Assembly (NCBI GenBank): GCA_035505375.1
Contig: DATJQV010000041.1
Coordinates: forward strand, 1 to 58,155
DNA: 58,155 bases
Direction of reading: 5' to 3'
Source of the DNA: a bacterium
Lineage (GTDB): Bacteria; Hydrothermota; Tepidihabitantia; Tepidihabitantales; Tepidihabitantaceae
Shown: piece after piece, positions 1-58,155 of the stretch
Layout of the letters: every line of letters starts with the position of its first letter
Numbering within the stretch: the stretch's first letter is position 1
Made by a program: the position numbers and the translations under genes
The notes under the pieces: model-generated
What the model was told of the DNA's origin: nothing
Database searches by the model: none
Seen by the model: the letters and a program-made list of their open reading frames with translations, nothing else

Positions 1-141
1 GTACCTGTTCTGAAGAAGGCGATCGCGGACTACATCGCCACCAGCAACCAGAACCCGCACATATTCGTCTGGATCGCCACCGTCGAAAGCATCATGCGCA
101 AGATAGCCAAATGCAAAGAAGCGTGTGACGCACTACACTAG
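1..141 (+). CDS. IS630-type transposase, C-terminal end (cut by window edge)
   Basis: The reading frame enters from the left edge and only the last 46 residues are present, ending in TAG at 139-141. The peptide, including NQNPHIFVWIATVESI, is the tail I associate with IS630/Tc1-mariner DDE transposases. The same 141 bases occur inverted at 57876-58016 with one visible mismatch (base 3). The two copies diverge within a few bases after the stop codon. The DDE active site lies outside the window, so activity cannot be judged. Confidence 0.7.
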   Translation, partial: VPVLKKAIADYIATSNQNPHIFVWIATVESIMRKIAKCKEACDALH

Positions 142-561
142 ATTGCTCGGAGAATTGCTTCCTGAGTTGCTCCATCTGCTGTTATCCCGAAAAGCCGTGG
201 GTGAGTCTCCAGACCCGGCACGGAAACAGCCAACAGGGGGGTCAATCCGGGAGTGACTTCGGCATTCAGAGCCGCATACAACGCGGTTCTCAATGTGGCC
301 GTCAATCAAGGACTTAGGGCGGCTGTCAGTAGCGCGACGAGTTCGGGGCTGAGCGCGGCGGCCAACGGCGCAGAGAATGGCGAATTCAGCGCCACTCTGA
401 GTGGGGACGTCAACGCCAGCCTCGGCCCGGCAGTCAGTCGCGCGATGAGCCTCGCAGCGAGTTCCAACCTGACCTGCGCGTTCAGTCGTGAGGCGACCGC
501 GACAGCAAGTCACGCCGTCAGTGTCTATGCCACTGCCGAGTTCATAACGGCATCGAACCGC
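142..561. repeat. Degenerate 12-bp tandem array 1
   Basis: A 12-bp period is clear from 250 to 561 (26 units), for example gcagtcagtcgc, gcgacgagttcg and gcgttcagtcgt. A weaker lead-in (attgctcgg, attgcttcc, gttgctcca, also 12 bp apart) starts right after the transposase stop. Units share a TCAGT/GAGT-like core; G and C swap freely at fixed positions. Open frames cross the array because the unit lacks stop codons, so these are not evidence of coding. I see no recognisable gene from 142 to 1274. Confidence 0.75.
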
Positions 562-648
562 GGAGTCCTGATGCGAGCGCTTTGACTCAACCCGGAATTG
601 GACACGATCCCAATGCCCCAGAAGGCGTCTTGACGCGATGCAAGATCG

Positions 649-701
649 AAAATGGGGACAGTCCCAAGGAGCGCGCGGACGCGCGGTACAGTCCCCATTT
701 T
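649..701. repeat. Palindromic GGGGACAGTCCC-type element
   Basis: The element starts aaaatggggacagtccc and ends gtacagtccccatttt, so its ends are inverted repeats around a GC-rich middle (ggagcgcgcggacgcgcgg). Related copies lie at 1190-1258, 3704-3833, 24502-24808, 26648-26714, 30641-30705 and 49836-49896. Such elements can be REP/MITE-like sequences moved in trans; no matching transposase is visible here. Confidence 0.7.
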
Positions 702-855
702 CGCAGAGAGCCGCGTGCCGTTCGGGAAAAGCGGCAACTCTGCTGCCGTACTCCAAAGGCCTGACTGTCATCTATATGTAGTGGTGTAGACGATCTCAGG
801 CCACAATTCTGCCGCCCAGTGGGCGGCCCAGGGACCGCTCCCCCGGTTGCATCTG

Positions 856-1131
856 CCGATACAGCACGAGGTACAACTAACCTTACAACTACAGGTACTT
901 CAAGACGAACAACTTGCCGAACAACAACACGAACAACTTCTTGTACTTCTTGTGGAACAACTTCTCGAACTTCTCGCTATTCAACTCCGCGAGCAACTTC
1001 TTGCACAAGTCGAGACACAGGTTGCTACACGGCTGAAGACACATGTGCCTATGCAAGCGACTACGCAACTGAGGATACTTCTGCCGGTACTTCCCGGCGT
1101 ACTTCTCCGGATACTTCTTGAGACACGAGAA
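856..1131. repeat. Degenerate 12-bp tandem array 2
   Basis: Twenty-three 12-bp units, for example gacgaacaactt, cttgtacttctt, gtggaacaactt and cggatacttctt. The pattern of strong and weak bases is kept (S-WW-S-WW-S-WW), while AA alternates with TT at the same positions. In one frame this would read EQLL/VLLV tetrapeptides, but the A/T swaps would exchange Gln and Leu, so protein selection is an unlikely cause. No start codon context supports a gene. Confidence 0.75.
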
Positions 1132-1189
1132 GGAACGCAATGAGGAGTCTGCTGCAGTTGGCCTTCTCCGGCGCGTCAGTCCGGGCCGA

Positions 1190-1258
1190 ATAGGGACAGT
1201 CCCTGGGAGTCGCTTGACGGGGACTGTCCCCATTCAAGCTCAGGGACAGTCCCCGTTT
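1190..1258. repeat. Palindromic GGGGACAGTCCC-type element, degenerate
   Basis: Three copies of the gggacagtccc/ggggactgtcccc motif in both orientations lie between array 2 and the end of the DUF4139 gene. It belongs to the same family as 649-701, with a different middle part. Confidence 0.6.
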
Positions 1259-1274
1259 GGCGGCATGCCCCCGT

Positions 1275-2846
1275 CTAGAAGAGCCCCTGTACCCGTTTGC
1301 CGGTCGGGTACTCAACCGTGAACTCGTAGTTGATGATGAACTTGCCGTCGGTGTCGATTGTCGGCTTCCAGCTGTAGGTTCCCTTGTCTTTGTCTTCTTC
1401 GAGGAACTTCGGCTCAACCTTGGTGACCGTCACCTTGATCTCGCCCTGTTGCGACACCGGCACCTGTTCGACGACCTTGATGGCGACCGGCTTAGACGTA
1501 TGGTTCTCGACCGTGGTCCGATAGGCGTAGCTCTGCTTCTCAGTCTTGGAGAACAACCCGCCGGTTGACTTGAAGCTTCTGACCAGCTCGCGCTTCACCT
1601 TGACCCGCTCGTCGATGCCGAAGCTGACAAGCGTGGACTCCTGGGAAGCGACGTTCGGCAGCGAGGTCGAGCCGGTGTATTCGTCGCCGACGTAGGTGTT
1701 GCCGCTGCCGGCAAGGAACACGAAGTCGCTCGTGTTGGCCATCTTGCCGGTGAGGAAGGCCTGCTGGGTCGCGCGCGGCAGGGAGTAGTACTCAAACTCG
1801 GCGGGCAGAGACAATTGCTTGAGCCCCAGTTTCTTGGCCTGCTCGCCCGACTTCAGGCTCACCCGGCCGGGAATGACATACTGCAGCGAGATGCCGGTCT
1901 CAACCGGCTGTGCTACCTCCTGCTCTTCTGCCATCACGCCTCCGGCTTTGGCCACGTCCATGGCCGCCCCCGGCGCGGGCATGATAGCACGGCTCTTGAA
2001 GACGGCATGTTCCGGTTCCTGCAAAGACAGATACCAGGGGTAGGGCTCAGGCGCAGTAACGCCGAGCACCGGTGTGGTCGTCGAGAGGACGACGCGCACA
2101 TCGTTCCAGTCCTCGCCGGTCCGCTGCCCCAGCTTCGCGAAGTAGGACAGGCCCACCTTGCTTTCGCCGGGATTCGCGCGCAGCTCGTAGTACGGGCTCC
2201 AGTCAGCCGCGTTGGCAATCACGTAGGAAAGCCGCAGGTCGTAGGTGCCGGCATCGGCCGAGAAGTTGAAGCTGACTTCCTTCCGATTCTCTATCGCGGC
2301 CTTCGCGTCGTTGTACTCCTGCCGCGCCGCGTCGACCTTCTTCTGCATCTCCCCCTTCTCGCGGCCGAGCTTCACCTGACGGGCCTTCACCTTCAGCAGC
2401 TCGTCGCCGACAAACTGCAGCGCCCCGCGCCAGGACTCGGGCGCGATCTTGCCCTGCTGCAGGTCCTTGGAGATGATCTCGGGTGCGCCGAGCTTGACGG
2501 AGTTGAGGAATCCTTCCTTTGCCTTGAGGACCGAATCCTCGTCGTTCAGCCCCTTCAACTGGTCCTCCAGGCTCTCCGCGCGCACCTGCAGGCGACTCAC
2601 CTCGGGTGTAGGCTCGGCCATGTACCCGCGCCGTACCTGCACCTCGCCGACACGGATTCCCGGCGCGTTGATGCGCACGCTGTTGTCGTCGAGCGCCCCC
2701 GGCAGCCTGGGAAAGACCAACTCGTCCGGCCCGGATAAGGTGACGCTCGCGTTCCGCACGACCAGAACCTGATGAGGGTAGACGACGACCGAATCCACCC
2801 GCGAGTTCACCGTCATGGCCTGCACTAGCAGCAGAATTATCGACAC
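1275..2846 (-). CDS. Secreted DUF4139 (MuiA-like) protein
   Basis: 523 residues. A short hydrophobic start (MSIILLLVQAMTVNS) suggests export. Residues 15-95 resemble the N-terminal DUF4140 domain, with HQVLVVRNASVTL. A coiled coil at about 85-190 is rich in Glu, Lys and Gln (LEDQLKGLNDED). The C-terminal DUF4139 beta domain has the typical LSYVIANAADWSPYYELR segment. The family is known from mucoidy-inhibitor MuiA and has no settled biochemistry. The start is GTG at 2846 with an AAGGAGG ribosome site just upstream. It is transcribed away from mnmA's repeat-filled flank and is not clearly in an operon. Confidence 0.85.
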   Translation of the reverse strand: MSIILLLVQAMTVNSRVDSVVVYPHQVLVVRNASVTLSGPDELVFPRLPGALDDNSVRINAPGIRVGEVQVRRGYMAEPTPEVSRLQVRAESLEDQLKGLNDEDSVLKAKEGFLNSVKLGAPEIISKDLQQGKIAPESWRGALQFVGDELLKVKARQVKLGREKGEMQKKVDAARQEYNDAKAAIENRKEVSFNFSADAGTYDLRLSYVIANAADWSPYYELRANPGESKVGLSYFAKLGQRTGEDWNDVRVVLSTTTPVLGVTAPEPYPWYLSLQEPEHAVFKSRAIMPAPGAAMDVAKAGGVMAEEQEVAQPVETGISLQYVIPGRVSLKSGEQAKKLGLKQLSLPAEFEYYSLPRATQQAFLTGKMANTSDFVFLAGSGNTYVGDEYTGSTSLPNVASQESTLVSFGIDERVKVKRELVRSFKSTGGLFSKTEKQSYAYRTTVENHTSKPVAIKVVEQVPVSQQGEIKVTVTKVEPKFLEEDKDKGTYSWKPTIDTDGKFIINYEFTVEYPTGKRVQGLF

Positions 2847-2879
2847 ATGACCTCCTTAAGTTCTCAGCATCACCCAACT

Positions 2880-3010
2880 GAAGGACAAAGTGATAAGGAC
2901 AAAGGACTAATCAACGACAAATGGGAAAGGACAAAATCAGGACTCAATGCCTTCCACTTTGTCCTTGATACTTGTTTTGTCCTTTGTACTTCGTCCTTTG
3001 TACTTGCATG
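2880..3010. repeat. Palindromic GGACAAAG/CTTTGTCC element
   Basis: The left half repeats ggacaaag-type words and the right half repeats ctttgtcc, giving an imperfect inverted repeat that fills the gap between the DUF4139 gene and mnmA. A related pyrimidine-rich block sits just before 46103. Confidence 0.55.
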
Positions 3011-3016
3011 CATGAA

Positions 3017-4342
3017 TCATCTACCATCACGCCGCACGCCACATTCCGACCCGATGGTGGCGCCGCCCAGAGTTGTATCGCCCTGCCAGAACACGACCGC
3101 CTGGCCGGGCGTGGGCGCCCACTGCGGCTCATCGAAGGTCACTCGAACACGACCGTTGCCGGCCGGCTCGACCAGGGCCTCGCCGCCCTTGCCCTGGTAG
3201 CGCACCCTCGCCTCTGCGCGGAATGGCTCGGTCGGAGCAAAGCCGGACACCCAGCGGGCGTCCCCGGCCTCGACCACGCGCTCCCGGACTTCGGCTTCGG
3301 TCCCGAGCACGACTGCATTCTTCTCCGGGTCGAGCCGGACGACGTACCGCCGCTCACCGAAGGCCAAGCCCAGGCCCTTCCGCTGCCCCTTGGTGAAGCC
3401 GGCGATTCCCTCATGCTGCCCGAGCACATTACCCGACACGTCCAGCACCGGCCCGGAGCGGAACAGCCCGGGCCTGCGCTGCCTCAGAAAGGCCTCGTAG
3501 TCGTTGTCCGGGACAAAGCAGATGTCCTGGCTTTCGGGCTTCTCAGCCACGGGCAGGTCGAGCTTGCGCGCGATGTCCCTGACCTGCGCCTTGGTATGGT
3601 CGCCGACCGGCATCAGCACGCGGCCCAGTTGTGCCTGATTCATGGCGTAGAGGAAATAGGACTGATCCTTGTTGACGTCCACACCTCTCAGTAGTTGCCA
3701 GGCAAATGGGGACCGTCCCTTCCCGGGGCCCTGCGCGACTTCCAGGGACTGTCCCCCATTTGCCCCAGGCTCCCCGGAAAGCGGGGACAGTCCCGCGGAG
3801 CGCGAGGACGCGCGGTACAGTCCCCGTTTTCCGGTCATGTCCCGCGCCGCTATGCGGGCGTAGTGCCCGGTAGCGATGAACTCAGCGCCGAGTTGTGGAG
3901 CGCGATCTAATAGCTGCGTGAACTTCAATTCTTCGTTGCACCTGAGACAGGGATTCGGAGTTCTTCCGCGGCCATATTCGGCGCAGAAGTCCTCTATGAC
4001 CGACGACTCGAAATCCGCCCGGAAGTCCCACGTGTAATGCGGAAACCCGAGCTTCGCAGCCACGCGGGCTGCATCCCGCGACCCCGAAAACCCACAGCAT
4101 CCTCGCCCACCATCGTTCAGAACGCCGAGCGCCGAACGCCGAGCGCCGAGGTTCGGAGTTTGGAGTTTGGAGTTTGGAGTTTCGTCGTAGAGCCGCATCG
4201 TGACGCCAACCACGTCATAGCCTTGCTGTTTGAGCAGGGCTGCTGCGACCGAGGAGTCGACGCCGCCGCTCATCGCCACGAGGACGCGCGTCGGCCCGGA
4301 CTGATGCGACGCACCAACGGTTGTCGAGGAGTGGTTGCTCAA
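3017..4342 (-). CDS. mnmA: tRNA-specific 2-thiouridylase MnmA with two in-frame inserts
   Basis: The enzyme thiolates U34 of tRNAs for Lys, Glu and Gln in the cytoplasm, using ATP and a sulfur relay. Visible marks are the PP-loop SGGVDSS (25-31), the catalytic Cys in TPNPCLRCN (C132) and the second Cys in SQDICF (C275). At 441 residues it is about 80 longer than usual. The excess is two segments made of repeat DNA: residues about 55-77 (bases 4115-4183, gttcggagtttggag type) and about 169-214 (bases 3704-3833, GGGGACAGTCCC type). Both keep the frame and lie between conserved blocks, so the protein may still work. The start is uncertain: TTG at 4342 is assumed, no clear ribosome site is seen, and a start nearer VLVAMSGG is possible. 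Confidence 0.9.
   Translation of the reverse strand: MSNHSSTTVGASHQSGPTRVLVAMSGGVDSSVAAALLKQQGYDVVGVTMRLYDETPNSKLQTPNLGARRSALGVLNDGGRGCCGFSGSRDAARVAAKLGFPHYTWDFRADFESSVIEDFCAEYGRGRTPNPCLRCNEELKFTQLLDRAPQLGAEFIATGHYARIAARDMTGKRGLYRASSRSAGLSPLSGEPGANGGQSLEVAQGPGKGRSPFAWQLLRGVDVNKDQSYFLYAMNQAQLGRVLMPVGDHTKAQVRDIARKLDLPVAEKPESQDICFVPDNDYEAFLRQRRPGLFRSGPVLDVSGNVLGQHEGIAGFTKGQRKGLGLAFGERRYVVRLDPEKNAVVLGTEAEVRERVVEAGDARWVSGFAPTEPFRAEARVRYQGKGGEALVEPAGNGRVRVTFDEPQWAPTPGQAVVFWQGDTTLGGATIGSECGVRRDGR
3704..3833. repeat. GGGGACAGTCCC-type elements inside mnmA
   Basis: Two copies back to back, with ends aaatggggaccgtccc and gtacagtccccgtttt, lie inside mnmA. They add about 45 residues between the segments IAARD and QLLRGVDVNKDQSYF, which are adjacent in normal MnmA. 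Confidence 0.75.
4115..4183. repeat. Short-period repeat insert inside mnmA
   Basis: Tandem gccgagc/gccgaac words are followed by four ttcggagttt or tttggagttt words. The two halves are partly complementary. The insert encodes about residues 55-77 of MnmA and keeps the frame. Confidence 0.6.
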
Positions 4343-4372
4343 GGCAGGCCGGGGTCAGGGCGCGTACCCGGC

Positions 4373-4897
4373 CTAGTCGGAGCGGAGCTCGCCCCGGATC
4401 TTGATCCAGAGATCCCGGCGGACCTCCATCGGCATCTCTCGGGATGTTGGTAACGTGCCGGTACGAACGACTTGTACTAGTACCGGCATAAGCCAATCGC
4501 AGTTTGGACATGACAGAAGGTGTAGAAGAAGCTCCAGGGGAAACCCTTCGTTCGGTTCGCCGCTGACGTACTCGGCAATCAGTGCGTGGACTTCGGTGCA
4601 CTCTCGGCATTCCGTGCCTTGCTCTCGCAAAGGAGACAACGCGAATTCCTCGCCGACCGCCACCGGCATCTCGCGGTCGGGTCTGACCCGGAAGCGCACT
4701 TGAGGCTCAAGGCTTCGCGGCACGAGAGGCTCAAGCCTAAGGAGCAATCGCTTGCAGTTCGTGCATGATTTGACGTGCAGCCGCAACTCATCGCTGGTTG
4801 GTTCGGTGTCCATCCTTCCGAGTACGTACTCGGCAATCAGTTCGTGGCCTTTGGTGCACTCGCGGCGCTCGTTAGTTGTCTTCTTGCGTTTCCTCAT
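4373..4897 (-). CDS. Anti-sigma factor with two zinc-binding (ZAS-like) modules
   Basis: 174 residues, cytoplasmic, no membrane segment. Two similar units are present: ECTKGHELIAEYVLG followed by HVKSCTNC, and ECTEVHALIAEYVSG followed by HLLSCPNC. Each has the Cys/His...His-x3-Cys-x2-Cys pattern of zinc-binding anti-sigma domains. Its ATG overlaps the stop of the ECF sigma gene by four bases, the usual arrangement for a sigma/anti-sigma pair. What is odd is the internal duplication and the lack of a transmembrane anchor. It probably binds the neighbouring sigma factor, but this is inferred from context. Confidence 0.75.
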   Translation of the reverse strand: MRKRKKTTNERRECTKGHELIAEYVLGRMDTEPTSDELRLHVKSCTNCKRLLLRLEPLVPRSLEPQVRFRVRPDREMPVAVGEEFALSPLREQGTECRECTEVHALIAEYVSGEPNEGFPLELLLHLLSCPNCDWLMPVLVQVVRTGTLPTSREMPMEVRRDLWIKIRGELRSD

Positions 4898-5574
4898 GCG
4901 CGCTCCTTTACAGACGGTTCTTCAGCTACCTTCTCAACACCAGCCGGGCGAGCTGCCGTTGCGACTTCATCGTGGTAGCCTGCCAGCTTCTCTCTCAGCA
5001 CCAGCCTGCCGCGGTGCAGGCGCGACTTCACCGCCGCCACCGACAGGTGCAGGACGTTGCTCACTTCCTCGTTGCTCAACCCTTCGAGGTCACGAAGGAC
5101 CACGACCGAGCGGTAGTCTTCGGGTAATTCCTCGACCGACTTCTGAATCGCGTCACGGAGTTCGCGCTGCTTCATCAATTTCTCCGGGCCGTACTTCAGG
5201 TCCGGTATCTCGAACGGCAGGTCTCCGGCCTCATTGACCGGCTGGTCAATGGACACCGTATCTATCTTCTCCCGCTTGCGCAGCTTGCTCAGACTGACGT
5301 TGGTCGCAATCCGGTACAGCCAGGTGAAAAAGGACGACTTGAACTGGAACCTGCCGATGAACCGGTACGCGCGCAGGAAGGCGTCCTGCAGCGCCTCGCT
5401 CGCGTCCTGCTCGTTACCCATCAGGCGGTAGGTGATGTTGTAGACCTTCCGCTCGTAGCGGCGCACCAGCTCATCGAACTCTTCGGTGTTTCCGGCCTGA
5501 ATCCGCCGCACCAGTACGTCGTCGGGTACGGGCAGAGCCTCATGCGCTTCCTGGGGAAGAGTGTTGCCTGGCAT
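4894..5574 (-). CDS. ECF-type RNA polymerase sigma factor
   Basis: 226 residues. Region 2 is clear (FDELVRRYERKVYNITYRLM, then DAFLRAYRFI and FFTWLYRIATNVSLSKLRK), followed by a linker and region 4 with the helix-turn-helix LSNEEVSNVLHLSVAAVKSR. This is the RpoE/ECF layout. A promoter at 5582-5609 places the expected transcript start at or next to the ATG, so the message may be leaderless. The anti-sigma gene follows with a 4-bp overlap. Target genes cannot be read from the window. Confidence 0.92.
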   Translation of the reverse strand: MPGNTLPQEAHEALPVPDDVLVRRIQAGNTEEFDELVRRYERKVYNITYRLMGNEQDASEALQDAFLRAYRFIGRFQFKSSFFTWLYRIATNVSLSKLRKREKIDTVSIDQPVNEAGDLPFEIPDLKYGPEKLMKQRELRDAIQKSVEELPEDYRSVVVLRDLEGLSNEEVSNVLHLSVAAVKSRLHRGRLVLREKLAGYHDEVATAARPAGVEKVAEEPSVKERA

Positions 5575-5581
5575 TCAGTTT

Positions 5582-5609
5582 AGGATAGTTACGGGCCGGA
5601 AGATGTCAA
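5582..5609 (-). promoter_or_regulatory. Promoter of the ECF sigma operon
   Basis: On the minus strand, TTGACA (5604-5609), a 16-bp spacer and TATCCT (5582-5587). Only seven bases separate the -10 box from the ATG at 5574, which predicts a leaderless or nearly leaderless message; no ribosome site fits in the gap. Confidence 0.65.
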
Positions 5610-5646
5610 CCCGGCCCGCCTGCGCGGAAAACCACGGAGGGAGCTT

Positions 5647-5758
5647 ACCACAAAGCCACAAAGAGGAAAGAATGAGATGGGACGCGCCGGAACAGGAGAA
5701 CTGATGACTAATCACTCGGGCCTTCTTCCTTCGCTCCGCCTTGGTGTCTTTGTGGTTC
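5647..5758. repeat. Inverted accacaaag/ctttgtggt element
   Basis: Begins accacaaagccacaaagagg and ends ggtgtctttgtggt, so the ends are inverted repeats. Sister copies are at 7791-7899, 29994-30075 and 44456-44543, and the right half recurs inside the 184-bp tandem repeats near 13830-14225. Confidence 0.6.
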
Positions 5759-5784
5759 AACTCCGGGCTGCCCCGCCACATCGG

Positions 5785-6735
5785 CTACGGCAGCTGCGGC
5801 ACGACCCTCTGGCCGCGCATCCGGCCCGGCGAGTTGTCAAAGACCTGTACCACATGGTAGATGACGCCGATGGACCGGCGCGGCGACTGACCGTGGAAGT
5901 AGTCGTGAATAAGGTTGATGTACTCGACGACCTGCTTCTCGTAGGCAGACAGGCCCGGGTCGTCGGGGTCGAGCATCTGGGCGACGCAGCGCAGTTCGTA
6001 CGACTTCGGCAGGTCGAGGTACACGACCGACACGCCCGGGTCAGTCATCTGATTAAGGAAAGTGTGGGTCTCGAAGTTCGGCTGAGCATAGAGCTCCAGC
6101 GACGCCTGCTTGGTGCGGTCGAAGACGTCCGTCGCCTTTGTATAGAGGCTCTCGAGCAGGACCAGCTTCTTGTCCATTGAGTCGTTCCAGGTCTGCTTCA
6201 GGAGCGAGATCATCTCCGGCAGCTTCTCCGGCTTGGGCAGCCAGCCCGTGCCTTTGACTGCGTTGTTGATGTCGAAGTCCGAGTCCTTCCGCTTCATCCC
6301 GTGGCTTGCAACCATGGCATTGTGCGGCCCGGAGATCTCCGGCTGCATCATTGCGCCCATCGAGCCCTCGGGCGCGGCCATCATCTTCTTGATCGTAACG
6401 AGCTGCTCCTGCCGCTTCCCGAAGTTCCACTTGCAGAAGTCATCAGGCAGGCTTTCCACCTTCAGGTCCATCCATTGACCGTCAATCTTGCCGCGGATAA
6501 TGCCGTCCTTCAGCTTGGACGCATCCACGACATCCTGGTGGAACCAGCCGGACCAGGTGCCGCGCTTGCCGGTCGGGTCGGTCGTGTCCGGCGTGAACTT
6601 CACATCGTGCCAGAAGGACATCGTACCGTGCTCAAGGTTCGTCATCTCCGGCAAACCCGCGGCCGGCGTGGTCCCGCCCTTAGCGAACGCCATCACCGCG
6701 ACCGCAGCCAGCATCACTCCCGTCAAAGCTCTCAT
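5785..6735 (-). CDS. Secreted protein of unknown function
   Basis: 316 residues from the chosen start. ATG at 6735 is preferred over the one nine codons upstream because a GAGGAG ribosome site sits just before it and the protein then begins with a clean signal peptide (MRALTGVMLAAVAVMAFA). The mature part is rich in Met, His and Asp (FWHDVKFTPDTTDPTGKRG, MMQPEISGPHNAMVASHGMK) with no membrane segment. I do not recognise a family. It is probably periplasmic. It stands alone between a palindromic element and the nitroreductase operon. Confidence 0.7.
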   Translation of the reverse strand: MRALTGVMLAAVAVMAFAKGGTTPAAGLPEMTNLEHGTMSFWHDVKFTPDTTDPTGKRGTWSGWFHQDVVDASKLKDGIIRGKIDGQWMDLKVESLPDDFCKWNFGKRQEQLVTIKKMMAAPEGSMGAMMQPEISGPHNAMVASHGMKRKDSDFDINNAVKGTGWLPKPEKLPEMISLLKQTWNDSMDKKLVLLESLYTKATDVFDRTKQASLELYAQPNFETHTFLNQMTDPGVSVVYLDLPKSYELRCVAQMLDPDDPGLSAYEKQVVEYINLIHDYFHGQSPRRSIGVIYHVVQVFDNSPGRMRGQRVVPQLP

Positions 6736-6884
6736 CCGATTCTCCTCTGTTCTGATACTCACCTTCAGAATTCTGCTCCACCAGTTCCACGGTTGACCTT
6801 GCTGCCGACAGCTCTCCAGTGGTCTGGTTCACTGCCGACACCGTGGACGCCACCAGTCTACGCACCAGCCGCGACGGGTCAAAC

Positions 6885-7178
6885 TCACGCGGAAGGTAGC
6901 GGTTTGGAAGCGGCCGCGGCAGCCTTCGCCTTAGCCTTCCTCTTCGCCTGCTGGCTGCGCTGCGACAGGTACAGGATGCAGCCGGTGACTGCCAGGAACG
7001 CTAGACCCGTTGCTACGAGAAGGCCAAAGGAACGGAAGACAATAACCCATGAGTGGAGACGGACAACCAGCGACGGGAACATCCCAAGCACCTGCATAAA
7101 CCCGGTGACTGCCTGGATGAACAGGAATGGCACCAGTATGAACCCGATGAGCAGGTGCAGCTTCCGCAGTTGAATCAT
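6885..7178 (-). CDS. Small membrane protein, PepSY/cytochrome-b-like helices
   Basis: 97 residues with two or three membrane segments (LLIGFILVPFLFIQAVTGFM, then about 45-70) and a basic tail of Lys/Ala repeats. His8 (RKLHLLIG) and His42 (RLHSWVI) sit at membrane edges, as in PepSY-associated or b-type cytochrome helices, so heme binding is possible but unproven. Its ATG overlaps the nitroreductase stop by four bases, so the two are translationally coupled. The job may be membrane electron transfer linked to the flavoenzyme; this is inference. Confidence 0.6.
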   Translation of the reverse strand: MIQLRKLHLLIGFILVPFLFIQAVTGFMQVLGMFPSLVVRLHSWVIVFRSFGLLVATGLAFLAVTGCILYLSQRSQQAKRKAKAKAAAAASKPLPSA

Positions 7179-7756
7179 GTGGGGTCCTCCCTTGGAACCG
7201 GGGCCGTGTAATGGTTAAAGAACGCGACTTGTTCGAGCGGCAGCCGCTCAGGACGCGTGTGTTCCTGCTCAACCTGCTTCGGCGAGAGCACCGGGCTGAT
7301 GGCGTCCGCGTGCTTTCCCACGTTCACGAGCGTCACGACCTCGAACTGCGGCGGTATCCCAAGCGCATCACGCACGGCATCTGGATTGTAGCCCGCGATC
7401 GGGTGCGCCACCAAGCCGAGTTCAGTCGCCCGCAGTATAAGGAAGGCGGTCTGCATCCCGGTGTCGAACAGGTAGTAGAGACGGTCCTTGATGACGCAGT
7501 CCGCGTCCTTTTCGGCCAGAACCGCAACCACCATCGAGTCAGCATGGCACCAGACGTTGCCCCGGCTGAAGACCGGCTTCATCTTCTCGAGCATCTGCGG
7601 ATCGCAGACGAAGACGAACCGCGCCGGCTGGTTGTTATTGCAGGTTGGCGCAAGCTGTGCGCACCGTGCGAGGTCACGTATCAGTTCCTCGGCTATCTCG
7701 ACTGGCGCGAGTGACCGATACGCACGCCGGGTGTTGATTGCGTCAATCACATTCAT
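7175..7756 (-). CDS. Nitroreductase-family flavoprotein
   Basis: 193 residues, the usual length. It starts with the FMN-contact motif INTRRAYRSL and has the family core APTCNNNQPARFVFV, then the helix TGMQTAFLILRATELGLVAHPIAGYN. Members use FMN and NAD(P)H to reduce varied substrates; the substrate is not predictable. An AAGGAGG site six bases before the ATG fixes the start. It is the first gene of a two-gene unit with the small membrane protein. Confidence 0.88.
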   Translation of the reverse strand: MNVIDAINTRRAYRSLAPVEIAEELIRDLARCAQLAPTCNNNQPARFVFVCDPQMLEKMKPVFSRGNVWCHADSMVVAVLAEKDADCVIKDRLYYLFDTGMQTAFLILRATELGLVAHPIAGYNPDAVRDALGIPPQFEVVTLVNVGKHADAISPVLSPKQVEQEHTRPERLPLEQVAFFNHYTAPVPREDPT

Positions 7757-7790
7757 GCCGCCTCCTTCTGATGCCAGAACCCGAATTCAA

Positions 7791-7899
7791 CCACCAGGAC
7801 ACAAGGACACCGAGAAGAAAGCGGAAGGGATGAAATCCGAACTCCGACTTTTGGCGATTCAGCCCTTCCTGTTTTCATCCCTTCCTCTTTGTGTCTTAC
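7791..7899. repeat. Inverted accacaaag/ctttgtgt-type element
   Basis: Begins accaggacacaaggacaccg and ends cttcctctttgtgtctta. Member of the family at 5647-5758, lying between the nitroreductase gene and the TM1266-like gene. Confidence 0.5.
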
Positions 7900-8144
7900 A
7901 CCTTCATCGTCTTGGCCTTCACGCCCCTTATCTTGTTCAGTTCGGTCTTGAGGGCCGCGACTTCCTTGTCGGTGCCGCAGAGGTTGAGAAGCACAAGCCC
8001 GGCGTCCGCGCAGACGTCGCCCGCCTCGTGCAGCCCGACCCGCAGGTTGACGATGCAGCCGTGCTTGGTCAGCACCTCCTGCACCTTGACCGCCTCCGCT
8101 GTTCGCTTGCTGATAGTCACGGCCATTATTGTTCTGCAGTTCAT
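7896..8144 (-). CDS. TM1266-like putative iron-only hydrogenase system regulator (ACT-like fold)
   Basis: 82 residues from ATG 8144, chosen because an AGGAAG ribosome site precedes it; the upstream open frame is repeat DNA (attcgtcattcg). The pattern ISKRTAEAVKVQEVLTKHG, then RVGLHEAG and a final ELNKIRGVKAKTMKV, matches the short ACT/NikR-C-like family annotated as iron-only hydrogenase system regulator. Ligand and target are unknown. It lies far from the Fe-S cluster at 37664-48307, where a hydrogenase-like protein is present, so a functional link is plausible but not shown. Confidence 0.65.
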   Translation of the reverse strand: MNCRTIMAVTISKRTAEAVKVQEVLTKHGCIVNLRVGLHEAGDVCADAGLVLLNLCGTDKEVAALKTELNKIRGVKAKTMKV

Positions 8145-8197
8145 CTGCTGCTTCCTTTCTTCTCCGTCATTCGTCATTCGACATTCGTACTTCGTCA

Positions 8198-9196
8198 TTA
8201 CCTCTGCCGCAGCTTCTTGCGGCAGAGGTAGATGTCTGCCTCCAACATTCTACTGCTATCGCCGCCGGTGTAGTAGTGGTGCGTGAAGTACAGGTTGCCC
8301 GAGTCATCCAGGGTCGGCTCGCCGGCAAACCGGGCCGCAATCAGCTCGGCCCTACCCCAGTTCCCGCTGCTGTCCAGCTTGCAGCGGTACACACACGGCC
8401 CCATTATCGTATCATTCCAGCCGGTGAAGAAAAGCTCATTCATGTCCGAGGAAAGAAAGGGCTGGCTCTCATCCTTCGGGCCGTTCACGTTTGGGCCGAG
8501 GTTCTCGGGCGCGCCCCAGCCGGATGCGGTTCGCTCCGACTTGAAGAGGTCGAGCCCGCCGTACTGGCCTGCCTTGCCGAAGTACATCGTCTGATGGTCC
8601 GAACTCAGATGTAATTCCCCGAACTTGAGCGTCTCGTTCACCTGCCGGCCGGCGTTTCGCCAGTTCTCCCACACGCCGTTGCGGCGGGTTGCAACGTACC
8701 AGTCCAGCTCACCGTAGTTGCCGGTGCGCGCCGACGCGAACCACATGGTGTCGCCGAAGACATCTTCACACCCGTCCATCGCGACGTCGTCATTCAGGAT
8801 AACTCGCTCCGGCTCGGTCCAGTTCCCGCCTTCCAGCCGGCACGACCAGATACCGGTCACGCTGTCGAGTAGCTGCTTCTCGACTGGTACCCGAACGTCG
8901 GGAGTAAAGAAGAAGTAGAACTCCTTACCGTCGGGCGTAATGAATGGCGAGTCCTCGGCGCCTGCAGTGTTCACCGGGCCCGGCATCGGCACCGGCGACT
9001 CCCATTCGGCCGAAACCGTGTAAGGCGGATACGGGTCGTTCGCGGGCGTGCCCTTCACGGCGTCGGAGGGGATCTTCACGTAGCGGTCAGCGAGGAATGG
9101 GTAAGGTTTCTTGCAGCCGGCAAGGCACGCGATAACCACCGTCAGTCCGACCAAGCACACGGATATCGTGCGGAATCTCGCTTGACTCTGGTTCAC
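8198..9196 (-). CDS. Lipoprotein with TolB/PD40-like beta-propeller
   Basis: 332 residues. The signal peptide ends in a lipobox, CLAGC, with Cys28 as the lipidation site. The mature part has repeated propeller blades of the PD40 type: DSPFITPDGKEFYFFF, ELHLSSDHQTMYFGKAG, SQPFLSSDMNELFFTGW and EPTLDDSGNLYFTHHYY. It is probably anchored in the inner or outer membrane facing the periplasm. The precise role is unknown; similar propellers act as binding scaffolds. Confidence 0.82.
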   Translation of the reverse strand: MNQSQARFRTISVCLVGLTVVIACLAGCKKPYPFLADRYVKIPSDAVKGTPANDPYPPYTVSAEWESPVPMPGPVNTAGAEDSPFITPDGKEFYFFFTPDVRVPVEKQLLDSVTGIWSCRLEGGNWTEPERVILNDDVAMDGCEDVFGDTMWFASARTGNYGELDWYVATRRNGVWENWRNAGRQVNETLKFGELHLSSDHQTMYFGKAGQYGGLDLFKSERTASGWGAPENLGPNVNGPKDESQPFLSSDMNELFFTGWNDTIMGPCVYRCKLDSSGNWGRAELIAARFAGEPTLDDSGNLYFTHHYYTGGDSSRMLEADIYLCRKKLRQR

Positions 9197-9308
9197 TCGC
9201 GTTGATTATCCCGCGTCCGGACAGAACGGTCAAGCGTGGCCGACAGTTCTTGACAATCGGGAAATGCGAGCTGACACTTATTACTCCGGGCATGAATTAC
9301 CTGTCACT

Positions 9309-9393
9309 TCACCCTCACCCTTACCCTCTCCCGTTCAAGGGAGAGGGAACTTTCCGCTCCCTCTCCTCGTTGAGGAGAGGGTTGGGGGTGAGG
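9309..9393. repeat. Hairpin-rich ccctctcc/ggagaggg element
   Basis: Two nested inverted repeats: accctctcccgttcaaggga and ctccctctcctcgttgagga, with the whole bounded by caccctcaccc and gggggtgagg. It lies between the divergent lipoprotein and cupin genes; I see no clear promoter in this gap of about 270 bases. Confidence 0.6.
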
Positions 9394-9468
9394 AGGCTGA
9401 AATGTCATGTATTAGGCGCTCTCATTGAAAGCTGTGAGCCGTAAGCCGTTAGCTGTAAGCCGCAGGCC

Positions 9469-9861
9469 ATGAAGTACAGCATCGATACCGGCATCAAGCA
9501 CGGCCATCTTGAGATTGTAGATGTGCCGGCGATTGTCGCAACGTGCAGGAAGAAATGGTTCAACCAGACCCTGGTGCGGGTGAACGACAGCGTAGTCAGG
9601 CTGGGCATCGTCCAAGGCCGGTTCCACTGGCACAAGCACGACCGCGAAGACGAGTTCTTCTTCGTGCTCGAAGGCCGGCTCCTGATCGACCTCAAGGCCC
9701 GAACAATCGAGCTCGGCCCCGGCCAGGGCGTAGTAATCCCAATGAAGGTCCCGCATCGGCCGCGGGCTCCTAAGAAAACCGTCATGCTGATGGTGGAAAC
9801 GCGAGATATAGAACCGGAGGGCAACCGGGCGAAGCCTCGGCGCAGACCGGCGCGCCTCTAG
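9469..9861 (+). CDS. Single-domain cupin
   Basis: 130 residues. The cupin metal-binding motif 1 is FHWHKHDREDEFFFVLEG and motif 2 follows at PGQGVVIPMKVPHRP. Metal ligands His-x-His and Glu are present, so a mononuclear metal site is likely. Small stand-alone cupins of this kind have many roles and the substrate cannot be named. The C-terminus is basic (RAKPRRRPARL). A strong hairpin follows at 9888-9921. Confidence 0.85.
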   Translation: MKYSIDTGIKHGHLEIVDVPAIVATCRKKWFNQTLVRVNDSVVRLGIVQGRFHWHKHDREDEFFFVLEGRLLIDLKARTIELGPGQGVVIPMKVPHRPRAPKKTVMLMVETRDIEPEGNRAKPRRRPARL

Positions 9862-9887
9862 CGTCAGCTGACGGACCGGCTACCTAC

Positions 9888-9921
9888 GAGAAGGCCGCGC
9901 CCCTCGGCGCGGCCCGTTCTC
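9888..9921 (+). terminator. Hairpin after the cupin gene
   Basis: The stem gagaaggccgcgcc pairs with ggcgcggcccgttctc around a four-base loop (cctc). It lies 26 bases after the cupin stop. There is no clear T-run, so it may be a terminator or an mRNA-end hairpin. Confidence 0.5.
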
Positions 9922-10016
9922 AATCTCCGCCGCTCACCCCTCGCACAGTCGGGCCGTACCATCCGGCGTAGCAAACCCTCCCGCGTATCCTGAGATGTTA
10001 CACCGGCGCAATCAGA

Positions 10017-11174
10017 TTACTTGACGATGATAGTCCCCATCATGTCACCGTGCCCTTCACCACAGAAGACATCGCAGTGGAAGGGATACGAGCCCGGCTT
10101 GGCCGGGCTCACAAGCACCCGGGTGATGACGCCCGGGTTCACATCAACGCGAATCCCCAGCCCCGGACAGCTGAACCCATGCTGGCGGTCGAGCGACGTA
10201 AGCTCGATGATGGCCGGCGTACCGGACCGGAGCGTTATCTGATTCGGCTCGAAGGCGAACTTCTTCGCGGTGATGTTCACCACCGGAGTCATCTGGTCCG
10301 CCGCGTACTGGGTCATGACGTAGCCCGACGGCGCGCTCTGCACTTTGACTGCCCTGAACCCGAGACCGCGATATGGCTGCATCGAATCCCACGGCATCGG
10401 GGCCTTCTTCGGCTGCGAGCCCGGCGCCGGCAGCGGGTACATCAAACCCGGGGCGGCGTATTGCGTTATGTTGCCGTCCACGTGGACGTTCTCTTGATGG
10501 ATGTGGCCGTAGAAAACCGCCACGTTCTTGTAGGGGGCCAGCAAGTCGGTCGCTTTGGAAGCATCGCGTGTCAACCAGTCCCAGTCCGGGTACAGGTCGA
10601 AGAGCGGTCGGTGGGTAAAGACCACCAGACGAGCCGTGGCCGTGTCCTGCTTCTTCAGGTCATCTGCCAGCCAGCGCAACTGGGCATCGCCGAGCTGACC
10701 CAGCGGGTCTGAACAGTTGTCCAGGACGATGAAGTGAATGCCCTTGTGGTCGAACGTGTAGTGTGTCGGGCCGAAGATCTCCTTATACGCTGCCCCGGTG
10801 TCCAGCGCTGCGTCGTGCTCGCCCGGGAGGAATCGAATGTCCTTCACCTTCAGGGCCTTCAATTGCTCCCGCAGCTCAGTCATCCGTCGCCTGCGTTCGG
10901 CCGGGTCATTCGTAGTGTGGGTAAGGTCGCCGGTGCAAACGATGAAGTCCGGCTGGGGATTCAGGCTGTTCACGAGGGCGATGGTCTTCGCCAGCGTGCC
11001 GCGCGCATCGGGGTTCACGGTCGGACCGCTGAAACCCCAATGGATGTCCGAGAGTTGCACGAACGTGAAGTCGCCGGCAGGCTCAACCGCATACACGGCC
11101 GTAGCGAATAGTGCGCATAGAGCTCCCGCGAAAAGAACCGGGCTTGCCGCGAACATACGCATCTTGTTGTCCAT
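10017..11174 (-). CDS. Secreted metallophosphoesterase fused to a CuA-type cupredoxin domain
   Basis: 385 residues from ATG 11174, chosen for the GGAGGAGGGG site before it and the signal peptide that follows (ending ATAVYAVEP). Residues 35-240 are a calcineurin-like phosphoesterase: SDIH (D43, H45), GD (82-83), GEHD (118-121, where most members have GNHD), THRP (H188) and GHIH (223-226). Residues about 300-385 resemble the CuA domain of cytochrome oxidase subunit II: H332, then C367, C371, H375 and M378 in FHCDVFCGEGHGDMMG. All ligand positions for a binuclear CuA centre are present, yet there is no oxidase nearby. The Asn-to-Glu change in the phosphoesterase motif may alter metal binding. 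The substrate is unknown. Confidence 0.85.
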   Translation of the reverse strand: MDNKMRMFAASPVLFAGALCALFATAVYAVEPAGDFTFVQLSDIHWGFSGPTVNPDARGTLAKTIALVNSLNPQPDFIVCTGDLTHTTNDPAERRRRMTELREQLKALKVKDIRFLPGEHDAALDTGAAYKEIFGPTHYTFDHKGIHFIVLDNCSDPLGQLGDAQLRWLADDLKKQDTATARLVVFTHRPLFDLYPDWDWLTRDASKATDLLAPYKNVAVFYGHIHQENVHVDGNITQYAAPGLMYPLPAPGSQPKKAPMPWDSMQPYRGLGFRAVKVQSAPSGYVMTQYAADQMTPVVNITAKKFAFEPNQITLRSGTPAIIELTSLDRQHGFSCPGLGIRVDVNPGVITRVLVSPAKPGSYPFHCDVFCGEGHGDMMGTIIVK

Positions 11175-11197
11175 CGCCCCTCCTCCAGTCAATCCGT

Positions 11198-11401
11198 TCA
11201 ACGTCCGGCTTCGGTTGTCCCCTGGCAAGCCGAAATGTAGCTCCGAACCGGGTCGCTGAATCCCGATTGAGCGTGCGACAACCGGGTAAGCATGAGGTCA
11301 CCGATTGTCTCCGGGGCGAGGTCGTCACTGGCAGTGACGACGCCCGCGGCCATCACGACTAGTTCCGGGCTCACGACCGACCCGTGTCCTGTGTTGTTCA
11401 T
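11198..11401 (-). CDS. Small protein of unknown function (tentative)
   Basis: 67 residues, co-directional with and 23 bases upstream of the phosphoesterase gene. An AAGGAG site lies a few bases before the ATG. The middle (SPELVVMAAGVVTASDDLAP) is mildly hydrophobic but not a clear membrane segment. No family recognised. Kept because of the ribosome site and the operon-like position. Confidence 0.35.
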   Translation of the reverse strand: MNNTGHGSVVSPELVVMAAGVVTASDDLAPETIGDLMLTRLSHAQSGFSDPVRSYISACQGTTEAGR

Positions 11402-11556
11402 GGACTTCTCCTTCAACTTCATTGACACCAGGACTGCAAGTTTCATGCCCGGCTGGCTGTTGTTGAGAAGCACGAGGCGGCGAGCGCGATCTCAGCCGCG
11501 GCCCAGCCGTTCTACTGGAAGACTACTGTATCTCTACGGAGAATCGGGCGGCCGTG

Positions 11557-11946
11557 CTAGGTCGTGAGCTTGACTCCGAGCTTGCGCAGCCCGCGCCGCC
11601 CCACCGGCGTGATATGGAACTCGCGGCCCGACCTTTCCAGCCAGCCCTGCTCGACCAGCGCCGCGGCGATAAGCGAGCCCAGTTGAGAACCGATGTGCGC
11701 ATAGAACATCCCGGCGTGACGCTCAACGCAGGCGTTGACCGGCTTGCGCCCGCTCACGTCGAGTTCCTCGACGGGAACTCCGAGCGCGCCCAGTTCCCTT
11801 CGCCCCTTTGGGGTCACTCGCAGCGCGCCGCTGTCGGCACTCAGCCACGCCTTGCGCACCAAGGCGTCGTACAGGCTCTCGCCAAGTGCGCCGCCGATAT
11901 GGTCATAACAGACTGCGGCCAGTTTTCGCGGTCCCACTTTGCTCAT
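11557..11946 (-). CDS. C-terminal half of an ArsR-type regulator, without the DNA-binding domain
   Basis: 129 residues. Two related units, CYDHIGGALGESLYDALVRK with LRVTPKGRRELGALGV and ERHAGMFYAHIGSQLGSLIA with FHITPVGRRGLRKLGVKL, resemble the effector half found after the winged helix in one ArsR subfamily. That winged helix is missing here. The ATG overlaps the thiN stop by four bases, so it is coupled to thiN. It may be a stand-alone sensor or accessory subunit. A simple truncation is less likely because start and coupling are intact. Confidence 0.6.
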   Translation of the reverse strand: MSKVGPRKLAAVCYDHIGGALGESLYDALVRKAWLSADSGALRVTPKGRRELGALGVPVEELDVSGRKPVNACVERHAGMFYAHIGSQLGSLIAAALVEQGWLERSGREFHITPVGRRGLRKLGVKLTT

Positions 11947-12506
11947 GATGCCAGCCCCTTCGCGATTTCGATTGCTCTGCTTGCGACTCCGGTCGGGTCC
12001 GGGCCTACGAGGAAGAAAAGCGGCTCCTTGCCCCAGCCGCGTGACTCATAAAAGACCGGCGGCACCTTGCCGCAGGTCTTGACCAGATGGTTGACCTTCC
12101 ATGGGATCGAACCCTTGTCCTTGCCGATCAGCTCCCTGGGTTCGACCGTCCGATCGATACTGCCGAATGCTACCCCGTTGGCAGCGCAGTACCCCTGCAC
12201 GTAACTCGATATCATCTCGTTCCAGCGGAAATTGAGCCCGGCCCGAATGGTCGGGTCGTGACGGCCGGTCGCGACCACCAGCCGTGCCATGTGGTCGGAC
12301 ACTCCGGCGCGAATCGGCCCCGCCGCCTTCGGCATGCCGGCGACGACGGTAATCCGTCCGTCGACCCCGAGGACGCTGCTTGCGTCGGTCGCGCCCTCCG
12401 GCGCGTACACGATGTTCACCCGCACCTCCGGCACCAGCGCGCTGAACTCCCGACAGCCCTCCAGCATCGCCACGGCCTCGGCGAGCTTCCCTTCCTCATT
12501 TGTCAT
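11943..12506 (-). CDS. Stand-alone ThiN-type thiamine phosphate synthase domain
   Basis: 187 residues. The sequence matches the ThiN domain usually found at the C-terminus of ThiD-ThiN proteins: LVPEVRVNIVYAPEGA, DGRITVV, HMARLVVATGRHDPTIRAGL, GSIDRTVEPRE, KGSIPWKV and FYESRGWGKEPLFFLVG. ThiN joins HMP-pyrophosphate and the thiazole phosphate to make thiamine phosphate, replacing ThiE. Here it is not fused to a kinase. It overlaps the genes on both sides by four bases each, giving a tightly coupled three-gene unit. No TPP riboswitch is recognised upstream. Confidence 0.78.
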   Translation of the reverse strand: MTNEEGKLAEAVAMLEGCREFSALVPEVRVNIVYAPEGATDASSVLGVDGRITVVAGMPKAAGPIRAGVSDHMARLVVATGRHDPTIRAGLNFRWNEMISSYVQGYCAANGVAFGSIDRTVEPRELIGKDKGSIPWKVNHLVKTCGKVPPVFYESRGWGKEPLFFLVGPDPTGVASRAIEIAKGLAS

Positions 12507-13573
12507 TTGGCTCTTGTCCTTGGGACTTGCGCCTTGATGGCGCTGAAGTACGCCGGCCAGAATGGGTCCACCACCGGGTGAACGAGCTTCTTCTCTTTGC
12601 CGTCCTCAACCAGAATCATGCCCCGGCGGGTAACTTCACCCACTGCCGCGCATGGAATCTGTCTCCGCCGCAGCGCGGTCAACACGGCTTCGGCCTTGTT
12701 CGGCCGACACATCACGATGAGCGTACCCTCACTGATAGACTTGTAAGGGTCGATGCCGTAGAGGTCGCAGATCTCCTTCACGCATGGCATCACCGGAATC
12801 GCCTCTTTGACAACCCGCACGCCGAATCTGCCGGCCTGGGCCATCTCGTACAGCCCGCCCCAGAGCCCGCACTCGGTCGCGTCGTGCATCGCGGTCACGC
12901 CCTTCGCACGCACGCCCACGCTCTTCGCGACAAGCGCGTCCTCGACCACCGACATCTTCCAGAAGAGCTTCTCCGCCTTCTGCGCAAATGCGGTCCCGAA
13001 CTTCTCCTTGAGTCGCTCCGGGAACATCGCCGCGAAGATCCCTGATGCCTCGATGGCCGGACCCTTGGTGACGATGATGGCGTCGCCGGGTCGGACGAAG
13101 CTGGGTGCGACGTAATCCCCGAGCCCGCCCTCGGCCACGACGGTCGCGCCGCCGACCATCGGGTACCCGCAGTTCCCGTACCGCGCGGTGTGGCCGGTAA
13201 CAATCGTCACCCCATATCGCCTGCACTCGCTGTGAATCGTCTTCCAGACGACTTCTAGCTGGCTCTCGGTGATGTCCATCGGCAGGTTGAAGTCGATCGC
13301 CAGATACCGCGGCGCGAGCCCGCTGGTGACGACGTCCGACAGAAGAATGTGGATGGCGAACCAGGCGGCGCGCTCCCAGCCGTATTCCGGGACGATGAAG
13401 ACCGGGTCGGTCGTAAGCGCCAGCGCGCGGTTCCCGACGCGGATGATGCCGGTGTCCACGCCGTGCATCGGGCCGACGAGCACATTCCGGCTCTTCGCGC
13501 CCAGCCGCGGGTAAATCAGCTCTTCAAAGACCTGCTGGGAGATCTTGCCGATCTCCGGCAGTTTCTCTTTCAC
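12503..13573 (-). CDS. AIR-synthase-related (PurM/HypE/ThiL superfamily) protein
   Basis: 356 residues, GTG start. It has the two-domain PurM fold: the N-terminal half has GPMHGVDTGIIRVGNRALAL, ILLSDVVTSGLAPRYLAIDF and GHTARYGNCGYP; the C-terminal half has TAMHDATECGLWGGLYEMA and YKSISEGTLIVMCRP. It looks closest to HypE-like proteins but lacks the C-terminal Pro-Arg-Ile-Cys tail of HypE. ThiL, the thiamine-phosphate kinase, belongs to the same superfamily. Since thiN follows with an overlap, a role in thiamine diphosphate formation is a reasonable guess. Confidence 0.75.
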   Translation of the reverse strand: MKEKLPEIGKISQQVFEELIYPRLGAKSRNVLVGPMHGVDTGIIRVGNRALALTTDPVFIVPEYGWERAAWFAIHILLSDVVTSGLAPRYLAIDFNLPMDITESQLEVVWKTIHSECRRYGVTIVTGHTARYGNCGYPMVGGATVVAEGGLGDYVAPSFVRPGDAIIVTKGPAIEASGIFAAMFPERLKEKFGTAFAQKAEKLFWKMSVVEDALVAKSVGVRAKGVTAMHDATECGLWGGLYEMAQAGRFGVRVVKEAIPVMPCVKEICDLYGIDPYKSISEGTLIVMCRPNKAEAVLTALRRRQIPCAAVGEVTRRGMILVEDGKEKKLVHPVVDPFWPAYFSAIKAQVPRTRAK

Positions 13574-13703
13574 CTGCTAATTCTACGCCTGAAACGGCCA
13601 CCGTCAAACCATGACAGCCGACCCAGACAATTCAGAAGTCAGAATTCAGAGACAAGAATCCAGAATTCCAGCCAGGAACCAAGTCCAATCCGCTCTCCCA
13701 CAT

Positions 13704-14230
13704 CTGTGTTCATCCGTGTTAATCCGTGGTTCTCGATTCCGCTCCGTGTCCGCAATTCTGCACTCTGGTCTCTGGACTCTGAATTCTGGATTATCCGGCC
13801 CCGACGCTTTGCGTCCTTGGCGGTTCTCACTTCTGCTTCGTGTCTTTGTGTCTTTGTGGTAAGATGACCGACTCGGTTCCTCGGTATCAGTGTTCATCCG
13901 TGTTAATCCGTGGTTCTCACTTCCGCTCCGATTCCGCAATTCTGCATTCTGGTCTCTGGATTCTGAATTCTGGATTATCCGGCCCCGACGCTTGGCGTCC
14001 TTGGCGGTTCTCACTTCTACTTCGTGTCTTTGTGTCTTTGTGGTAAGATGACCGACTCGGTTCCTCGGTATCTGTGTTCATCCGTGTTAATCCGTGGTTC
14101 TCACTTCCGCTCCGAGTCCGCAATTCTGCACTCTGGTCTCTGGACTCTGAATTCTGGACTATCCGGCCCCGACGCTTTGCCTCCTTGGCGGTCATCTTCT
14201 CTTCGTGTCTTTGTGTCTTTGTGTTAGAAT
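13704..14230. repeat. 184-bp tandem repeats
   Basis: The word tgttcatccgtgttaatccg occurs at 13707, 13891 and 14075, exactly 184 bases apart. Each unit then carries gcaattctgca, ctctgaattctgga, attatccggcccc and gtgtctttgtgtctttgtg. Units differ at scattered positions. Pieces recur elsewhere, for example between carA and carB at 51150-51240. The stretch 13574-14235 holds no gene. Confidence 0.8.
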
Positions 14231-14235
14231 ACTCC

Positions 14236-14982
14236 GTGCTCCGTGCCTTCGTCCGCCTGAATCGCCGCATCTGCGCCGCAATCGAACGTCGCCTGCCCCA
14301 GCGCCGGCTCGACATCTCCCTCCTCTACGAGCGCACGGTCGGCGAGAAGATGAAGGCCCTGCCCGCCGGGTCAATCATCGTGGACGCCGGCGGCGGCCGA
14401 CTCTGCCCATACGCGGAGTACAAGCCGGCCGGGCTTCGCATCATCGCGGTTGACGTGACCGACGAGGACCTGCGCCGCAACATCGAAGCCGACGAATGGC
14501 GCGTGGCCGACATCGCCTCACATCTCCCCTTCGCGGACGGAGAAGTGGCTATCGTCACCTCCAAACACGTACTCGAACACCTGCCCGATACGGCTCACTT
14601 CATGGACGAGGCCCTTCGCGTGCTCAAACCCGGCGGCTGGTTCATAAATCTCTTTCCGGGCCGCAACGCCCCATTCGCCGTCGCCAGCCGCCTCCTGCCC
14701 GACCGGCTCAAACAGCGGCTCGTCCACGGCCTCCATCCGGAAACGGCAGGCACTCAACGCTTCCACACCTGGTACGACCACTGCTACTCCTCGGCCTTCC
14801 GCCGGCTACTCGAAGAACACGGCTTTGAGGTCGAGCAAGAAGTCGTCAGCTACTACCAATCCCACTACTTCGGCTTCTTCGTCCCGCTCTACCTCGCAAG
14901 TGTCCTTTGGGAACTCGTGCTCATGACCCTCCGCGCCCGCGACTCCGCCGCCACCCTCCTCTTCATCTCCCGCCGCCGCTGA
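14236..14982 (+). CDS. SAM-dependent methyltransferase (type 11)
   Basis: 248 residues from GTG 14236. An upstream ATG would add only repeat-derived sequence, so it is rejected. Class I motifs: IIVDAGGGRLCPYAEY for SAM binding, IIAVDVTDEDL for the ribose-binding acid, VAIVTSKHVLEHLPD and LRVLKPGGWFINLFPG. The N-terminus is basic and the C-terminus has hydrophobic stretches (FGFFVPLYLASVLWELVLM) that may contact the membrane. The substrate is unknown. The 184-bp repeats directly precede it. Confidence 0.8.
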   Translation: MLRAFVRLNRRICAAIERRLPQRRLDISLLYERTVGEKMKALPAGSIIVDAGGGRLCPYAEYKPAGLRIIAVDVTDEDLRRNIEADEWRVADIASHLPFADGEVAIVTSKHVLEHLPDTAHFMDEALRVLKPGGWFINLFPGRNAPFAVASRLLPDRLKQRLVHGLHPETAGTQRFHTWYDHCYSSAFRRLLEEHGFEVEQEVVSYYQSHYFGFFVPLYLASVLWELVLMTLRARDSAATLLFISRRR

Positions 14983-15009
14983 GACTGGTCAGCGGCTGCG
15001 ACCACACCC

Positions 15010-15395
15010 GCTACCGCCGTGTCCGCAGTAGGATACCGATGGGCGCTACGCGCCGACCTGCTGCAGCACCTCCGCAGTGAGACGACCCAGAACCGGCGAT
15101 GCAGTTCGTCCGACTGTGCCGCGTCGCGGTTGTAGCAGAACGTCTGGACGTTGGCCCGGCGTTGTTGAGGAACTTCAGCCGCTGGCATCTGCCCTCAAGC
15201 GGCTCAATCCTCACGCCCCGGCCGACCAACTGCAGGATGATGCGAAGCAGTGCCGCAGGCACCACTTCCGGGCGTCCGTACCGACCCCGATGTTGATGAA
15301 GTTGGCGACATTCGGCCGATTCGAGTCCCAGCCCTCATAGAAGCTGCGCGAGACCGGGGAACCAAAAGCGGAGGCCCGCACTGGACAATGGCAAC
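15010..15395 (-). pseudogene. Remnant of a type III restriction enzyme (Res) helicase C-terminus
   Basis: No full open frame exists, but the minus strand encodes FYEGWDSNRPNVANFINIG followed by VGTDARK. After a frameshift near 15265 it continues LQLVGRGVRIEPLEG and LKFLNNAG. These are the late helicase motifs (including motif VI, Gly-Arg-Gly-Val-Arg) of type III Res and related DEAD-box restriction subunits. Both ends are lost. The fragment is on the same strand as the Mod-like fragment at 23195-23653, as expected for a mod-res pair split by an insertion. Nothing else is recognised between 14983 and 15537. Confidence 0.7.
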
Positions 15396-15537
15396 TGGTA
15401 ACCGGACACTCGCGGCCCTTGGCCGCGCCTAACTCCCTAACTGCTCTCTGCTGACTGCGGCTGCCGCTGGCAGCTCGCGCTGTCGTCTACGATCTGGAAT
15501 GACGTTGCGCCAAGAATCTCTTGTTGCGTCCCCTGAA

Positions 15538-16122
15538 TTATCCGTCGAGGATGTGCCCGGACTTTCGGCCCTTCGTGTCGAGATAGAACTCGCTGTGCTC
15601 GGTGCGTCGGACAATGAGAGGGACACGCTCGGCAATCTTAACGCCATACTTAGCCAGACCCTCCATCTTGCGCGGATTGTTCGTCAGTAGCCGAATCGAC
15701 CTCACGCCAAGCACATTCAGCATTAGGGAGGCAGTCTCATACTCTCGTTCGTCGTCCCGAAATCCCAGGGCCTCATTCGCCAGCACGGTGTCCATCCCTT
15801 TGTCCTGAAGAGCATAGGCGCGTATCTTGTTTGCAAACCCTATCCCCCTTCCCTCCTGACGCAAGTAGAGCACGACTCCACGCTCGGACTGCCCGACCTG
15901 TTTGAGAGAGCTTTCCAGTTGATCCCTGCAGTCGCAACGCAGCGAGCCAGCGACGTCACCCGTCAGGCACTCGGAGTGAAGTCGGACCAACACGTCTTCC
16001 GACCCGCTCACCTCTCCGTGCACGAATGCAGCATGCGCCGATTCCCCGTGGCTGTCCACGAAAGCGATGACTTGGAACCGACCGTAGCGAGAGGGTAGGT
16101 CGGCAACGGCCGCGATTCTCAT
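15538..16122 (-). CDS. ribA: GTP cyclohydrolase II
   Basis: 194 residues, the usual length of the stand-alone enzyme. The zinc ligands are in SECLTGDVAGSLRCDC (C52, C63, C65), and the GTP-binding motif RQEGRGIG, the catalytic Tyr in IRAYALQDKG and the closing motif LLTNNPRK are all present. The enzyme opens GTP to a diaminopyrimidine with release of formate and pyrophosphate, normally the first riboflavin step. It is the last gene of the island operon, 11 bases after the radical SAM gene, and no other rib gene is nearby. It may therefore feed a special pathway; this is inference. Confidence 0.9.
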   Translation of the reverse strand: MRIAAVADLPSRYGRFQVIAFVDSHGESAHAAFVHGEVSGSEDVLVRLHSECLTGDVAGSLRCDCRDQLESSLKQVGQSERGVVLYLRQEGRGIGFANKIRAYALQDKGMDTVLANEALGFRDDEREYETASLMLNVLGVRSIRLLTNNPRKMEGLAKYGVKIAERVPLIVRRTEHSEFYLDTKGRKSGHILDG

Positions 16123-16133
16123 GTCAGATCTCG

Positions 16134-17267
16134 TCAGGACTCGGCTAGCATAGACACAACGGACGCGTAGTCATCGCGTAATCTAGACATCAAAGGCATT
16201 GACGGACCATCAATGGCTCTCCGCCAGTCGTCCATGCACGAGCATCGTGTGAGGTCGAACAAACCAAGGTCCCTAGTCCGGTTGAATAGCGCTAAGTCGG
16301 CCATCACACGCGGAGAACATTTCTCGCAGTTGTGAGCGTACTCGATGTTGAGCGAGTCGAGTGTGAAACCCTCCACGACGACCTTGTTGCGGTGCACTTC
16401 CTCAACGCGCTTCAGTACTTCCACAATGCTCCAGAGCCAAGGCGGCCGGAAACGCCCCTTGAGGTGCAGTAGCTTCGTCACAGTGTGCTCACACACGACC
16501 GTGCCCTGTAGTACCATGGCGTCTATCCCCAGCTTGGAGCACGTCCGGATCGAATTCACTGCGTCTGCCACTCCTTCGGCCTCGGTTAGGAAGGGGAGCT
16601 TCAACATCAACTGCGCTCCCGCCATGATCCTGAAGTCATGCAACATCTGGACCTTCGCGGAGAATTCCGCAAAGGTGTAGCCCTTGTTCGCACAGAATCC
16701 GCGAACGCCATCATTCGCAGTCTCAAGGCCCTGGAAAACCACAAGCTCCTGCTTTGGCAGGCATGCGCGCAACTCGGACAGCCCTTCTTCAGTAATGAAC
16801 TCGGGTCTTGATTCGAGGATAATGTACTTGGCAGCGTCGAGGGCACGAATGCGGTCATAAACGTACAACCTGACCTCCCGAGGCACTTCTGCCAAGTCCC
16901 ATAGTGAGCAGGGGTAGAAGGCGACTACTTCGTACCTTCCGATCTGACCACCACTGAACGCCGCGTCGACCTGCTCCTTCAGCATAGCGGTTGAGACGCC
17001 ACCCCGATGCTTCTTCGCAGAGCAGAATCCACAGAAGAAACAGCCGCTCTTGTGATACCAACTGCAGCCACTGGTCCACGGTATGAAACTGAAGCACTCT
17101 CGGAATCGTCCTTCCAAGTAGGTTGGTACAACGAGCGTCGTCGGGAATGGTCTCTCGCTCCTGAACGGCGCCCTCGAATGGAGCACTGAATTCGCCTGGA
17201 CTACGTCATGCAGCATATTGCGTAGTTCTCGGTCACTTCGTCCGCACTCAGGTTGTCCCAGAGCCAT
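16134..17267 (-). CDS. Radical SAM protein, RaSEA-like cysteine spacing
   Basis: 377 residues. The cluster motif is TSGCSWYHKSGCFFCGF (C68, C76, C79), a C-x7-C-x2-C spacing rather than the usual CxxxCxxC. It is like that of the archaeosine-associated RaSEA family and distantly Elp3. Further marks are the barrel strand IILESRPEFITEEGL, FQGLETANDGVRGFC and extra cysteines near the C-terminus (NCEKCSPRV, LTRCSCMDDW). Members of this group act on tRNA, but a role here is unknown. Only three bases separate it from the toroid gene upstream, and ribA follows at once. Confidence 0.72.
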   Translation of the reverse strand: MALGQPECGRSDRELRNMLHDVVQANSVLHSRAPFRSERPFPTTLVVPTYLEGRFRECFSFIPWTSGCSWYHKSGCFFCGFCSAKKHRGGVSTAMLKEQVDAAFSGGQIGRYEVVAFYPCSLWDLAEVPREVRLYVYDRIRALDAAKYIILESRPEFITEEGLSELRACLPKQELVVFQGLETANDGVRGFCANKGYTFAEFSAKVQMLHDFRIMAGAQLMLKLPFLTEAEGVADAVNSIRTCSKLGIDAMVLQGTVVCEHTVTKLLHLKGRFRPPWLWSIVEVLKRVEEVHRNKVVVEGFTLDSLNIEYAHNCEKCSPRVMADLALFNRTRDLGLFDLTRCSCMDDWRRAIDGPSMPLMSRLRDDYASVVSMLAES

Positions 17268-17270
17268 AAT

Positions 17271-18653
17271 TCACGCCCGCCCGTGACCCGTGTCGTGAGG
17301 TCCTTGCTTCTTGCCACGTACTAACTTGGTGATTCCTTTTCGCAGATACCCCTTGTACAGTTCTTCTAACACAAGCGCCAACACTGCGCCTATTAGGACT
17401 TTGTCCAACTCCGGCAGCACCGAGAACCACTTCACGAGTGCAGCCCAATAACGGACAGCATACAACGCAACCACAGCAATGACCATGACGGCGGCCAAGA
17501 TGATGGACAAGCGTGTAGTGCGCATGGCACGCTGGTATTTGGCCTCCAGCCGCGCCTTGTCCTTCGAGACTTGCTGCAGTTGCTTGAACGTCCCGCTGTA
17601 CTCGTTGTCCCATCCGGCGGAGGAAAGCAGCACGCCCTGCTCCAGTTCCTTCAGCACAACATCTTCGAAGTACCTCAGACCAACAAGCCAGTACGGTGCT
17701 TCCCACACGCGTACGTCCTCAGGCCCAAGGGGAAGATGGTAGAGCCCGTCATAGCAGCGGCTATCTAGCTCCGCTAGCAGTTGAGCGAAGGGTGCGTCAA
17801 TAATGTTGACCATGCCATTCATCACTGCTAGCGCGTACGCTATGAACACCCTGGGACTCCCACTGCTACGGATAGGCACTATGAACGGGCCGTAACCGTC
17901 TATGTGCCCAACGAATGTCTCCTGGGTCGGCATCCACGTTCCGTCTCTGCCGCAGTGTCTCAGCTTCTCGAACCCATCACTGATGATTCCGGCCCTGACG
18001 TGGAATCCAGCGGCCACGGCGGAAACGAGCGCCGTCAGTGCCATGGCAGTACAGGACACGTCATCAGACGGGTCGCCAACGTTGCGACCAAACCCATTCG
18101 TGCCCGTCCGACAAGTACAGAGCCAGTCTAAGCTGGCTTGGAGTAGAGATCGGTCCACAACTGATGGTGCGTGGGTGCTCCGCAGGCAGTCTAGCAGAGC
18201 CATGAGCGCATAGAATGAGGTCCTTACTCTGCTCACCATGTCTCCCGGCATGACGCCCCACCCACCGTCAGGATTCCTGACCTGCTGGAGTCTTGTCAAT
18301 GGTGCCTCGGCATCACTCACGTTGCCGGCAAGCACGAGTGCGTGCGCGGCAAGGGCCGTGTTGCCGATGCTGATGCGAGGCTTGGGAAAGAGGTTCCCAT
18401 CCGTCCAGCAATCCTCATATCGCTCATGCGTCAGAATGTACTGAACGGCGCCGGCCGAGTCGGCGATCGGGGCTCGTGCCAAGGTAAGTGATAGCAGCAC
18501 ATCTGCTGTAGTCCAGATGCAGCTCTCATTGTCTTGCGGCAGATTAGTGGGCCATCCTCCCGATTTGAGCTGCAGATCTCGACACCTGCGAGCGATCCTC
18601 TCCCGAGCCGCAAAGGGGTACTTGACCGTGGCCGGCACGGACACGTTCGGCAT
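17271..18653 (-). CDS. Membrane-anchored prenyltransferase/squalene-cyclase-like toroid protein
   Basis: 460 residues. Residues 15-340 carry QW-type repeats of an alpha/alpha toroid: LQLKSGGWP, RNPDGGWGVMPGD, GTNGFGRNVG and GRDGTWMP. A coiled coil follows (TFKQLQQVSKDKARLEAKYQ), then two membrane segments at about 383-405 and 418-437 and a basic tail. No DXDD or DCTAE catalytic motif of terpene cyclases is seen, so a binding or sensor role is as likely as catalysis. It sits between the small cupin gene and the radical SAM gene in the island operon. Confidence 0.68.
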   Translation of the reverse strand: MPNVSVPATVKYPFAARERIARRCRDLQLKSGGWPTNLPQDNESCIWTTADVLLSLTLARAPIADSAGAVQYILTHERYEDCWTDGNLFPKPRISIGNTALAAHALVLAGNVSDAEAPLTRLQQVRNPDGGWGVMPGDMVSRVRTSFYALMALLDCLRSTHAPSVVDRSLLQASLDWLCTCRTGTNGFGRNVGDPSDDVSCTAMALTALVSAVAAGFHVRAGIISDGFEKLRHCGRDGTWMPTQETFVGHIDGYGPFIVPIRSSGSPRVFIAYALAVMNGMVNIIDAPFAQLLAELDSRCYDGLYHLPLGPEDVRVWEAPYWLVGLRYFEDVVLKELEQGVLLSSAGWDNEYSGTFKQLQQVSKDKARLEAKYQRAMRTTRLSIILAAVMVIAVVALYAVRYWAALVKWFSVLPELDKVLIGAVLALVLEELYKGYLRKGITKLVRGKKQGPHDTGHGRA

Positions 18654-18685
18654 CTCTCTATTGAGCCAAGCCGAGAGCTTGGCTT

Positions 18686-18991
18686 CTAGACTGGAATCTC
18701 GTCAGCCGGATCGTACGGCGGCCAGACCAGGCATATGACCTCTAACGTCTGACTCGCAGTATTGACATACTCGTGTGGCTGCCCCGTCTCCCACACAATG
18801 CAGCTGTCCTTTGACCTCTTCACGCCATTGACCAAGGCCTCACCGCCTACGACGACCTCGATCTCTCTCATTCTCTTGTGATAGTGCTTGGGGATCTTCT
18901 GACCTGGCATCACGCGCAGGAGCGAGCAGCTAAACTCTTTAGTCTGTCCAAGGTTGACTACCTCTCCCCATTCAGTCTTGATCGGTTCCAT
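18686..18991 (-). CDS. Small cupin
   Basis: 101 residues from ATG 18991; AAAGGAG precedes it and fixes the start. Cupin motif 1 is IPKHYHKRMREIEVVVGGEA and motif 2 is QPHEYVNTASQTLEVICL, so a metal site is likely. About 250 bases of apparently noncoding DNA separate it from the glycohydrolase gene upstream; the toroid gene follows after 32 bases. Its role in the island is unknown. Such cupins often act on or sense small metabolites. Confidence 0.78.
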   Translation of the reverse strand: MEPIKTEWGEVVNLGQTKEFSCSLLRVMPGQKIPKHYHKRMREIEVVVGGEALVNGVKRSKDSCIVWETGQPHEYVNTASQTLEVICLVWPPYDPADEIPV

Positions 18992-19241
18992 CTTGACTCC
19001 TTTCTGACGGGCCTTGTTAGATACAAACCATATGCAGACGGCAAGCGCCGCGTTCCTGCGGTCAGTCGCCAGTGTACGCCACGGCGCACGCACACGTCAA
19101 TCATACCCCTACTCTCATGTTCGGCAAGAAAGGGACACTCCCCATGTTTCGAGCCTCCATCGGCGCTTTGACGAATCCCAGGTTCATCGGCGTTGGGGAG
19201 CCTCCGTAACTCCGCGCGTCCTTGCCATTGGGCACGGTCTC

Positions 19242-21089
19242 TCAACTGCTGCTCGCGTTCTGCCGACGTGGGCGAGTGGGATGTTCGGCGACCCTGCTAG
19301 TTGGTTCGGCCTCCCACAATTCAAACACGTTGCCGTCGGGGTCCCGGCAAACGTAATAGCGGGTGCCTGACTCAAGCACTGACTCCGAATCGATGCGGGC
19401 TCCGGCTCTTGTGGCCCTCATCACATACTGCTCCACCTCAGGAACACGGAACGTCAGATTCATGACCATTCCCGAGTGAAATAGCTCGCGCTGCATCCGT
19501 GGACTCCAGTTCGTCTCCTCCTCAAGCAGCAAAACGTCGCCGATCACTACGTGCCTGTCTGATAACCGCCTGGCTGGTAGCTCTAGCAGATGTTCGTAGA
19601 AGCGCGCAGTGCTGGATAGATCTTGTACACGCAGCCTAGCCCCGATGCTTATGTCGCCTGACTGCAGGACGGTCCTTGGAGCCGCTTCGTCCGGAACCGC
19701 AGAATGCATGGACCCAGTCGCGGGGACCCGAAAGAACCGCCTGACGTAGATAGTCTGGTCGTCCTCCGTCCTCAGCTTCCAGACGGCCGATGCCAACGAA
19801 CCCGACTTGTTGGGCGTGCTTTCCCTCTTGAGCACGAGGGCCCTACCGCCGTCCGGCATGCTAATGCTGGAATCGGGCTCGGTGCGAGCAAGCGTACGCA
19901 AGAATGCAGTGATGGCGGCAGTCCCGACGTCTTTACTGCATGGCGTTGGGCGTGGCGCGTCAGGTCCTCCCGCTGTCATCCGTGCCAGTTTGACTATGTA
20001 GTCCGAATCTTGGACATGAGTTGCCAGATCGCTGATCCACTCCACTCCATGTATGGCTCCTAGTAGGGCGCCAGTCATTGAAGCGATTGTGTCCGTGTCC
20101 GTGCCGCTTGCGAAGGCCGCTTGGGTCAGGCCGTGAATAGGGTGGGCCGCCGCACGTGAAGCGAGGAACACGGCTGCCGCAGCCGATACTGTGCCCGCGC
20201 CGTTTATCCTGCGGTCGAAGCAGCCGATCTCGCGCAGGTATCCTTCCTCGATAGGCAGTGGGCCCTTGCGCATCGCCTCGGAGCCAAGGCGGATCATGTG
20301 AAATAGCTCGTCGACCGCCATGTGCCACATGCGCGTGTATTCGCCCCTTGTCGTGACGTGCGCGGCTCGAAGCCACTCGGCGATGTGGTCGGTGTGCTCC
20401 GGTTCTTGCGCCCAGGCCGAGCTGCTATCCATTAGATCCTGGAGAAGCGCGCCGTAAGCGAGCGTGCCACGAGTTCTGATGGCCTGACGGACTGCATACC
20501 CGTATGCTAGCGCTCCAACTAGAGCTCGCGGATGGCCGTGCGTGCACACGCCGTTGGCCACTATCTCCGACGCAGTATTCAAGTAACTCTCGTCCGAGGC
20601 CCGGCGGAGTACATGCGGCATGATCCGCATCGCCACTCCATTTCCGCCCGCATTGAAGTAGTCACTCTTGGACTGCTCGGTCTTGGCCAGCCAAGGGGGT
20701 CTCCCAGACGTCCACCCGGCAACAGCTCGCTTGAGGCTCGCGCCCCCGCCGCGTTCGTAGATACTCCACATCGGGAGTTCGCGACGCGTGAAGCATACTA
20801 ACCAGTCTGCGCCCCGAAGCAGGCTTCTGGCCGTACAGATCAGTAGCTGCGTATCATCGCTGTATTCACCTGGTTCGACGGTCTCCTCAAAACGCATGAA
20901 TCGAGTACCGACTCGTCTACGCCAACGATAGAACTCCAGTCCGGCATGTGCGCGGTCTGCGGACAGAGTGCGATCTGGACGTTCACACGGCCAACCCAGT
21001 GCGTCTCCGACGGCTGCCCCCAGAAAGGCGCCCACCGCCTTGTCCGGCGCTTCTGACCCGGCGTTGTGATGCTTTCCGGAGCCGATCAT
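19242..21089 (-). CDS. ADP-ribosylglycohydrolase fused to a VOC (glyoxalase-like) domain
   Basis: 615 residues from ATG 21089, which overlaps the stop of the DarT-like gene as ATGA. Residues 15-365 are a DraG-type ADP-ribosylglycohydrolase: GAFLGAAVGDALGW, YSDDT (77-80), GGNGVAMRIMPH, CTHGHPRALVGAL and SGTDTDTIASMTGALLGA (metal-binding DTDT 331-334). Residues 480-594 are a VOC domain, with LRVQDLSSTARFYEHLLEL and CRDPDGNVFELWE. The enzyme part should remove ADP-ribose from a macromolecule. Coupled to a DarT-like transferase, it likely acts as its antidote. I do not know the VOC fusion from described DarT systems. Confidence 0.82.
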   Translation of the reverse strand: MIGSGKHHNAGSEAPDKAVGAFLGAAVGDALGWPCERPDRTLSADRAHAGLEFYRWRRRVGTRFMRFEETVEPGEYSDDTQLLICTARSLLRGADWLVCFTRRELPMWSIYERGGGASLKRAVAGWTSGRPPWLAKTEQSKSDYFNAGGNGVAMRIMPHVLRRASDESYLNTASEIVANGVCTHGHPRALVGALAYGYAVRQAIRTRGTLAYGALLQDLMDSSSAWAQEPEHTDHIAEWLRAAHVTTRGEYTRMWHMAVDELFHMIRLGSEAMRKGPLPIEEGYLREIGCFDRRINGAGTVSAAAAVFLASRAAAHPIHGLTQAAFASGTDTDTIASMTGALLGAIHGVEWISDLATHVQDSDYIVKLARMTAGGPDAPRPTPCSKDVGTAAITAFLRTLARTEPDSSISMPDGGRALVLKRESTPNKSGSLASAVWKLRTEDDQTIYVRRFFRVPATGSMHSAVPDEAAPRTVLQSGDISIGARLRVQDLSSTARFYEHLLELPARRLSDRHVVIGDVLLLEEETNWSPRMQRELFHSGMVMNLTFRVPEVEQYVMRATRAGARIDSESVLESGTRYYVCRDPDGNVFELWEAEPTSRVAEHPTRPRRQNASSS

Positions 21090-21781
21090 TTTCTGCCGAG
21101 TTTCCATGGGTGCTCTGGAGGAAGCGTACCGCTCTTGATGCATTTGTCCAGTTCGTGCTTGTCGAACAAGGTAGGGGCGACGACAAACTTGAACGACTGT
21201 CTCTTAACCTTGGCGATCCGTAATCTCGACACCTCATTCCGCGCTTGGGTCTCATCGACGACAGCAACTCCGATGATAGCTCCGTGAGGTACGGCATCCA
21301 TGATCATTACTTCGGCCTGTTGGTCCGTCGGGCAGGACTGAAGTTGCTTGGCGGATCGGCGGAATGTCTTGCCGTATGCTCCGCGCGTGCATTCTGCGAA
21401 CATCGACTTGAACGCCTCGCAGCCGCCCTGAACACCCGCTCCGAGGCCGGCTGCAGCATTCCTCTGACAGAACAGTGTCTCCTTTTCCCAAAGCAGTTCT
21501 GGCGTAATAAGCAGCACGACCCAGTCTTTGAAGAGCGGCTCATCGGCCTTGGCCTTGTCAAGGTACCATGCGTTTGGGTATTGTATCGAGCAGCAGACGT
21601 AGTTCTCGTGCCGGTCTAGCCTCTTCAAATCGGTTGGGTTGAACAACGCCCTCTCTTCCTCTCTAAGCCTCTTCGTGGACAGTACGCCGACATCGTCATT
21701 CGCGATGTGCGCCAGATTGCGTGACGGTGTGAAGTGGCATAGCCTCGTGATGCCTCGACGCCGCGCCTCGGCTCTAATCAA
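21086..21781 (-). CDS. DarT-like (DUF4433) ADP-ribosyltransferase
   Basis: 231 residues, TTG start directly behind the helicase stop. It shows the DarT pattern: ITRLCHFTPSRNLAHIA (His16 and Asn22 for NAD), the loop RHENYVCCSIQYPNAWY and the catalytic Glu in QQAEVMIMDAVP (E157). DarT enzymes attach ADP-ribose to thymidine in single-stranded DNA and are toxic in growth arrest and phage defence. Here the usual macro-domain antitoxin DarG is absent; a DraG-type glycohydrolase is coupled instead. The DNA target is inferred from the family only. Confidence 0.75.
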   Translation of the reverse strand: MIRAEARRRGITRLCHFTPSRNLAHIANDDVGVLSTKRLREEERALFNPTDLKRLDRHENYVCCSIQYPNAWYLDKAKADEPLFKDWVVLLITPELLWEKETLFCQRNAAAGLGAGVQGGCEAFKSMFAECTRGAYGKTFRRSAKQLQSCPTDQQAEVMIMDAVPHGAIIGVAVVDETQARNEVSRLRIAKVKRQSFKFVVAPTLFDKHELDKCIKSGTLPPEHPWKLGRK

Positions 21782-21782
21782 A

Positions 21783-23189
21783 TCACAGCTGTCCAGCTTC
21801 TTGCTCCAAGTATAGGCTGCGGTCCATAGGCAGCAATGCAGTGGCTGAGCCGGTGTACGTTATTACCAGGTTTGTTCGTGCCCTGGTCACACCGACGTAT
21901 ATCAGTCTCCCGTCCTGTATCTGCGCGTCTTCCACCCCAAGGGCCTCAGTGCTGGCAGGATCGGGCAGCCTGGTCGAACTGCAGAATGGCATTATGACCA
22001 TGTCGAACTCCAGCCCCTTCGCAGAGTGGTACGTTCCGTGCTGGACACTAGGTCCATCTACCCATCGCGGCATCCCGCGGTGTAACTTGATGGACGTGTT
22101 TGGCAGCTTAGCCGCGATGCGTCTCTCGTCCTTGCGGTCGCGGACCAGTACTGCGACGCTCTGCCTCGTGGATGCAGTTCGAGCGAGTTGCGCCACGAAA
22201 CTTATCTCCTCATCGGCAGACTCGCAGCGCACAAGTGCCGGCGGCGGCCCTTCGGCTCGCGGGGCCACGGGCTCGACTATGTCTGGCAGCCCGGCATAGT
22301 ACGGCATGCGGCATATTGCCAGACCCAGCCTGGCTATTTCCCTTGTATTGCGATAGTTCTGAGTGAAGTACCAAGGCGTCCTAATGTTCAACTCTGCCGA
22401 GCGCCAGGTCATTCGGTGCCCGTAGATCTGCTGAGCAACGTCCCCGAAGAAGGTGACCGATCCGTCGTTTGGCACGGCACGCACAAGGGAGCGTATCATC
22501 TCGGGTGAGAAGTCCTGTCCTTCGTCGATCACGATGTGGCGGTAGAGTCGCGGTCCAGTATCTGCAACCAGCTCCCCGTACACGGCCGTAGCAAGGTCAT
22601 CCCAGTCAAAGTCCCACGCGCTCTTCTTGCGCAACCTACGATACTCTTCGAAGACTTGATACATGAGTGCTCGTTGGTCTTTGACGACTCGAGACTCTGC
22701 TCTTCCAACACGCTCGGCCTTGCGATACTCACGGTCGGACTTGAGTCCGTGTTGCTCAATCCACTTGATCTCGTCGAGGAAGAACTCCGGCTTTCTTTCG
22801 AGCGGGGGAACGCGGCCTTGCGCGTGCTGGACCACGGACATGGCGTTAGTAATCAGCCGTAGGCGGGCCTCGTCATCTGGACAGATTGCTCTGGGTCTCA
22901 GCTTGCCGCGCGAGGAGAGATAGCCCCGGGCGAACTGGTGGTAGTTCTCCACCGTTACCCCTGGGACTGAATCCCCGTGCAGGTACTTCAGGTATGCCAC
23001 AAGAGCCTTGTTGAAGGTGACGAGCAGGGTACTTCCGCCGTGAGCCGTCTGGGCATCAGCAAGGTGAACTGCGCGGAGTATTGCCAGCGTCGTCTTGCCA
23101 CTTCCTGCCGTCCCTAGCACAGCAACGTGACCAGTCGCCGGAAGATAGAGCACCTCCAGCTGCTTACCGACAGGAGTTGGTAGGGGCAT
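21783..23189 (-). CDS. SF1 (UvrD-like) helicase
   Basis: 468 residues with all core motifs: Walker A GTAGSGKT (26-33), DEGQD (222-226), QNYRNT (277-282), HSAKGLEFD (388-396) and VGVTRAR (432-438). Domains 1B and 2B are small, giving a compact helicase similar in size to the GajB-type helicases of defence systems; that is a comparison, not an assignment. It opens the intact part of the island operon, five bases after the Mod-like fragment, and runs directly into the DarT-like gene. It could supply or recognise single-stranded DNA for the DarT-like enzyme. Confidence 0.85.
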   Translation of the reverse strand: MPLPTPVGKQLEVLYLPATGHVAVLGTAGSGKTTLAILRAVHLADAQTAHGGSTLLVTFNKALVAYLKYLHGDSVPGVTVENYHQFARGYLSSRGKLRPRAICPDDEARLRLITNAMSVVQHAQGRVPPLERKPEFFLDEIKWIEQHGLKSDREYRKAERVGRAESRVVKDQRALMYQVFEEYRRLRKKSAWDFDWDDLATAVYGELVADTGPRLYRHIVIDEGQDFSPEMIRSLVRAVPNDGSVTFFGDVAQQIYGHRMTWRSAELNIRTPWYFTQNYRNTREIARLGLAICRMPYYAGLPDIVEPVAPRAEGPPPALVRCESADEEISFVAQLARTASTRQSVAVLVRDRKDERRIAAKLPNTSIKLHRGMPRWVDGPSVQHGTYHSAKGLEFDMVIMPFCSSTRLPDPASTEALGVEDAQIQDGRLIYVGVTRARTNLVITYTGSATALLPMDRSLYLEQEAGQL

Positions 23190-23194
23190 GGATA

Positions 23195-23653
23195 TCAGAC
23201 CTGAAAGCAGGCGCTGAAGTCTCTGCAGTCTCGGCCCTGTATTCCGGACGAACGAAACAGGGCAAACAGCCGGTCGGTCTTGACGTAGTAGAGCATGTGG
23301 GTCTTCCAGAAGAGCACAACGTCCCGGTCATCGGTGTAGACCTTCTCGTAGATGTTCTTGTGGGCCGGGGTGTGCTGGAAGTAGATTGAGCCGCTCGGGC
23401 TGAAGTAGCGGTGGAAGAAGTCGTAGAGCTTGTCGAACAGTTCCTGCCTGAAGCCCGGAAACGGCTTGAGCGCGGCTTCGATGTCCTTCTGGAGCCTGGG
23501 GAAGACGCCGTCAGTGTAGTAGCGCGACTTGATCCGCATCAGGTTGATGAATCCCGACTGGCCCTCAACCTTCGCGCCGACGAACAGCTCCCTCAGGGCG
23601 TCATAGAAACGCTCCTGGCTCTTGTCTGCCTTGGCCGCCGCGTTCACTGCCAT
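23195..23653 (-). pseudogene. N-terminal fragment of a type III/adenine-specific DNA methyltransferase (Mod)
   Basis: 152 residues with the N-terminal segment typical of such methylases: FRQELFDKLYDFFHRYFSPS, SGSIYFQHTPAHKNIYEKV and DDRDVVLFWKTHMLYYVKTD. It then runs into unrelated sequence (about 23270) and stops before the catalytic DPPY region. A ribosome site (GGAGG, six bases off) and a promoter are intact. Together with the Res remnant at 15010-15395 it marks a broken mod-res locus. It could still be made as a small protein. Confidence 0.7.
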
Positions 23654-24162
23654 AGCAAGCCTCCAACGCTATGCGCCAACATGAGTCAGAATGTTAATGT
23701 CGCGCTATCCATAGTCAAGCATGTGCGCGGCCGGACGAGGGCAGGAACTGCGTACTGGCAGCTACTTCGGTACGTCGATGTCGAAGACGGCTCGCGCCGC
23801 AGGCGCGAGTTGCTGGACACAACCAGACGATACCCTCCAGTTGGCGTCAGGGCGCGCTGGCGTCGGTTCGCATGTTGCAGGATTCTGCGCAGAGCTGGGT
23901 CGCCGCTGCCTTGTTGCTGAGAGCTCTGCCGTCACGCGGGTCGGTCAGCGTACCATGCTCGCGCGTGAGATTGCACTTTGCCTCCGAACGCGCGGCTCGT
24001 TTGGTCGTAGCAGCCAGCCTGCTCGCCCGGCCTTTCCATCCTGCGCGCCACAGCGTGAAGTTGCAGCGTTTCTGGCCCGCTGGCTTGAGCGTTCCACAGC
24101 CATAACAGATTGATTTTAAAGACTATAGCCCACTCGATGCGCTGCTCAACCTTCCACTCCTG
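23654..24162. other. Gap with no recognised gene
   Basis: Apart from the promoter at 23691-23718 I see no feature. Open frames here have no family resemblance, no ribosome site and atypical composition (Cys- and Arg-rich), so they are left out. Confidence 0.5.
23691..23718 (-). promoter_or_regulatory. Promoter before the Mod-like fragment and island operon
   Basis: On the minus strand, TTGACT (23713-23718), 16-bp spacer, TAACAT (23691-23696). The ATG of the Mod-like fragment follows about 37 bases after the -10 box, with a GGAGG site. If active, it would also transcribe the helicase and the genes behind it. Confidence 0.45.
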
Positions 24163-24486
24163 GAGTCACTCCCCGGGTCACTCCCCGAGTGACTCCCCCA
24201 GTGACTCCCCCAGTGACTCCCCCAGTGACTCACCGAGTCACTCGCGGACTGACTTACCGAGTGACTTGCCGACTGACTCGGCGAGTGATTCGGCAGGTGA
24301 CTTACCGACTGAGCTACCGAGTCACGTACCGACTGACACGCGGAGTGACCTCATGAGTCAGTTGGGGAGTTACCTGCCGAGTGACTTGGGGATTGACCCG
24401 CCGAGTGACTCGGTAGGTCACTCGCCGACTGACTTGCCGGATGACTCAGCAGGTCGCTTGCCTAGTGACTTGCAGAGTCATGTGCC
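24163..24486. repeat. Degenerate 12-bp tandem array 3 (27 units)
   Basis: Exactly 27 units of 12 bp without a gap, for example gagtgactcccc, gagtcactcgcg, gactgacttacc and gagtcagttggg. The first seven positions read strong-weak-strong-weak-strong-weak-strong in 17 units. Variation at positions 3 and 5 is nearly all G versus C (13 C, 1 A and 2 T among the non-G bases). The core GAGTGACTC is near-palindromic. A frame encoding Ser-Pro-Ser-Asp tetrapeptides is open through it, but so are others. Confidence 0.88.
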
Positions 24487-24501
24487 AGTGCGCAATCAGC
24501 G

Positions 24502-24808
24502 CATGGGGACAAGCCCACGTGACGGCCGGAAAGTGAGGGACACTCCCACGGAGCGGCTGCGTCGGACGTGCCCTGGGCACCGTTGGAACGAGCGGCGCGG
24601 TAGCGTCCCTATTTTCCAGTGCAAGGGGACACGTCCACGGAGCGACGCGAGGGACGCGTCGCGGGGATGTACAGGCGAAACTGGGGACAGTCCCTCAGAG
24701 GCCCAAATGGGGACAGTCCCACGGAGCGCTTGCGTCGGACGTGCCCGGGGCACCGTAGGAACGAGCAGCGCGGTACAGTCCCCATTTGGGCGGGACGGTC
24801 CCCATTTT
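24502..24808. repeat. Block of GGGGACAGTCCC-type palindromic elements
   Basis: At least four element ends of the type atggggacagtccc or acagtccccatttt are interleaved with the shared middle cggagcg...tgcgtcggacgtgcc. The block directly follows array 3 and ends at the stop codon of the YHS gene, so it forms that operon's 3' end. Confidence 0.75.
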
Positions 24809-25474
24809 CTACTTGGAGAGGTACTTCTGCGGGGCTTTGAGGAAGTTGTCTTTGCAGGCCTCGCTGCAGAAGTAGTAGGTCTTGCCCTGGTAGTCGTAGC
24901 TCGCGGCCGCGGTCTTCTTGTCCACGGTCATGCCGCAGACCGGGTCCTTGAGTATCGGTTCGCTCTTCGTCATTGCGATTATCCCATCATTTACACTTGC
25001 ATCGCTGAGCTTCGCGTCGGCCTTCACGAACGCACCTGACTGGTCGATGAATAGCGCCACGGGCATCGTGTCGACCATGGCCGCTGCTAGCGCCGTCTTC
25101 TTCTGGTCAACCAGCACCAGGCCGGTGAGATTGTGCGCCTTCGCAAATGCCTTGGTCGCCTTGGTGCCGGCCGCGAGCACGTACACCAGCATCGGCTGTT
25201 GGTCGCCCTGGGACGAGACTGCCGCCTGCACGACGTCCACGGCCTTGCCCGAGGCCTCATCGGTACCGGCGAGGACCATGAGCATCGGCATCTTGCCGAT
25301 GTGCTCGGACAGCCTGACCGTGTCGCCGTTCAGGCTCACGAGCTTCAGACCGGCAAGCCCGCCTTGGCTCGACATCGATAAACAGCTTGAGCCGTTCTGG
25401 CACATGGCACACTGCGCAAACGCTGCCCCGACTGCCATCGTCAGCGTGATTCCGATTGTAAGCAAGAGTTTCAT
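24809..25474 (-). CDS. Exported redoxin-like protein with C-terminal YHS domain
   Basis: 221 residues. The signal peptide MKLLLTIGITLTMAVGAAFA is followed by a Cys-containing stretch (QCAMCQNGSSCLSM), then a thioredoxin-like part (LKLVSLNGDTVRLSEHIGK, then MLMVLAGTDEASG) lacking a CXXC active site. It ends in a YHS domain: DPVCGMTVDKKTAAASYDYQ and YYFCSEACKDNFLKAP. YHS domains bind metals through Cys, so a periplasmic metal-handling role is likely. It is the last gene of the envelope operon, 10 bases after the OB-fold lipoprotein gene, with an AAAGGAA site. Confidence 0.8.
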   Translation of the reverse strand: MKLLLTIGITLTMAVGAAFAQCAMCQNGSSCLSMSSQGGLAGLKLVSLNGDTVRLSEHIGKMPMLMVLAGTDEASGKAVDVVQAAVSSQGDQQPMLVYVLAAGTKATKAFAKAHNLTGLVLVDQKKTALAAAMVDTMPVALFIDQSGAFVKADAKLSDASVNDGIIAMTKSEPILKDPVCGMTVDKKTAAASYDYQGKTYYFCSEACKDNFLKAPQKYLSK

Positions 25475-25484
25475 TGGTTCCTTT

Positions 25485-25874
25485 CTAGTTCAGTTCGAGC
25501 CCGGTTCCTACTACGGAGGCCTGGCCCGACTCAAGCACGACCTTGCCCATCGCCCGCACCCCGCCATGCACGTGCTGCGGTATGAACACGTTGGTCGGAT
25601 GCATGTTGACATAGATCAGTCCGGTTGAATCCTGCACCCACACCCAGCCCCCGGACGGGCATTCGCTCGTTATCTTGCCGGCTACGAGCACATCCTTACC
25701 TTCCCACGCCTGAGCGTTGGTGAGGATTTCCTTGGCCGTGGTTACGGCCATATCAGCAGGGATGGCCTTCCCGTAGGCATTGGACTTTGCCCCTCCGGCC
25801 GCCGTCTTCGCGCCGCAGCCGACAACGACCGCGGCGACTATCAACACTGCTAGCCCTAGAGTGATGTACTTCAT
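25485..25874 (-). CDS. Lipoprotein with OB-fold-like domain
   Basis: 129 residues from ATG 25874 (AGGAGA site; the upstream ATG is rejected). The lipobox is VVGC with Cys20. The mature part (AWEGKDVLVAGKITSECPSG, WVWVQDSTGLIYVNM, RAMGKVVLESGQ) looks like the small exported OB-fold proteins. The start overlaps the upstream ATPase stop by four bases, so it is coupled to the transporter. The ligand is unknown. Confidence 0.7.
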   Translation of the reverse strand: MKYITLGLAVLIVAAVVVGCGAKTAAGGAKSNAYGKAIPADMAVTTAKEILTNAQAWEGKDVLVAGKITSECPSGGWVWVQDSTGLIYVNMHPTNVFIPQHVHGGVRAMGKVVLESGQASVVGTGLELN

Positions 25875-26728
25875 GATTCTCCTATCCATACTTCTGCATT
25901 CTGACTTCTAGCTTCTGACTTCTGACTTCGTTCTATCTTCTCCGATAGTGTCTTTGTGTCTTTGTGGTAAGACTCTTCGCTTACGATTCTTCCGTCCGAA
26001 ATCTCAATCTTCTTGTCTGCCTCTGCCGCCAGCTCCGGGTCGTGTGTTGCCATGATGATGCCCAGTCCTTCCCGCGCCAGTTCCTGGAAGATCGCCAGTA
26101 CCGCGCCGCGCGACTTCTTCTCCAGCCTACCGGTCGGCTCGTCCGCGAGCAGTATCCGCGGCCGGTTCACGAGGGCGCGCGCGATAGCGACCCGCTGCAT
26201 GTCCCCGCCGTCAAGCTGCTTCGGCAGCGCCCGGCGCGACTTGGTCAGGCCGACCCGCTCAATCAGCTCGCTTACCCGCGTTTCATCATGCTTGCGCGCG
26301 AAGATGAGCGGCAACCGAATGTTCTCCTCCACCGTCAGCGTCGGTATCAGGTAGAAGAGCTGGAATATGAACCCGATGTGGTCGCGCCGGAACCGGACCA
26401 GTTCCTGTTCCTTCAAACCCGTGACCTCGGTGCCGGCAATCTTCAGGCTTCCCTTTGACGGCCGGTCCAGGCAGCCGATCTGGTTCAGTAGCGTAGTTTT
26501 GCCCGACCCGCTCCGGCCGACAATCGAGATCATTTCGCCCGGCGCCAGGGTCAGGTTGAGTCCGGCCAGCGCGTGGATAGTCTCGCTGCCCCGATGGTAG
26601 CTACGCCATAGATCAGTCGCGACGAGAAGTGGCGCGCGGGCCACGCCCGGAAAATGGGGACTGTACCGCGCCGAGTCGGACGCAGGCGCTCCGTGGGACT
26701 GTCCCAGTTTTCCGGCGCTAGACGACAT
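25871..26728 (-). CDS. ABC transporter ATPase (LolD/MacB type) with altered signature motif
   Basis: 285 residues. Walker A GRSGSGKTT, Q-loop FIFQLFYLIPTLT, Walker B ILLADEP and H-loop MATHDP are normal. The signature reads LDGGDMQRVAIARAL instead of LSGGQ/E, and the D-loop reads GRLEKKS instead of GNLD. ATG 26728 is chosen because GGAGG precedes it and it overlaps the upstream gene. Residues about 5-28 are then encoded by a palindromic element (26648-26714). The last 30 residues also look repeat-derived (SYHKDTKTLSEKI). It pairs with the second ATPase and the FtsX-type permeases. Confidence 0.85.
   Translation of the reverse strand: MSSSAGKLGQSHGAPASDSARYSPHFPGVARAPLLVATDLWRSYHRGSETIHALAGLNLTLAPGEMISIVGRSGSGKTTLLNQIGCLDRPSKGSLKIAGTEVTGLKEQELVRFRRDHIGFIFQLFYLIPTLTVEENIRLPLIFARKHDETRVSELIERVGLTKSRRALPKQLDGGDMQRVAIARALVNRPRILLADEPTGRLEKKSRGAVLAIFQELAREGLGIIMATHDPELAAEADKKIEISDGRIVSEESYHKDTKTLSEKIERSQKSEARSQNAEVWIGES
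26648..26714. repeat. GGGGACAGTCCC-type element in the 5' end of an ATPase gene
   Basis: Ends aaaatggggactgtaccgcg and gggactgtcccagttttcc bracket the usual gccgagtcggacgcaggcgc middle. It encodes the N-terminal extension of the ATPase without breaking the frame. Confidence 0.75.
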
Positions 26729-27545
26729 TCCCGTCCTCCAATCGAATAACCCGCGTAAACCGGGACTCCAGACTCAGGTCATGTGTTGCCACAATTACCG
26801 TCAGCCCGGAGTCCCGGCTTAAGGCCTGAAGGAGGTTAAAGATGCCATCGCGGATAGCAGTATCCAGATTGCCGGTCGGCTCGTCGGCCAGCAGCAGTCG
26901 CGGACGGTTGATAAGCGCCCGGGCCACCGCGACGCGCTGCATTTCGCCGCCGGAGAGCTCAGAAGGTTTATGCGTCATGCGGTGGCCGAGACCGACGAGG
27001 TCGAGAAGTCGCTTTGCTCTCTCCCGAGGGATAGAGGGATCAAGGGATCGAGGGATCAAGTGTCCGGACTCTCCCACTCTATCCCTTTGTCCCTTTATCT
27101 CTTTATCCCTCATGTTCTCGCCATTTCCCTTGCCCCACATTGTGGGCAGCAGGACGTTTTCGGTCGCGGTCAGGGCCGGCATCAGATAGAACTCCTGGAA
27201 CACGAACCCGATGTTCTTGCGCCGGAGCGCGTCGAGGCGAACTCCACGTCGGGCGACGTCGGTGCCCAGCACTTGGAGGCTGCCTTCGGTTGGCCGGTCC
27301 ATCAGGCCGATGAGATTGAGCAGCGTGGTCTTGCCCGCGCCCGAGTGCCCGACGACCCCAACGAACTCTCCGCACTTGACGTCGAGGCCGATGCCCTTCA
27401 AGGCGTGGATAGTCTCTGCGCCACGCCGATAGACTCGCGTAAGGCCGCGGGCTTGTACCGCAGGATTCGAGGATTCCAGGATTCCAGGATTCAAGCCGGA
27501 CACTAGACTCCTTGATTCCTCGACTCCTTGACCCCTGTTCTTCAT
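26718..27545 (-). CDS. ABC transporter ATPase (LolD/MacB type) with repeat-derived inserts
   Basis: 275 residues from ATG 27545, which overlaps the permease stop (TGATG). Canonical motifs: [49 protein letters not shown] and VATHD. Two stretches are foreign to the family: residues about 4-29 (27460-27537, ggattccag-type repeats) and about 145-173 (27026-27113, built of gggatagag/ctatccc words), the latter between the Q-loop and the signature helix. Both keep the frame. Together with the altered ATPase next to it, one composite ATP site may be degenerate. Confidence 0.88.
27026..27113. repeat. Palindromic agggat/atccct element inside an ATPase gene
   Basis: The left half repeats gagggat/aagggat and the right half repeats atccctt. 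A close relative is inserted in the NuoG-like gene at 43106-43198. Confidence 0.7.
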
Positions 27546-28705
27546 CACTCCGCCTTTATCGCTTCGACCGGCTTCACGCTCGCGGCCCGGAACGCGGGGT
27601 AGAAACCCGCGACCAGCCCGAGCACGAGCGACAGGCCGACGCACATCAAGAGAGTCGGCAGCGAGAACCCGATGAGCGAACCTCTGGGCGCGTACGGTAT
27701 CATGCCGCGGATAATCGCCTCGACGAGCCGCGATGAGACGAGCGCAATGGCCACGCCGGCCAGGCCGCCGAGCACGGTGGTGAGGATTGTCTCGGCCCAG
27801 ACCAGCTTGAATACGTCGCCGCGTGAGCCGCCCATCGCCTTCATCATGCCGATCTCGCGGGTCCTCTCGAACACCGCCATAAGCACCGTGTTGAGGACGC
27901 CGACGCCGCCGAGGATGACAGCAATCAGTATGATGGCTGAGACGAACACCTTGGTGCTCGCCATCAGCGAACTGATGGTACCGAGCAGTTCGGATAGCGG
28001 GAAGACGTTCATGTCCACTTCGCTGGCCTTGAGCGAAGCGACCAGCGCGTCGGTTTGGTCCACGTGCCTCGCCTTGATGAGAATCAGCACGAGCTTGCCT
28101 TCGAGCCCGGAAATCTTCTGCAGAGTCTTGCGTGGCAGGAATACGAACCCGTCGTCCTGCGTGTTGGTGCGGCTGAGCACGCCGGCAACGTGGAGCCGGA
28201 CGTTCTTCTCCGGCACCACCCAGTAGTCACCGGTCTTGACCCCGGCATCCTGCGCGGCGGTAGAACCCATTATGACGTCGGAATCGGCGGCAAACCAGTG
28301 ACCGCTGATGCGCCAGGCCGGCCTGAGCTTCATGTAGTCTTCGTCAATCCCAAGCAGGATGACGTTCTTGTCGCCGGGAGCGAAAACCGCATCCATGATT
28401 ACGCCCGCGGCCTCAGCCACGCCCGGGTTTGCCTTCACCTTGGCAAGCAGGCTCTCGTCCATGTAGCGCGGCCACTTGCCGCCGTGGAGAGCAATCGTCG
28501 CGGCCTCGTACGGACAGCCCTTGGGCACGACGATCACGTGCGCGCCCAGTGCGCCGAGCTCGCCCTTGAGCCGGGCCTGGTAGCCCTGCTGGAACTGGAA
28601 CAACGAATAGAGAACAGCGATGGCAATGGCTACACCGAGCACGGTCAGTGTCGAGCGCGTCTTACGCCGAATCAGGTTCTTGAATGACAGCTTGAACCAA
28701 ATCAT
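27545..28705 (-). CDS. FtsX/MacB-type ABC permease
   Basis: 386 residues. First membrane segment at 20-40 (LTVLGVAIAIAVLYSLFQF), then a large periplasmic MacB-like domain to about 250, then three segments (FVSAIILIAVILGGVGVLNT, TTVLGGLAGVAIALVSSR, LLMCVGLSLVLGLVAGFYPA). The coupling motif GVLNTVLMAVFERTREIGMM is present. It is a paralogue of the permease at 28811-29971 (same length, shared GCPYEAA). It probably forms a MacB/LolCE-like mechanotransmission transporter with the two ATPases. Confidence 0.88.
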   Translation of the reverse strand: MIWFKLSFKNLIRRKTRSTLTVLGVAIAIAVLYSLFQFQQGYQARLKGELGALGAHVIVVPKGCPYEAATIALHGGKWPRYMDESLLAKVKANPGVAEAAGVIMDAVFAPGDKNVILLGIDEDYMKLRPAWRISGHWFAADSDVIMGSTAAQDAGVKTGDYWVVPEKNVRLHVAGVLSRTNTQDDGFVFLPRKTLQKISGLEGKLVLILIKARHVDQTDALVASLKASEVDMNVFPLSELLGTISSLMASTKVFVSAIILIAVILGGVGVLNTVLMAVFERTREIGMMKAMGGSRGDVFKLVWAETILTTVLGGLAGVAIALVSSRLVEAIIRGMIPYAPRGSLIGFSLPTLLMCVGLSLVLGLVAGFYPAFRAASVKPVEAIKAE

Positions 28706-28715
28706 GGGGAAAGTG

Positions 28716-28805
28716 CTCCAGTGATCTAGTGATCTAGTGATCCAGTGAGGAAGCAGACGGACGCGCCGCGCCCCTGCACTCGACCACTAGACCACTTGAC
28801 CACTA
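28716..28805. repeat. Palindromic gatctagtg/ccactagacc element
   Basis: Lies between the two permease genes: tandem gtgatctagtgatctagtga on one side and cgaccactagaccacttgac on the other, giving partial inverted symmetry. A similar ccacttgaccac word occurs near 48943. Confidence 0.5.
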
Positions 28806-28810
28806 CTCTG

Positions 28811-29971
28811 TTACTCACTTCTCAGCGCCTCAATCGGCTTTGCTCTTGCGGCCCGCAGCGCGGGGTAGAAACCGGCCACGACCGCGATGCCGAGCACGAA
28901 CGCCATAATCAGAAGGAAGCTGCCCGGCTCCAGCGCAATCACGCTGCCCTTGGGCGCGAGCGGGAGGAACTTCTTCACAAGACTCTCAAGCGCCCGTGAG
29001 CCGACGAGGGCCATGCCGAGCCCGCCGATTCCACCGAGCAGCGAGAGCATCAGGGTCTCGATCCAGACCAGCCCAAAGATGTGGGCTTGAGAAGCACCGG
29101 TCGCCCGCATCACACCGATTTCCTTGGTCCGCTCGAACACCGACATCAGCACCGTGTTCAGCACGCCCAGCGCGGAGATGACGATGATAATCATGACGAT
29201 GGAGAGCAGCAGCGACTTGGCCGAGCCCATCAGGGTCATCATCGTGCCCAGCAATTCGCCCATGGTAATCACTTCCGCGCCCTTGATCTTGCCCAGCCGC
29301 GATGCTACAACCGGAGCGTCGTCCGGGTTCTTCAGCCGGATAGAGATGCCGGTCAGCCTGTCCGGCTGGTCGAACATCTTCTGCGCGGTCGCGAGCGGCA
29401 CGAAGAAGAATCCGTCGTCCTCGTTACCGGTCGGCTCCAGTTCGCCGACCACGTCCAGCGTCAGGTCCTTTTCCGGGACGTAGATCTGGTCGCCGACGTG
29501 CGAGAGCTCGATGAGCGTCACGTCGTGGCCGAGAATCACGTCGGTCGGCTTCTCGGGGAACTTGCCCTTCAGCTTCCACCAGTTCTTCAGCCGCAGGGTG
29601 CTTGAGTCAATCCCGACGTAGATGTCGGTCCGGCCCTCGTCCGGGCGCACGATGCCGCTCATGAACATCGGTGCGGCAACGTCAATCTCGGGCATTGCCT
29701 GGACTTCCTGCAACACTTCGGCCGGCAGGTAGTTCGGAATCTTGCCGCCCTTCAGGATGAGCGAGGCGGCCTCGTAGGGGCACCCGACCGGAACGACCAT
29801 CATGTGAATGCCCATGCCCTGCAATTGAGTCTTGAGGGCTTTCTCATAGCCGCGGTTGAATGAGACGAGAGTGAACAGGACCGCCACGGCCACAATCATG
29901 CTTCCCAGCGTCAGGGTGGTTCGCGTCTTGTGGGCGAAAAGATTCTTCAGTGCGAAGCGTATGAAGTTCAT
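28811..29971 (-). CDS. FtsX/MacB-type ABC permease (paralogue)
   Basis: 386 residues, same architecture as its neighbour: one N-terminal membrane segment (TLGSMIVAVAVLFTLVSF), a periplasmic domain and three C-terminal segments. The family motif ALGVLNTVLMSVFERTKEIG is clear. Residues 55-65 (VVPVGCPYEAA) match the same position of the other permease, so the two probably form a heterodimer. It is followed by the palindromic spacer 28716-28805. Confidence 0.88.
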   Translation of the reverse strand: MNFIRFALKNLFAHKTRTTLTLGSMIVAVAVLFTLVSFNRGYEKALKTQLQGMGIHMMVVPVGCPYEAASLILKGGKIPNYLPAEVLQEVQAMPEIDVAAPMFMSGIVRPDEGRTDIYVGIDSSTLRLKNWWKLKGKFPEKPTDVILGHDVTLIELSHVGDQIYVPEKDLTLDVVGELEPTGNEDDGFFFVPLATAQKMFDQPDRLTGISIRLKNPDDAPVVASRLGKIKGAEVITMGELLGTMMTLMGSAKSLLLSIVMIIIVISALGVLNTVLMSVFERTKEIGVMRATGASQAHIFGLVWIETLMLSLLGGIGGLGMALVGSRALESLVKKFLPLAPKGSVIALEPGSFLLIMAFVLGIAVVAGFYPALRAARAKPIEALRSE

Positions 29972-29993
29972 GATTATGCCCGGACAGGGAACT

Positions 29994-30075
29994 TAACCAC
30001 AAAGACACCAAGGCACCAAGTCCGGGCCGGAACGGCTTGTGAAGACCCTTCGTGTCTTTGTGTCTTGGTGGTGAA
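29994..30075. repeat. Inverted accacaaag/ctttgtg element
   Basis: Begins aaccacaaagacaccaaggc and ends gtctttgtgtcttggtggt, with clear inverted ends. It separates the permease from the FMN-binding-like gene. Confidence 0.7.
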
Positions 30076-30094
30076 CATCCGAGGTCACTCCATC

Positions 30095-30736
30095 TCAGGG
30101 CCGGCCCAGCTCATCGTACACGATGAGCAGTTTCCGGGCCGCGGTCGCGACGGCCTGCGATGCCTTCTCCGCACCCTCGTCCGCCGGCTTCAGTCCTGAT
30201 TCGTCATTCGTCATTCGGAAATCGTCATTTGCCGACATGCCCTTGAACTGACCTAGAAACTCCTTGCTGCGTAGCGCGGCCTTGGCCTTTTCCCGGTCGC
30301 GCTGAATCCGCACGGCCTTGATGACCGGCCCGGAGTCGCCCTCAATCACCGCCACAACGACCTCGATGGCGCCGAACTGCCCTTTCCCGACATGCGTCAT
30401 GACGGTACCAACGCGGTTCTCCCCCTTGAACACGGGGAAGTACTTGAACTGGGTCTCGTCTGCATCAAGCGGAAGGCCCAGCCTTTGTTCAACCCGCTGC
30501 CTGACGGAATCGCTGATATCCGCGAACACGGTCTTGTAGCTGCCTGAACCGAATATGGCCGAGATGTCCTCGTCCGGCTGGCGCCAAACGCACAGCGATG
30601 CAAGGGCCGTGCCAGTGAGAGAGAGCGCGAAGAGCAGCGCGAAAACGGGGACTGTACCGCGCCGAGTTCGACGCAGGCGCTCCGAGGGACTGTCCCCTGT
30701 TTTCGCCCGCAGCGCTTGGCATTCTTGGCGGTTCAT
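30095..30736 (-). CDS. Exported FMN-binding-domain-like protein with repeat inserts
   Basis: 213 residues from ATG 30736, which leaves the barrel gene upstream intact. Residues 12-30 (TGDSPSERLRRTRRGTVPVF) come from a palindromic element at 30641-30705 and sit before the signal peptide (ALLFALSLTGTALA). The rest resembles FMN_bind proteins: YFPVFKGENRVGTVMTHV, GQFGAIEVVVAVIEGD, SKEFLGQFKG and a C-terminal helix. The Ser/Thr-Gly-Ala-Thr flavin attachment motif is missing; repeat DNA (attcgtcattcg, 30197-30231) lies at that place. FMN binding is therefore doubtful. Confidence 0.65.
   Translation of the reverse strand: MNRQECQALRAKTGDSPSERLRRTRRGTVPVFALLFALSLTGTALASLCVWRQPDEDISAIFGSGSYKTVFADISDSVRQRVEQRLGLPLDADETQFKYFPVFKGENRVGTVMTHVGKGQFGAIEVVVAVIEGDSGPVIKAVRIQRDREKAKAALRSKEFLGQFKGMSANDDFRMTNDESGLKPADEGAEKASQAVATAARKLLIVYDELGRP
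30641..30705. repeat. GGGGACAGTCCC-type element in the FMN-binding-like gene
   Basis: Ends gaaaacggggactgtaccgc and gggactgtcccctgttttc enclose the family middle gccgagttcgacgcaggcgc. It encodes residues about 11-32 of the protein, in frame. Confidence 0.75.
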
Positions 30737-30740
30737 ATTC

Positions 30741-31727
30741 CTAGAAGCGAACGACAACCTGCGCGATAACATTCCAATCCTCCGTGTTCTGATCAGCAGT
30801 TTGCAGGCAGTTCCGCTGGAAGGCGGTCTGTATCTCGAAGGCCGAGATGTCCGGCGGGTAGTAGTTCAGACCCACGCTGAGCGTACGGTCCGAGCCCTCG
30901 TGGGTGATATATCCGTCGCACGCCAGCATCGGTTCAAGCCAACGGGTTACAGCATAACGTGCCTCTCCATAGTAGCCGAAGACGGACGGCTGACTCAGCG
31001 CCGAATCCTTTCCGGCCACACCTTCGAGCCTGATGGTCAAAGGCCCCCAGTCAGTGGTGTTATCCAGACCGAGCCTATATTTCACCCTGCAAGACTGGGG
31101 GCCTTCATCCATCTTGGGGAGGCTATCTAACGACCAGTAAGGAAGCGAGCCGGCCAGACCGCTCAGTCCGAGTGTCACGTCGGCGTCGCCCAATAGGAAC
31201 CTGGGCGCAACCCGGGCAGTGACTACTTTGCCTCTGTCGTTGTCCATTGCGTCCGGTCCATTGCCATTGGACACCCAGAGCTTATAGTCAAAATGCCCGA
31301 GCTGGCCCAGGATGCCAAGACCAGGATCGAGGCGCAGACCCAGGGTCTTGGCAAAGGGAGTTTGAATAATCTGCGTGTGGATGTCATAGTCGGCAAGGAG
31401 CCCGAACGGAATGACCGCCTGCCCGACTCTGATTGTCGGCAGAGACAGCCCGAGCGGGAACAAGGCGTAGGCCTCGCCGAAATGGAAGCCGCTGGTCCAG
31501 CCCGACATCGCACCGCCGGCTCGAATCTGAATCATGGCAGTCAGAATGTCGCGAGTCCTTCCAGTAACCTGAGCCTGAATATCGCCTTCAGCACCCATCA
31601 ACTCAAAGCCCGACTCCATGGTGCCATATGTGTAGCGCGGGTACAGCGCACCGTTCAGCTTAACGCTGGATCCGGCGACACTGATACCCACGACGAAAAG
31701 AAGGGTTGTCGAGGTCCTCTTAATCAT
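30741..31727 (-). CDS. Outer-membrane beta-barrel protein (porin-like)
   Basis: 328 residues. A short signal peptide (TTLLFVVGISVAGSS) is followed by alternating amphipathic strands with aromatic girdles (LYPRYTYGTMESGFELMG, GYYGEARYAVTRWLEPMLAC, LSVGLNYYPPD), and the chain ends VVVRF, the terminal Phe used for barrel insertion. This resembles phosphate-selective-porin-like barrels. It starts in an overlap with the 44-residue membrane protein and is followed after four bases by the FMN-binding-like gene. Confidence 0.78.
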   Translation of the reverse strand: MIKRTSTTLLFVVGISVAGSSVKLNGALYPRYTYGTMESGFELMGAEGDIQAQVTGRTRDILTAMIQIRAGGAMSGWTSGFHFGEAYALFPLGLSLPTIRVGQAVIPFGLLADYDIHTQIIQTPFAKTLGLRLDPGLGILGQLGHFDYKLWVSNGNGPDAMDNDRGKVVTARVAPRFLLGDADVTLGLSGLAGSLPYWSLDSLPKMDEGPQSCRVKYRLGLDNTTDWGPLTIRLEGVAGKDSALSQPSVFGYYGEARYAVTRWLEPMLACDGYITHEGSDRTLSVGLNYYPPDISAFEIQTAFQRNCLQTADQNTEDWNVIAQVVVRF

Positions 31728-31854
31728 CGTTGCGCTCTTCCGGCTTGTGGTTGAACGACCTGACCAGAAAGACCACCGATGCCACCATCAGTGCGGCGAA
31801 CACCAGCACCGAGGTCAGGCTGAACATCCAGTTGGAGTCTGCGTATCCACACAT
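31720..31854 (-). CDS. 44-residue single-pass membrane protein
   Basis: MCGYADSNWMF precedes one membrane segment (LTSVLVFAALMVASVVFLV) and a charged tail (RSFNHKPEERNDD). Its stop overlaps the barrel gene start (GATGATTAAG), so the two are coupled. No ribosome site is seen. The candidate sigma-54 promoter at 31868-31883 would start the message only a few bases before the ATG. The topology (short outside, basic inside) is of the small envelope-operon type; no family recognised. Confidence 0.6.
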   Translation of the reverse strand: MCGYADSNWMFSLTSVLVFAALMVASVVFLVRSFNHKPEERNDD

Positions 31855-31867
31855 CGGTAATGCAGGG

Positions 31868-31883
31868 AGCACGCCTCATGCCA
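31868..31883 (-). promoter_or_regulatory. Candidate sigma-54 promoter of the envelope operon
   Basis: On the minus strand TGGCATGAGGCGTGCT: GG and GC elements are ten bases apart, as the -24/-12 class requires. The expected start point is about 31857, next to the ATG at 31854. A sigma-54 activator gene lies 1 kb away. Confidence 0.45.
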
Positions 31884-31967
31884 GCGGACAGCTGCGCACG
31901 TTTAGAGGCGAGCTACCGAAACCGGCCGTCTGCGGCTGGGTGAAAGTTGTCTGTTATGCTACAGCGG

Positions 31968-31985
31968 CTGTCTGCAGGCAGACAG
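31968..31985. promoter_or_regulatory. Palindrome, possible activator binding site
   Basis: CTGTCTGC and GCAGACAG are inverted around two bases. It lies about 110-130 bases upstream of the predicted transcript start at 31857, the distance at which NtrC-family activators bind. Function is inferred from position only. Confidence 0.4.
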
Positions 31986-31991
31986 TCCGGG

Positions 31992-32150
31992 CTAGGCGAG
32001 CTCGTGCTTCTTCATGCGGTAGATGAGGGTCGCGCGGGAGATGCCGAGCAGGCGCGCGGCTTGCGACTGGTTGCCGCCGGTCTTCTTGAGAGCGACCTCA
32101 AGGCAACTGCGTTCGGCTTCAGCGATGGCAGCAGCCCGCCCCAGTCTAGC
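31992..32150 (-). pseudogene. Duplicated Fis-type tail of an NtrC-family regulator
   Basis: The frame encodes LEVALKKTGGNQSQAARLLG and ISRATLIYRMKKHELA, almost the same as the end of the regulator at 32868-34226 (about 120 bases align closely at the DNA level). REC and AAA+ domains are missing and there is no proper start. It lies on the other side of the HepT/MntA genes from the intact copy. Confidence 0.7.
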
Positions 32151-32172
32151 GACTTCGTGTGACGCAGGCGGT

Positions 32173-32517
32173 TCAACGGCCCCTATCCAGTTCGGACAGG
32201 ACACTCTTGACCTTTGCCTTGAGGTCGGGCAACTCCCTCTCCGTGATGTTCCAGACCTCGTTCACGTCCACGCCCAGGTAGTCATGGATAAGGACGTCTC
32301 GAAAACCCGCGACCTTGCGCCAGGGAATCTCAGGGTGAGCTTTCCTCAGGTCGCTGGAAACCTGCTTTGCGGCCTCGCCCATTGTCTCGAAGTTGCGGAC
32401 AACGGCATCCCGTTGCATGCGAGACTGCATGAATGCATCACGTCCGGGGCGGGTGTACTCCTCAATGTTGCCGATGGACTCAAGAATACTCGTCAGATAG
32501 AGCCTGTCGTCCTTCAC
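32173..32517 (-). CDS. hepT: HepT-type HEPN toxin (DUF86)
   Basis: 114 residues. The family pattern is MKDDRLYLTSILESIGNIEE, RDAVVRNFETMGEAAKQVS and the catalytic RDVLIHDY (R73, H78, Y80), which fits the R-x4-H-x-Y motif of HepT ribonucleases. The Tyr is the site AMPylated by MntA in studied pairs. Its ATG overlaps the mntA stop by four bases, the standard antitoxin-first order. Confidence 0.88.
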   Translation of the reverse strand: MKDDRLYLTSILESIGNIEEYTRPGRDAFMQSRMQRDAVVRNFETMGEAAKQVSSDLRKAHPEIPWRKVAGFRDVLIHDYLGVDVNEVWNITERELPDLKAKVKSVLSELDRGR

Positions 32518-32801
32518 AGTGGAACCGCCTCGGCAAGTACCTGGTCACGGATGAACCAGTGCAGGGCACGCTCAGAGACAACGTCAACCTTGCGCCCGAG
32601 ATAATCCTCCAGGTCCTGCACCAATCCGACGTGGTCAAGCAGACTTCTGCTCTCGTCCATCTCGACCAGAAAATCCACATCGCTGTCCGGACCGGCGTCG
32701 CCTCGCGCTACCGAACCGAATACCCGCACGTTGCGCGCGCCGTATTGCTCCGCGATACCAATGATACGTTCGCGTTTGGCTCTCAACTCTTCTGCACTCA
32801 T
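32514..32801 (-). CDS. mntA: MntA-type nucleotidyltransferase antitoxin
   Basis: 95 residues. The minimal nucleotidyltransferase motif is VFGSVARGDAGPDSDVDFLV (GS 29-30, D41, D43). Such proteins neutralise HepT by transferring AMP to its Tyr. It is followed by hepT with a 4-bp overlap. The pair lies directly behind the NtrC-type regulator gene. Confidence 0.88.
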   Translation of the reverse strand: MSAEELRAKRERIIGIAEQYGARNVRVFGSVARGDAGPDSDVDFLVEMDESRSLLDHVGLVQDLEDYLGRKVDVVSERALHWFIRDQVLAEAVPL

Positions 32802-32867
32802 GTCGAGATTTCTCTAGCGCCAGTCTAGGCTCTTCCGACCTCGTGTCAAGCGCACCCGGTTCACCAA

Positions 32868-34226
<1,359 letters not shown>

Positions 34227-35234
34227 CTATCCTCCCGGCAGAATCACGGTCGCGGTCGTGCCGGCGCCGGTGGCGCAGGTGATTTCCAGCCGGCCGCCGT
34301 GCTCGGCCACGATGCGCTGGGCAACGGACAATCCCAGCCCGGTCCCGCCCGGCTTCGTGCTATAGAACGGCTCACACACCTGTTTCAGCTTGTCGGGTGG
34401 AATCCCCGGCCCGGTGTCGCGCACCGAGACCCGCGTGGAGCCGGCTTCCTGCCTTACGTCCAGCGCCACCTGCCCGCCGGTTTGCATGGCCTGTACCGCG
34501 TTGAGAATCAGGTTCAGGAACACCTGGCGCAACTGGTTCGGGTCGGCATCCACCTTGTGCTCGCCATCCGAGTGTGACCGACGGACGGTAACCCCGGCCT
34601 GCTCAATCACGGGCGCCAGCAGTTCAAGGCATGAATCAAGGAGCGAGCTGAGCAGAACCGGTTCGCGCTTCAGCGCCGCCGGCCGTGCGTAGTCGAGGAA
34701 CTCATTGACCACCCGGTTGAGACGGTCCACCTCACTCACTACGATGCGCGCAAGCTCAGCCTCTTTACCAGACAGGCGTTCGGTCAGTATCTGGGCCGAA
34801 CTGCGGATTGCCGCCAGAGGGTTCTTCACCTCGTGGGCCATGCCTGCGGCCATCTCGCCCAGCGTCTTGAGCCGTTCGGCGCGGCGCAGCGAGTCATTCG
34901 CCTTGCGCTGCCGGTCGGAAAGGATGCCGGTCACGACACCGACTACAAGGTAGAGTGGTATCTCAAATACGGCCTCGCTCGCCTGGCGTGGAAGCATCGC
35001 CCGCGTCATCAGCACGTGGGGCACAAAGAGCACCGAAACCACGACCGCAGCGACGAGGCCACCTCGCAGACCGTATCTGAACCCGGCGAGTATTATTGGT
35101 AGATAGTAGAGGCGTCGGAACAGGTCGTGCCAGAACTCGTTATGCATCGGTGCCAGGTAGTGCCCGACGGTCAGCACGACGACCGCGGCAACCGTTGTCC
35201 AGAACTCCGGCTGCTTCCATATCGACCGGCTCAT
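34227..35234 (-). CDS. Membrane histidine kinase
   Basis: 335 residues. Three or four membrane segments in the first 105 residues (TTVAAVVVLTVGHYLA, LYYLPIILAGFRYGL, LVAAVVVSVLFVPHVL, IPLYLVVGVVTGIL), then the H-box MAHEVKNPLAAI and the HATPase with N-box NLILNAVQAM, DTGPGIPPDK and GGTGLGLSVA. There is no separate periplasmic sensor domain, so it may sense within the membrane. It forms the two-component pair with the NtrC-type gene directly behind it. Confidence 0.92.
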   Translation of the reverse strand: MSRSIWKQPEFWTTVAAVVVLTVGHYLAPMHNEFWHDLFRRLYYLPIILAGFRYGLRGGLVAAVVVSVLFVPHVLMTRAMLPRQASEAVFEIPLYLVVGVVTGILSDRQRKANDSLRRAERLKTLGEMAAGMAHEVKNPLAAIRSSAQILTERLSGKEAELARIVVSEVDRLNRVVNEFLDYARPAALKREPVLLSSLLDSCLELLAPVIEQAGVTVRRSHSDGEHKVDADPNQLRQVFLNLILNAVQAMQTGGQVALDVRQEAGSTRVSVRDTGPGIPPDKLKQVCEPFYSTKPGGTGLGLSVAQRIVAEHGGRLEITCATGAGTTATVILPGG

Positions 35235-35318
35235 GCACCAAGTCTAGGCTGGTTGGCGCGACCGTCAACTCTGCGCGGCTTGAACGTGGGTCGTTGAATG
35301 CCTAACATCTAGGACTCG

Positions 35319-36218
35319 ATGTCGAGCCACGACCACAACCGCACCGCTCGCCAGGGACGAAGCCTCGTCATGTCCATCGGCCTGAACCTCGGGTTCGCCG
35401 TTGCCGAACTCATCTTCGGCCTGATTGCCAACTCCCTCGCCCTCGTCGCCGACTCAATCCATGACGCCTCTGACGCATTGACGCTCGGTCTCTCCTACTT
35501 CGGCCTGAAGCTTTCGGAACGCGCGCCCAACCAACGCCGCACCTTCGGTTACCGGAAGGTGCGCATCCTGACCGCCTTCATCAACGCGCTCGTGCTGGCC
35601 GGACTCACGGTCTTCATCCTCCGGGCCGCCATCCTGCGCATCATGTCGCCCGAGCCGGTGAAGAGCCCGATTCTCATCGTCATGGCCGTCGCCGGTCTCG
35701 TGGTCAATGGCCTCGCGGTCCTGATGCTGCGGCGCGACCGGCAAAGCCTAAACATCCGCGCCGCCATGTGGCATTTAATGGAAGACCTCCTCGGCTGGAT
35801 TGCGGTCCTTGTCGGCGGCATCGTCATCAAGCTCACCGGTTGGTACGTCATTGACCCGGTTCTCTCGCTGGCGGTAAGTGTGTTCGTCATCTACGGCGCG
35901 TACTCGGTCTTCCGCGAATCGGCCTCGATTCTAATCGACTCGACCCCGCACGACATCAGCTTCGAGACGGTGCGCCGGTTCATCCTCGACTTCGCACCCG
36001 AGATTACCGGCGTCCACGACCTCCATATCTGGACCCTCGGCGAAAGCGAACGCGCCTTGATGGCCCACCTTGTCGTGAAGGACGCCAACGTCAGCTCTTT
36101 CCACCCGCTGCTCTCGAAGCTCGAGGGCGCACTCACCGACAAATTCGACATCGCCCACGTCACGCTTGAACTCGAGTGCGGCGAATGCAAATCGGGCGAC
36201 AACGTCTGCCTCGAATAA
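35319..36218 (+). CDS. Cation diffusion facilitator transporter
   Basis: 299 residues, six membrane segments and a cytoplasmic C-terminal domain. The metal site is formed by DSIHDASD in segment II and HLMEDLLGW in segment V, as in Zn-exporting CzcD/ZitB proteins. The C-terminal domain has HDLHIWTLGESERAL and DIAHVTLELEC and ends with Cys-rich ECGECKSGDNVC. It uses the proton gradient to export Zn or a similar ion. Divergent from the kinase gene. Confidence 0.92.
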   Translation: MSSHDHNRTARQGRSLVMSIGLNLGFAVAELIFGLIANSLALVADSIHDASDALTLGLSYFGLKLSERAPNQRRTFGYRKVRILTAFINALVLAGLTVFILRAAILRIMSPEPVKSPILIVMAVAGLVVNGLAVLMLRRDRQSLNIRAAMWHLMEDLLGWIAVLVGGIVIKLTGWYVIDPVLSLAVSVFVIYGAYSVFRESASILIDSTPHDISFETVRRFILDFAPEITGVHDLHIWTLGESERALMAHLVVKDANVSSFHPLLSKLEGALTDKFDIAHVTLELECGECKSGDNVCLE

Positions 36219-36223
36219 CGCAG

Positions 36224-36529
36224 ATGCCGACGCGCCTGACCGGAATCGCTGATGGCCTGAACGGACGGAAGAACAAAGCCTGGTTCCCTGCAAAGCGTTA
36301 CGGCCTCGGCTGGGGATTTCCGAACCGCTGGCAGGGATGGGCGGTGCTGGCCGGGTGGGTCGTGCTGGCCGTCAGCGGGCTCGGCGTGTTTCGGCCTGAC
36401 ATCCATCCCCTGCGCTACGTGGCCTACGATTCGATTCTGACCGTCCTCTTGCTGGCGATCATTGTCGCCAAGGGCGAGCGAATCCGCTGGCGCCGGGGCG
36501 ATGATTCGGACGCCAAGCCCGGGCCTTGA
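36224..36529 (+). CDS. Small two-pass membrane protein
   Basis: 101 residues from ATG 36224, five bases after the transporter stop. WFPAKRYGLGWGFPNRWQGW is followed by two membrane segments (AVLAGWVVLAVSGLGVF and ILTVLLLAIIVAKG). The WFPAKRYG-GWG-P..WQGW pattern recurs in small uncharacterised membrane proteins. Function unknown; probably co-transcribed with the CDF gene. Confidence 0.65.
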   Translation: MPTRLTGIADGLNGRKNKAWFPAKRYGLGWGFPNRWQGWAVLAGWVVLAVSGLGVFRPDIHPLRYVAYDSILTVLLLAIIVAKGERIRWRRGDDSDAKPGP

Positions 36530-36533
36530 GTCA

Positions 36534-37499
36534 ATGACGATATCTGGTCTCACCATCCGTCCCTTCGTAGCCGGTCAGGACGAGCAGGTCTGGGTCGACA
36601 TCACCAACCGGACATGGCAGGAGGATGAAGACTTCACGCCTACCTCCGTCGAGGATCTGAAGCGTTGGGACGATGCGCCATGGGTCGGTGTTCGTACCCG
36701 GCTGCTCGCGGAGTTGGACGGCGTACCAGTTGCGAAAGTCTGGGCCGAGACCGACAAGACCCGTACGGAGCTGAAGGCTCTCGTCACATGCCCGGATGTC
36801 CTTCCCGAACACCGCCGGAAGGGTATCGGCACCGCGTTGATGACGAAGGCGCTCGCCAGTCTGCACGACGCGGGAATGGAGTCAGCCGAGGTCAGCGCAT
36901 TCGATAGCCCGGCGTCCAACGGCTTCCTCGAAGCGCTCGGCTTCCGCATCGTTCGCCGTTTCTGTCTGATGCGCCGAAGCCTGACCGACGTGCCATCCAG
37001 CGTCGGCGAGACCCGTGATATTGAGGTAGTGACGCTGGGTCGCACCGATGAAGACATCGACATGCTGCGGCGACTCCACAACGAGGCATTCAAAGAGCAC
37101 TTCAACTACGCCCCGGACACCTTGGACAACTGGAAGTACATCGTGAAGAAATGGGACGAGCGTGGCCGCATTGGCTTCGTCACCGTCGCCAAGGTCGCGG
37201 GCCAACCGGCGGGCTACCTCCTGTACGGCATCGACCCGAAGGACAATGAATACCTGAAGAAGAAACGCGGCGGCTTGTGGGACGTCGGCGTGCTGAAGCA
37301 GTTTCGCGGCCGCGGCATCGCCAAGCGGCTGATGATTGACGCGATGAAGCACCTGCGGCGCGAGGGAATGGAGGAAGCCCAACTCGGCGTGGACGAAACG
37401 AACGTGACCAACGCCATGGAGCTTTACGAGCGGCTCGGTTTCGCCGTCGCCCGCCGCCGCCTCGTCTGGAACAAACGCCTTTGCCGCCCGCCGTCCTAG
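36534..37499 (+). CDS. Tandem GNAT acetyltransferase
   Basis: 321 residues from ATG 36534. Two GNAT folds: the first with acetyl-CoA loop VLPEHRRKGIGTALMTKALA and the second with VLKQFRGRGIAKRLMIDAMK, each followed by the typical ALGF or ERLGF end. Two-domain GNATs include mycothiol synthase-like enzymes, but no thiol pathway is seen here. The substrate is unknown. Four bases separate it from the small membrane protein gene. Confidence 0.87.
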   Translation: MTISGLTIRPFVAGQDEQVWVDITNRTWQEDEDFTPTSVEDLKRWDDAPWVGVRTRLLAELDGVPVAKVWAETDKTRTELKALVTCPDVLPEHRRKGIGTALMTKALASLHDAGMESAEVSAFDSPASNGFLEALGFRIVRRFCLMRRSLTDVPSSVGETRDIEVVTLGRTDEDIDMLRRLHNEAFKEHFNYAPDTLDNWKYIVKKWDERGRIGFVTVAKVAGQPAGYLLYGIDPKDNEYLKKKRGGLWDVGVLKQFRGRGIAKRLMIDAMKHLRREGMEEAQLGVDETNVTNAMELYERLGFAVARRRLVWNKRLCRPPS

Positions 37500-37606
37500 C
37501 CCCGGGTTCGGCGCCAAGGCGATGCCTTGACTTCGCAGTTGGACGTCCCTAGACTCCAATCCATGCTCGTTTCCGGCGCGTCGGTTTCAGGTCTCCTTGT
37601 TTTGAG

Positions 37607-37635
37607 TTGCGCAGGACATACTTGTCGGGTATATT
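37607..37635 (+). promoter_or_regulatory. Promoter of the Fe-S electron-transfer cluster
   Basis: TTGCGC (37607-37612), 17-bp spacer, TATATT (37630-37635), 28 bases before the ATG of the Cys-rich protein. The -35 box is only a partial match. Confidence 0.4.
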
Positions 37636-37663
37636 TCTCCATTAGACCAAACGCGGAGTACCT

Positions 37664-38194
37664 ATGAGCAAAACCGCTTGTCAGCACGAATGGGCCATGA
37701 CCAATGTTCGCCCGGGATACCTGGTCATCGAAGGTTGTTTTCACTGCCGGAACCGGATTTCGTTCTTCTCGGAGGAGGCGGTCGCGCCGATTGACGACTA
37801 TCACGAGGGCGAGCATTTCTGGAGCCACTTGGCTCACTACCAAGCCTCGCAGTTCGACCTGAAGTGCAACAAGTGCTCGACCGTGGTGCCGCTGAAGGAC
37901 GTCATGGCGCTCATGCTCTGCACAAAGTGCGACCCGAAGTGCGGCGTCTATGCCGCAGGCACGCAGGAACCGGGGAAGAAAACCTGGGCATACGCCGCGC
38001 TCTGCGCGAACACATCTCATTCTCCCAACAAGTGCATCTCGCCCGAAAGCCTGAGCGCGTTGAACGAGTATTTCAACCGTGGGATCAAGGATCCGGCCAA
38101 GAAGATCGTCGTCGTTCCCTGCAGCCTGCGCAAGTCGGTTGATACGTGTCAGGGAATCGTGCTGGCGGACTTCGGCCTGACGGATTTGTACTGA
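37664..38194 (+). CDS. Cys-rich protein of unknown function
   Basis: 176 residues, cytoplasmic. Cysteine pairs typical of a zinc ribbon are present: GCFHCRNRI, LKCNKCSTVV and LCTKCDPKCG. The remainder (VVPCSLRKSVDTCQGIVLAD) has further Cys. No family recognised. It stands 25 bases before the first DRTGG-type gene and directly after a promoter, so it leads the electron-transfer cluster; an Fe-S or redox-related role is possible. Confidence 0.7.
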   Translation: MSKTACQHEWAMTNVRPGYLVIEGCFHCRNRISFFSEEAVAPIDDYHEGEHFWSHLAHYQASQFDLKCNKCSTVVPLKDVMALMLCTKCDPKCGVYAAGTQEPGKKTWAYAALCANTSHSPNKCISPESLSALNEYFNRGIKDPAKKIVVVPCSLRKSVDTCQGIVLADFGLTDLY

Positions 38195-38219
38195 CGATTG
38201 TCAAAGGAGAGATGGCGCG

Positions 38220-38546
38220 ATGAAAGTATCTGAACTGGTCAACAAGACGGGCCTCAAGACCTTCAACGAGGGTGCCGACAAGGAGATCGCCGGAGTCTAT
38301 ATCTCCGACATGGTCAGCGACATCGTCGGCATCAAAGAGGGGAATCTGCTGATAACGCTTCAGACGCACAAGAACCTTATCGCGGCGGCCAATCTCGTGG
38401 ACGTGGCCGCGGTCGTGTTTTCCCGCAACCGGGTTCCGGCCGAAGACGTAGTTGCCCTGGCCAACAAGGCCGGCATTCGGCTGCTCGGCTACGAGGGAGA
38501 CACCTGGAGCCTGGCCAAGAAGCTCTGCGAGCTCAAGGTCGGATGA
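38220..38546 (+). CDS. DRTGG-domain-like protein
   Basis: 108 residues. The fold pattern (DKEIAGVYISDMVSDIVGIK, GNLLITLQTHKNLIAAANLV, AAVVFSRNRVPAEDVVALAN, IRLLGYEGDTW) matches small DRTGG-type proteins found beside iron hydrogenase genes in other anaerobes. A second, distinct one lies at 46103. The ligand is unknown. AAAGGAG lies upstream of the ATG. Confidence 0.7.
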   Translation: MKVSELVNKTGLKTFNEGADKEIAGVYISDMVSDIVGIKEGNLLITLQTHKNLIAAANLVDVAAVVFSRNRVPAEDVVALANKAGIRLLGYEGDTWSLAKKLCELKVG

Positions 38547-38594
38547 GCTAACCCGCAATAACCTCTTGCCCTGAGACCGGGCGAGGAAGACCTG

Positions 38595-39074
38595 ATGAAC
38601 TCTCGCAAAGACATCTCCGCAATCCGACGGGAGTTCAAGGGCGAGCGCGAGGACCTCATCCCGGTCCTGCAGCGGTTGCAGGAGCAGGATGGCTACCTGC
38701 GCCCGGACGCCATTCGTGACATCTCGCGCTGGCTGAAGATATCCGAGAATGAAATTTTCGGCGTCGCGACCTTCTACGCCCAGTTCCGGTTCCATCCGCC
38801 GGGCGAGCACCACATCAAAATCTGTCTCGGGACCGCCTGCCACGTGCGGGGCGGCCAGGAAATTCTGGCGATGACCCAGGCGCGCCTGAACGTCAAGCCG
38901 GGCGAAACGACCGCCGACGGGAAGTACGACCTCGAACGCGTTGCCTGCCTGGGCTGCTGCGCTCTCGCACCGGTAGTCGCCTTCGACGACAAGTTCCACA
39001 GCCAGATGTCGGTTCTGAAAGTCCAACGGCTGCTCGAAGAAGACCGAGGCGACCAGTCGACGGATACCAAGTGA
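38595..39074 (+). CDS. NuoE/HydC-like [2Fe-2S] subunit
   Basis: 159 residues with an N-terminal helix bundle (LIPVLQRLQEQDGYLRPDAI) and thioredoxin-like [2Fe-2S] domain: ligands in KICLGTACHVRGG and VACLGCCALAP. As in NuoE it relays electrons next to the FMN subunit. Its stop overlaps the NuoF-like start (GTGA). Confidence 0.93.
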   Translation: MNSRKDISAIRREFKGEREDLIPVLQRLQEQDGYLRPDAIRDISRWLKISENEIFGVATFYAQFRFHPPGEHHIKICLGTACHVRGGQEILAMTQARLNVKPGETTADGKYDLERVACLGCCALAPVVAFDDKFHSQMSVLKVQRLLEEDRGDQSTDTK

Positions 39075-40942
39075 ATCCGGCAGTAGTTGCAGAGCGACGG
39101 CAACAGGCGCAGGCCAAATGGGACGCCATCCGCGAGAGCCCGGTCCCTTACATTTACATCGGCGCCGGGTCGTGCGGGCTGGCTGCCGGGGCGGCCGATA
39201 CCCAGAAGGCAGTCGAAGAATACCTGGGCCAGCACCAGTTCGAGGCGAAAATCGTCCCGGTCGGATGCATCGGCCCCTGCTATCTGGAGCCGCTGATGGA
39301 CGTACAGATGCCCGGCCGGCCGCGGATCAGTTATTCCAACGTCGCCGGGAAAGACGTGGGGCCAATCCTGCAGGGGTTCTTCGAGAAAGGCGAGACCCCG
39401 AAGTATCACCTTGCCGGACACTTCGGCGAGCAGGAAGTCGATGGTGTCCCCCGCTTCTTCGACCTGCCGATGTTGAAGCCGCAGGTCCGGATTGTTCTCC
39501 GTAACTGCGGCATCATCGACCCGGACGACCTCGATCAGTACCTGGCGCGAGACGGCTACAAGGGCTTCGAGAAGGCTCTTTCCATGACTTGGCAGGAGGT
39601 CATTGACACGGTCAAGCGGTCCGGTATTCGCGGTCGCGGCGGAGCCGGATTCCCAACTTGGCGCAAGTGGGCCACCTGCCGGGAGCAGCAGAGCGAGGAA
39701 CGCTACCTCATCTGCAACGCCGACGAAGGCGACCCGGGCGCATTCATGAATCGCTCGCTCATCGAGGGCGACCCGCATGCGGTCCTTGAAGGAATGCTCA
39801 TCGCGGGCTACGCGATCGGCGCCACGCACGGATACATCTACATCCGGGCGGAGTATCCGCTGGCCATCAAGCGCCTGAAGAAGGCAATGACCCAGATGCG
39901 CGAGGTCGGGCTCCTCGGAGAGAAGATTCTCGGTTCCGATTTCAGCTTCGACATCAAGATAAAGGAAGGCGCCGGGGCGTTCGTGTGCGGCGAGGAGACC
40001 GCGCTTATCGCCTCGATTGAGGGGAAACGGGGCATGCCGCGCACGCGTCCGCCTTTCCCGGCCGTCGCCGGGCTCCGCGGCAAGCCAACCATTATCAACA
40101 ACACCGAAACGCTCGGCACCCTGCCCAACATCATCCGCAACGGGGCGGAGTGGTATGCGGGCCATGGTACCGAGACGAGCAAAGGGACCAAGACTTTCTC
40201 GCTCGTCGGGAAGGTCAGGCGGACCGGGTTGATTGAAGTCCCGCTCGGCATGACGCTGCGGCAGGTCATTTTCGACATTGGCGGCGGAACCCAGAAGCCG
40301 TTCAAGGCGGTGCAGAGCGGCGGCCCTTCGGGCGGGTGCCTCTCCGAGGAGTTCCTCGACCTGCCCATCGACTATGAACATCTGGCCGAGGCCGGTGCGA
40401 TCATGGGTTCCGGCGGCCTCATCGTGGTCGATGCCGGCACCTGCATCGTGGACATGGCCAAGTACTTCATGACGTTCACTCAGCGGGAGTCGTGCGGGAA
40501 GTGCGTTCCCTGCCGCGTCGGCACGCGGCACATGGTGGAGATTCTCGAAAGGGTCTGCGATGGCAAGGCTGAGGCGTCCGACCTGGAGAAGCTGGAGAAG
40601 CTCGGCAAGACAGTGAAGAACGGGTCGCTCTGTGCACTGGGCTCCTCGGCCCCGAACCCCGCGCTCACGACTCTGAAGTACTTCCGGCCCGAGTTCATTG
40701 CCCACGTCAAGGATCACCGCTGCCCGGCCGTGACCTGCAAGAACCTTGTGGTGTATCGAGTCATCCCTTCAAAATGCACGGGTTGCCAGCGCTGCGTGAA
40801 GGCGTGCCCGACCGGCGCCATCTCCGGTCCGAGGTCCGAGCCGCACAACCTGGACCCGACCAAGTGCATCAAATGCCGCTCGTGCTACGAAGTCTGTCGC
40901 TTCGACGCCATCGCCGGCGACGCCATCGTCATCGAGTCATAA
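39071..40942 (+). CDS. NuoF/HydB-like NADH-binding flavoprotein subunit
   Basis: 623 residues, GTG start. Order: thioredoxin-like [2Fe-2S] domain (GAGSCGLAAGA, VGCIGPCYLEP); NADH/FMN domain (GRGGAGFPTWRKW, ICNADEGDPGAFMNRSLIEG); SLBB-like part; [4Fe-4S] site ESCGKCVPCRVGT with a later LCALG; and two C-terminal ferredoxin clusters (CTGCQRCVKACP, CIKCRSCYEVC). This is the HydB/HndC layout used in flavin-based electron bifurcation: it reacts with NAD(H) and passes electrons to the partner subunits. Confidence 0.94.
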   Translation: MNPAVVAERRQQAQAKWDAIRESPVPYIYIGAGSCGLAAGAADTQKAVEEYLGQHQFEAKIVPVGCIGPCYLEPLMDVQMPGRPRISYSNVAGKDVGPILQGFFEKGETPKYHLAGHFGEQEVDGVPRFFDLPMLKPQVRIVLRNCGIIDPDDLDQYLARDGYKGFEKALSMTWQEVIDTVKRSGIRGRGGAGFPTWRKWATCREQQSEERYLICNADEGDPGAFMNRSLIEGDPHAVLEGMLIAGYAIGATHGYIYIRAEYPLAIKRLKKAMTQMREVGLLGEKILGSDFSFDIKIKEGAGAFVCGEETALIASIEGKRGMPRTRPPFPAVAGLRGKPTIINNTETLGTLPNIIRNGAEWYAGHGTETSKGTKTFSLVGKVRRTGLIEVPLGMTLRQVIFDIGGGTQKPFKAVQSGGPSGGCLSEEFLDLPIDYEHLAEAGAIMGSGGLIVVDAGTCIVDMAKYFMTFTQRESCGKCVPCRVGTRHMVEILERVCDGKAEASDLEKLEKLGKTVKNGSLCALGSSAPNPALTTLKYFRPEFIAHVKDHRCPAVTCKNLVVYRVIPSKCTGCQRCVKACPTGAISGPRSEPHNLDPTKCIKCRSCYEVCRFDAIAGDAIVIES

Positions 40943-40945
40943 GCA

Positions 40946-43588
40946 ATGGTACAAGAGCCACGCACGCTGACAATGGAGATCAACCACAAGCCGGTGACTT
41001 TCCCTGAGGGCGTGACCGTACACCGCGCCGCCGAGCTAGCCGGCGTCTACATCCCCTCGCTATGCTCGCACAAGGACCTTTCTCCATTCGGCGGATGCCG
41101 GATGTGCATGGTGGAGATCGAAGGGATGCGCGGCTACCCGCTCTCCTGCAACACCAAGGCCCAGGAAGGCATGAAAGTCCAGACCGACACGGTAACACTC
41201 CGGGAACTGCGGGTTGAGATTCTGAAGCTCATCTTGAGCGAGCACCCGTCGAGCTGTCTCGTCTGCGGCGAGAGTAAGGATTGCCGCGACTACCAGGGAA
41301 CTATTCGCAAGACCGGCGTGACCACCGGCTGCCGTTTCTGTCCGAACGACCGCCAGTGCGAACTGCAGGACATCGTGGAGAAGGTCGGCCTGACCGAGAT
41401 CGATTACCCGATCTACTACCACGGGTACGAACCCGAGCACGACGATCCATTCTACGACCGGGATTACAATATCTGCATTCTGTGTGGCCGGTGCGTGCGG
41501 ATGTGCCAGGAAGTCCGGGGAACCGGCGTGCTGGCCTTCACCTATCGCGGGCCGCGCGCCAAGATCGGCCCGGCCTTCGGCCGCAACCACGTCGAAGCGG
41601 GATGCGAATTCTGCGGAGCCTGCGTGGATGTCTGTCCGACCGGAGCGCTGGCCGACAAGGCCTCCAAGTGGGACGGCAAGCCGGACGGCACCAAGGTATC
41701 GACGTGCCCGTTCTGCGCCGTCGGCTGCCAGCTCGAACTGGACTACAAGGACGGCCGGCTATCCAAGGCCAGCGCGAACCTCGACCCCGAGGTCAATGAC
41801 GGGCAACTGTGCGTCAAGGGCAGGTTCTGCATGCCGGAAGTGACCCACCACTTCGAACGGGCGAAGTGGACGATGCTGCAGAAGGGTGACTATTTCCGGA
41901 AGGTCGGTTGGGAGGAAGCCATCCAGAAAGTGGCTGCCGAGTTGAAGGGGATTCGTCCCGACGAATTCCTGATGCTCGCCTCGCCCGACCTCACCAACGA
42001 GAGCCTGTTCGCGGCCCGGAAGTTCGTCCGAGAGTGCCTCGGCTCGAACGGCATCGACTCAACCGCGCGGATGGAGCTGGCCGGAGGCACGGACCTCTGG
42101 TCCAAGCTCTTCTCGCTGCCGATATCGATCAAGAGCATCGCCCAGGCCGATGTGATTCTGGCGGTCGGGCTCGACTCCCGGTTCAACTTCTCGGTGGTGG
42201 GCACGAAGGTACGCAAGGCCCTCGACCGGGGAGCCAAGCTGGTGACGATGGACGCCCGCGACAGCAACCTTGCCCGCTATACCGACGACTGGCTCCGTCC
42301 TCAGCCGGGCGCGGAAGCGTTGCTGCTCAAGTTCCTTGCCGAAAGCCTCGCGGACCGCGTGGGACATGACCGAAACTCTTCTGGAGTTTCGGATCGTGTC
42401 CCAAGCCCGGTAGCAGCCGTGGCAAAGCAGGCAGGCGTAGAAGCCGAGGCTTTGACGCGGGCCCTCCAGATTCTCTCCGCGACCAAAGACCTGACTGTGA
42501 TTATCGGGCCGCAGGTATTCCACTACTCGAACAACGACGAACTCGCGCAGAGCCTCGCAACACTGTCTGGACGAGATGGAACCAACTTCATCCCGCTCTA
42601 TTTCGGCGCCAATACCCGCGGCGTGCTGGAGATGGGAGTCCTCCCCGAACCCCGGAACCCCGGAACCCCAGAACCCTTCCCTCATTCACTCAGCCTTGCC
42701 GATGTCCTGACCGGCTCCAAGCGGCCCAAGATCCTCTACCTCGTCGGCGAGCTCCCGTTCCTCGAGCGGCCGGACTGCGATTTTCTGATTGTCCAGGATA
42801 CGTATCTCCCTCCCTTCAAGGTCGACGCCTTCCTTCCTGCGGCCAGTTTCGCCGAGGCCGGCGGAACTCTCATCAACATGGAAGGCCGGGTTCAGAAGGT
42901 TGTTCCAGTCGAGAGCCCGACAGAAGGGGCCGTTGCCGGGTTCATGCGCCCTGACTGGCGGATCTTCTCGGACCTCGCTCACGCCCTCGGATTCGGCGGG
43001 ATGAACTACCAGACCTATCAGGATGTCGACAAGGACATCCACGCGGCGGTACCTGATTTCCCGGCCCGGCCTGACCGGTTGCCGCAGAGGATGAAGCCCA
43101 CCGAGAGGGACAAAGGGATACAGGGGCAAAGGGATACAGTGTCGGAATGTCCGAGTCCTGCACTTGATCCCTCGATCCCTCGACCCCTTGATCCCTTCCG
43201 CTGCCTGCTCGTCGCCGAACCGGGCGGATATCGTCATCGGGGCATCGACATCTCCTCGAAGGTGGGCGGACTCGGCGAGCTGGCTTTGGAAGAGGGATTC
43301 CGGATGAGCCCGGAAGATTACGCTTCCCTCGGTCTGGCCGACGGCGACCAGGTCACGGTGACGGTCTTGGGTGGCTTGGGACACGATCCCAATTCCCAGG
43401 AGGAATTGGGTCATGTCCCTCATAAGATCACGGTCTCGGGTCCGGCCAAGTCGAACCGAGAATGCCCGAAGGGCGTCGTCTATTACACACGGCCGGTCGT
43501 ATTCGGCGGGCTGTCCCATCGCAGTGCGCTCCTGCCGCTATACGGACTCAAGCAGAACCCGGCGGAAGCGTCCGTCAGGAAAGCATAA
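40946..43588 (+). CDS. NuoG-like Fe-S subunit with four repeat-derived inserts
   Basis: 880 residues. N-terminal [2Fe-2S] ferredoxin (C40, C51, C54, C68), an extended Cys segment (HPSSCLVCGES, GCRFCPNDRQC), two [4Fe-4S] clusters (CILCGRCVRMC, CEFCGACVDVCP) and the molybdopterin-type start STCPFCAVGCQLEL. The catalytic Cys/Sec region of formate dehydrogenases is not seen (ARMELAGGTDLW instead), so it is probably NuoG-like and non-catalytic. It has no H-cluster motifs and is not HydA. Four repeat-derived stretches interrupt it: 42361-42402, 42646-42676, 43106-43198 and 43378-43419. The reading frame is intact. Confidence 0.85.
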   Translation: MVQEPRTLTMEINHKPVTFPEGVTVHRAAELAGVYIPSLCSHKDLSPFGGCRMCMVEIEGMRGYPLSCNTKAQEGMKVQTDTVTLRELRVEILKLILSEHPSSCLVCGESKDCRDYQGTIRKTGVTTGCRFCPNDRQCELQDIVEKVGLTEIDYPIYYHGYEPEHDDPFYDRDYNICILCGRCVRMCQEVRGTGVLAFTYRGPRAKIGPAFGRNHVEAGCEFCGACVDVCPTGALADKASKWDGKPDGTKVSTCPFCAVGCQLELDYKDGRLSKASANLDPEVNDGQLCVKGRFCMPEVTHHFERAKWTMLQKGDYFRKVGWEEAIQKVAAELKGIRPDEFLMLASPDLTNESLFAARKFVRECLGSNGIDSTARMELAGGTDLWSKLFSLPISIKSIAQADVILAVGLDSRFNFSVVGTKVRKALDRGAKLVTMDARDSNLARYTDDWLRPQPGAEALLLKFLAESLADRVGHDRNSSGVSDRVPSPVAAVAKQAGVEAEALTRALQILSATKDLTVIIGPQVFHYSNNDELAQSLATLSGRDGTNFIPLYFGANTRGVLEMGVLPEPRNPGTPEPFPHSLSLADVLTGSKRPKILYLVGELPFLERPDCDFLIVQDTYLPPFKVDAFLPAASFAEAGGTLINMEGRVQKVVPVESPTEGAVAGFMRPDWRIFSDLAHALGFGGMNYQTYQDVDKDIHAAVPDFPARPDRLPQRMKPTERDKGIQGQRDTVSECPSPALDPSIPRPLDPFRCLLVAEPGGYRHRGIDISSKVGGLGELALEEGFRMSPEDYASLGLADGDQVTVTVLGGLGHDPNSQEELGHVPHKITVSGPAKSNRECPKGVVYYTRPVVFGGLSHRSALLPLYGLKQNPAEASVRKA
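42361..42402. repeat. 42-bp palindrome inside the NuoG-like gene
   Basis: Ends gggacatgacc and ggatcgtgtccc; inner stem gaaactc/gagtttc; four-base loop region. Exactly 14 codons. Its reverse complement shares both ends with the element at 43378-43419 but has another inner stem. Confidence 0.8.
43106..43198. repeat. Palindromic agggat/atccct element inside the NuoG-like gene
   Basis: Words gggacaaagggataca on the left and gatccctcgatccctcg on the right. Same family as 27026-27113. It encodes a run of charged and Pro-rich residues (RDKGIQGQRDTVSECPSP). Confidence 0.7.
43378..43419. repeat. Second 42-bp palindrome inside the NuoG-like gene
   Basis: Ends gggacacgatccc and gggtcatgtccc; inner stem aattcc/ggaatt. 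Same length and same terminal arms as 42361-42402, opposite orientation. The ends, but not the inner stems, are conserved. Confidence 0.8.
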
Positions 43589-43591
43589 GGA

Positions 43592-44425
43592 ATGTACAAG
43601 ATCATTGAGCGCAAGATGGTCGTCCCGAACCTGCACGAGTTCACCGTTCACGCGCCGGCTGTGGCGGCATCGGTGAAGCCGGGCAACTTCGTCATCGTGC
43701 GGGCCGACCAGAACGGCGAGCGTATCCCGCTATCGGTTGCCGATTGGGACCGCGAGGCCGGTACAGTAACGACAATCTTCATGCAGGTAGGCGCGTCGAC
43801 GGCCCAACTGGCCCGGCTTAAGCCCGGCGATGAGATTCCGACGTTCGCCGGGCCGCTCGGCAAAGAGACCGTCATCGAGAATGTCGGCACGGTTCTCTGC
43901 GTCGGCGGATGCTACGGGATCGGTTCCATCTACCCGATTGCCCGGGCGCTCAAGGCGGCGGGCAACAAGGTCTACACGCTCATCGAGGCGCGCAGTTCTT
44001 TCCTGCTTTACTGGGAAGACAAGCTGGCAAGCGTGTCGGACAAGGTGTTCGCGATTACGCGGGATGGAACCAGGGGCCAGAAAGGGCACATTGACACCTT
44101 GCCGGAAATGATGCAGCGGGCCGGAATTACTCCCCAGCTCGTTATCGTGAATGGCTGCACGTTCCAGATGATGCGCGCGTCCATGGCCACCAGACCGCTG
44201 GGCTGGAAGACAATCGTGAACATGAACCCGATAATGATCGACGGCACGGGCATGTGCGGCGTCTGCCGGTTGTCGGTCGGAGGAAAGACGAAGTTCGCCT
44301 GTGTGGACGGCCCGGATTTCGACGGACATCAGATTGACTGGCAGGAATTCCTGCAACGACGCAAGAGCTACAACCCGGAGGAAACGGACCCGCTCCGGCA
44401 CAGCAGTTGCCGATCACACTTCTAA
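43592..44425 (+). CDS. NfnA/SudB-like NAD(P)H:ferredoxin oxidoreductase FAD subunit
   Basis: 277 residues. FAD-binding barrel (RIPLSVADWDREAGTVTTIF), NAD(P) domain (GTVLCVGGCYGIGSIYPIAR) and C-terminal [2Fe-2S] ligands (DGTGMCGVCRLSVGGKTKFA, then DGPDFDGHQIDW). This is the small subunit of NfnAB or sulfide dehydrogenase. It lies four bases after the NuoG-like gene, so the NuoEFG-like and Nfn-like parts are one transcription unit. Confidence 0.92.
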   Translation: MYKIIERKMVVPNLHEFTVHAPAVAASVKPGNFVIVRADQNGERIPLSVADWDREAGTVTTIFMQVGASTAQLARLKPGDEIPTFAGPLGKETVIENVGTVLCVGGCYGIGSIYPIARALKAAGNKVYTLIEARSSFLLYWEDKLASVSDKVFAITRDGTRGQKGHIDTLPEMMQRAGITPQLVIVNGCTFQMMRASMATRPLGWKTIVNMNPIMIDGTGMCGVCRLSVGGKTKFACVDGPDFDGHQIDWQEFLQRRKSYNPEETDPLRHSSCRSHF

Positions 44426-44455
44426 CGCACAGACCTCATGATGACTCCCGGAATG

Positions 44456-44543
44456 TCACCACAAAGACACCAAGACACTAAGCATCCCGCATTATCCGGC
44501 AAGCTCTCATCTCCTATTCTTGGTGCCTTTGTGTCTTGGTGGT
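44456..44543. repeat. Inverted accacaaag/cttggtggt element
   Basis: Begins caccacaaagacaccaagac and ends gtgtcttggtggtcg. It separates the nfnA-like and nfnB-like genes by about 150 bases without breaking their order. Confidence 0.75.
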
Positions 44544-44581
44544 CGAATTCCGTTCGGTCTCGGACCAAGAGCTGATTCGGA

Positions 44582-46018
44582 ATGGCTGAAGAAAAGCAGG
44601 AAAAGACCAAGCTGAAGCTGGACCGGCACCACATGCCGAAGCAGGACCCGATCGAACGGGTCAGGAACTTCGACGAGGTCGCGCTCGGCTACCCGACCGA
44701 AACGGCTGTGGCCGAAGCATCACGCTGCCTGCAGTGCAAGAAGCCGTTGTGCCGCCAGGGCTGTCCGGTCGGCATCAACATTCCGGGCTTCATCAACTGC
44801 GTTGTCCAGCGTGATTTCGGCACGGGTGTGAGAACGATCAAGACGACCAACGCGCTGCCCGCCATCTGCGGACGGGTCTGTCCCCAGGAAGAGCAGTGCG
44901 AGAAGATGTGCATCCTGGGCAAGAAGGGTAAGCCGGTTGCTATCGGCCGGATCGAGCGATTCCTGGCCGACTGGGAAGCATCGGAAGGAAAAACCCAAGT
45001 TCCGGAAATGGCTGCCAAGACCGGGAAGAAAGTCGCCATTGTCGGCTCCGGTCCTTCCGGCATAACCGTGGCCAACGACCTCATCATCCGCGGCCACGAG
45101 GTTACCATCTTCGAGGCGCTGCACGACTGCGGCGGCGTGCTCGCGTACGGGATTCCCGAATTCCGGCTGCCCAAGGAAATCGTCCGGCGCGAGGTCCAGT
45201 ACGTCCGCAGTCTCGGTGTGAAAATCTTCACCGACTTCATCGTGGGCAAGACGCGCACCGTAGACGATCTGCTTACGGAATTCGATGCCCTCTTCGTCGG
45301 CTCGGGTGCGGGGCTGCCGTGGTTCATGGAAATACCCGGCGAGAACCTCAACGGCGTCTATTCGGCAAACGAATACCTGACGCGTGTGAACCTGATGAAG
45401 GGATTCCGTTTCCCCGAATACCAGACCCCGGTGAAGCGGCCGTGCCGCGTTGCTGTGGTCGGCGGCGGCAACGTGGCCATGGATTCAGCCCGGACCGCGC
45501 TTCGTTTGGGCGCGGCCGAAGTGCACCTCGTCTATCGCCGCGGACGCGACGAGCTGCCCGCCCGATCCGAGGAAGCGGAGAACGCCGAAGAGGAAGGCGT
45601 CATTTTCGACCTGCTCACGCTGCCGCTGCGCTTGATCGGCGACGAAAACGGCTGGGTGAAAGAGATTGAATGTCAGAAGATGGAGCTGGGTGAGCCCGAT
45701 GCCTCGGGCCGGCGCAAGCCGGTTCCGGTCGCAGGGTCCAACTTCCGCGTTCCGTATGACGCGGTGGTCATGGCCATCGGCAACAGCCCCAACCCGCTCA
45801 TCCCGATGACGACGCCGGGCCTTGAAATCAGCAAGAAGGGCGGCATCGTGACCAATGCGGAAACGGCCCAGTCTTCCCGGCCGAACATCTGGGCCGGCGG
45901 CGACATCGTCCGCGGCGCCGCGACGGTAATCAGCGCCATGGGCGACGGCAGAATCGCCGCGGCGTCCATGCACAAGTACCTCATGGGAAACGCTGAAACG
46001 GGAAAGGATGAATCGTGA
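44582..46018 (+). CDS. NfnB/GltD-like NADPH-dependent oxidoreductase
   Basis: 478 residues. N-terminal double [4Fe-4S] domain (CLQCKKPLCRQGCPVGI, CGRVCPQEEQCEKMC), FAD site VAIVGSGPSGITVANDLI and NADPH site VAVVGGGNVAMDSARTA, ending GDIVRGAATVISAMGDGR. It is the large subunit partner of the NfnA-like protein: together they couple NAD, NADP and ferredoxin. The close match to glutamate synthase small subunit is general to this family; no GltB is present. Confidence 0.92.
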   Translation: MAEEKQEKTKLKLDRHHMPKQDPIERVRNFDEVALGYPTETAVAEASRCLQCKKPLCRQGCPVGINIPGFINCVVQRDFGTGVRTIKTTNALPAICGRVCPQEEQCEKMCILGKKGKPVAIGRIERFLADWEASEGKTQVPEMAAKTGKKVAIVGSGPSGITVANDLIIRGHEVTIFEALHDCGGVLAYGIPEFRLPKEIVRREVQYVRSLGVKIFTDFIVGKTRTVDDLLTEFDALFVGSGAGLPWFMEIPGENLNGVYSANEYLTRVNLMKGFRFPEYQTPVKRPCRVAVVGGGNVAMDSARTALRLGAAEVHLVYRRGRDELPARSEEAENAEEEGVIFDLLTLPLRLIGDENGWVKEIECQKMELGEPDASGRRKPVPVAGSNFRVPYDAVVMAIGNSPNPLIPMTTPGLEISKKGGIVTNAETAQSSRPNIWAGGDIVRGAATVISAMGDGRIAAASMHKYLMGNAETGKDES

Positions 46019-46102
46019 AGGGATGAAACAGAATAGCTTTGGTCGTTCTTCCCTCGTCCTTCCTTCTTCCTCCTTCATCCCTCATCCTTCGTCCTTTGGC
46101 TC

Positions 46103-46447
46103 ATGACCCTGCACGAGATCAAGGACCTTCTCCATTGTGAAGTCCTGAACGGAGGGGACGGCCTTGAGCTCGATGTCACCCAGGTCGTCGCGTCGGACGG
46201 CATGAGCGAGATTCTCGCCTTTGCCAAGTCGAAGGAGCTGATGATTACCGGCCTGACCAACATTCAATCCATCCGCACGGCCGACATCGCGGGAGTCAGC
46301 GCCGTCATCTATTGCCGGGGCAAGCTCCCCGACGAGAAAGTGATCGAATTCGCCAGACAGAGGCGGATCCCGGTGCTCGCGACCACGATGGGCATGTTCG
46401 ACATCTGCGGCGTGCTTTACAACAGGGGGCTCAAAGGAGTGTCCTAG
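46103..46447 (+). CDS. DRTGG-domain protein
   Basis: 114 residues: TLHEIKDLLHCEVLNGGDG, GMSEILAFAKSKELMITGLT, AVIYCRGKLPDEKVIEFARQ. DRTGG domains occur as stand-alone proteins beside iron hydrogenase genes. It overlaps no neighbour; the RsbW-like gene follows after four bases. A pyrimidine-rich repeat (cttcatccctcatccttc) lies just upstream. Confidence 0.8.
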   Translation: MTLHEIKDLLHCEVLNGGDGLELDVTQVVASDGMSEILAFAKSKELMITGLTNIQSIRTADIAGVSAVIYCRGKLPDEKVIEFARQRRIPVLATTMGMFDICGVLYNRGLKGVS

Positions 46448-46451
46448 GCTG

Positions 46452-46895
46452 ATGTCTGCGGAATTGCTGCGCGAGAGTTACAGAATCCAGGGGAGGAATT
46501 TCGAGAAGGCCGGCGAGGTTTCCAGTGAGATAAAACTCGTGCTCCGCGACCTGTGCATTGACGCCGCTAACACCCGGCGCACGGTGATCGTCGCGTACGA
46601 GGGAGAGATGAACGTCGTCATGTACGCCCAGCGGGGAACGCTGACCCTGATTCTGACCGACGACGATGTCAGCCTGGAAATCGCCGACGAAGGTCCGGGG
46701 ATCCCCGACATTGAGCAGGCGCTGCAGGAAGGTTATTCCACAGCCTCAGATGAGATGCGCGAGCTGGGGTTCGGATTCGGCATGGGCCTGCCGAACATGA
46801 AGAAGAACTCGGACGAATTCCATATCGAATCCGAGGTAGGCAAAGGTACGCGGGTGTTCGCCAAAATAAGGCTGGGCTCCCGTCCATGTAGCTGA
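46452..46895 (+). CDS. RsbW-like HATPase (anti-sigma factor type)
   Basis: 147 residues. GHKL ATPase features: VLRDLCIDAANTRRTVIVAY (N-box region, divergent), LEIADEGPGIPDIEQAL (G1 box) and FGFGMGLPNMKKNSDEF (G2 box). Similar small kinases sit in hydrogenase operons between DRTGG and hydrogenase genes, presumably as signalling parts. No partner anti-anti-sigma protein is seen. Confidence 0.8.
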   Translation: MSAELLRESYRIQGRNFEKAGEVSSEIKLVLRDLCIDAANTRRTVIVAYEGEMNVVMYAQRGTLTLILTDDDVSLEIADEGPGIPDIEQALQEGYSTASDEMRELGFGFGMGLPNMKKNSDEFHIESEVGKGTRVFAKIRLGSRPCS

Positions 46896-47017
46896 CACGG
46901 AAGCCACGCGCTACGCAAATGACGAAGCTCGAATGAAGGAAATCGGCCAATTCGGACTTCGAGTATTGCCCGCCTTCAATCGTCATTCTGATTTCGAGTT
47001 TCGGACTTTGCCACCGC

Positions 47018-48307
47018 ATGCCTGAACTGAGACACGGTTTCCGCATCGACCCGGACAAGTGCGATGGCCGGATGTCGTGCATGCGCGCCTGCCCGACGCA
47101 CGCCATCCGCGTGAAGAACGGCAAAGCCCGGCTGATTTCCGAGCTATGCATCGACTGCGGTTCCTGCCTCGGCGTCTGCGAGATGAGCGCCATCTCCGCA
47201 ACGACTATGAAGTTCGCCGAACTGGGTAAGTACAAATTCAAGGTGGCCGTCGCTTCGCCGGCGCTTTTCATGCAATTCGGTTTCCGTGTCACTCCCGCCG
47301 ATGTCGTCCGAGCCCTGCTGGAACTCGGCTTTGACGCCGTGTGGGAGTATGCCGTCGACATGGCCCTGGTCGACCGGGCCATCACCGACCTCGTCAAGAA
47401 ATGGCCCGGGCCTTTCCCGTTGATATCGAACTCCTGCCCGGTAGTCGTCCGACTTATCCAGGTCGCGTATCCCTCGATGGTCGAACACGTACTCCCGCTG
47501 GAGGTGTCGCGCGAGATCGCGGCCCGCGAGCTGAAGCGCAAGTACTCGGCGGAAAAGGGCCTGAAACCGGAAGAAATCGCCGCCATCTACATCACGCCCT
47601 GTCAGGCCAAAGCCATCTCCATTCTCCAGCCGGCCGAAGAAGCGAAGAGCAACCTCGACGGCGCCATGGCCATATCCGAGATTTACAACGACCTTCTCAC
47701 CAAGATGCGAGAAGCAGTCAAGCCGGGAGATGTCCCGAAAGACCTCGCGACTGCGGGCCACCTGTTGCAGTGGGGAGCTCCGGAAGGGGAAATCCCCGCG
47801 CTCTCGCGCGAACACTACGTGCCCCTGATGGGACTCACGCAAATCATGAAGGTGTTCGACGACATTGAAAAGGGGAAGATACGTAACATCGAGTTCCTCG
47901 AGTGTCATGCCTGCCAGGGAGGATGTCTCGGCGGCAACCTGACGGTCGAAAACCTGTATGAGGCCCGCAGCCGGGACCTGCATTTGATGGCCAACATGCC
48001 CAAGCCGGGTCCCGAGTTCGAGCAGGAAGTGGACCGGCGTTATGCGCTGGAAGATTTCTCCCTGAGGGGCTCGCTCAAACCGCGCCAGACCGAGGGAGAA
48101 GCCATCGACCTGCGGGAGCGAGTAATGAGAAGAAAGCGGGCGGAGGAGGTGCTGAGAACTCTGCCGCGCCTGAACTGCGGCCTGTGCGGCGCCCCCAAGT
48201 GCAAGAACCACGCCGAGGACGTCGCGGCATCAAGAGCGGACCTCCTCGATTGCGTTTTCCTTTCACCAGATCGTATCAAGGCTGTGGGGAAGCACTACAA
48301 GAAATAG
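47018..48307 (+). CDS. [FeFe]-hydrogenase-like Fe-S protein (sensory type)
   Basis: 429 residues. Two N-terminal clusters (C15, C21, C25; C44, C47, C50, C54), where the second Cys of the first cluster is Arg18 (CDGRMSC). A hydrogenase large-subunit-like domain follows with the four possible H-cluster cysteines: NSCP (C140), TPCQAK (C195) and ECHACQGGCLGG (C299, C303). The usual TSCCPGW and Met of motif 3 are not kept. It ends in an Fe-S motif, LNCGLCGAPKCKNHAED. This resembles the sensory groups rather than catalytic HydA. Context (DRTGG, RsbW-like) supports a sensing role. Confidence 0.78.
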   Translation: MPELRHGFRIDPDKCDGRMSCMRACPTHAIRVKNGKARLISELCIDCGSCLGVCEMSAISATTMKFAELGKYKFKVAVASPALFMQFGFRVTPADVVRALLELGFDAVWEYAVDMALVDRAITDLVKKWPGPFPLISNSCPVVVRLIQVAYPSMVEHVLPLEVSREIAARELKRKYSAEKGLKPEEIAAIYITPCQAKAISILQPAEEAKSNLDGAMAISEIYNDLLTKMREAVKPGDVPKDLATAGHLLQWGAPEGEIPALSREHYVPLMGLTQIMKVFDDIEKGKIRNIEFLECHACQGGCLGGNLTVENLYEARSRDLHLMANMPKPGPEFEQEVDRRYALEDFSLRGSLKPRQTEGEAIDLRERVMRRKRAEEVLRTLPRLNCGLCGAPKCKNHAEDVAASRADLLDCVFLSPDRIKAVGKHYKK

Positions 48308-48374
48308 CCTGTGCCAACGACGTGTCGCCTCGTCCGGAGTTGACGCGCCCGCACCGGCCACCTAGTATCCCGGC

Positions 48375-48914
48375 ATGAAGAAGACTACCACAGACGTCAA
48401 GCCGTACGCCCGGCAGGCGCTCGCCGGCGGCGCCTCTGAAGCGAAAATCATCCCGGTCACCAACGTGGTGACCGCCGAGTGGGTGCGGCTCAAGTGCCAG
48501 TTCGGCTGCGACGGGTTTGGCAACGGGCTCTGCTGCCCGCCGCGCACACCCACGCCTGAGCAGATGAAGCGGATGCTCGCGGAATACCGCCACGCGCTCA
48601 TCTACAGCTACGCCTGCACGCCTGCTGACTACAGGCGCAAGCGACACGGGATGCACCGGCTCGTGGCAGAGCTGGAGCGGGCCGCCTTCCTCGACGGACA
48701 CTACAAGGCGTTCGGGCTCGCCGATGGCCCCTGCCGGTTCTGTCGGGAGTGCAACCTGACCGGCGACTGCCGCCATCCGGAGCAGGCGCGACCCTCGATG
48801 GAGTCGTGCGGCATCGATGTCTACGCGACCGCGCGCAACTCCCGTATCAAACTCGAAGTCGCTACCCGCAGAGACGGACCCTCGAAACACATCAACCTCA
48901 TCCTCCTGGACTAG
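48375..48914 (+). CDS. DUF2284 metal-binding protein
   Basis: 179 residues. The Cys-rich family pattern is CQFGCDGFGNGLCCPPRTPT and CRFCRECNLTGDCRHPEQA, followed by PSMESCGIDVYATARN. It probably binds an Fe-S cluster or zinc. Function unknown. It follows the hydrogenase-like gene by 67 bases and may or may not belong to that transcript. Confidence 0.85.
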   Translation: MKKTTTDVKPYARQALAGGASEAKIIPVTNVVTAEWVRLKCQFGCDGFGNGLCCPPRTPTPEQMKRMLAEYRHALIYSYACTPADYRRKRHGMHRLVAELERAAFLDGHYKAFGLADGPCRFCRECNLTGDCRHPEQARPSMESCGIDVYATARNSRIKLEVATRRDGPSKHINLILLD

Positions 48915-49020
48915 CTGACAGGTTCCTGCCTCTTCGCACTGGACCACTTGACCACATGAGCACTCGGGCATTGCTCGCATCGCTTTGCACGCAGGACGCA
49001 TTCGGGTAAAATCACGCCTC

Positions 49021-49809
49021 ATGTTGAAGGCGATTCTGTTCGACCTCGACGACACCCTGATGCCGGACGAATTGGCGGCCAACGAAGCGATGGTCGCGAC
49101 CGCCGCGATTGCCAAGCAGTGGCACAACATCCCGCCCGGCGACCTCAAGGATGCCGTGCGCACGGTGGCTCGCCGGCTCTTCCGTGCCAACCCGATTGTG
49201 GCGGCCCACGGCAGCGCATTCGACATCTCGTCGTGGGAGGCGCTCTGTTCCAACTTCGACGGCGACGACGACGAGATGCGCCAGTTGCGGGAGTGGGCGC
49301 CGACGTATCGGAACGAGGTCTGGAACCAGGCGCTGTGTGAAATCGGCGTGTGCGACCCACTGCTCGCGGACCAGCTCTCGATCATCTACCCGCACGAACG
49401 CCGCAGCCGCTACGTGGCCTTTCCCGACGTGAAGCCGTGCCTCGACCGCTTTGTGGCCGCTGGTATCAAGCTCGGCGTCGTCACCAACGGCCCGTGCGAC
49501 CTCCAGTGCGCCAAGCTGGACGTCTCCGGATTGAGAAACTACTTCGGTGCGGTCGAGATATCCCGCGTGGTGGGAATACTGAAGCCGGACCCGCGCATAT
49601 TTGCGCTCGCCCTCGACCGGCTCGGAGTTGGCGCTCAGGAATCGGCGTTTGTGGGCGACACCCCGAAGACCGACGTTGTCGGCGCGCACGCAACGGGCAT
49701 GAAGGCCATCTGGCTCAACCGCGACAACGTGCCTCAGCCGGAAGGCATGGTCCCGGAGCGAACCATCCGCTCGCTCGACGAACTTCAGGATACTCTGGCG
49801 GGCATGTGA
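49021..49809 (+). CDS. HAD-superfamily hydrolase
   Basis: 262 residues from ATG 49021. HAD motif I FDLDDTLMPDE, motif II VVTNGP, motif III around LKPDP and motif IV GDTPKTDVVGA are all present with a helical cap, as in phosphoglycolate-phosphatase-like enzymes. The substrate cannot be told. A palindromic element follows at 49836. Confidence 0.88.
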   Translation: MLKAILFDLDDTLMPDELAANEAMVATAAIAKQWHNIPPGDLKDAVRTVARRLFRANPIVAAHGSAFDISSWEALCSNFDGDDDEMRQLREWAPTYRNEVWNQALCEIGVCDPLLADQLSIIYPHERRSRYVAFPDVKPCLDRFVAAGIKLGVVTNGPCDLQCAKLDVSGLRNYFGAVEISRVVGILKPDPRIFALALDRLGVGAQESAFVGDTPKTDVVGAHATGMKAIWLNRDNVPQPEGMVPERTIRSLDELQDTLAGM

Positions 49810-49835
49810 CCGTCCTGTTTAGCGCGCCCTGCTCC

Positions 49836-49896
49836 GAAAATGGGGACAGTCCCTCGGAGCGCCTGCGTCGGACTCAGCGCGTGACAGTCCCCATTC
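49836..49896. repeat. GGGGACAGTCCC-type element
   Basis: Ends aaaatggggacagtccctcg and gtgacagtccccattctcg enclose gagcgcctgcgtcggactca. It lies between the HAD gene and carA; the remaining 140 bases hold gaattctg-type repeat words. Confidence 0.7.
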
Positions 49897-50035
49897 TCGT
49901 CATGGACATCCGCGTTCATCAGGGCTGTTTCACTCCTCAGTCCGCAATTCTGCTTTCTGCTTTCTGGTTTCTGAATTCTGGTTTCTTTGGCTTCTCGGAT
50001 GCCGGGCTTGCGCCGCACCGCCCCCCCACTAAGAT

Positions 50036-51133
50036 ATGGCCGCATTGCCCTCCGACACCCATCCCCGAGAAAGCTCCCAAGCAGAGAAAGTCACTCTCGA
50101 GCTTGAGGACGGCTCGAAGTTCCCAGGCGCCGGCTTCGGCTTTCATGGGCCCGCATCGGGCGAAGTTGTGTTCAACACCTCGATGGTCGGGTATGTTGAG
50201 AGCCTTACCGACCCTTCCTATCGCGGTCAGATACTGGTCCTGACCTATCCCCTCATCGGCAACTACGGGGTGCCTGCCGCCGACAAGGACTGCTTCGAAT
50301 CATCGCGCATCCAGGCCTCCGGCCTCATCGTTTCCAGCGCTCACTCGGACCAGAGCCACGCCACTGCCGGACGCTCTTTGCACCAATGGCTGGTCGAAGA
50401 GAACGTGCCCGGGGTCGAAGGCATCGATACCCGCAAGCTGACGATTCTGCTCCGCGAGCGCGGTACCATGCTTGGCCGAGTCCTTCCTTCTGACTACTCC
50501 GGTGAACCGGTGGCGCTGTACGACCCCAACAGCACCAACATCGTGCCCGAGGTCTGCGTGCACCAGCCCGAGCGTTTTGGCTCAGGCCGGAAGCGAGTCA
50601 TTCTCGTCGACTGTGGCGTCAAGCTCTCCATCCGCCGTGAGCTGCTCAAGCGCGGCGTAGAGGTTCTGCAGGTGCCGGCCGACTATGACTACACGGGTGA
50701 GCGGTTCGACGGCATCCTCGTTTCCAACGGCCCGGGCAATCCTGAGCGTTGCAGCGCGACCGTGGCAGTGCTTCACCGGGCGCTGGCCCTGAACCGGCCG
50801 ATCTTCGGCATCTGCCTCGGATGCCAGCTCATCGCGCTCGCTGCCGGGGCGCGTACCTACAAACTCCGCTACGGCCACCGCGGACAGAACCAGCCGTGCC
50901 GGGAGAAGGGAACGGACCACTGCCGGCTGACCAGCCAGAATCACGGTTACGCCGTTGACGCCGCTACCCTGCCGCGCGACTGGCAGGTCTGGTTCGAGAA
51001 CGCGAACGACGGCTCGGTCGAGGGAATCCGGCACACGCGCCGCCCCGTCTCCGCGGTCCAGTTCCACCCCGAGGGCAAGCCCGGCCCGCTCGATAGCGTT
51101 GACCTGTTCGACCGCTTCGTGGAAACGCTTTGA
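50036..51133 (+). CDS. carA: Carbamoyl-phosphate synthase small chain
   Basis: 365 residues. The N-terminal half has the CarA signature FNTSMVGYVESLTDPSYRGQ and GNYGVP. The glutaminase half has the nucleophile in FGICLGCQLIALA and the His-Glu pair in VQFHPEG. It splits glutamine and channels ammonia to CarB for pyrimidine and arginine synthesis. carB follows after 112 bases that are mostly a repeat element. Confidence 0.95.
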   Translation: MAALPSDTHPRESSQAEKVTLELEDGSKFPGAGFGFHGPASGEVVFNTSMVGYVESLTDPSYRGQILVLTYPLIGNYGVPAADKDCFESSRIQASGLIVSSAHSDQSHATAGRSLHQWLVEENVPGVEGIDTRKLTILLRERGTMLGRVLPSDYSGEPVALYDPNSTNIVPEVCVHQPERFGSGRKRVILVDCGVKLSIRRELLKRGVEVLQVPADYDYTGERFDGILVSNGPGNPERCSATVAVLHRALALNRPIFGICLGCQLIALAAGARTYKLRYGHRGQNQPCREKGTDHCRLTSQNHGYAVDAATLPRDWQVWFENANDGSVEGIRHTRRPVSAVQFHPEGKPGPLDSVDLFDRFVETL

Positions 51134-51149
51134 TGAGAAACCGGACAGT

Positions 51150-51240
51150 CCCGAGTTTAGAGTGCAGAGCCCAGAGTCCAGAATGCCCGGGAATTCTGAA
51201 TTCTCGTTTCTGGATTCTGAATTCTGAATTATCCGGCCCC
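51150..51240. repeat. Repeat element between carA and carB
   Basis: Contains agagcccagagtccagaatg, ggaattctgaattctcgttt and ctgaattatccggcccc, the same words as the 184-bp repeats at 13704-14230. It fills almost the whole gap between carA and carB, so it was probably inserted into the operon. Confidence 0.65.
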
Positions 51241-51245
51241 TCCTC

Positions 51246-54200
51246 GTGAACAAGCCTTCCAGCGTCATCGTCCTCGGCTCGGGCGCGTTGCGCATCGGGC
51301 AGGCCGGCGAGTTCGACTACTCCGGCAGTCAGGCCATCAAGGCCCTGAAAGAAGAAGGAATTCGGACGATTCTGGTGAACCCGAACGTCGCCACGATTCA
51401 GACCACTCCCGGGCTCGCCGACGAAATCTACCTGCTTCCGGTCGAACCGGACTTCGTTGAGAAAGTCATCGCCGCCGAGAAGCCGGACGGAATCCTCCTG
51501 AACGTCGGCGGCCAATCGGCGCTCAACACCGGCGTGGAGCTCTGGAAGTCCGGCGCGCTCACGCGCTCGGGCGTAGCCGTGCTCGGCACTCCGGTCGGGA
51601 CCATCATCGAATCCGAGGACCGGGCGCTGTTCGCCGCGAAGATGCGTTCGATCGGCGTCTCGGTTCCCGGCAGCGACACCGCCGATTCGGTCGAGCGCGC
51701 GCTGGCAATCGCAGAGAAGCTCGGCTATCCGGTGATGGTGCGGGCCGGGTTCAGCCTGGGCGGACTATCCTCCGGCCGTGCCGGCACACCGGAAGAGCTG
51801 CGGCACCGGGTGGCCGAAGCGCTCTCTCATGCGCCGCACGTTTTGGTTGAGGAGTACCTCGCCGGCTGGAAAGAGGTCGAGTACGAGGTCGTGCGCGACC
51901 GGTTCGGCAACTCGGTCACGGTCTGCAACATGGAGAACATGGACCCGATGGGCATCCACACCGGCGAGAGCATCGTGGTCGCGCCCTCCCAAACCCTGAC
52001 CAATGATGAGTACCACTATCTGCGCACCGTCTCACTCAAGATCGTTGCCGCGCTGGGGGTCGTCGGTGAGTGCAACGTCCAGTTCGCCCTTCACCCGTCC
52101 AACGGCGAATACCGGGTGATAGAAATCAACGCCCGACTCTCGCGTTCGAGCGCGCTCGCCTCCAAGGCAACCGGCTACCCGCTCGCGTGGGTCGCGACCA
52201 AGCTCGCGCTGGGGTACGCGCTTGCCGACCTCAAGAATTCTGTGACCGGAGTGACGGGTTGCTTCTTCGAGCCCGCGCTCGACTACGTCACGGTCAAGAT
52301 TCCCCGCTGGGACCTCCGCAAGTTCCGGGCCGCTTCGCGCCGCATCGGCACCGAGATGAAGAGCGTGGGCGAGACAATGGCCATCGCCGCGACCTTTGAG
52401 GAGGCGCTGCAGAAGGGCGTGCGCTCGCTCGGCCTCGGCTACGACGGCGTGACCGACCCGAAGGCTCGCACCGACGACCCGCTCGACGAAATCGCGAACC
52501 CGACCGACCGCCGGCTGTTCGCCATCGTCCATGCGCTCGCGAACGGGACCTCGGCCGAGAAGATATGCGAATCGAGCCGCATCGACCCGTGGTTCATCGC
52601 CCGGCTGGAGGCAATCGTGCGTGCGGAACAGGAGCTTTCCGGCCGGAAGCTCGGCGACCTGAATGCTGAAGACCTGTTGCGCCTGAAACGCCTCGGCTTC
52701 TCGGACAAGACCATCGGCCGTGGAACCGGAGAGAACGAGCTTGCGGTGCGTGAACGGCGCATCGCGCTCAGCGTCCTGCCGCGGCCTCGCCGCATCGACA
52801 CGCTCGCCGGCGAATTCCCGGCCGCAACCAACTATCTTTACACTACCTACGGCGGCGATAGCCCGGAAATCAAGCCCGAAGACCGGGGCCGACCCGTCAT
52901 GGTACTCGGCAGCGGGCCTTACTGCATCGGCTCGTCGGTCGAGTTCGACTGGTGTTCGGTCGGCATGTGCACGACCGCATCGAAGCTCGGCCATCGCACC
53001 GTGATGGTCAACTGCAACCCGGAAACCGTGTCCACCGACTACGACTCGAACGACCGGCTCTACTTCGAGGAACTGACGCTTGAGCGCGTGCTGGACATCG
53101 TCGATTTCGAGCGACCGATGGGAATCGTGGTCTCGGTCGGCGGGCAGATACCCAACACGCTCGCACTCAGCCTGCACCGCCGCGGCGTTCGTATCCTCGG
53201 CACCGACCCGGACTCGATTGACCGGGCCGAGAATCGCCACCGCTTCGCGACCCTGCTCGACGAACTCGGTATTGCCCAGCCGCCCTGGCAGGAACTCAAG
53301 AGCATCGAAGAGGCGCGCGCCTTTGCCGCCAAGACCGGTTATCCGGTGCTGGTCCGGCCCTCGTACGTCCTTTCCGGCTCGGCCATGAACATCGCCAAGA
53401 CCGAACGCTCGCTCGACCAGTACCTGAGTCAGGCCGCCCAGGTCTCACCTGAGAACCCGGTGGTCATCTCGAAATTCCTGGAGGGTGCGAAGGAAATTGA
53501 GATCGACGGCGTGGCTCAGGACGGCGAGATGGTCATCTATTGTATCTCCGAACACGTCGAGCTGTCCGGAGTCCACTCGGGCGACGCCACCGTCGTGATT
53601 CCGCCCCAGACCACCTATCTTGAGACCGTGCGCCGCGCCAAGAGCATCACCAAGGCCATTGCGCGGGCGCTCGGCATCAACGGCCCGTTCAACGTCCAGT
53701 TCCTCGCCAGGCAGAACGAGATCTCGGTCATCGAGTGCAACCTGCGCGCGTCCCGCTCGTTCCCGTTTGTCTCCAAGTCAACCGGCTACGACTTCATCGA
53801 GATCGCGGCCCGGGCGATGCTCGGCGAGAACGTACGCGGCCGGTACCACACGCTCGACCTCGACTACGTTGCCGTCAAGGTACCGCAGTTCTCCTTCTCC
53901 CGGCTGAAGGGAGCGGACCCGGTGCTCTACGTCGAGATGACCTCGACCGGCGAGTCGGCCTGCCTTGGCGACTCGCTCGAAGAGGCCTGGCTCAAGGCGG
54001 CAATCGCCAACGGCCTCCGCCTGCCCAAGAAGTCCCTGCTCGTTTCCATCGGTGGCGACGATGCCAAACACAAGCTGCTCGAACCGCTGCGACAACTAGC
54101 ACGGGCCGGGTTCGACATCCACGCCACATCCGGCACCAACCAGTTCCTCGAAGCCCAAGGGGTCAGGTCACAGCTTGTGCGCAAGGTATCGGACCAGAGG

Positions 54201-54479
54201 CCCGGAACCCAGGATGTGGTGGAACTGATCGCCGACCGGAAGGTCGAGTGTGTAATCAACATCCCCAAGCGCACAGCCGACGAAACCGTACTGACCGACG
54301 GCTACCGCATCCGGCGGGCCGCTGCCGACTTCGGGATTCCCCTCATCAACGACGCCGAACTGGCGCGGCTGTTCGTCCGCGCCCTGCTGCGCCACCCGCG
54401 CCAGGGCCTCGACGCCAAACCGCTCTCGGCCTACGCCATGCGGTCGCGCCCGTCTGCCAGCGCCGCGCCCCGCGCCTGA
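51246..54479 (+). CDS. carB: Carbamoyl-phosphate synthase large chain
   Basis: 1077 residues, full length, GTG start. The two halves each have an ATP-grasp unit (first: VLGSGALRIGQAGEFDYSG and MVRAGFSLGGLSSG; second: VLGSGPYCIGSSVEFDWCSV and LVRPSYVLSGSAMNIA), with an oligomerisation domain between (DPLDEIANPTDRRLFAIVHA). The C-terminal MGS-like regulatory domain is present (LLVSIGGDDAKHKLLEPL, FDIHATSGTNQFLEAQG). Unlike several neighbours it carries no repeat insert. Confidence 0.96.
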   Translation: MNKPSSVIVLGSGALRIGQAGEFDYSGSQAIKALKEEGIRTILVNPNVATIQTTPGLADEIYLLPVEPDFVEKVIAAEKPDGILLNVGGQSALNTGVELWKSGALTRSGVAVLGTPVGTIIESEDRALFAAKMRSIGVSVPGSDTADSVERALAIAEKLGYPVMVRAGFSLGGLSSGRAGTPEELRHRVAEALSHAPHVLVEEYLAGWKEVEYEVVRDRFGNSVTVCNMENMDPMGIHTGESIVVAPSQTLTNDEYHYLRTVSLKIVAALGVVGECNVQFALHPSNGEYRVIEINARLSRSSALASKATGYPLAWVATKLALGYALADLKNSVTGVTGCFFEPALDYVTVKIPRWDLRKFRAASRRIGTEMKSVGETMAIAATFEEALQKGVRSLGLGYDGVTDPKARTDDPLDEIANPTDRRLFAIVHALANGTSAEKICESSRIDPWFIARLEAIVRAEQELSGRKLGDLNAEDLLRLKRLGFSDKTIGRGTGENELAVRERRIALSVLPRPRRIDTLAGEFPAATNYLYTTYGGDSPEIKPEDRGRPVMVLGSGPYCIGSSVEFDWCSVGMCTTASKLGHRTVMVNCNPETVSTDYDSNDRLYFEELTLERVLDIVDFERPMGIVVSVGGQIPNTLALSLHRRGVRILGTDPDSIDRAENRHRFATLLDELGIAQPPWQELKSIEEARAFAAKTGYPVLVRPSYVLSGSAMNIAKTERSLDQYLSQAAQVSPENPVVISKFLEGAKEIEIDGVAQDGEMVIYCISEHVELSGVHSGDATVVIPPQTTYLETVRRAKSITKAIARALGINGPFNVQFLARQNEISVIECNLRASRSFPFVSKSTGYDFIEIAARAMLGENVRGRYHTLDLDYVAVKVPQFSFSRLKGADPVLYVEMTSTGESACLGDSLEEAWLKAAIANGLRLPKKSLLVSIGGDDAKHKLLEPLRQLARAGFDIHATSGTNQFLEAQGVRSQLVRKVSDQRPGTQDVVELIADRKVECVINIPKRTADETVLTDGYRIRRAAADFGIPLINDAELARLFVRALLRHPRQGLDAKPLSAYAMRSRPSASAAPRA

Positions 54480-54547
54480 GCCGGGCGACCGTTCCCGGAC
54501 TCCGCCCGCAGCCGCGAAAGACACAACGACACCGCCCGCTTCACAGC

Positions 54548-54584
54548 TTGACCATCACGGCAACATTTCTATAATTTTAGAAAT
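54548..54584 (+). promoter_or_regulatory. arsR promoter with ArsR operator
   Basis: TTGACC (54548-54553), 16-bp spacer, TATAAT (54570-54575). The palindrome ATTTCTA-N6-TAGAAAT (54565-54584) covers the -10 box and ends next to the ATG at 54585, so ArsR binding would block polymerase. No ribosome site fits, which predicts a leaderless message. Confidence 0.75.
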
Positions 54585-54959
54585 ATGGATGTAACCAGCA
54601 GGCAGTTGACGACGGCGCTGCTCGCGGCGCTGGGCAGCGAGTACCGAATGCGGATGGTAGAGCTGCTCGCCACTGGCGAACGCTGTGTGTGCGAGATAGC
54701 GCCCCACTTCCCTACCTCGTTCTCCGTTGTGTCGCACCACCTGTCGGTGCTGGAGCAGGCCGGCGTCATCACGTCCCGGCGCGACGGTCGCTGGATGCGC
54801 TACCGGCTCGTGGACGACTCCGTGCTGGAGCTGCTCGGGCTGGCGCGGCAGCTTGCCCGGCAGTGCAAGTCCGGCCGCCGGACGGCCCGCCGGCCCAAGG
54901 CCTCAGAACGCGACGTAAGCTCGGGCCGAATCCCAAGGAGAACCAATGCCAAAGAGTGA
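54585..54959 (+). CDS. arsR: ArsR-family repressor
   Basis: 124 residues. Winged helix with metalloid site ERCVCEIAPHF (Cys-Val-Cys in the recognition-helix region, the ArsR type) and the helix FSVVSHHLSVLEQAGVITSR, followed by the wing RRDGRWMRYRL. It should release DNA when As(III) binds. It overlaps arsM by 14 bases and is autoregulated through the operator at 54565-54584. Confidence 0.9.
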   Translation: MDVTSRQLTTALLAALGSEYRMRMVELLATGERCVCEIAPHFPTSFSVVSHHLSVLEQAGVITSRRDGRWMRYRLVDDSVLELLGLARQLARQCKSGRRTARRPKASERDVSSGRIPRRTNAKE

Positions 54960-55779
54960 AGAGGAAATCAGGAAGTCGGTTAGAGAAGGCTACGCCAAGG
55001 TTGCACGGACCAGCGGTTCGTGCTGCGGCTCGACCAAGGGCTGCTGCGGGACATCGGCGCCGGAAGCGGTCAGCCGCGCGGTCGGCTATTCCGACGCCGA
55101 ACTCGCCGCCCTGCCCGAGGGCGCGAATCTCGGACTCGGCTGCGGCAACCCGGTCGCGCTGGCGTCACTTCGGCCCGGCGAGACCGTGCTCGACCTCGGG
55201 TCGGGCGCGGGCATCGACTGCTTTCTTGCCGCCAGGAAGGTCGGTCCGACCGGCCAAGTTATCGGCGTGGACATGACCCCGGAGATGCTTGAGAAAGCGC
55301 GGCAGAACGCCGCCAAGGTCCAGGCCGCTAACGTCGAGTTCCGCCTCGGCGAAATCGAGCACCTGCCGGTCTCGGATAACTCGGTGGACGCAGTCGTCTC
55401 CAATTGCGTCATCAACCTCTCCCCGGACAAGCCCCAGGTCTTCCGCGATACGTACCGGGTTCTGAGGCCCGGCGGCCGCCTGATGGTTTCCGACCTTGCC
55501 CTGACCGCGGAACTGCCCTCCCCGGTTCGTGACTCGGTCGCGGCCTATGTCGGCTGCGTGGCCGGCGCTCTGCTCAAGACCGACTATCTCGCCGCGATTA
55601 CGGGGGCCGGGTTCACCGACGTTCGCGTCGTCTCCGAGGAACATTATCCGGTTGACCTGCTGACCGACGACCCGCAAGCCGGACAGTTGATGGTCGATTC
55701 AGGTCTCTCCCGCGAGGAACTGCTCGCCGCCGCCCAATCGGTTGTCAGCATCAAGGTCTTCGCCCGCAAGCCTGCCTGA
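54946..55779 (+). CDS. arsM: Arsenite methyltransferase
   Basis: 277 residues. N-terminal Cys-rich segment SGSCCGSTKGCCG, the Gly-rich LGLGCGNPVALASL, the SAM-binding VLDLGSGAGIDCFLAARKVG and the arsenic-site Cys in VVSNCVINLSPDKP and VGCVAGAL are typical of ArsM. It methylates As(III) with SAM, giving volatile or less toxic species. AAGGAG precedes the ATG inside arsR, so both are coupled. Confidence 0.93.
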   Translation: MPKSEEEIRKSVREGYAKVARTSGSCCGSTKGCCGTSAPEAVSRAVGYSDAELAALPEGANLGLGCGNPVALASLRPGETVLDLGSGAGIDCFLAARKVGPTGQVIGVDMTPEMLEKARQNAAKVQAANVEFRLGEIEHLPVSDNSVDAVVSNCVINLSPDKPQVFRDTYRVLRPGGRLMVSDLALTAELPSPVRDSVAAYVGCVAGALLKTDYLAAITGAGFTDVRVVSEEHYPVDLLTDDPQAGQLMVDSGLSREELLAAAQSVVSIKVFARKPA

Positions 55780-55857
55780 GCAATTGTAGAGCAACTGCAC
55801 CCGGCCTCCGGCCACCTGCCCGTCGCCGAGTGTGGTTCGCCCGGCAAGAAGGCGCAC

Positions 55858-56763
55858 GTGCAACCCGACAGCGAGTCGCCGGTGGCCGCGATGCTCAAAG
55901 CCCACCAGCTTGAAGGCCGGGTGGTGCTGGTCGAGTACGGCACGATTGGCTGCAAGTTGAGCGGCGTCGGTCTCGACTCGATGGCTGAGTGGCAGCACCG
56001 CAACGCCGTCCCGGGCCTTGCCTTCCTGCGGCTCGAGCCCACGCCGGACCAGCAGACCTTTGACGGCCACTACACGGCGAAGTCGCTCGGGTTCCCGGTC
56101 GTCCGTGACCCGGCGATGGCTGTCGCCAACGCCCTCGGCACTACCGTGTGTCCACGCTTTGTGTTGCTCGACAAGTTCGGACACGTGCGCTATCACGGCA
56201 GCCAGCCCTCGGAGAAGGACCTTGCCGATTGGACCGGCAGGCTCAACCCCGAGCAGGCGGACGCGGGCCCGGACGCGCCGCAGTTCGGCACGGTCGAGCT
56301 CGACGTCCCCGCGCTGCTGGCCGCGACCAGGCTGCCGGCTCTTGACGGGAAGGTGCTGTCGCTCCGCGACTACCGCGGCAAGAACGGGCTGCTGCTCCTG
56401 TTCGTGGACGCCCACTGCCCGCACTCGGCGGCTCTCGCCAAAGAGATTCCCGCCGTCGCCGAGGCGCTGAACAAGCACGGCGTACCAATCGTGGTCGTGA
56501 ACATCGGCGACCCGGAAGCCAAAGTTAGAAGCTCCTACCTCGCCGGAATCACCGGGGCGGCGATTGTCTTCGACCCCGGCAAGACCGCGCAGGACCGCTG
56601 GGACATCCAGTATGTACCGACCGCAGTGCTTGTGGACGCGGACGGCAACCTGACATACAACGGCTCACCGGTCTGGGACCGCGTAACCGAGAAAGTCGTG
56701 GCGGCGCTCAACCTCCCCGCAGACTCGTTGCAAGCCGGGGTCAAAGGCACGAGCGCCGGCTGA
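55858..56763 (+). CDS. Protein with two thioredoxin-like domains
   Basis: 301 residues from GTG 55858. Residues 1-130 form a first thioredoxin-like unit (VLVEYGTIGCKLSGVGLDSM, PRFVLLDKFGHVRYHG), residues 150-290 a redoxin unit (LSLRDYRGKNGLLLLFVDAH, with HCPHS in place of CXXC; VPTAVLVDADGNLTYNG). Single cysteines suggest peroxiredoxin-like or non-enzymatic roles. The frame stays open upstream to the arsM stop, so the true start may lie earlier, but no standard start codon is found there. It is probably co-transcribed with arsM. Confidence 0.7.
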   Translation: MQPDSESPVAAMLKAHQLEGRVVLVEYGTIGCKLSGVGLDSMAEWQHRNAVPGLAFLRLEPTPDQQTFDGHYTAKSLGFPVVRDPAMAVANALGTTVCPRFVLLDKFGHVRYHGSQPSEKDLADWTGRLNPEQADAGPDAPQFGTVELDVPALLAATRLPALDGKVLSLRDYRGKNGLLLLFVDAHCPHSAALAKEIPAVAEALNKHGVPIVVVNIGDPEAKVRSSYLAGITGAAIVFDPGKTAQDRWDIQYVPTAVLVDADGNLTYNGSPVWDRVTEKVVAALNLPADSLQAGVKGTSAG

Positions 56764-56956
56764 GGCAGGAACTAGGCCGCCGCCCGTGTGGCGGCAATTG
56801 CCTGGACCCCGGCGCTCCGGCTCCGAATCAGGCGACGACGAATAGGCCAAGACGGGCAGACCGAATCCGGAACCGTACCAAACCTGCCAAGCGACGACCT
56901 TCAATGTCGCCGCGGCCGACCATTCGGGTGTTTCACGCGCCCGCAAACGCGCCTCT

Positions 56957-57208
56957 GAAAGCTCACTTGAAAGCTCGCCGGAAAGCTCGTTTCAGAGTTC
57001 GCTGGAAAGTACCTCAGAATGCTTGCTCAAGAGCTCACTTCATAGCATCTTCCATTGCTCAACTCAAAGCTCGTCACATCGCTTCGCGCATCGCTCGCCT
57101 CAAAGCTCAGCGCATTGCTTCTCACATCGCTTGCTGCAAAGCTCAGTCGAAAGCTCGCGTCAAAGCTCTTCCGAAAGCTCGACTCAAAGCTCGGGTCATT
57201 GCAGGCTC
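56957..57208. repeat. Degenerate 12-bp tandem array 4 (21 units)
   Basis: Exactly 21 units of 12 bp, such as gaaagctcgccg, caaagctcgtca, cattgctcaact and catcgcttcgcg. Position 1 is G or C in 20 units and position 3 is A or T in 19. A/T and G/C exchanges dominate. All three plus-strand frames are open through it. The region 56764-56956 before it holds nothing recognisable. Confidence 0.85.
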
Positions 57209-57470
57209 CAATTCATCTCGCACTGCATCGGCAAGGGCTGCGGGGTAGGCGGCCTCCCGGCCATGGGGTGGACGGCAGAATTGTGGCCGAGAGCGGCCCG
57301 ACCACTACATATGGACAGGGCTAGGTTGCAGTGGAAGCCTGCGCTCGCCCTACTCGGCCGACCGGCGAATTATACAACTTTGTATACTGAACAGCCGGGC
57401 CGAGAAACAGCTCAAGTGACCAGATCGTAGACAGTTAACCAGCAAGCGACCGAACGTACCCCTGCGCGGG

Positions 57471-57794
57471 GCAGAGACTCTGCCCAACTCTTTGGCAGGC
57501 TCTCTGGCAAGCTCTCTACCAGACTCTCTCCCGAGCTCCTTGCCAGACTCTCCGGCAAGGACTCTCCCAAGCTCATTGCCCTGTTCTCTGCCCAAGTCTC
57601 TGCCCTGCTCTCCGGCAGAGTCCCTCCCAAGCTCATTGGCAGGTTCTCTCCCTCGCTCTTCGCCGGATTCTCTGGCAGACTCCCTCCCAAGCTCATCGGC
57701 AGATTCTCTGCCGGACTCATCGGCAGGTTCTCTGGCAGAGTCTCTCCCAAGCTCACGGGCAGACTCTCTGCCCAAGCCTCTGCCCGACTCTTTC
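57471..57794. repeat. Degenerate 12-bp tandem array 5 (27 units)
   Basis: Twenty-seven 12-bp units, for example gcaggctctctg, ccaagctcattg, ccagactctctc and gcagagtctctc. Position 1 is G or C and position 2 is C in every unit. Frames on both strands are open; the minus-strand one reads Gly-Arg-Glu-Ser-type tetrapeptides. The array ends about 80 bases before the transposase stop. Confidence 0.85.
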
Positions 57795-57875
57795 ATCCAT
57801 TCCCTGCCATACTTCGGGGTCCACTTGTCTTCTTTTCGATTCGCGGTATCCGGTCCGCGTCTTTGCTTCCGCACT

Positions 57876-58155
57876 CTAGTGTAGTGCGTCACACGCTTCT
57901 TTGCATTTGGCTATCTTGCGCATGATGCTTTCGACGGTGGCGATCCAGACGAATATGTGCGGGTTCTGGTTGCTGGTGGCGATGTAGTCCGCGATCGCCT
58001 TCTTCAGAACAGGCACATTGTCGAAGCTGCCTCGCCGCAGCCGCTTCACCGTCAACTCCCGGAACCAACGCTCGACCAGGTTGAGCCATGACGAAGACGT
58101 CGGCGTGAAGTGCAGGTGGAAACGCGGATGCCGCCCCAACCAGCTTCTGACCCGC
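57876..58155 (-). CDS. IS630-type transposase, C-terminal part (cut by window edge)
   Basis: At least 92 residues, entering from the right edge on the minus strand. FTPTSSSWLNLVERWFRELT is the conserved C-terminal part of IS630 transposases, where the second-Asp to Glu segment (LNLVERWF, with the Glu of the DDE triad) is found. It shares its last 141 bases with the left-edge fragment in inverse orientation. Confidence 0.8.
   Translation of the reverse strand, partial: RVRSWLGRHPRFHLHFTPTSSSWLNLVERWFRELTVKRLRRGSFDNVPVLKKAIADYIATSNQNPHIFVWIATVESIMRKIAKCKEACDALH

Follow-up and report, generated by a model that had tools for sequence, protein, structure and literature searches.

Plasmid centromere and operator arrays, such as parC/ParR and the omega heptad repeats, typically consist of short repeats placed end to end in the non-coding DNA that precedes the gene of a small protein. 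Short tandem units with one homogeneous end, gained and lost as whole units, are likewise found in bacterial minisatellites (VNTRs). In the Adnaviria, archaeal rod-shaped and filamentous viruses, the major coat proteins wrap DNA at a fixed spacing: in SIRV2 and AFV1 one coat dimer occupies 12 bp of A-DNA, with the SIRV2 homodimer axis passing through the DNA dyad (PMC5517147), and in PFV2 a coat dimer again covers 12 bp of A-DNA (PMC7189273). This realm has been described as unconnected to any virus of bacteria or eukaryotes (PMC10848233). The array considered here lies in a 58,155-nucleotide stretch of DNA (the window) from a genome of WOR-3 (phylum Caldifarciminota, Bacteria), and its period equals the adnaviral dimer footprint. 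We propose, with a probability of roughly 0.65, that it is a tiling array, serving for nucleation or as an operator, for a DNA-wrapping protein that descends from the Adnaviria major coats or has a common ancestry with them. The two features at the center of this proposal are:

24163 to 24486, minus strand: 12-bp array of 27 units, consensus GAGTSACTYGCC on the plus strand, GGCRAGTSACTC when read in the direction of the linked gene
23887 to 24129, minus strand: decayed coat-like gene copy, covering the leader and 5' part, identified with nhmmer and lying directly downstream of the array as the gene reads

The array is 324 bp long, exactly the 27 gapless 12-bp units counted in a first-pass annotation of this DNA, and its base match of 0.667 at lag 12 and 0.680 at lag 24, compared with 0.11–0.38 at lags other than multiples of 12, bears out that count and marks the period as sharp. 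Units 1–6 (24163–24234) are near-identical, and the remaining units have diverged. The strong/weak pattern SWSWSWS occupies positions 1–7 in exactly 17 of the 27 units, and at positions 3 and 5 the non-G bases are C in 13 of 16 cases (8/9 at position 5, 5/7 at position 3), an excess for which P ranges from 0.003 (background C frequency 0.45) to 1e-4 (0.33); both tallies agree with those of the annotation. The array is symmetric about the center base of AGTSACT, with the dyad axis on base pairs and a symmetry score of 0.86. The annotation also doubted that the repeat encodes a tetrapeptide, and with reason: none of the reading frames stays open across all arrays, so the coding explanation fails and a tetrapeptide-coding repeat is ruled out. 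The ORF at 24110–25039 (+) that reads through the window array is antisense to gene 24809–25474. The decayed coat-like copy at 24129–23887 was recovered by a profile built from ten further copies at E = 3.1e-14, against a next best match in the window of 1.2 and a best reversed-sequence control of 1.4. Beside the array, positions 24500–24830 hold several copies of the palindrome GGGGACAGTCCCC, which resemble REP-type elements.

Searching the window array's own genome (3.6 Mb, 90 contigs) at the nucleotide level gave 26 matches to it at approximately 15 separate places. Refinement of 12-bp periodicity over 849 kb of this genome, a sample partly picked for holding arrays, yielded 49 arrays; on three large contigs the density is approximately 54 arrays per Mb. 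The unit sequences form several unrelated families, and the arrays are intergenic, long ORFs covering 5.7% of array bases versus 72% of all bases. The unit number lies between 20 and 32 in 45 of the 49 arrays, and 42 of these 45 keep a slip-free register. In a period scan of this genome the values 7 and 12 dominate, together with their multiples and a number of arrays at 6; one array was found at period 13 and none at 10, 11, 16, 17, 19 or 20. Within the window, further 12-periodic stretches are:

225 to 560, no strand assigned: weak 12-periodic stretch of 28 units, consensus CGCAGTCAGTGC, of the same class as the window array
842 to 1129, no strand assigned: weak 12-periodic stretch of 24 units, consensus TCCCGGTACAAC, of the same class as the window array
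56938 to 57237, no strand assigned: orphan 12-bp array of 25 units, AAAGCTCGTCTC family, with no coat-like gene within 1.2 kb
57477 to 57812, no strand assigned: orphan 12-bp array of 28 units, CTCTGCCAGACT family, 240 bp past the preceding array

The array at 57477–57812 has a copy with 94% identity at another place in the genome. At window positions 56938–57812 and on other contigs (C81:62051–63014, C81:117192–118194 and C75:37707–38670), AAAGCTC-type arrays are followed after approximately 240–310 bp by another 12-bp array, built from a different unit, and several of these spacers contain a conserved block of approximately 150 bp (CAGGCGACCCCTATATGCGG ... CCGACCGAG ... CTCGGT ... CAGTTCTTTT), a possible stem-loop. 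Other period classes are also present in the window. Degenerate 7-bp arrays (NNTTCTG) occur at 25890–25929, 49946–49986, 51191–51230 and 13702–14223, the last a 184-bp tandem repeat that includes some of them; in this genus their frequency is about that of 12-bp arrays, and they are rare in G007, a genome of another genus. Short 8-bp tandem arrays occur at 27025–27060, 27461–27492, 28712–28748, 42643–42676 and 43106–43139.

The search of related genomes for 12-bp-periodic arrays that the annotation suggested found them in sister and related genera, including G007, with 36 arrays per Mb. Matches to the array pattern fall in WOR-3 MAGs; the two-unit pattern has one match outside WOR-3, in uncultured Verrucomicrobia AG-365-D08 (L040), which may be chance.

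Several of these features would be expected of a neutral or selfish minisatellite, in which the 12-bp units multiply through slippage and unequal exchange, travel with a duplicating coat-like gene and match the coat footprint by coincidence. Close paralogous arrays differ in length by 12, 24 or 48 bp, that is, by whole units; several arrays have one homogeneous end, as expected after recent expansion; 7-bp arrays are also abundant in the same genome; and the majority of arrays are orphans, with no coat-like gene within 1.2 kb of 37 of the 49 sampled. We nevertheless consider this origin unlikely: across arrays of unrelated sequence the unit number is held to the narrow range of approximately 20–32, the register is almost never lost despite 25–45% divergence, and a dyad on a base pair is common to unrelated consensus units. 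Moreover, 12-bp arrays are abundant in genomes with many coat-like genes, and none occurred in 200 kb from a related genome with few copies or in 199 kb from another order. The narrow spread of unit number, the near-absence of slips, the dyad symmetry and the gene linkage described below would all distinguish these arrays from VNTRs, and their whole-unit differences also find a parallel in the 12-bp indels common in rudivirus and lipothrixvirus genomes. The orphans were considered as arrays of dead gene copies, a possibility ruled out by the lack of gene remnants within 1.2 kb.

Turning to the linked gene, alignment of the flanks of GAGTGACTC arrays uncovered a conserved ORF beginning approximately 140–230 bp from the array. 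The corresponding coat-like family, of approximately 123 amino acids, has 29 copies in this genome, 13–42 in five sister genomes and 1–20 in the rest of the order; profile searching across 147 genomes of the phylum recovered it in 28/28 genomes of the order and 1/119 others. The gene is under purifying selection, with dN/dS of 0.03–0.3 for close pairs. In this genome, 17 of the 29 copies have an array ending 15–340 bp upstream, a linkage that, given the array density on the large contigs, is far beyond chance (of order 1e-16 by our estimate), and four further copies have an array 548–998 bp upstream. Among sister and related genera (G001–G005, G008 and G015), an array lies within 340 bp upstream in 11 of the 15 copies examined, and some copies in G007 also have upstream arrays. 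No upstream array was present at the copies examined in more distant genera and genomes, or at several copies in this genome, namely the C52, C3_47, C42_64 and C15_10 subfamily. Promoter hexamers between array and gene were overall not above shuffles, and we therefore claim no promoter there. The similarity of units tracks the identity of the proteins (Mantel r 0.64, p < 0.0005, n = 20), a co-inheritance that is also expected from plain duplication.

Comparisons by profile, Pfam, hhalign and AlphaFold/Foldseek concur that this protein of approximately 123 amino acids is, as judged from its sequence and predicted fold, a homolog of the Adnaviria major coat proteins. When a 40-member profile of the family was searched against the PDB, the six best sequences were all coats of SIRV2 (E 3e-4), SSRV1, AFV1 and SFV1. 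Sulf_coat_C (PF12193) is matched by 24 of the 40 members (best 4e-7), and in the reverse search PF12193 found 13 genes, spread over 10 of the 41 genomes, above the curated cut-off of 25.2 bits, including G000:C30 at 29.7, the other coat-like members scoring under 25.2 bits; none exceeded the cut-off in 14 control genomes or in other orders. Alignment of the family with seven rudivirus coats by hhalign gave 95.2% and E 2.8e-8. The AlphaFold model (pLDDT 93.5) has the long helical arm and C-terminal helix bundle of the coat fold, and adnavirus coats occupy ranks 1–9 of its Foldseek search of the PDB (TM 0.72/0.70 to SIRV2); the best E is a modest 0.004, and all non-coat matches have a probability below 0.5, with no competing fold. 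The best match in BFVD is a SIRV coat. The coat-like protein thus resembles the Adnaviria coats (SIRV2, SSRV1, AFV1 and PFV2; PF12193) in profile, all-helical fold, basic N-terminal arm and a length of approximately 120–135 amino acids.

The setting of the gene differs from that in Adnaviria. The host is bacterial, and the coat-like genes stand alone among cellular genes, in up to approximately 40 copies and with no surrounding virus genome: the flanks in related genomes contain cellular-looking ordinary ORFs, as judged from their translations, and do not place the gene within a viral genome alongside further viral genes. Viral-contig and phage collections yielded no relatives of the bacterial family. 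Given these neighbors and the lack of viral relatives, domestication or common ancestry is a better fit than an active virus. Many copies here have a repeat array beside them, whereas 12-bp arrays are absent from the two rudivirus segments that we tested, each of 16 kb and spanning the coat gene. Our searches of the openly accessible literature yielded no description of a bacterial family of this kind.

Possibly, the arrays are bound by another protein, for example a ribbon-helix-helix partition protein or repressor, with the coat-like gene a mere neighbor. Orphan arrays exist without a coat-like gene, and contiguous short repeats are known for plasmid partition systems and omega-type repressors. 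However, one gene family is linked to the arrays in several genera, unit and protein sequences correlate, and the footprint of the coat family itself matches exactly 12 bp, which together make this alternative quite improbable. The linked protein has a viral coat-type helical bundle, not a ribbon-helix-helix fold, and, unlike the plasmid systems, these arrays are chromosomal, occur at many loci with differing unit sequences and comprise approximately 25 units of 12 bp.

The symmetry of the arrays is consistent with a coat-type dimer as the ligand. Two-fold symmetry has a mean z of 1.5 over 33 arrays, and in the strongly symmetric arrays the axis falls on a base pair in 20 of 20, covering approximately eight unrelated units by our count; some gene-linked arrays are asymmetric (e.g., C81_101 and G015_C217). 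The mixing of C and G is more even at axis columns, 0.27 compared with 0.16 at other strong columns, a comparison that is partly circular through the choice of axis. For a symmetric dimer, C and G are equivalent at the dyad base pair, which would explain why strong/weak class is kept and base identity is not.

Substitution spectra, another analysis suggested by the annotation, confirm that the swaps are real within arrays: G↔C exchanges make up 44% of deviations within the window array and 28% over 47 arrays of the genome. Between paralogous arrays, G↔C accounts for 11–19%, and transitions, in families with enough changes, for 51–60%. These ordinary spectra speak against a biased G↔C mutation, and no exotic mutation process is needed; the "unusual diversification process" that the annotation had entertained is thus not borne out. 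The G/C swaps are a standing heterogeneity among units that is passed on by whole-array copying, and there is no ongoing biased substitution. The annotation's other suggestion, a DNA-level constraint through multivalent protein binding, is the best fit to the 12-bp tiling, the dyad on a base pair, the intergenic site and the linkage to a homolog of coats with 12 bp per dimer, a body of support that is indirect.

Paired arms of a structured RNA transcribed from the arrays might also generate G/C swaps. GAGT-family arrays have a folding energy below that of column-shuffled sequences on the window plus strand (z between about −1 and −3 for the members analyzed) and a weaker signal on the other strand, a strand bias for which the coat-binding model gives no explanation. 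Against this, AAAGCTC and other array families show no folding signal relative to column shuffles, consensus folds of paralogs (only two to three sequences per alignment) contain no convincing compensatory changes, few double changes and many broken pairs, and no array matched Rfam above threshold. We regard an RNA explanation as highly improbable.

Binding of the coat-like protein to the arrays is what we infer from the features established here, namely the gene family, its homology and fold, the linkage, the gapless phasing, the dyad symmetry and the co-inheritance. In the proposed coat-binding mechanism, the protein is encoded beside many arrays, the neighboring gene in the window having decayed, and a homodimer would sit on each 12-bp unit with its two-fold axis at the center base pair. 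Dimers would polymerize side by side over approximately 25 units to give a short nucleoprotein filament, the DNA of which is probably A-form, as in the viral relatives. A symmetric dimer would read the dyad base pair alike from both sides, so that G and C would be interchangeable there, giving rise to the strong/weak pattern. The filament would most likely either shut down the adjacent coat-like gene or mark and compact the locus; the role may accordingly lie in gene regulation or chromosome organization, or the arrays may be a packaging relic. A point against the proposal is that adnavirus coats wrap entire genomes and are not known to be sequence-specific.

More broadly, we consider it evenly balanced whether an order of WOR-3 bacteria possesses an adnavirus-type coat, domesticated or anciently shared, that polymerizes on dedicated 12-bp-tiled chromosomal arrays and wraps these within the bacterial cell, possibly in A-form, with many protein/array pairs diverged in unit sequence. 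The data suggest that bacteria have retained the coat wrapping machinery for a use so far undescribed. If this is true, a vertically widespread bacterial coat family with viral-footprint arrays would link the Adnaviria realm to bacteria and would point to a cellular role or a cellular origin of the coat fold. It would also provide a system for A-form DNA wrapping on defined short sequences, and the odd repeat pattern would become a testable protein–DNA code.

Two variations on the gene arrangement were observed. In G018, from a different family, the genome's single coat-like gene has a 12-bp array of approximately 10 units just downstream, not upstream (L194, about 1329–1449). In the copies C66_26, C81_176, C78 and C66_69 (L010, L012, L017 and L018), approximately 61 N-terminal codons are kept, with the remainder deleted or replaced.
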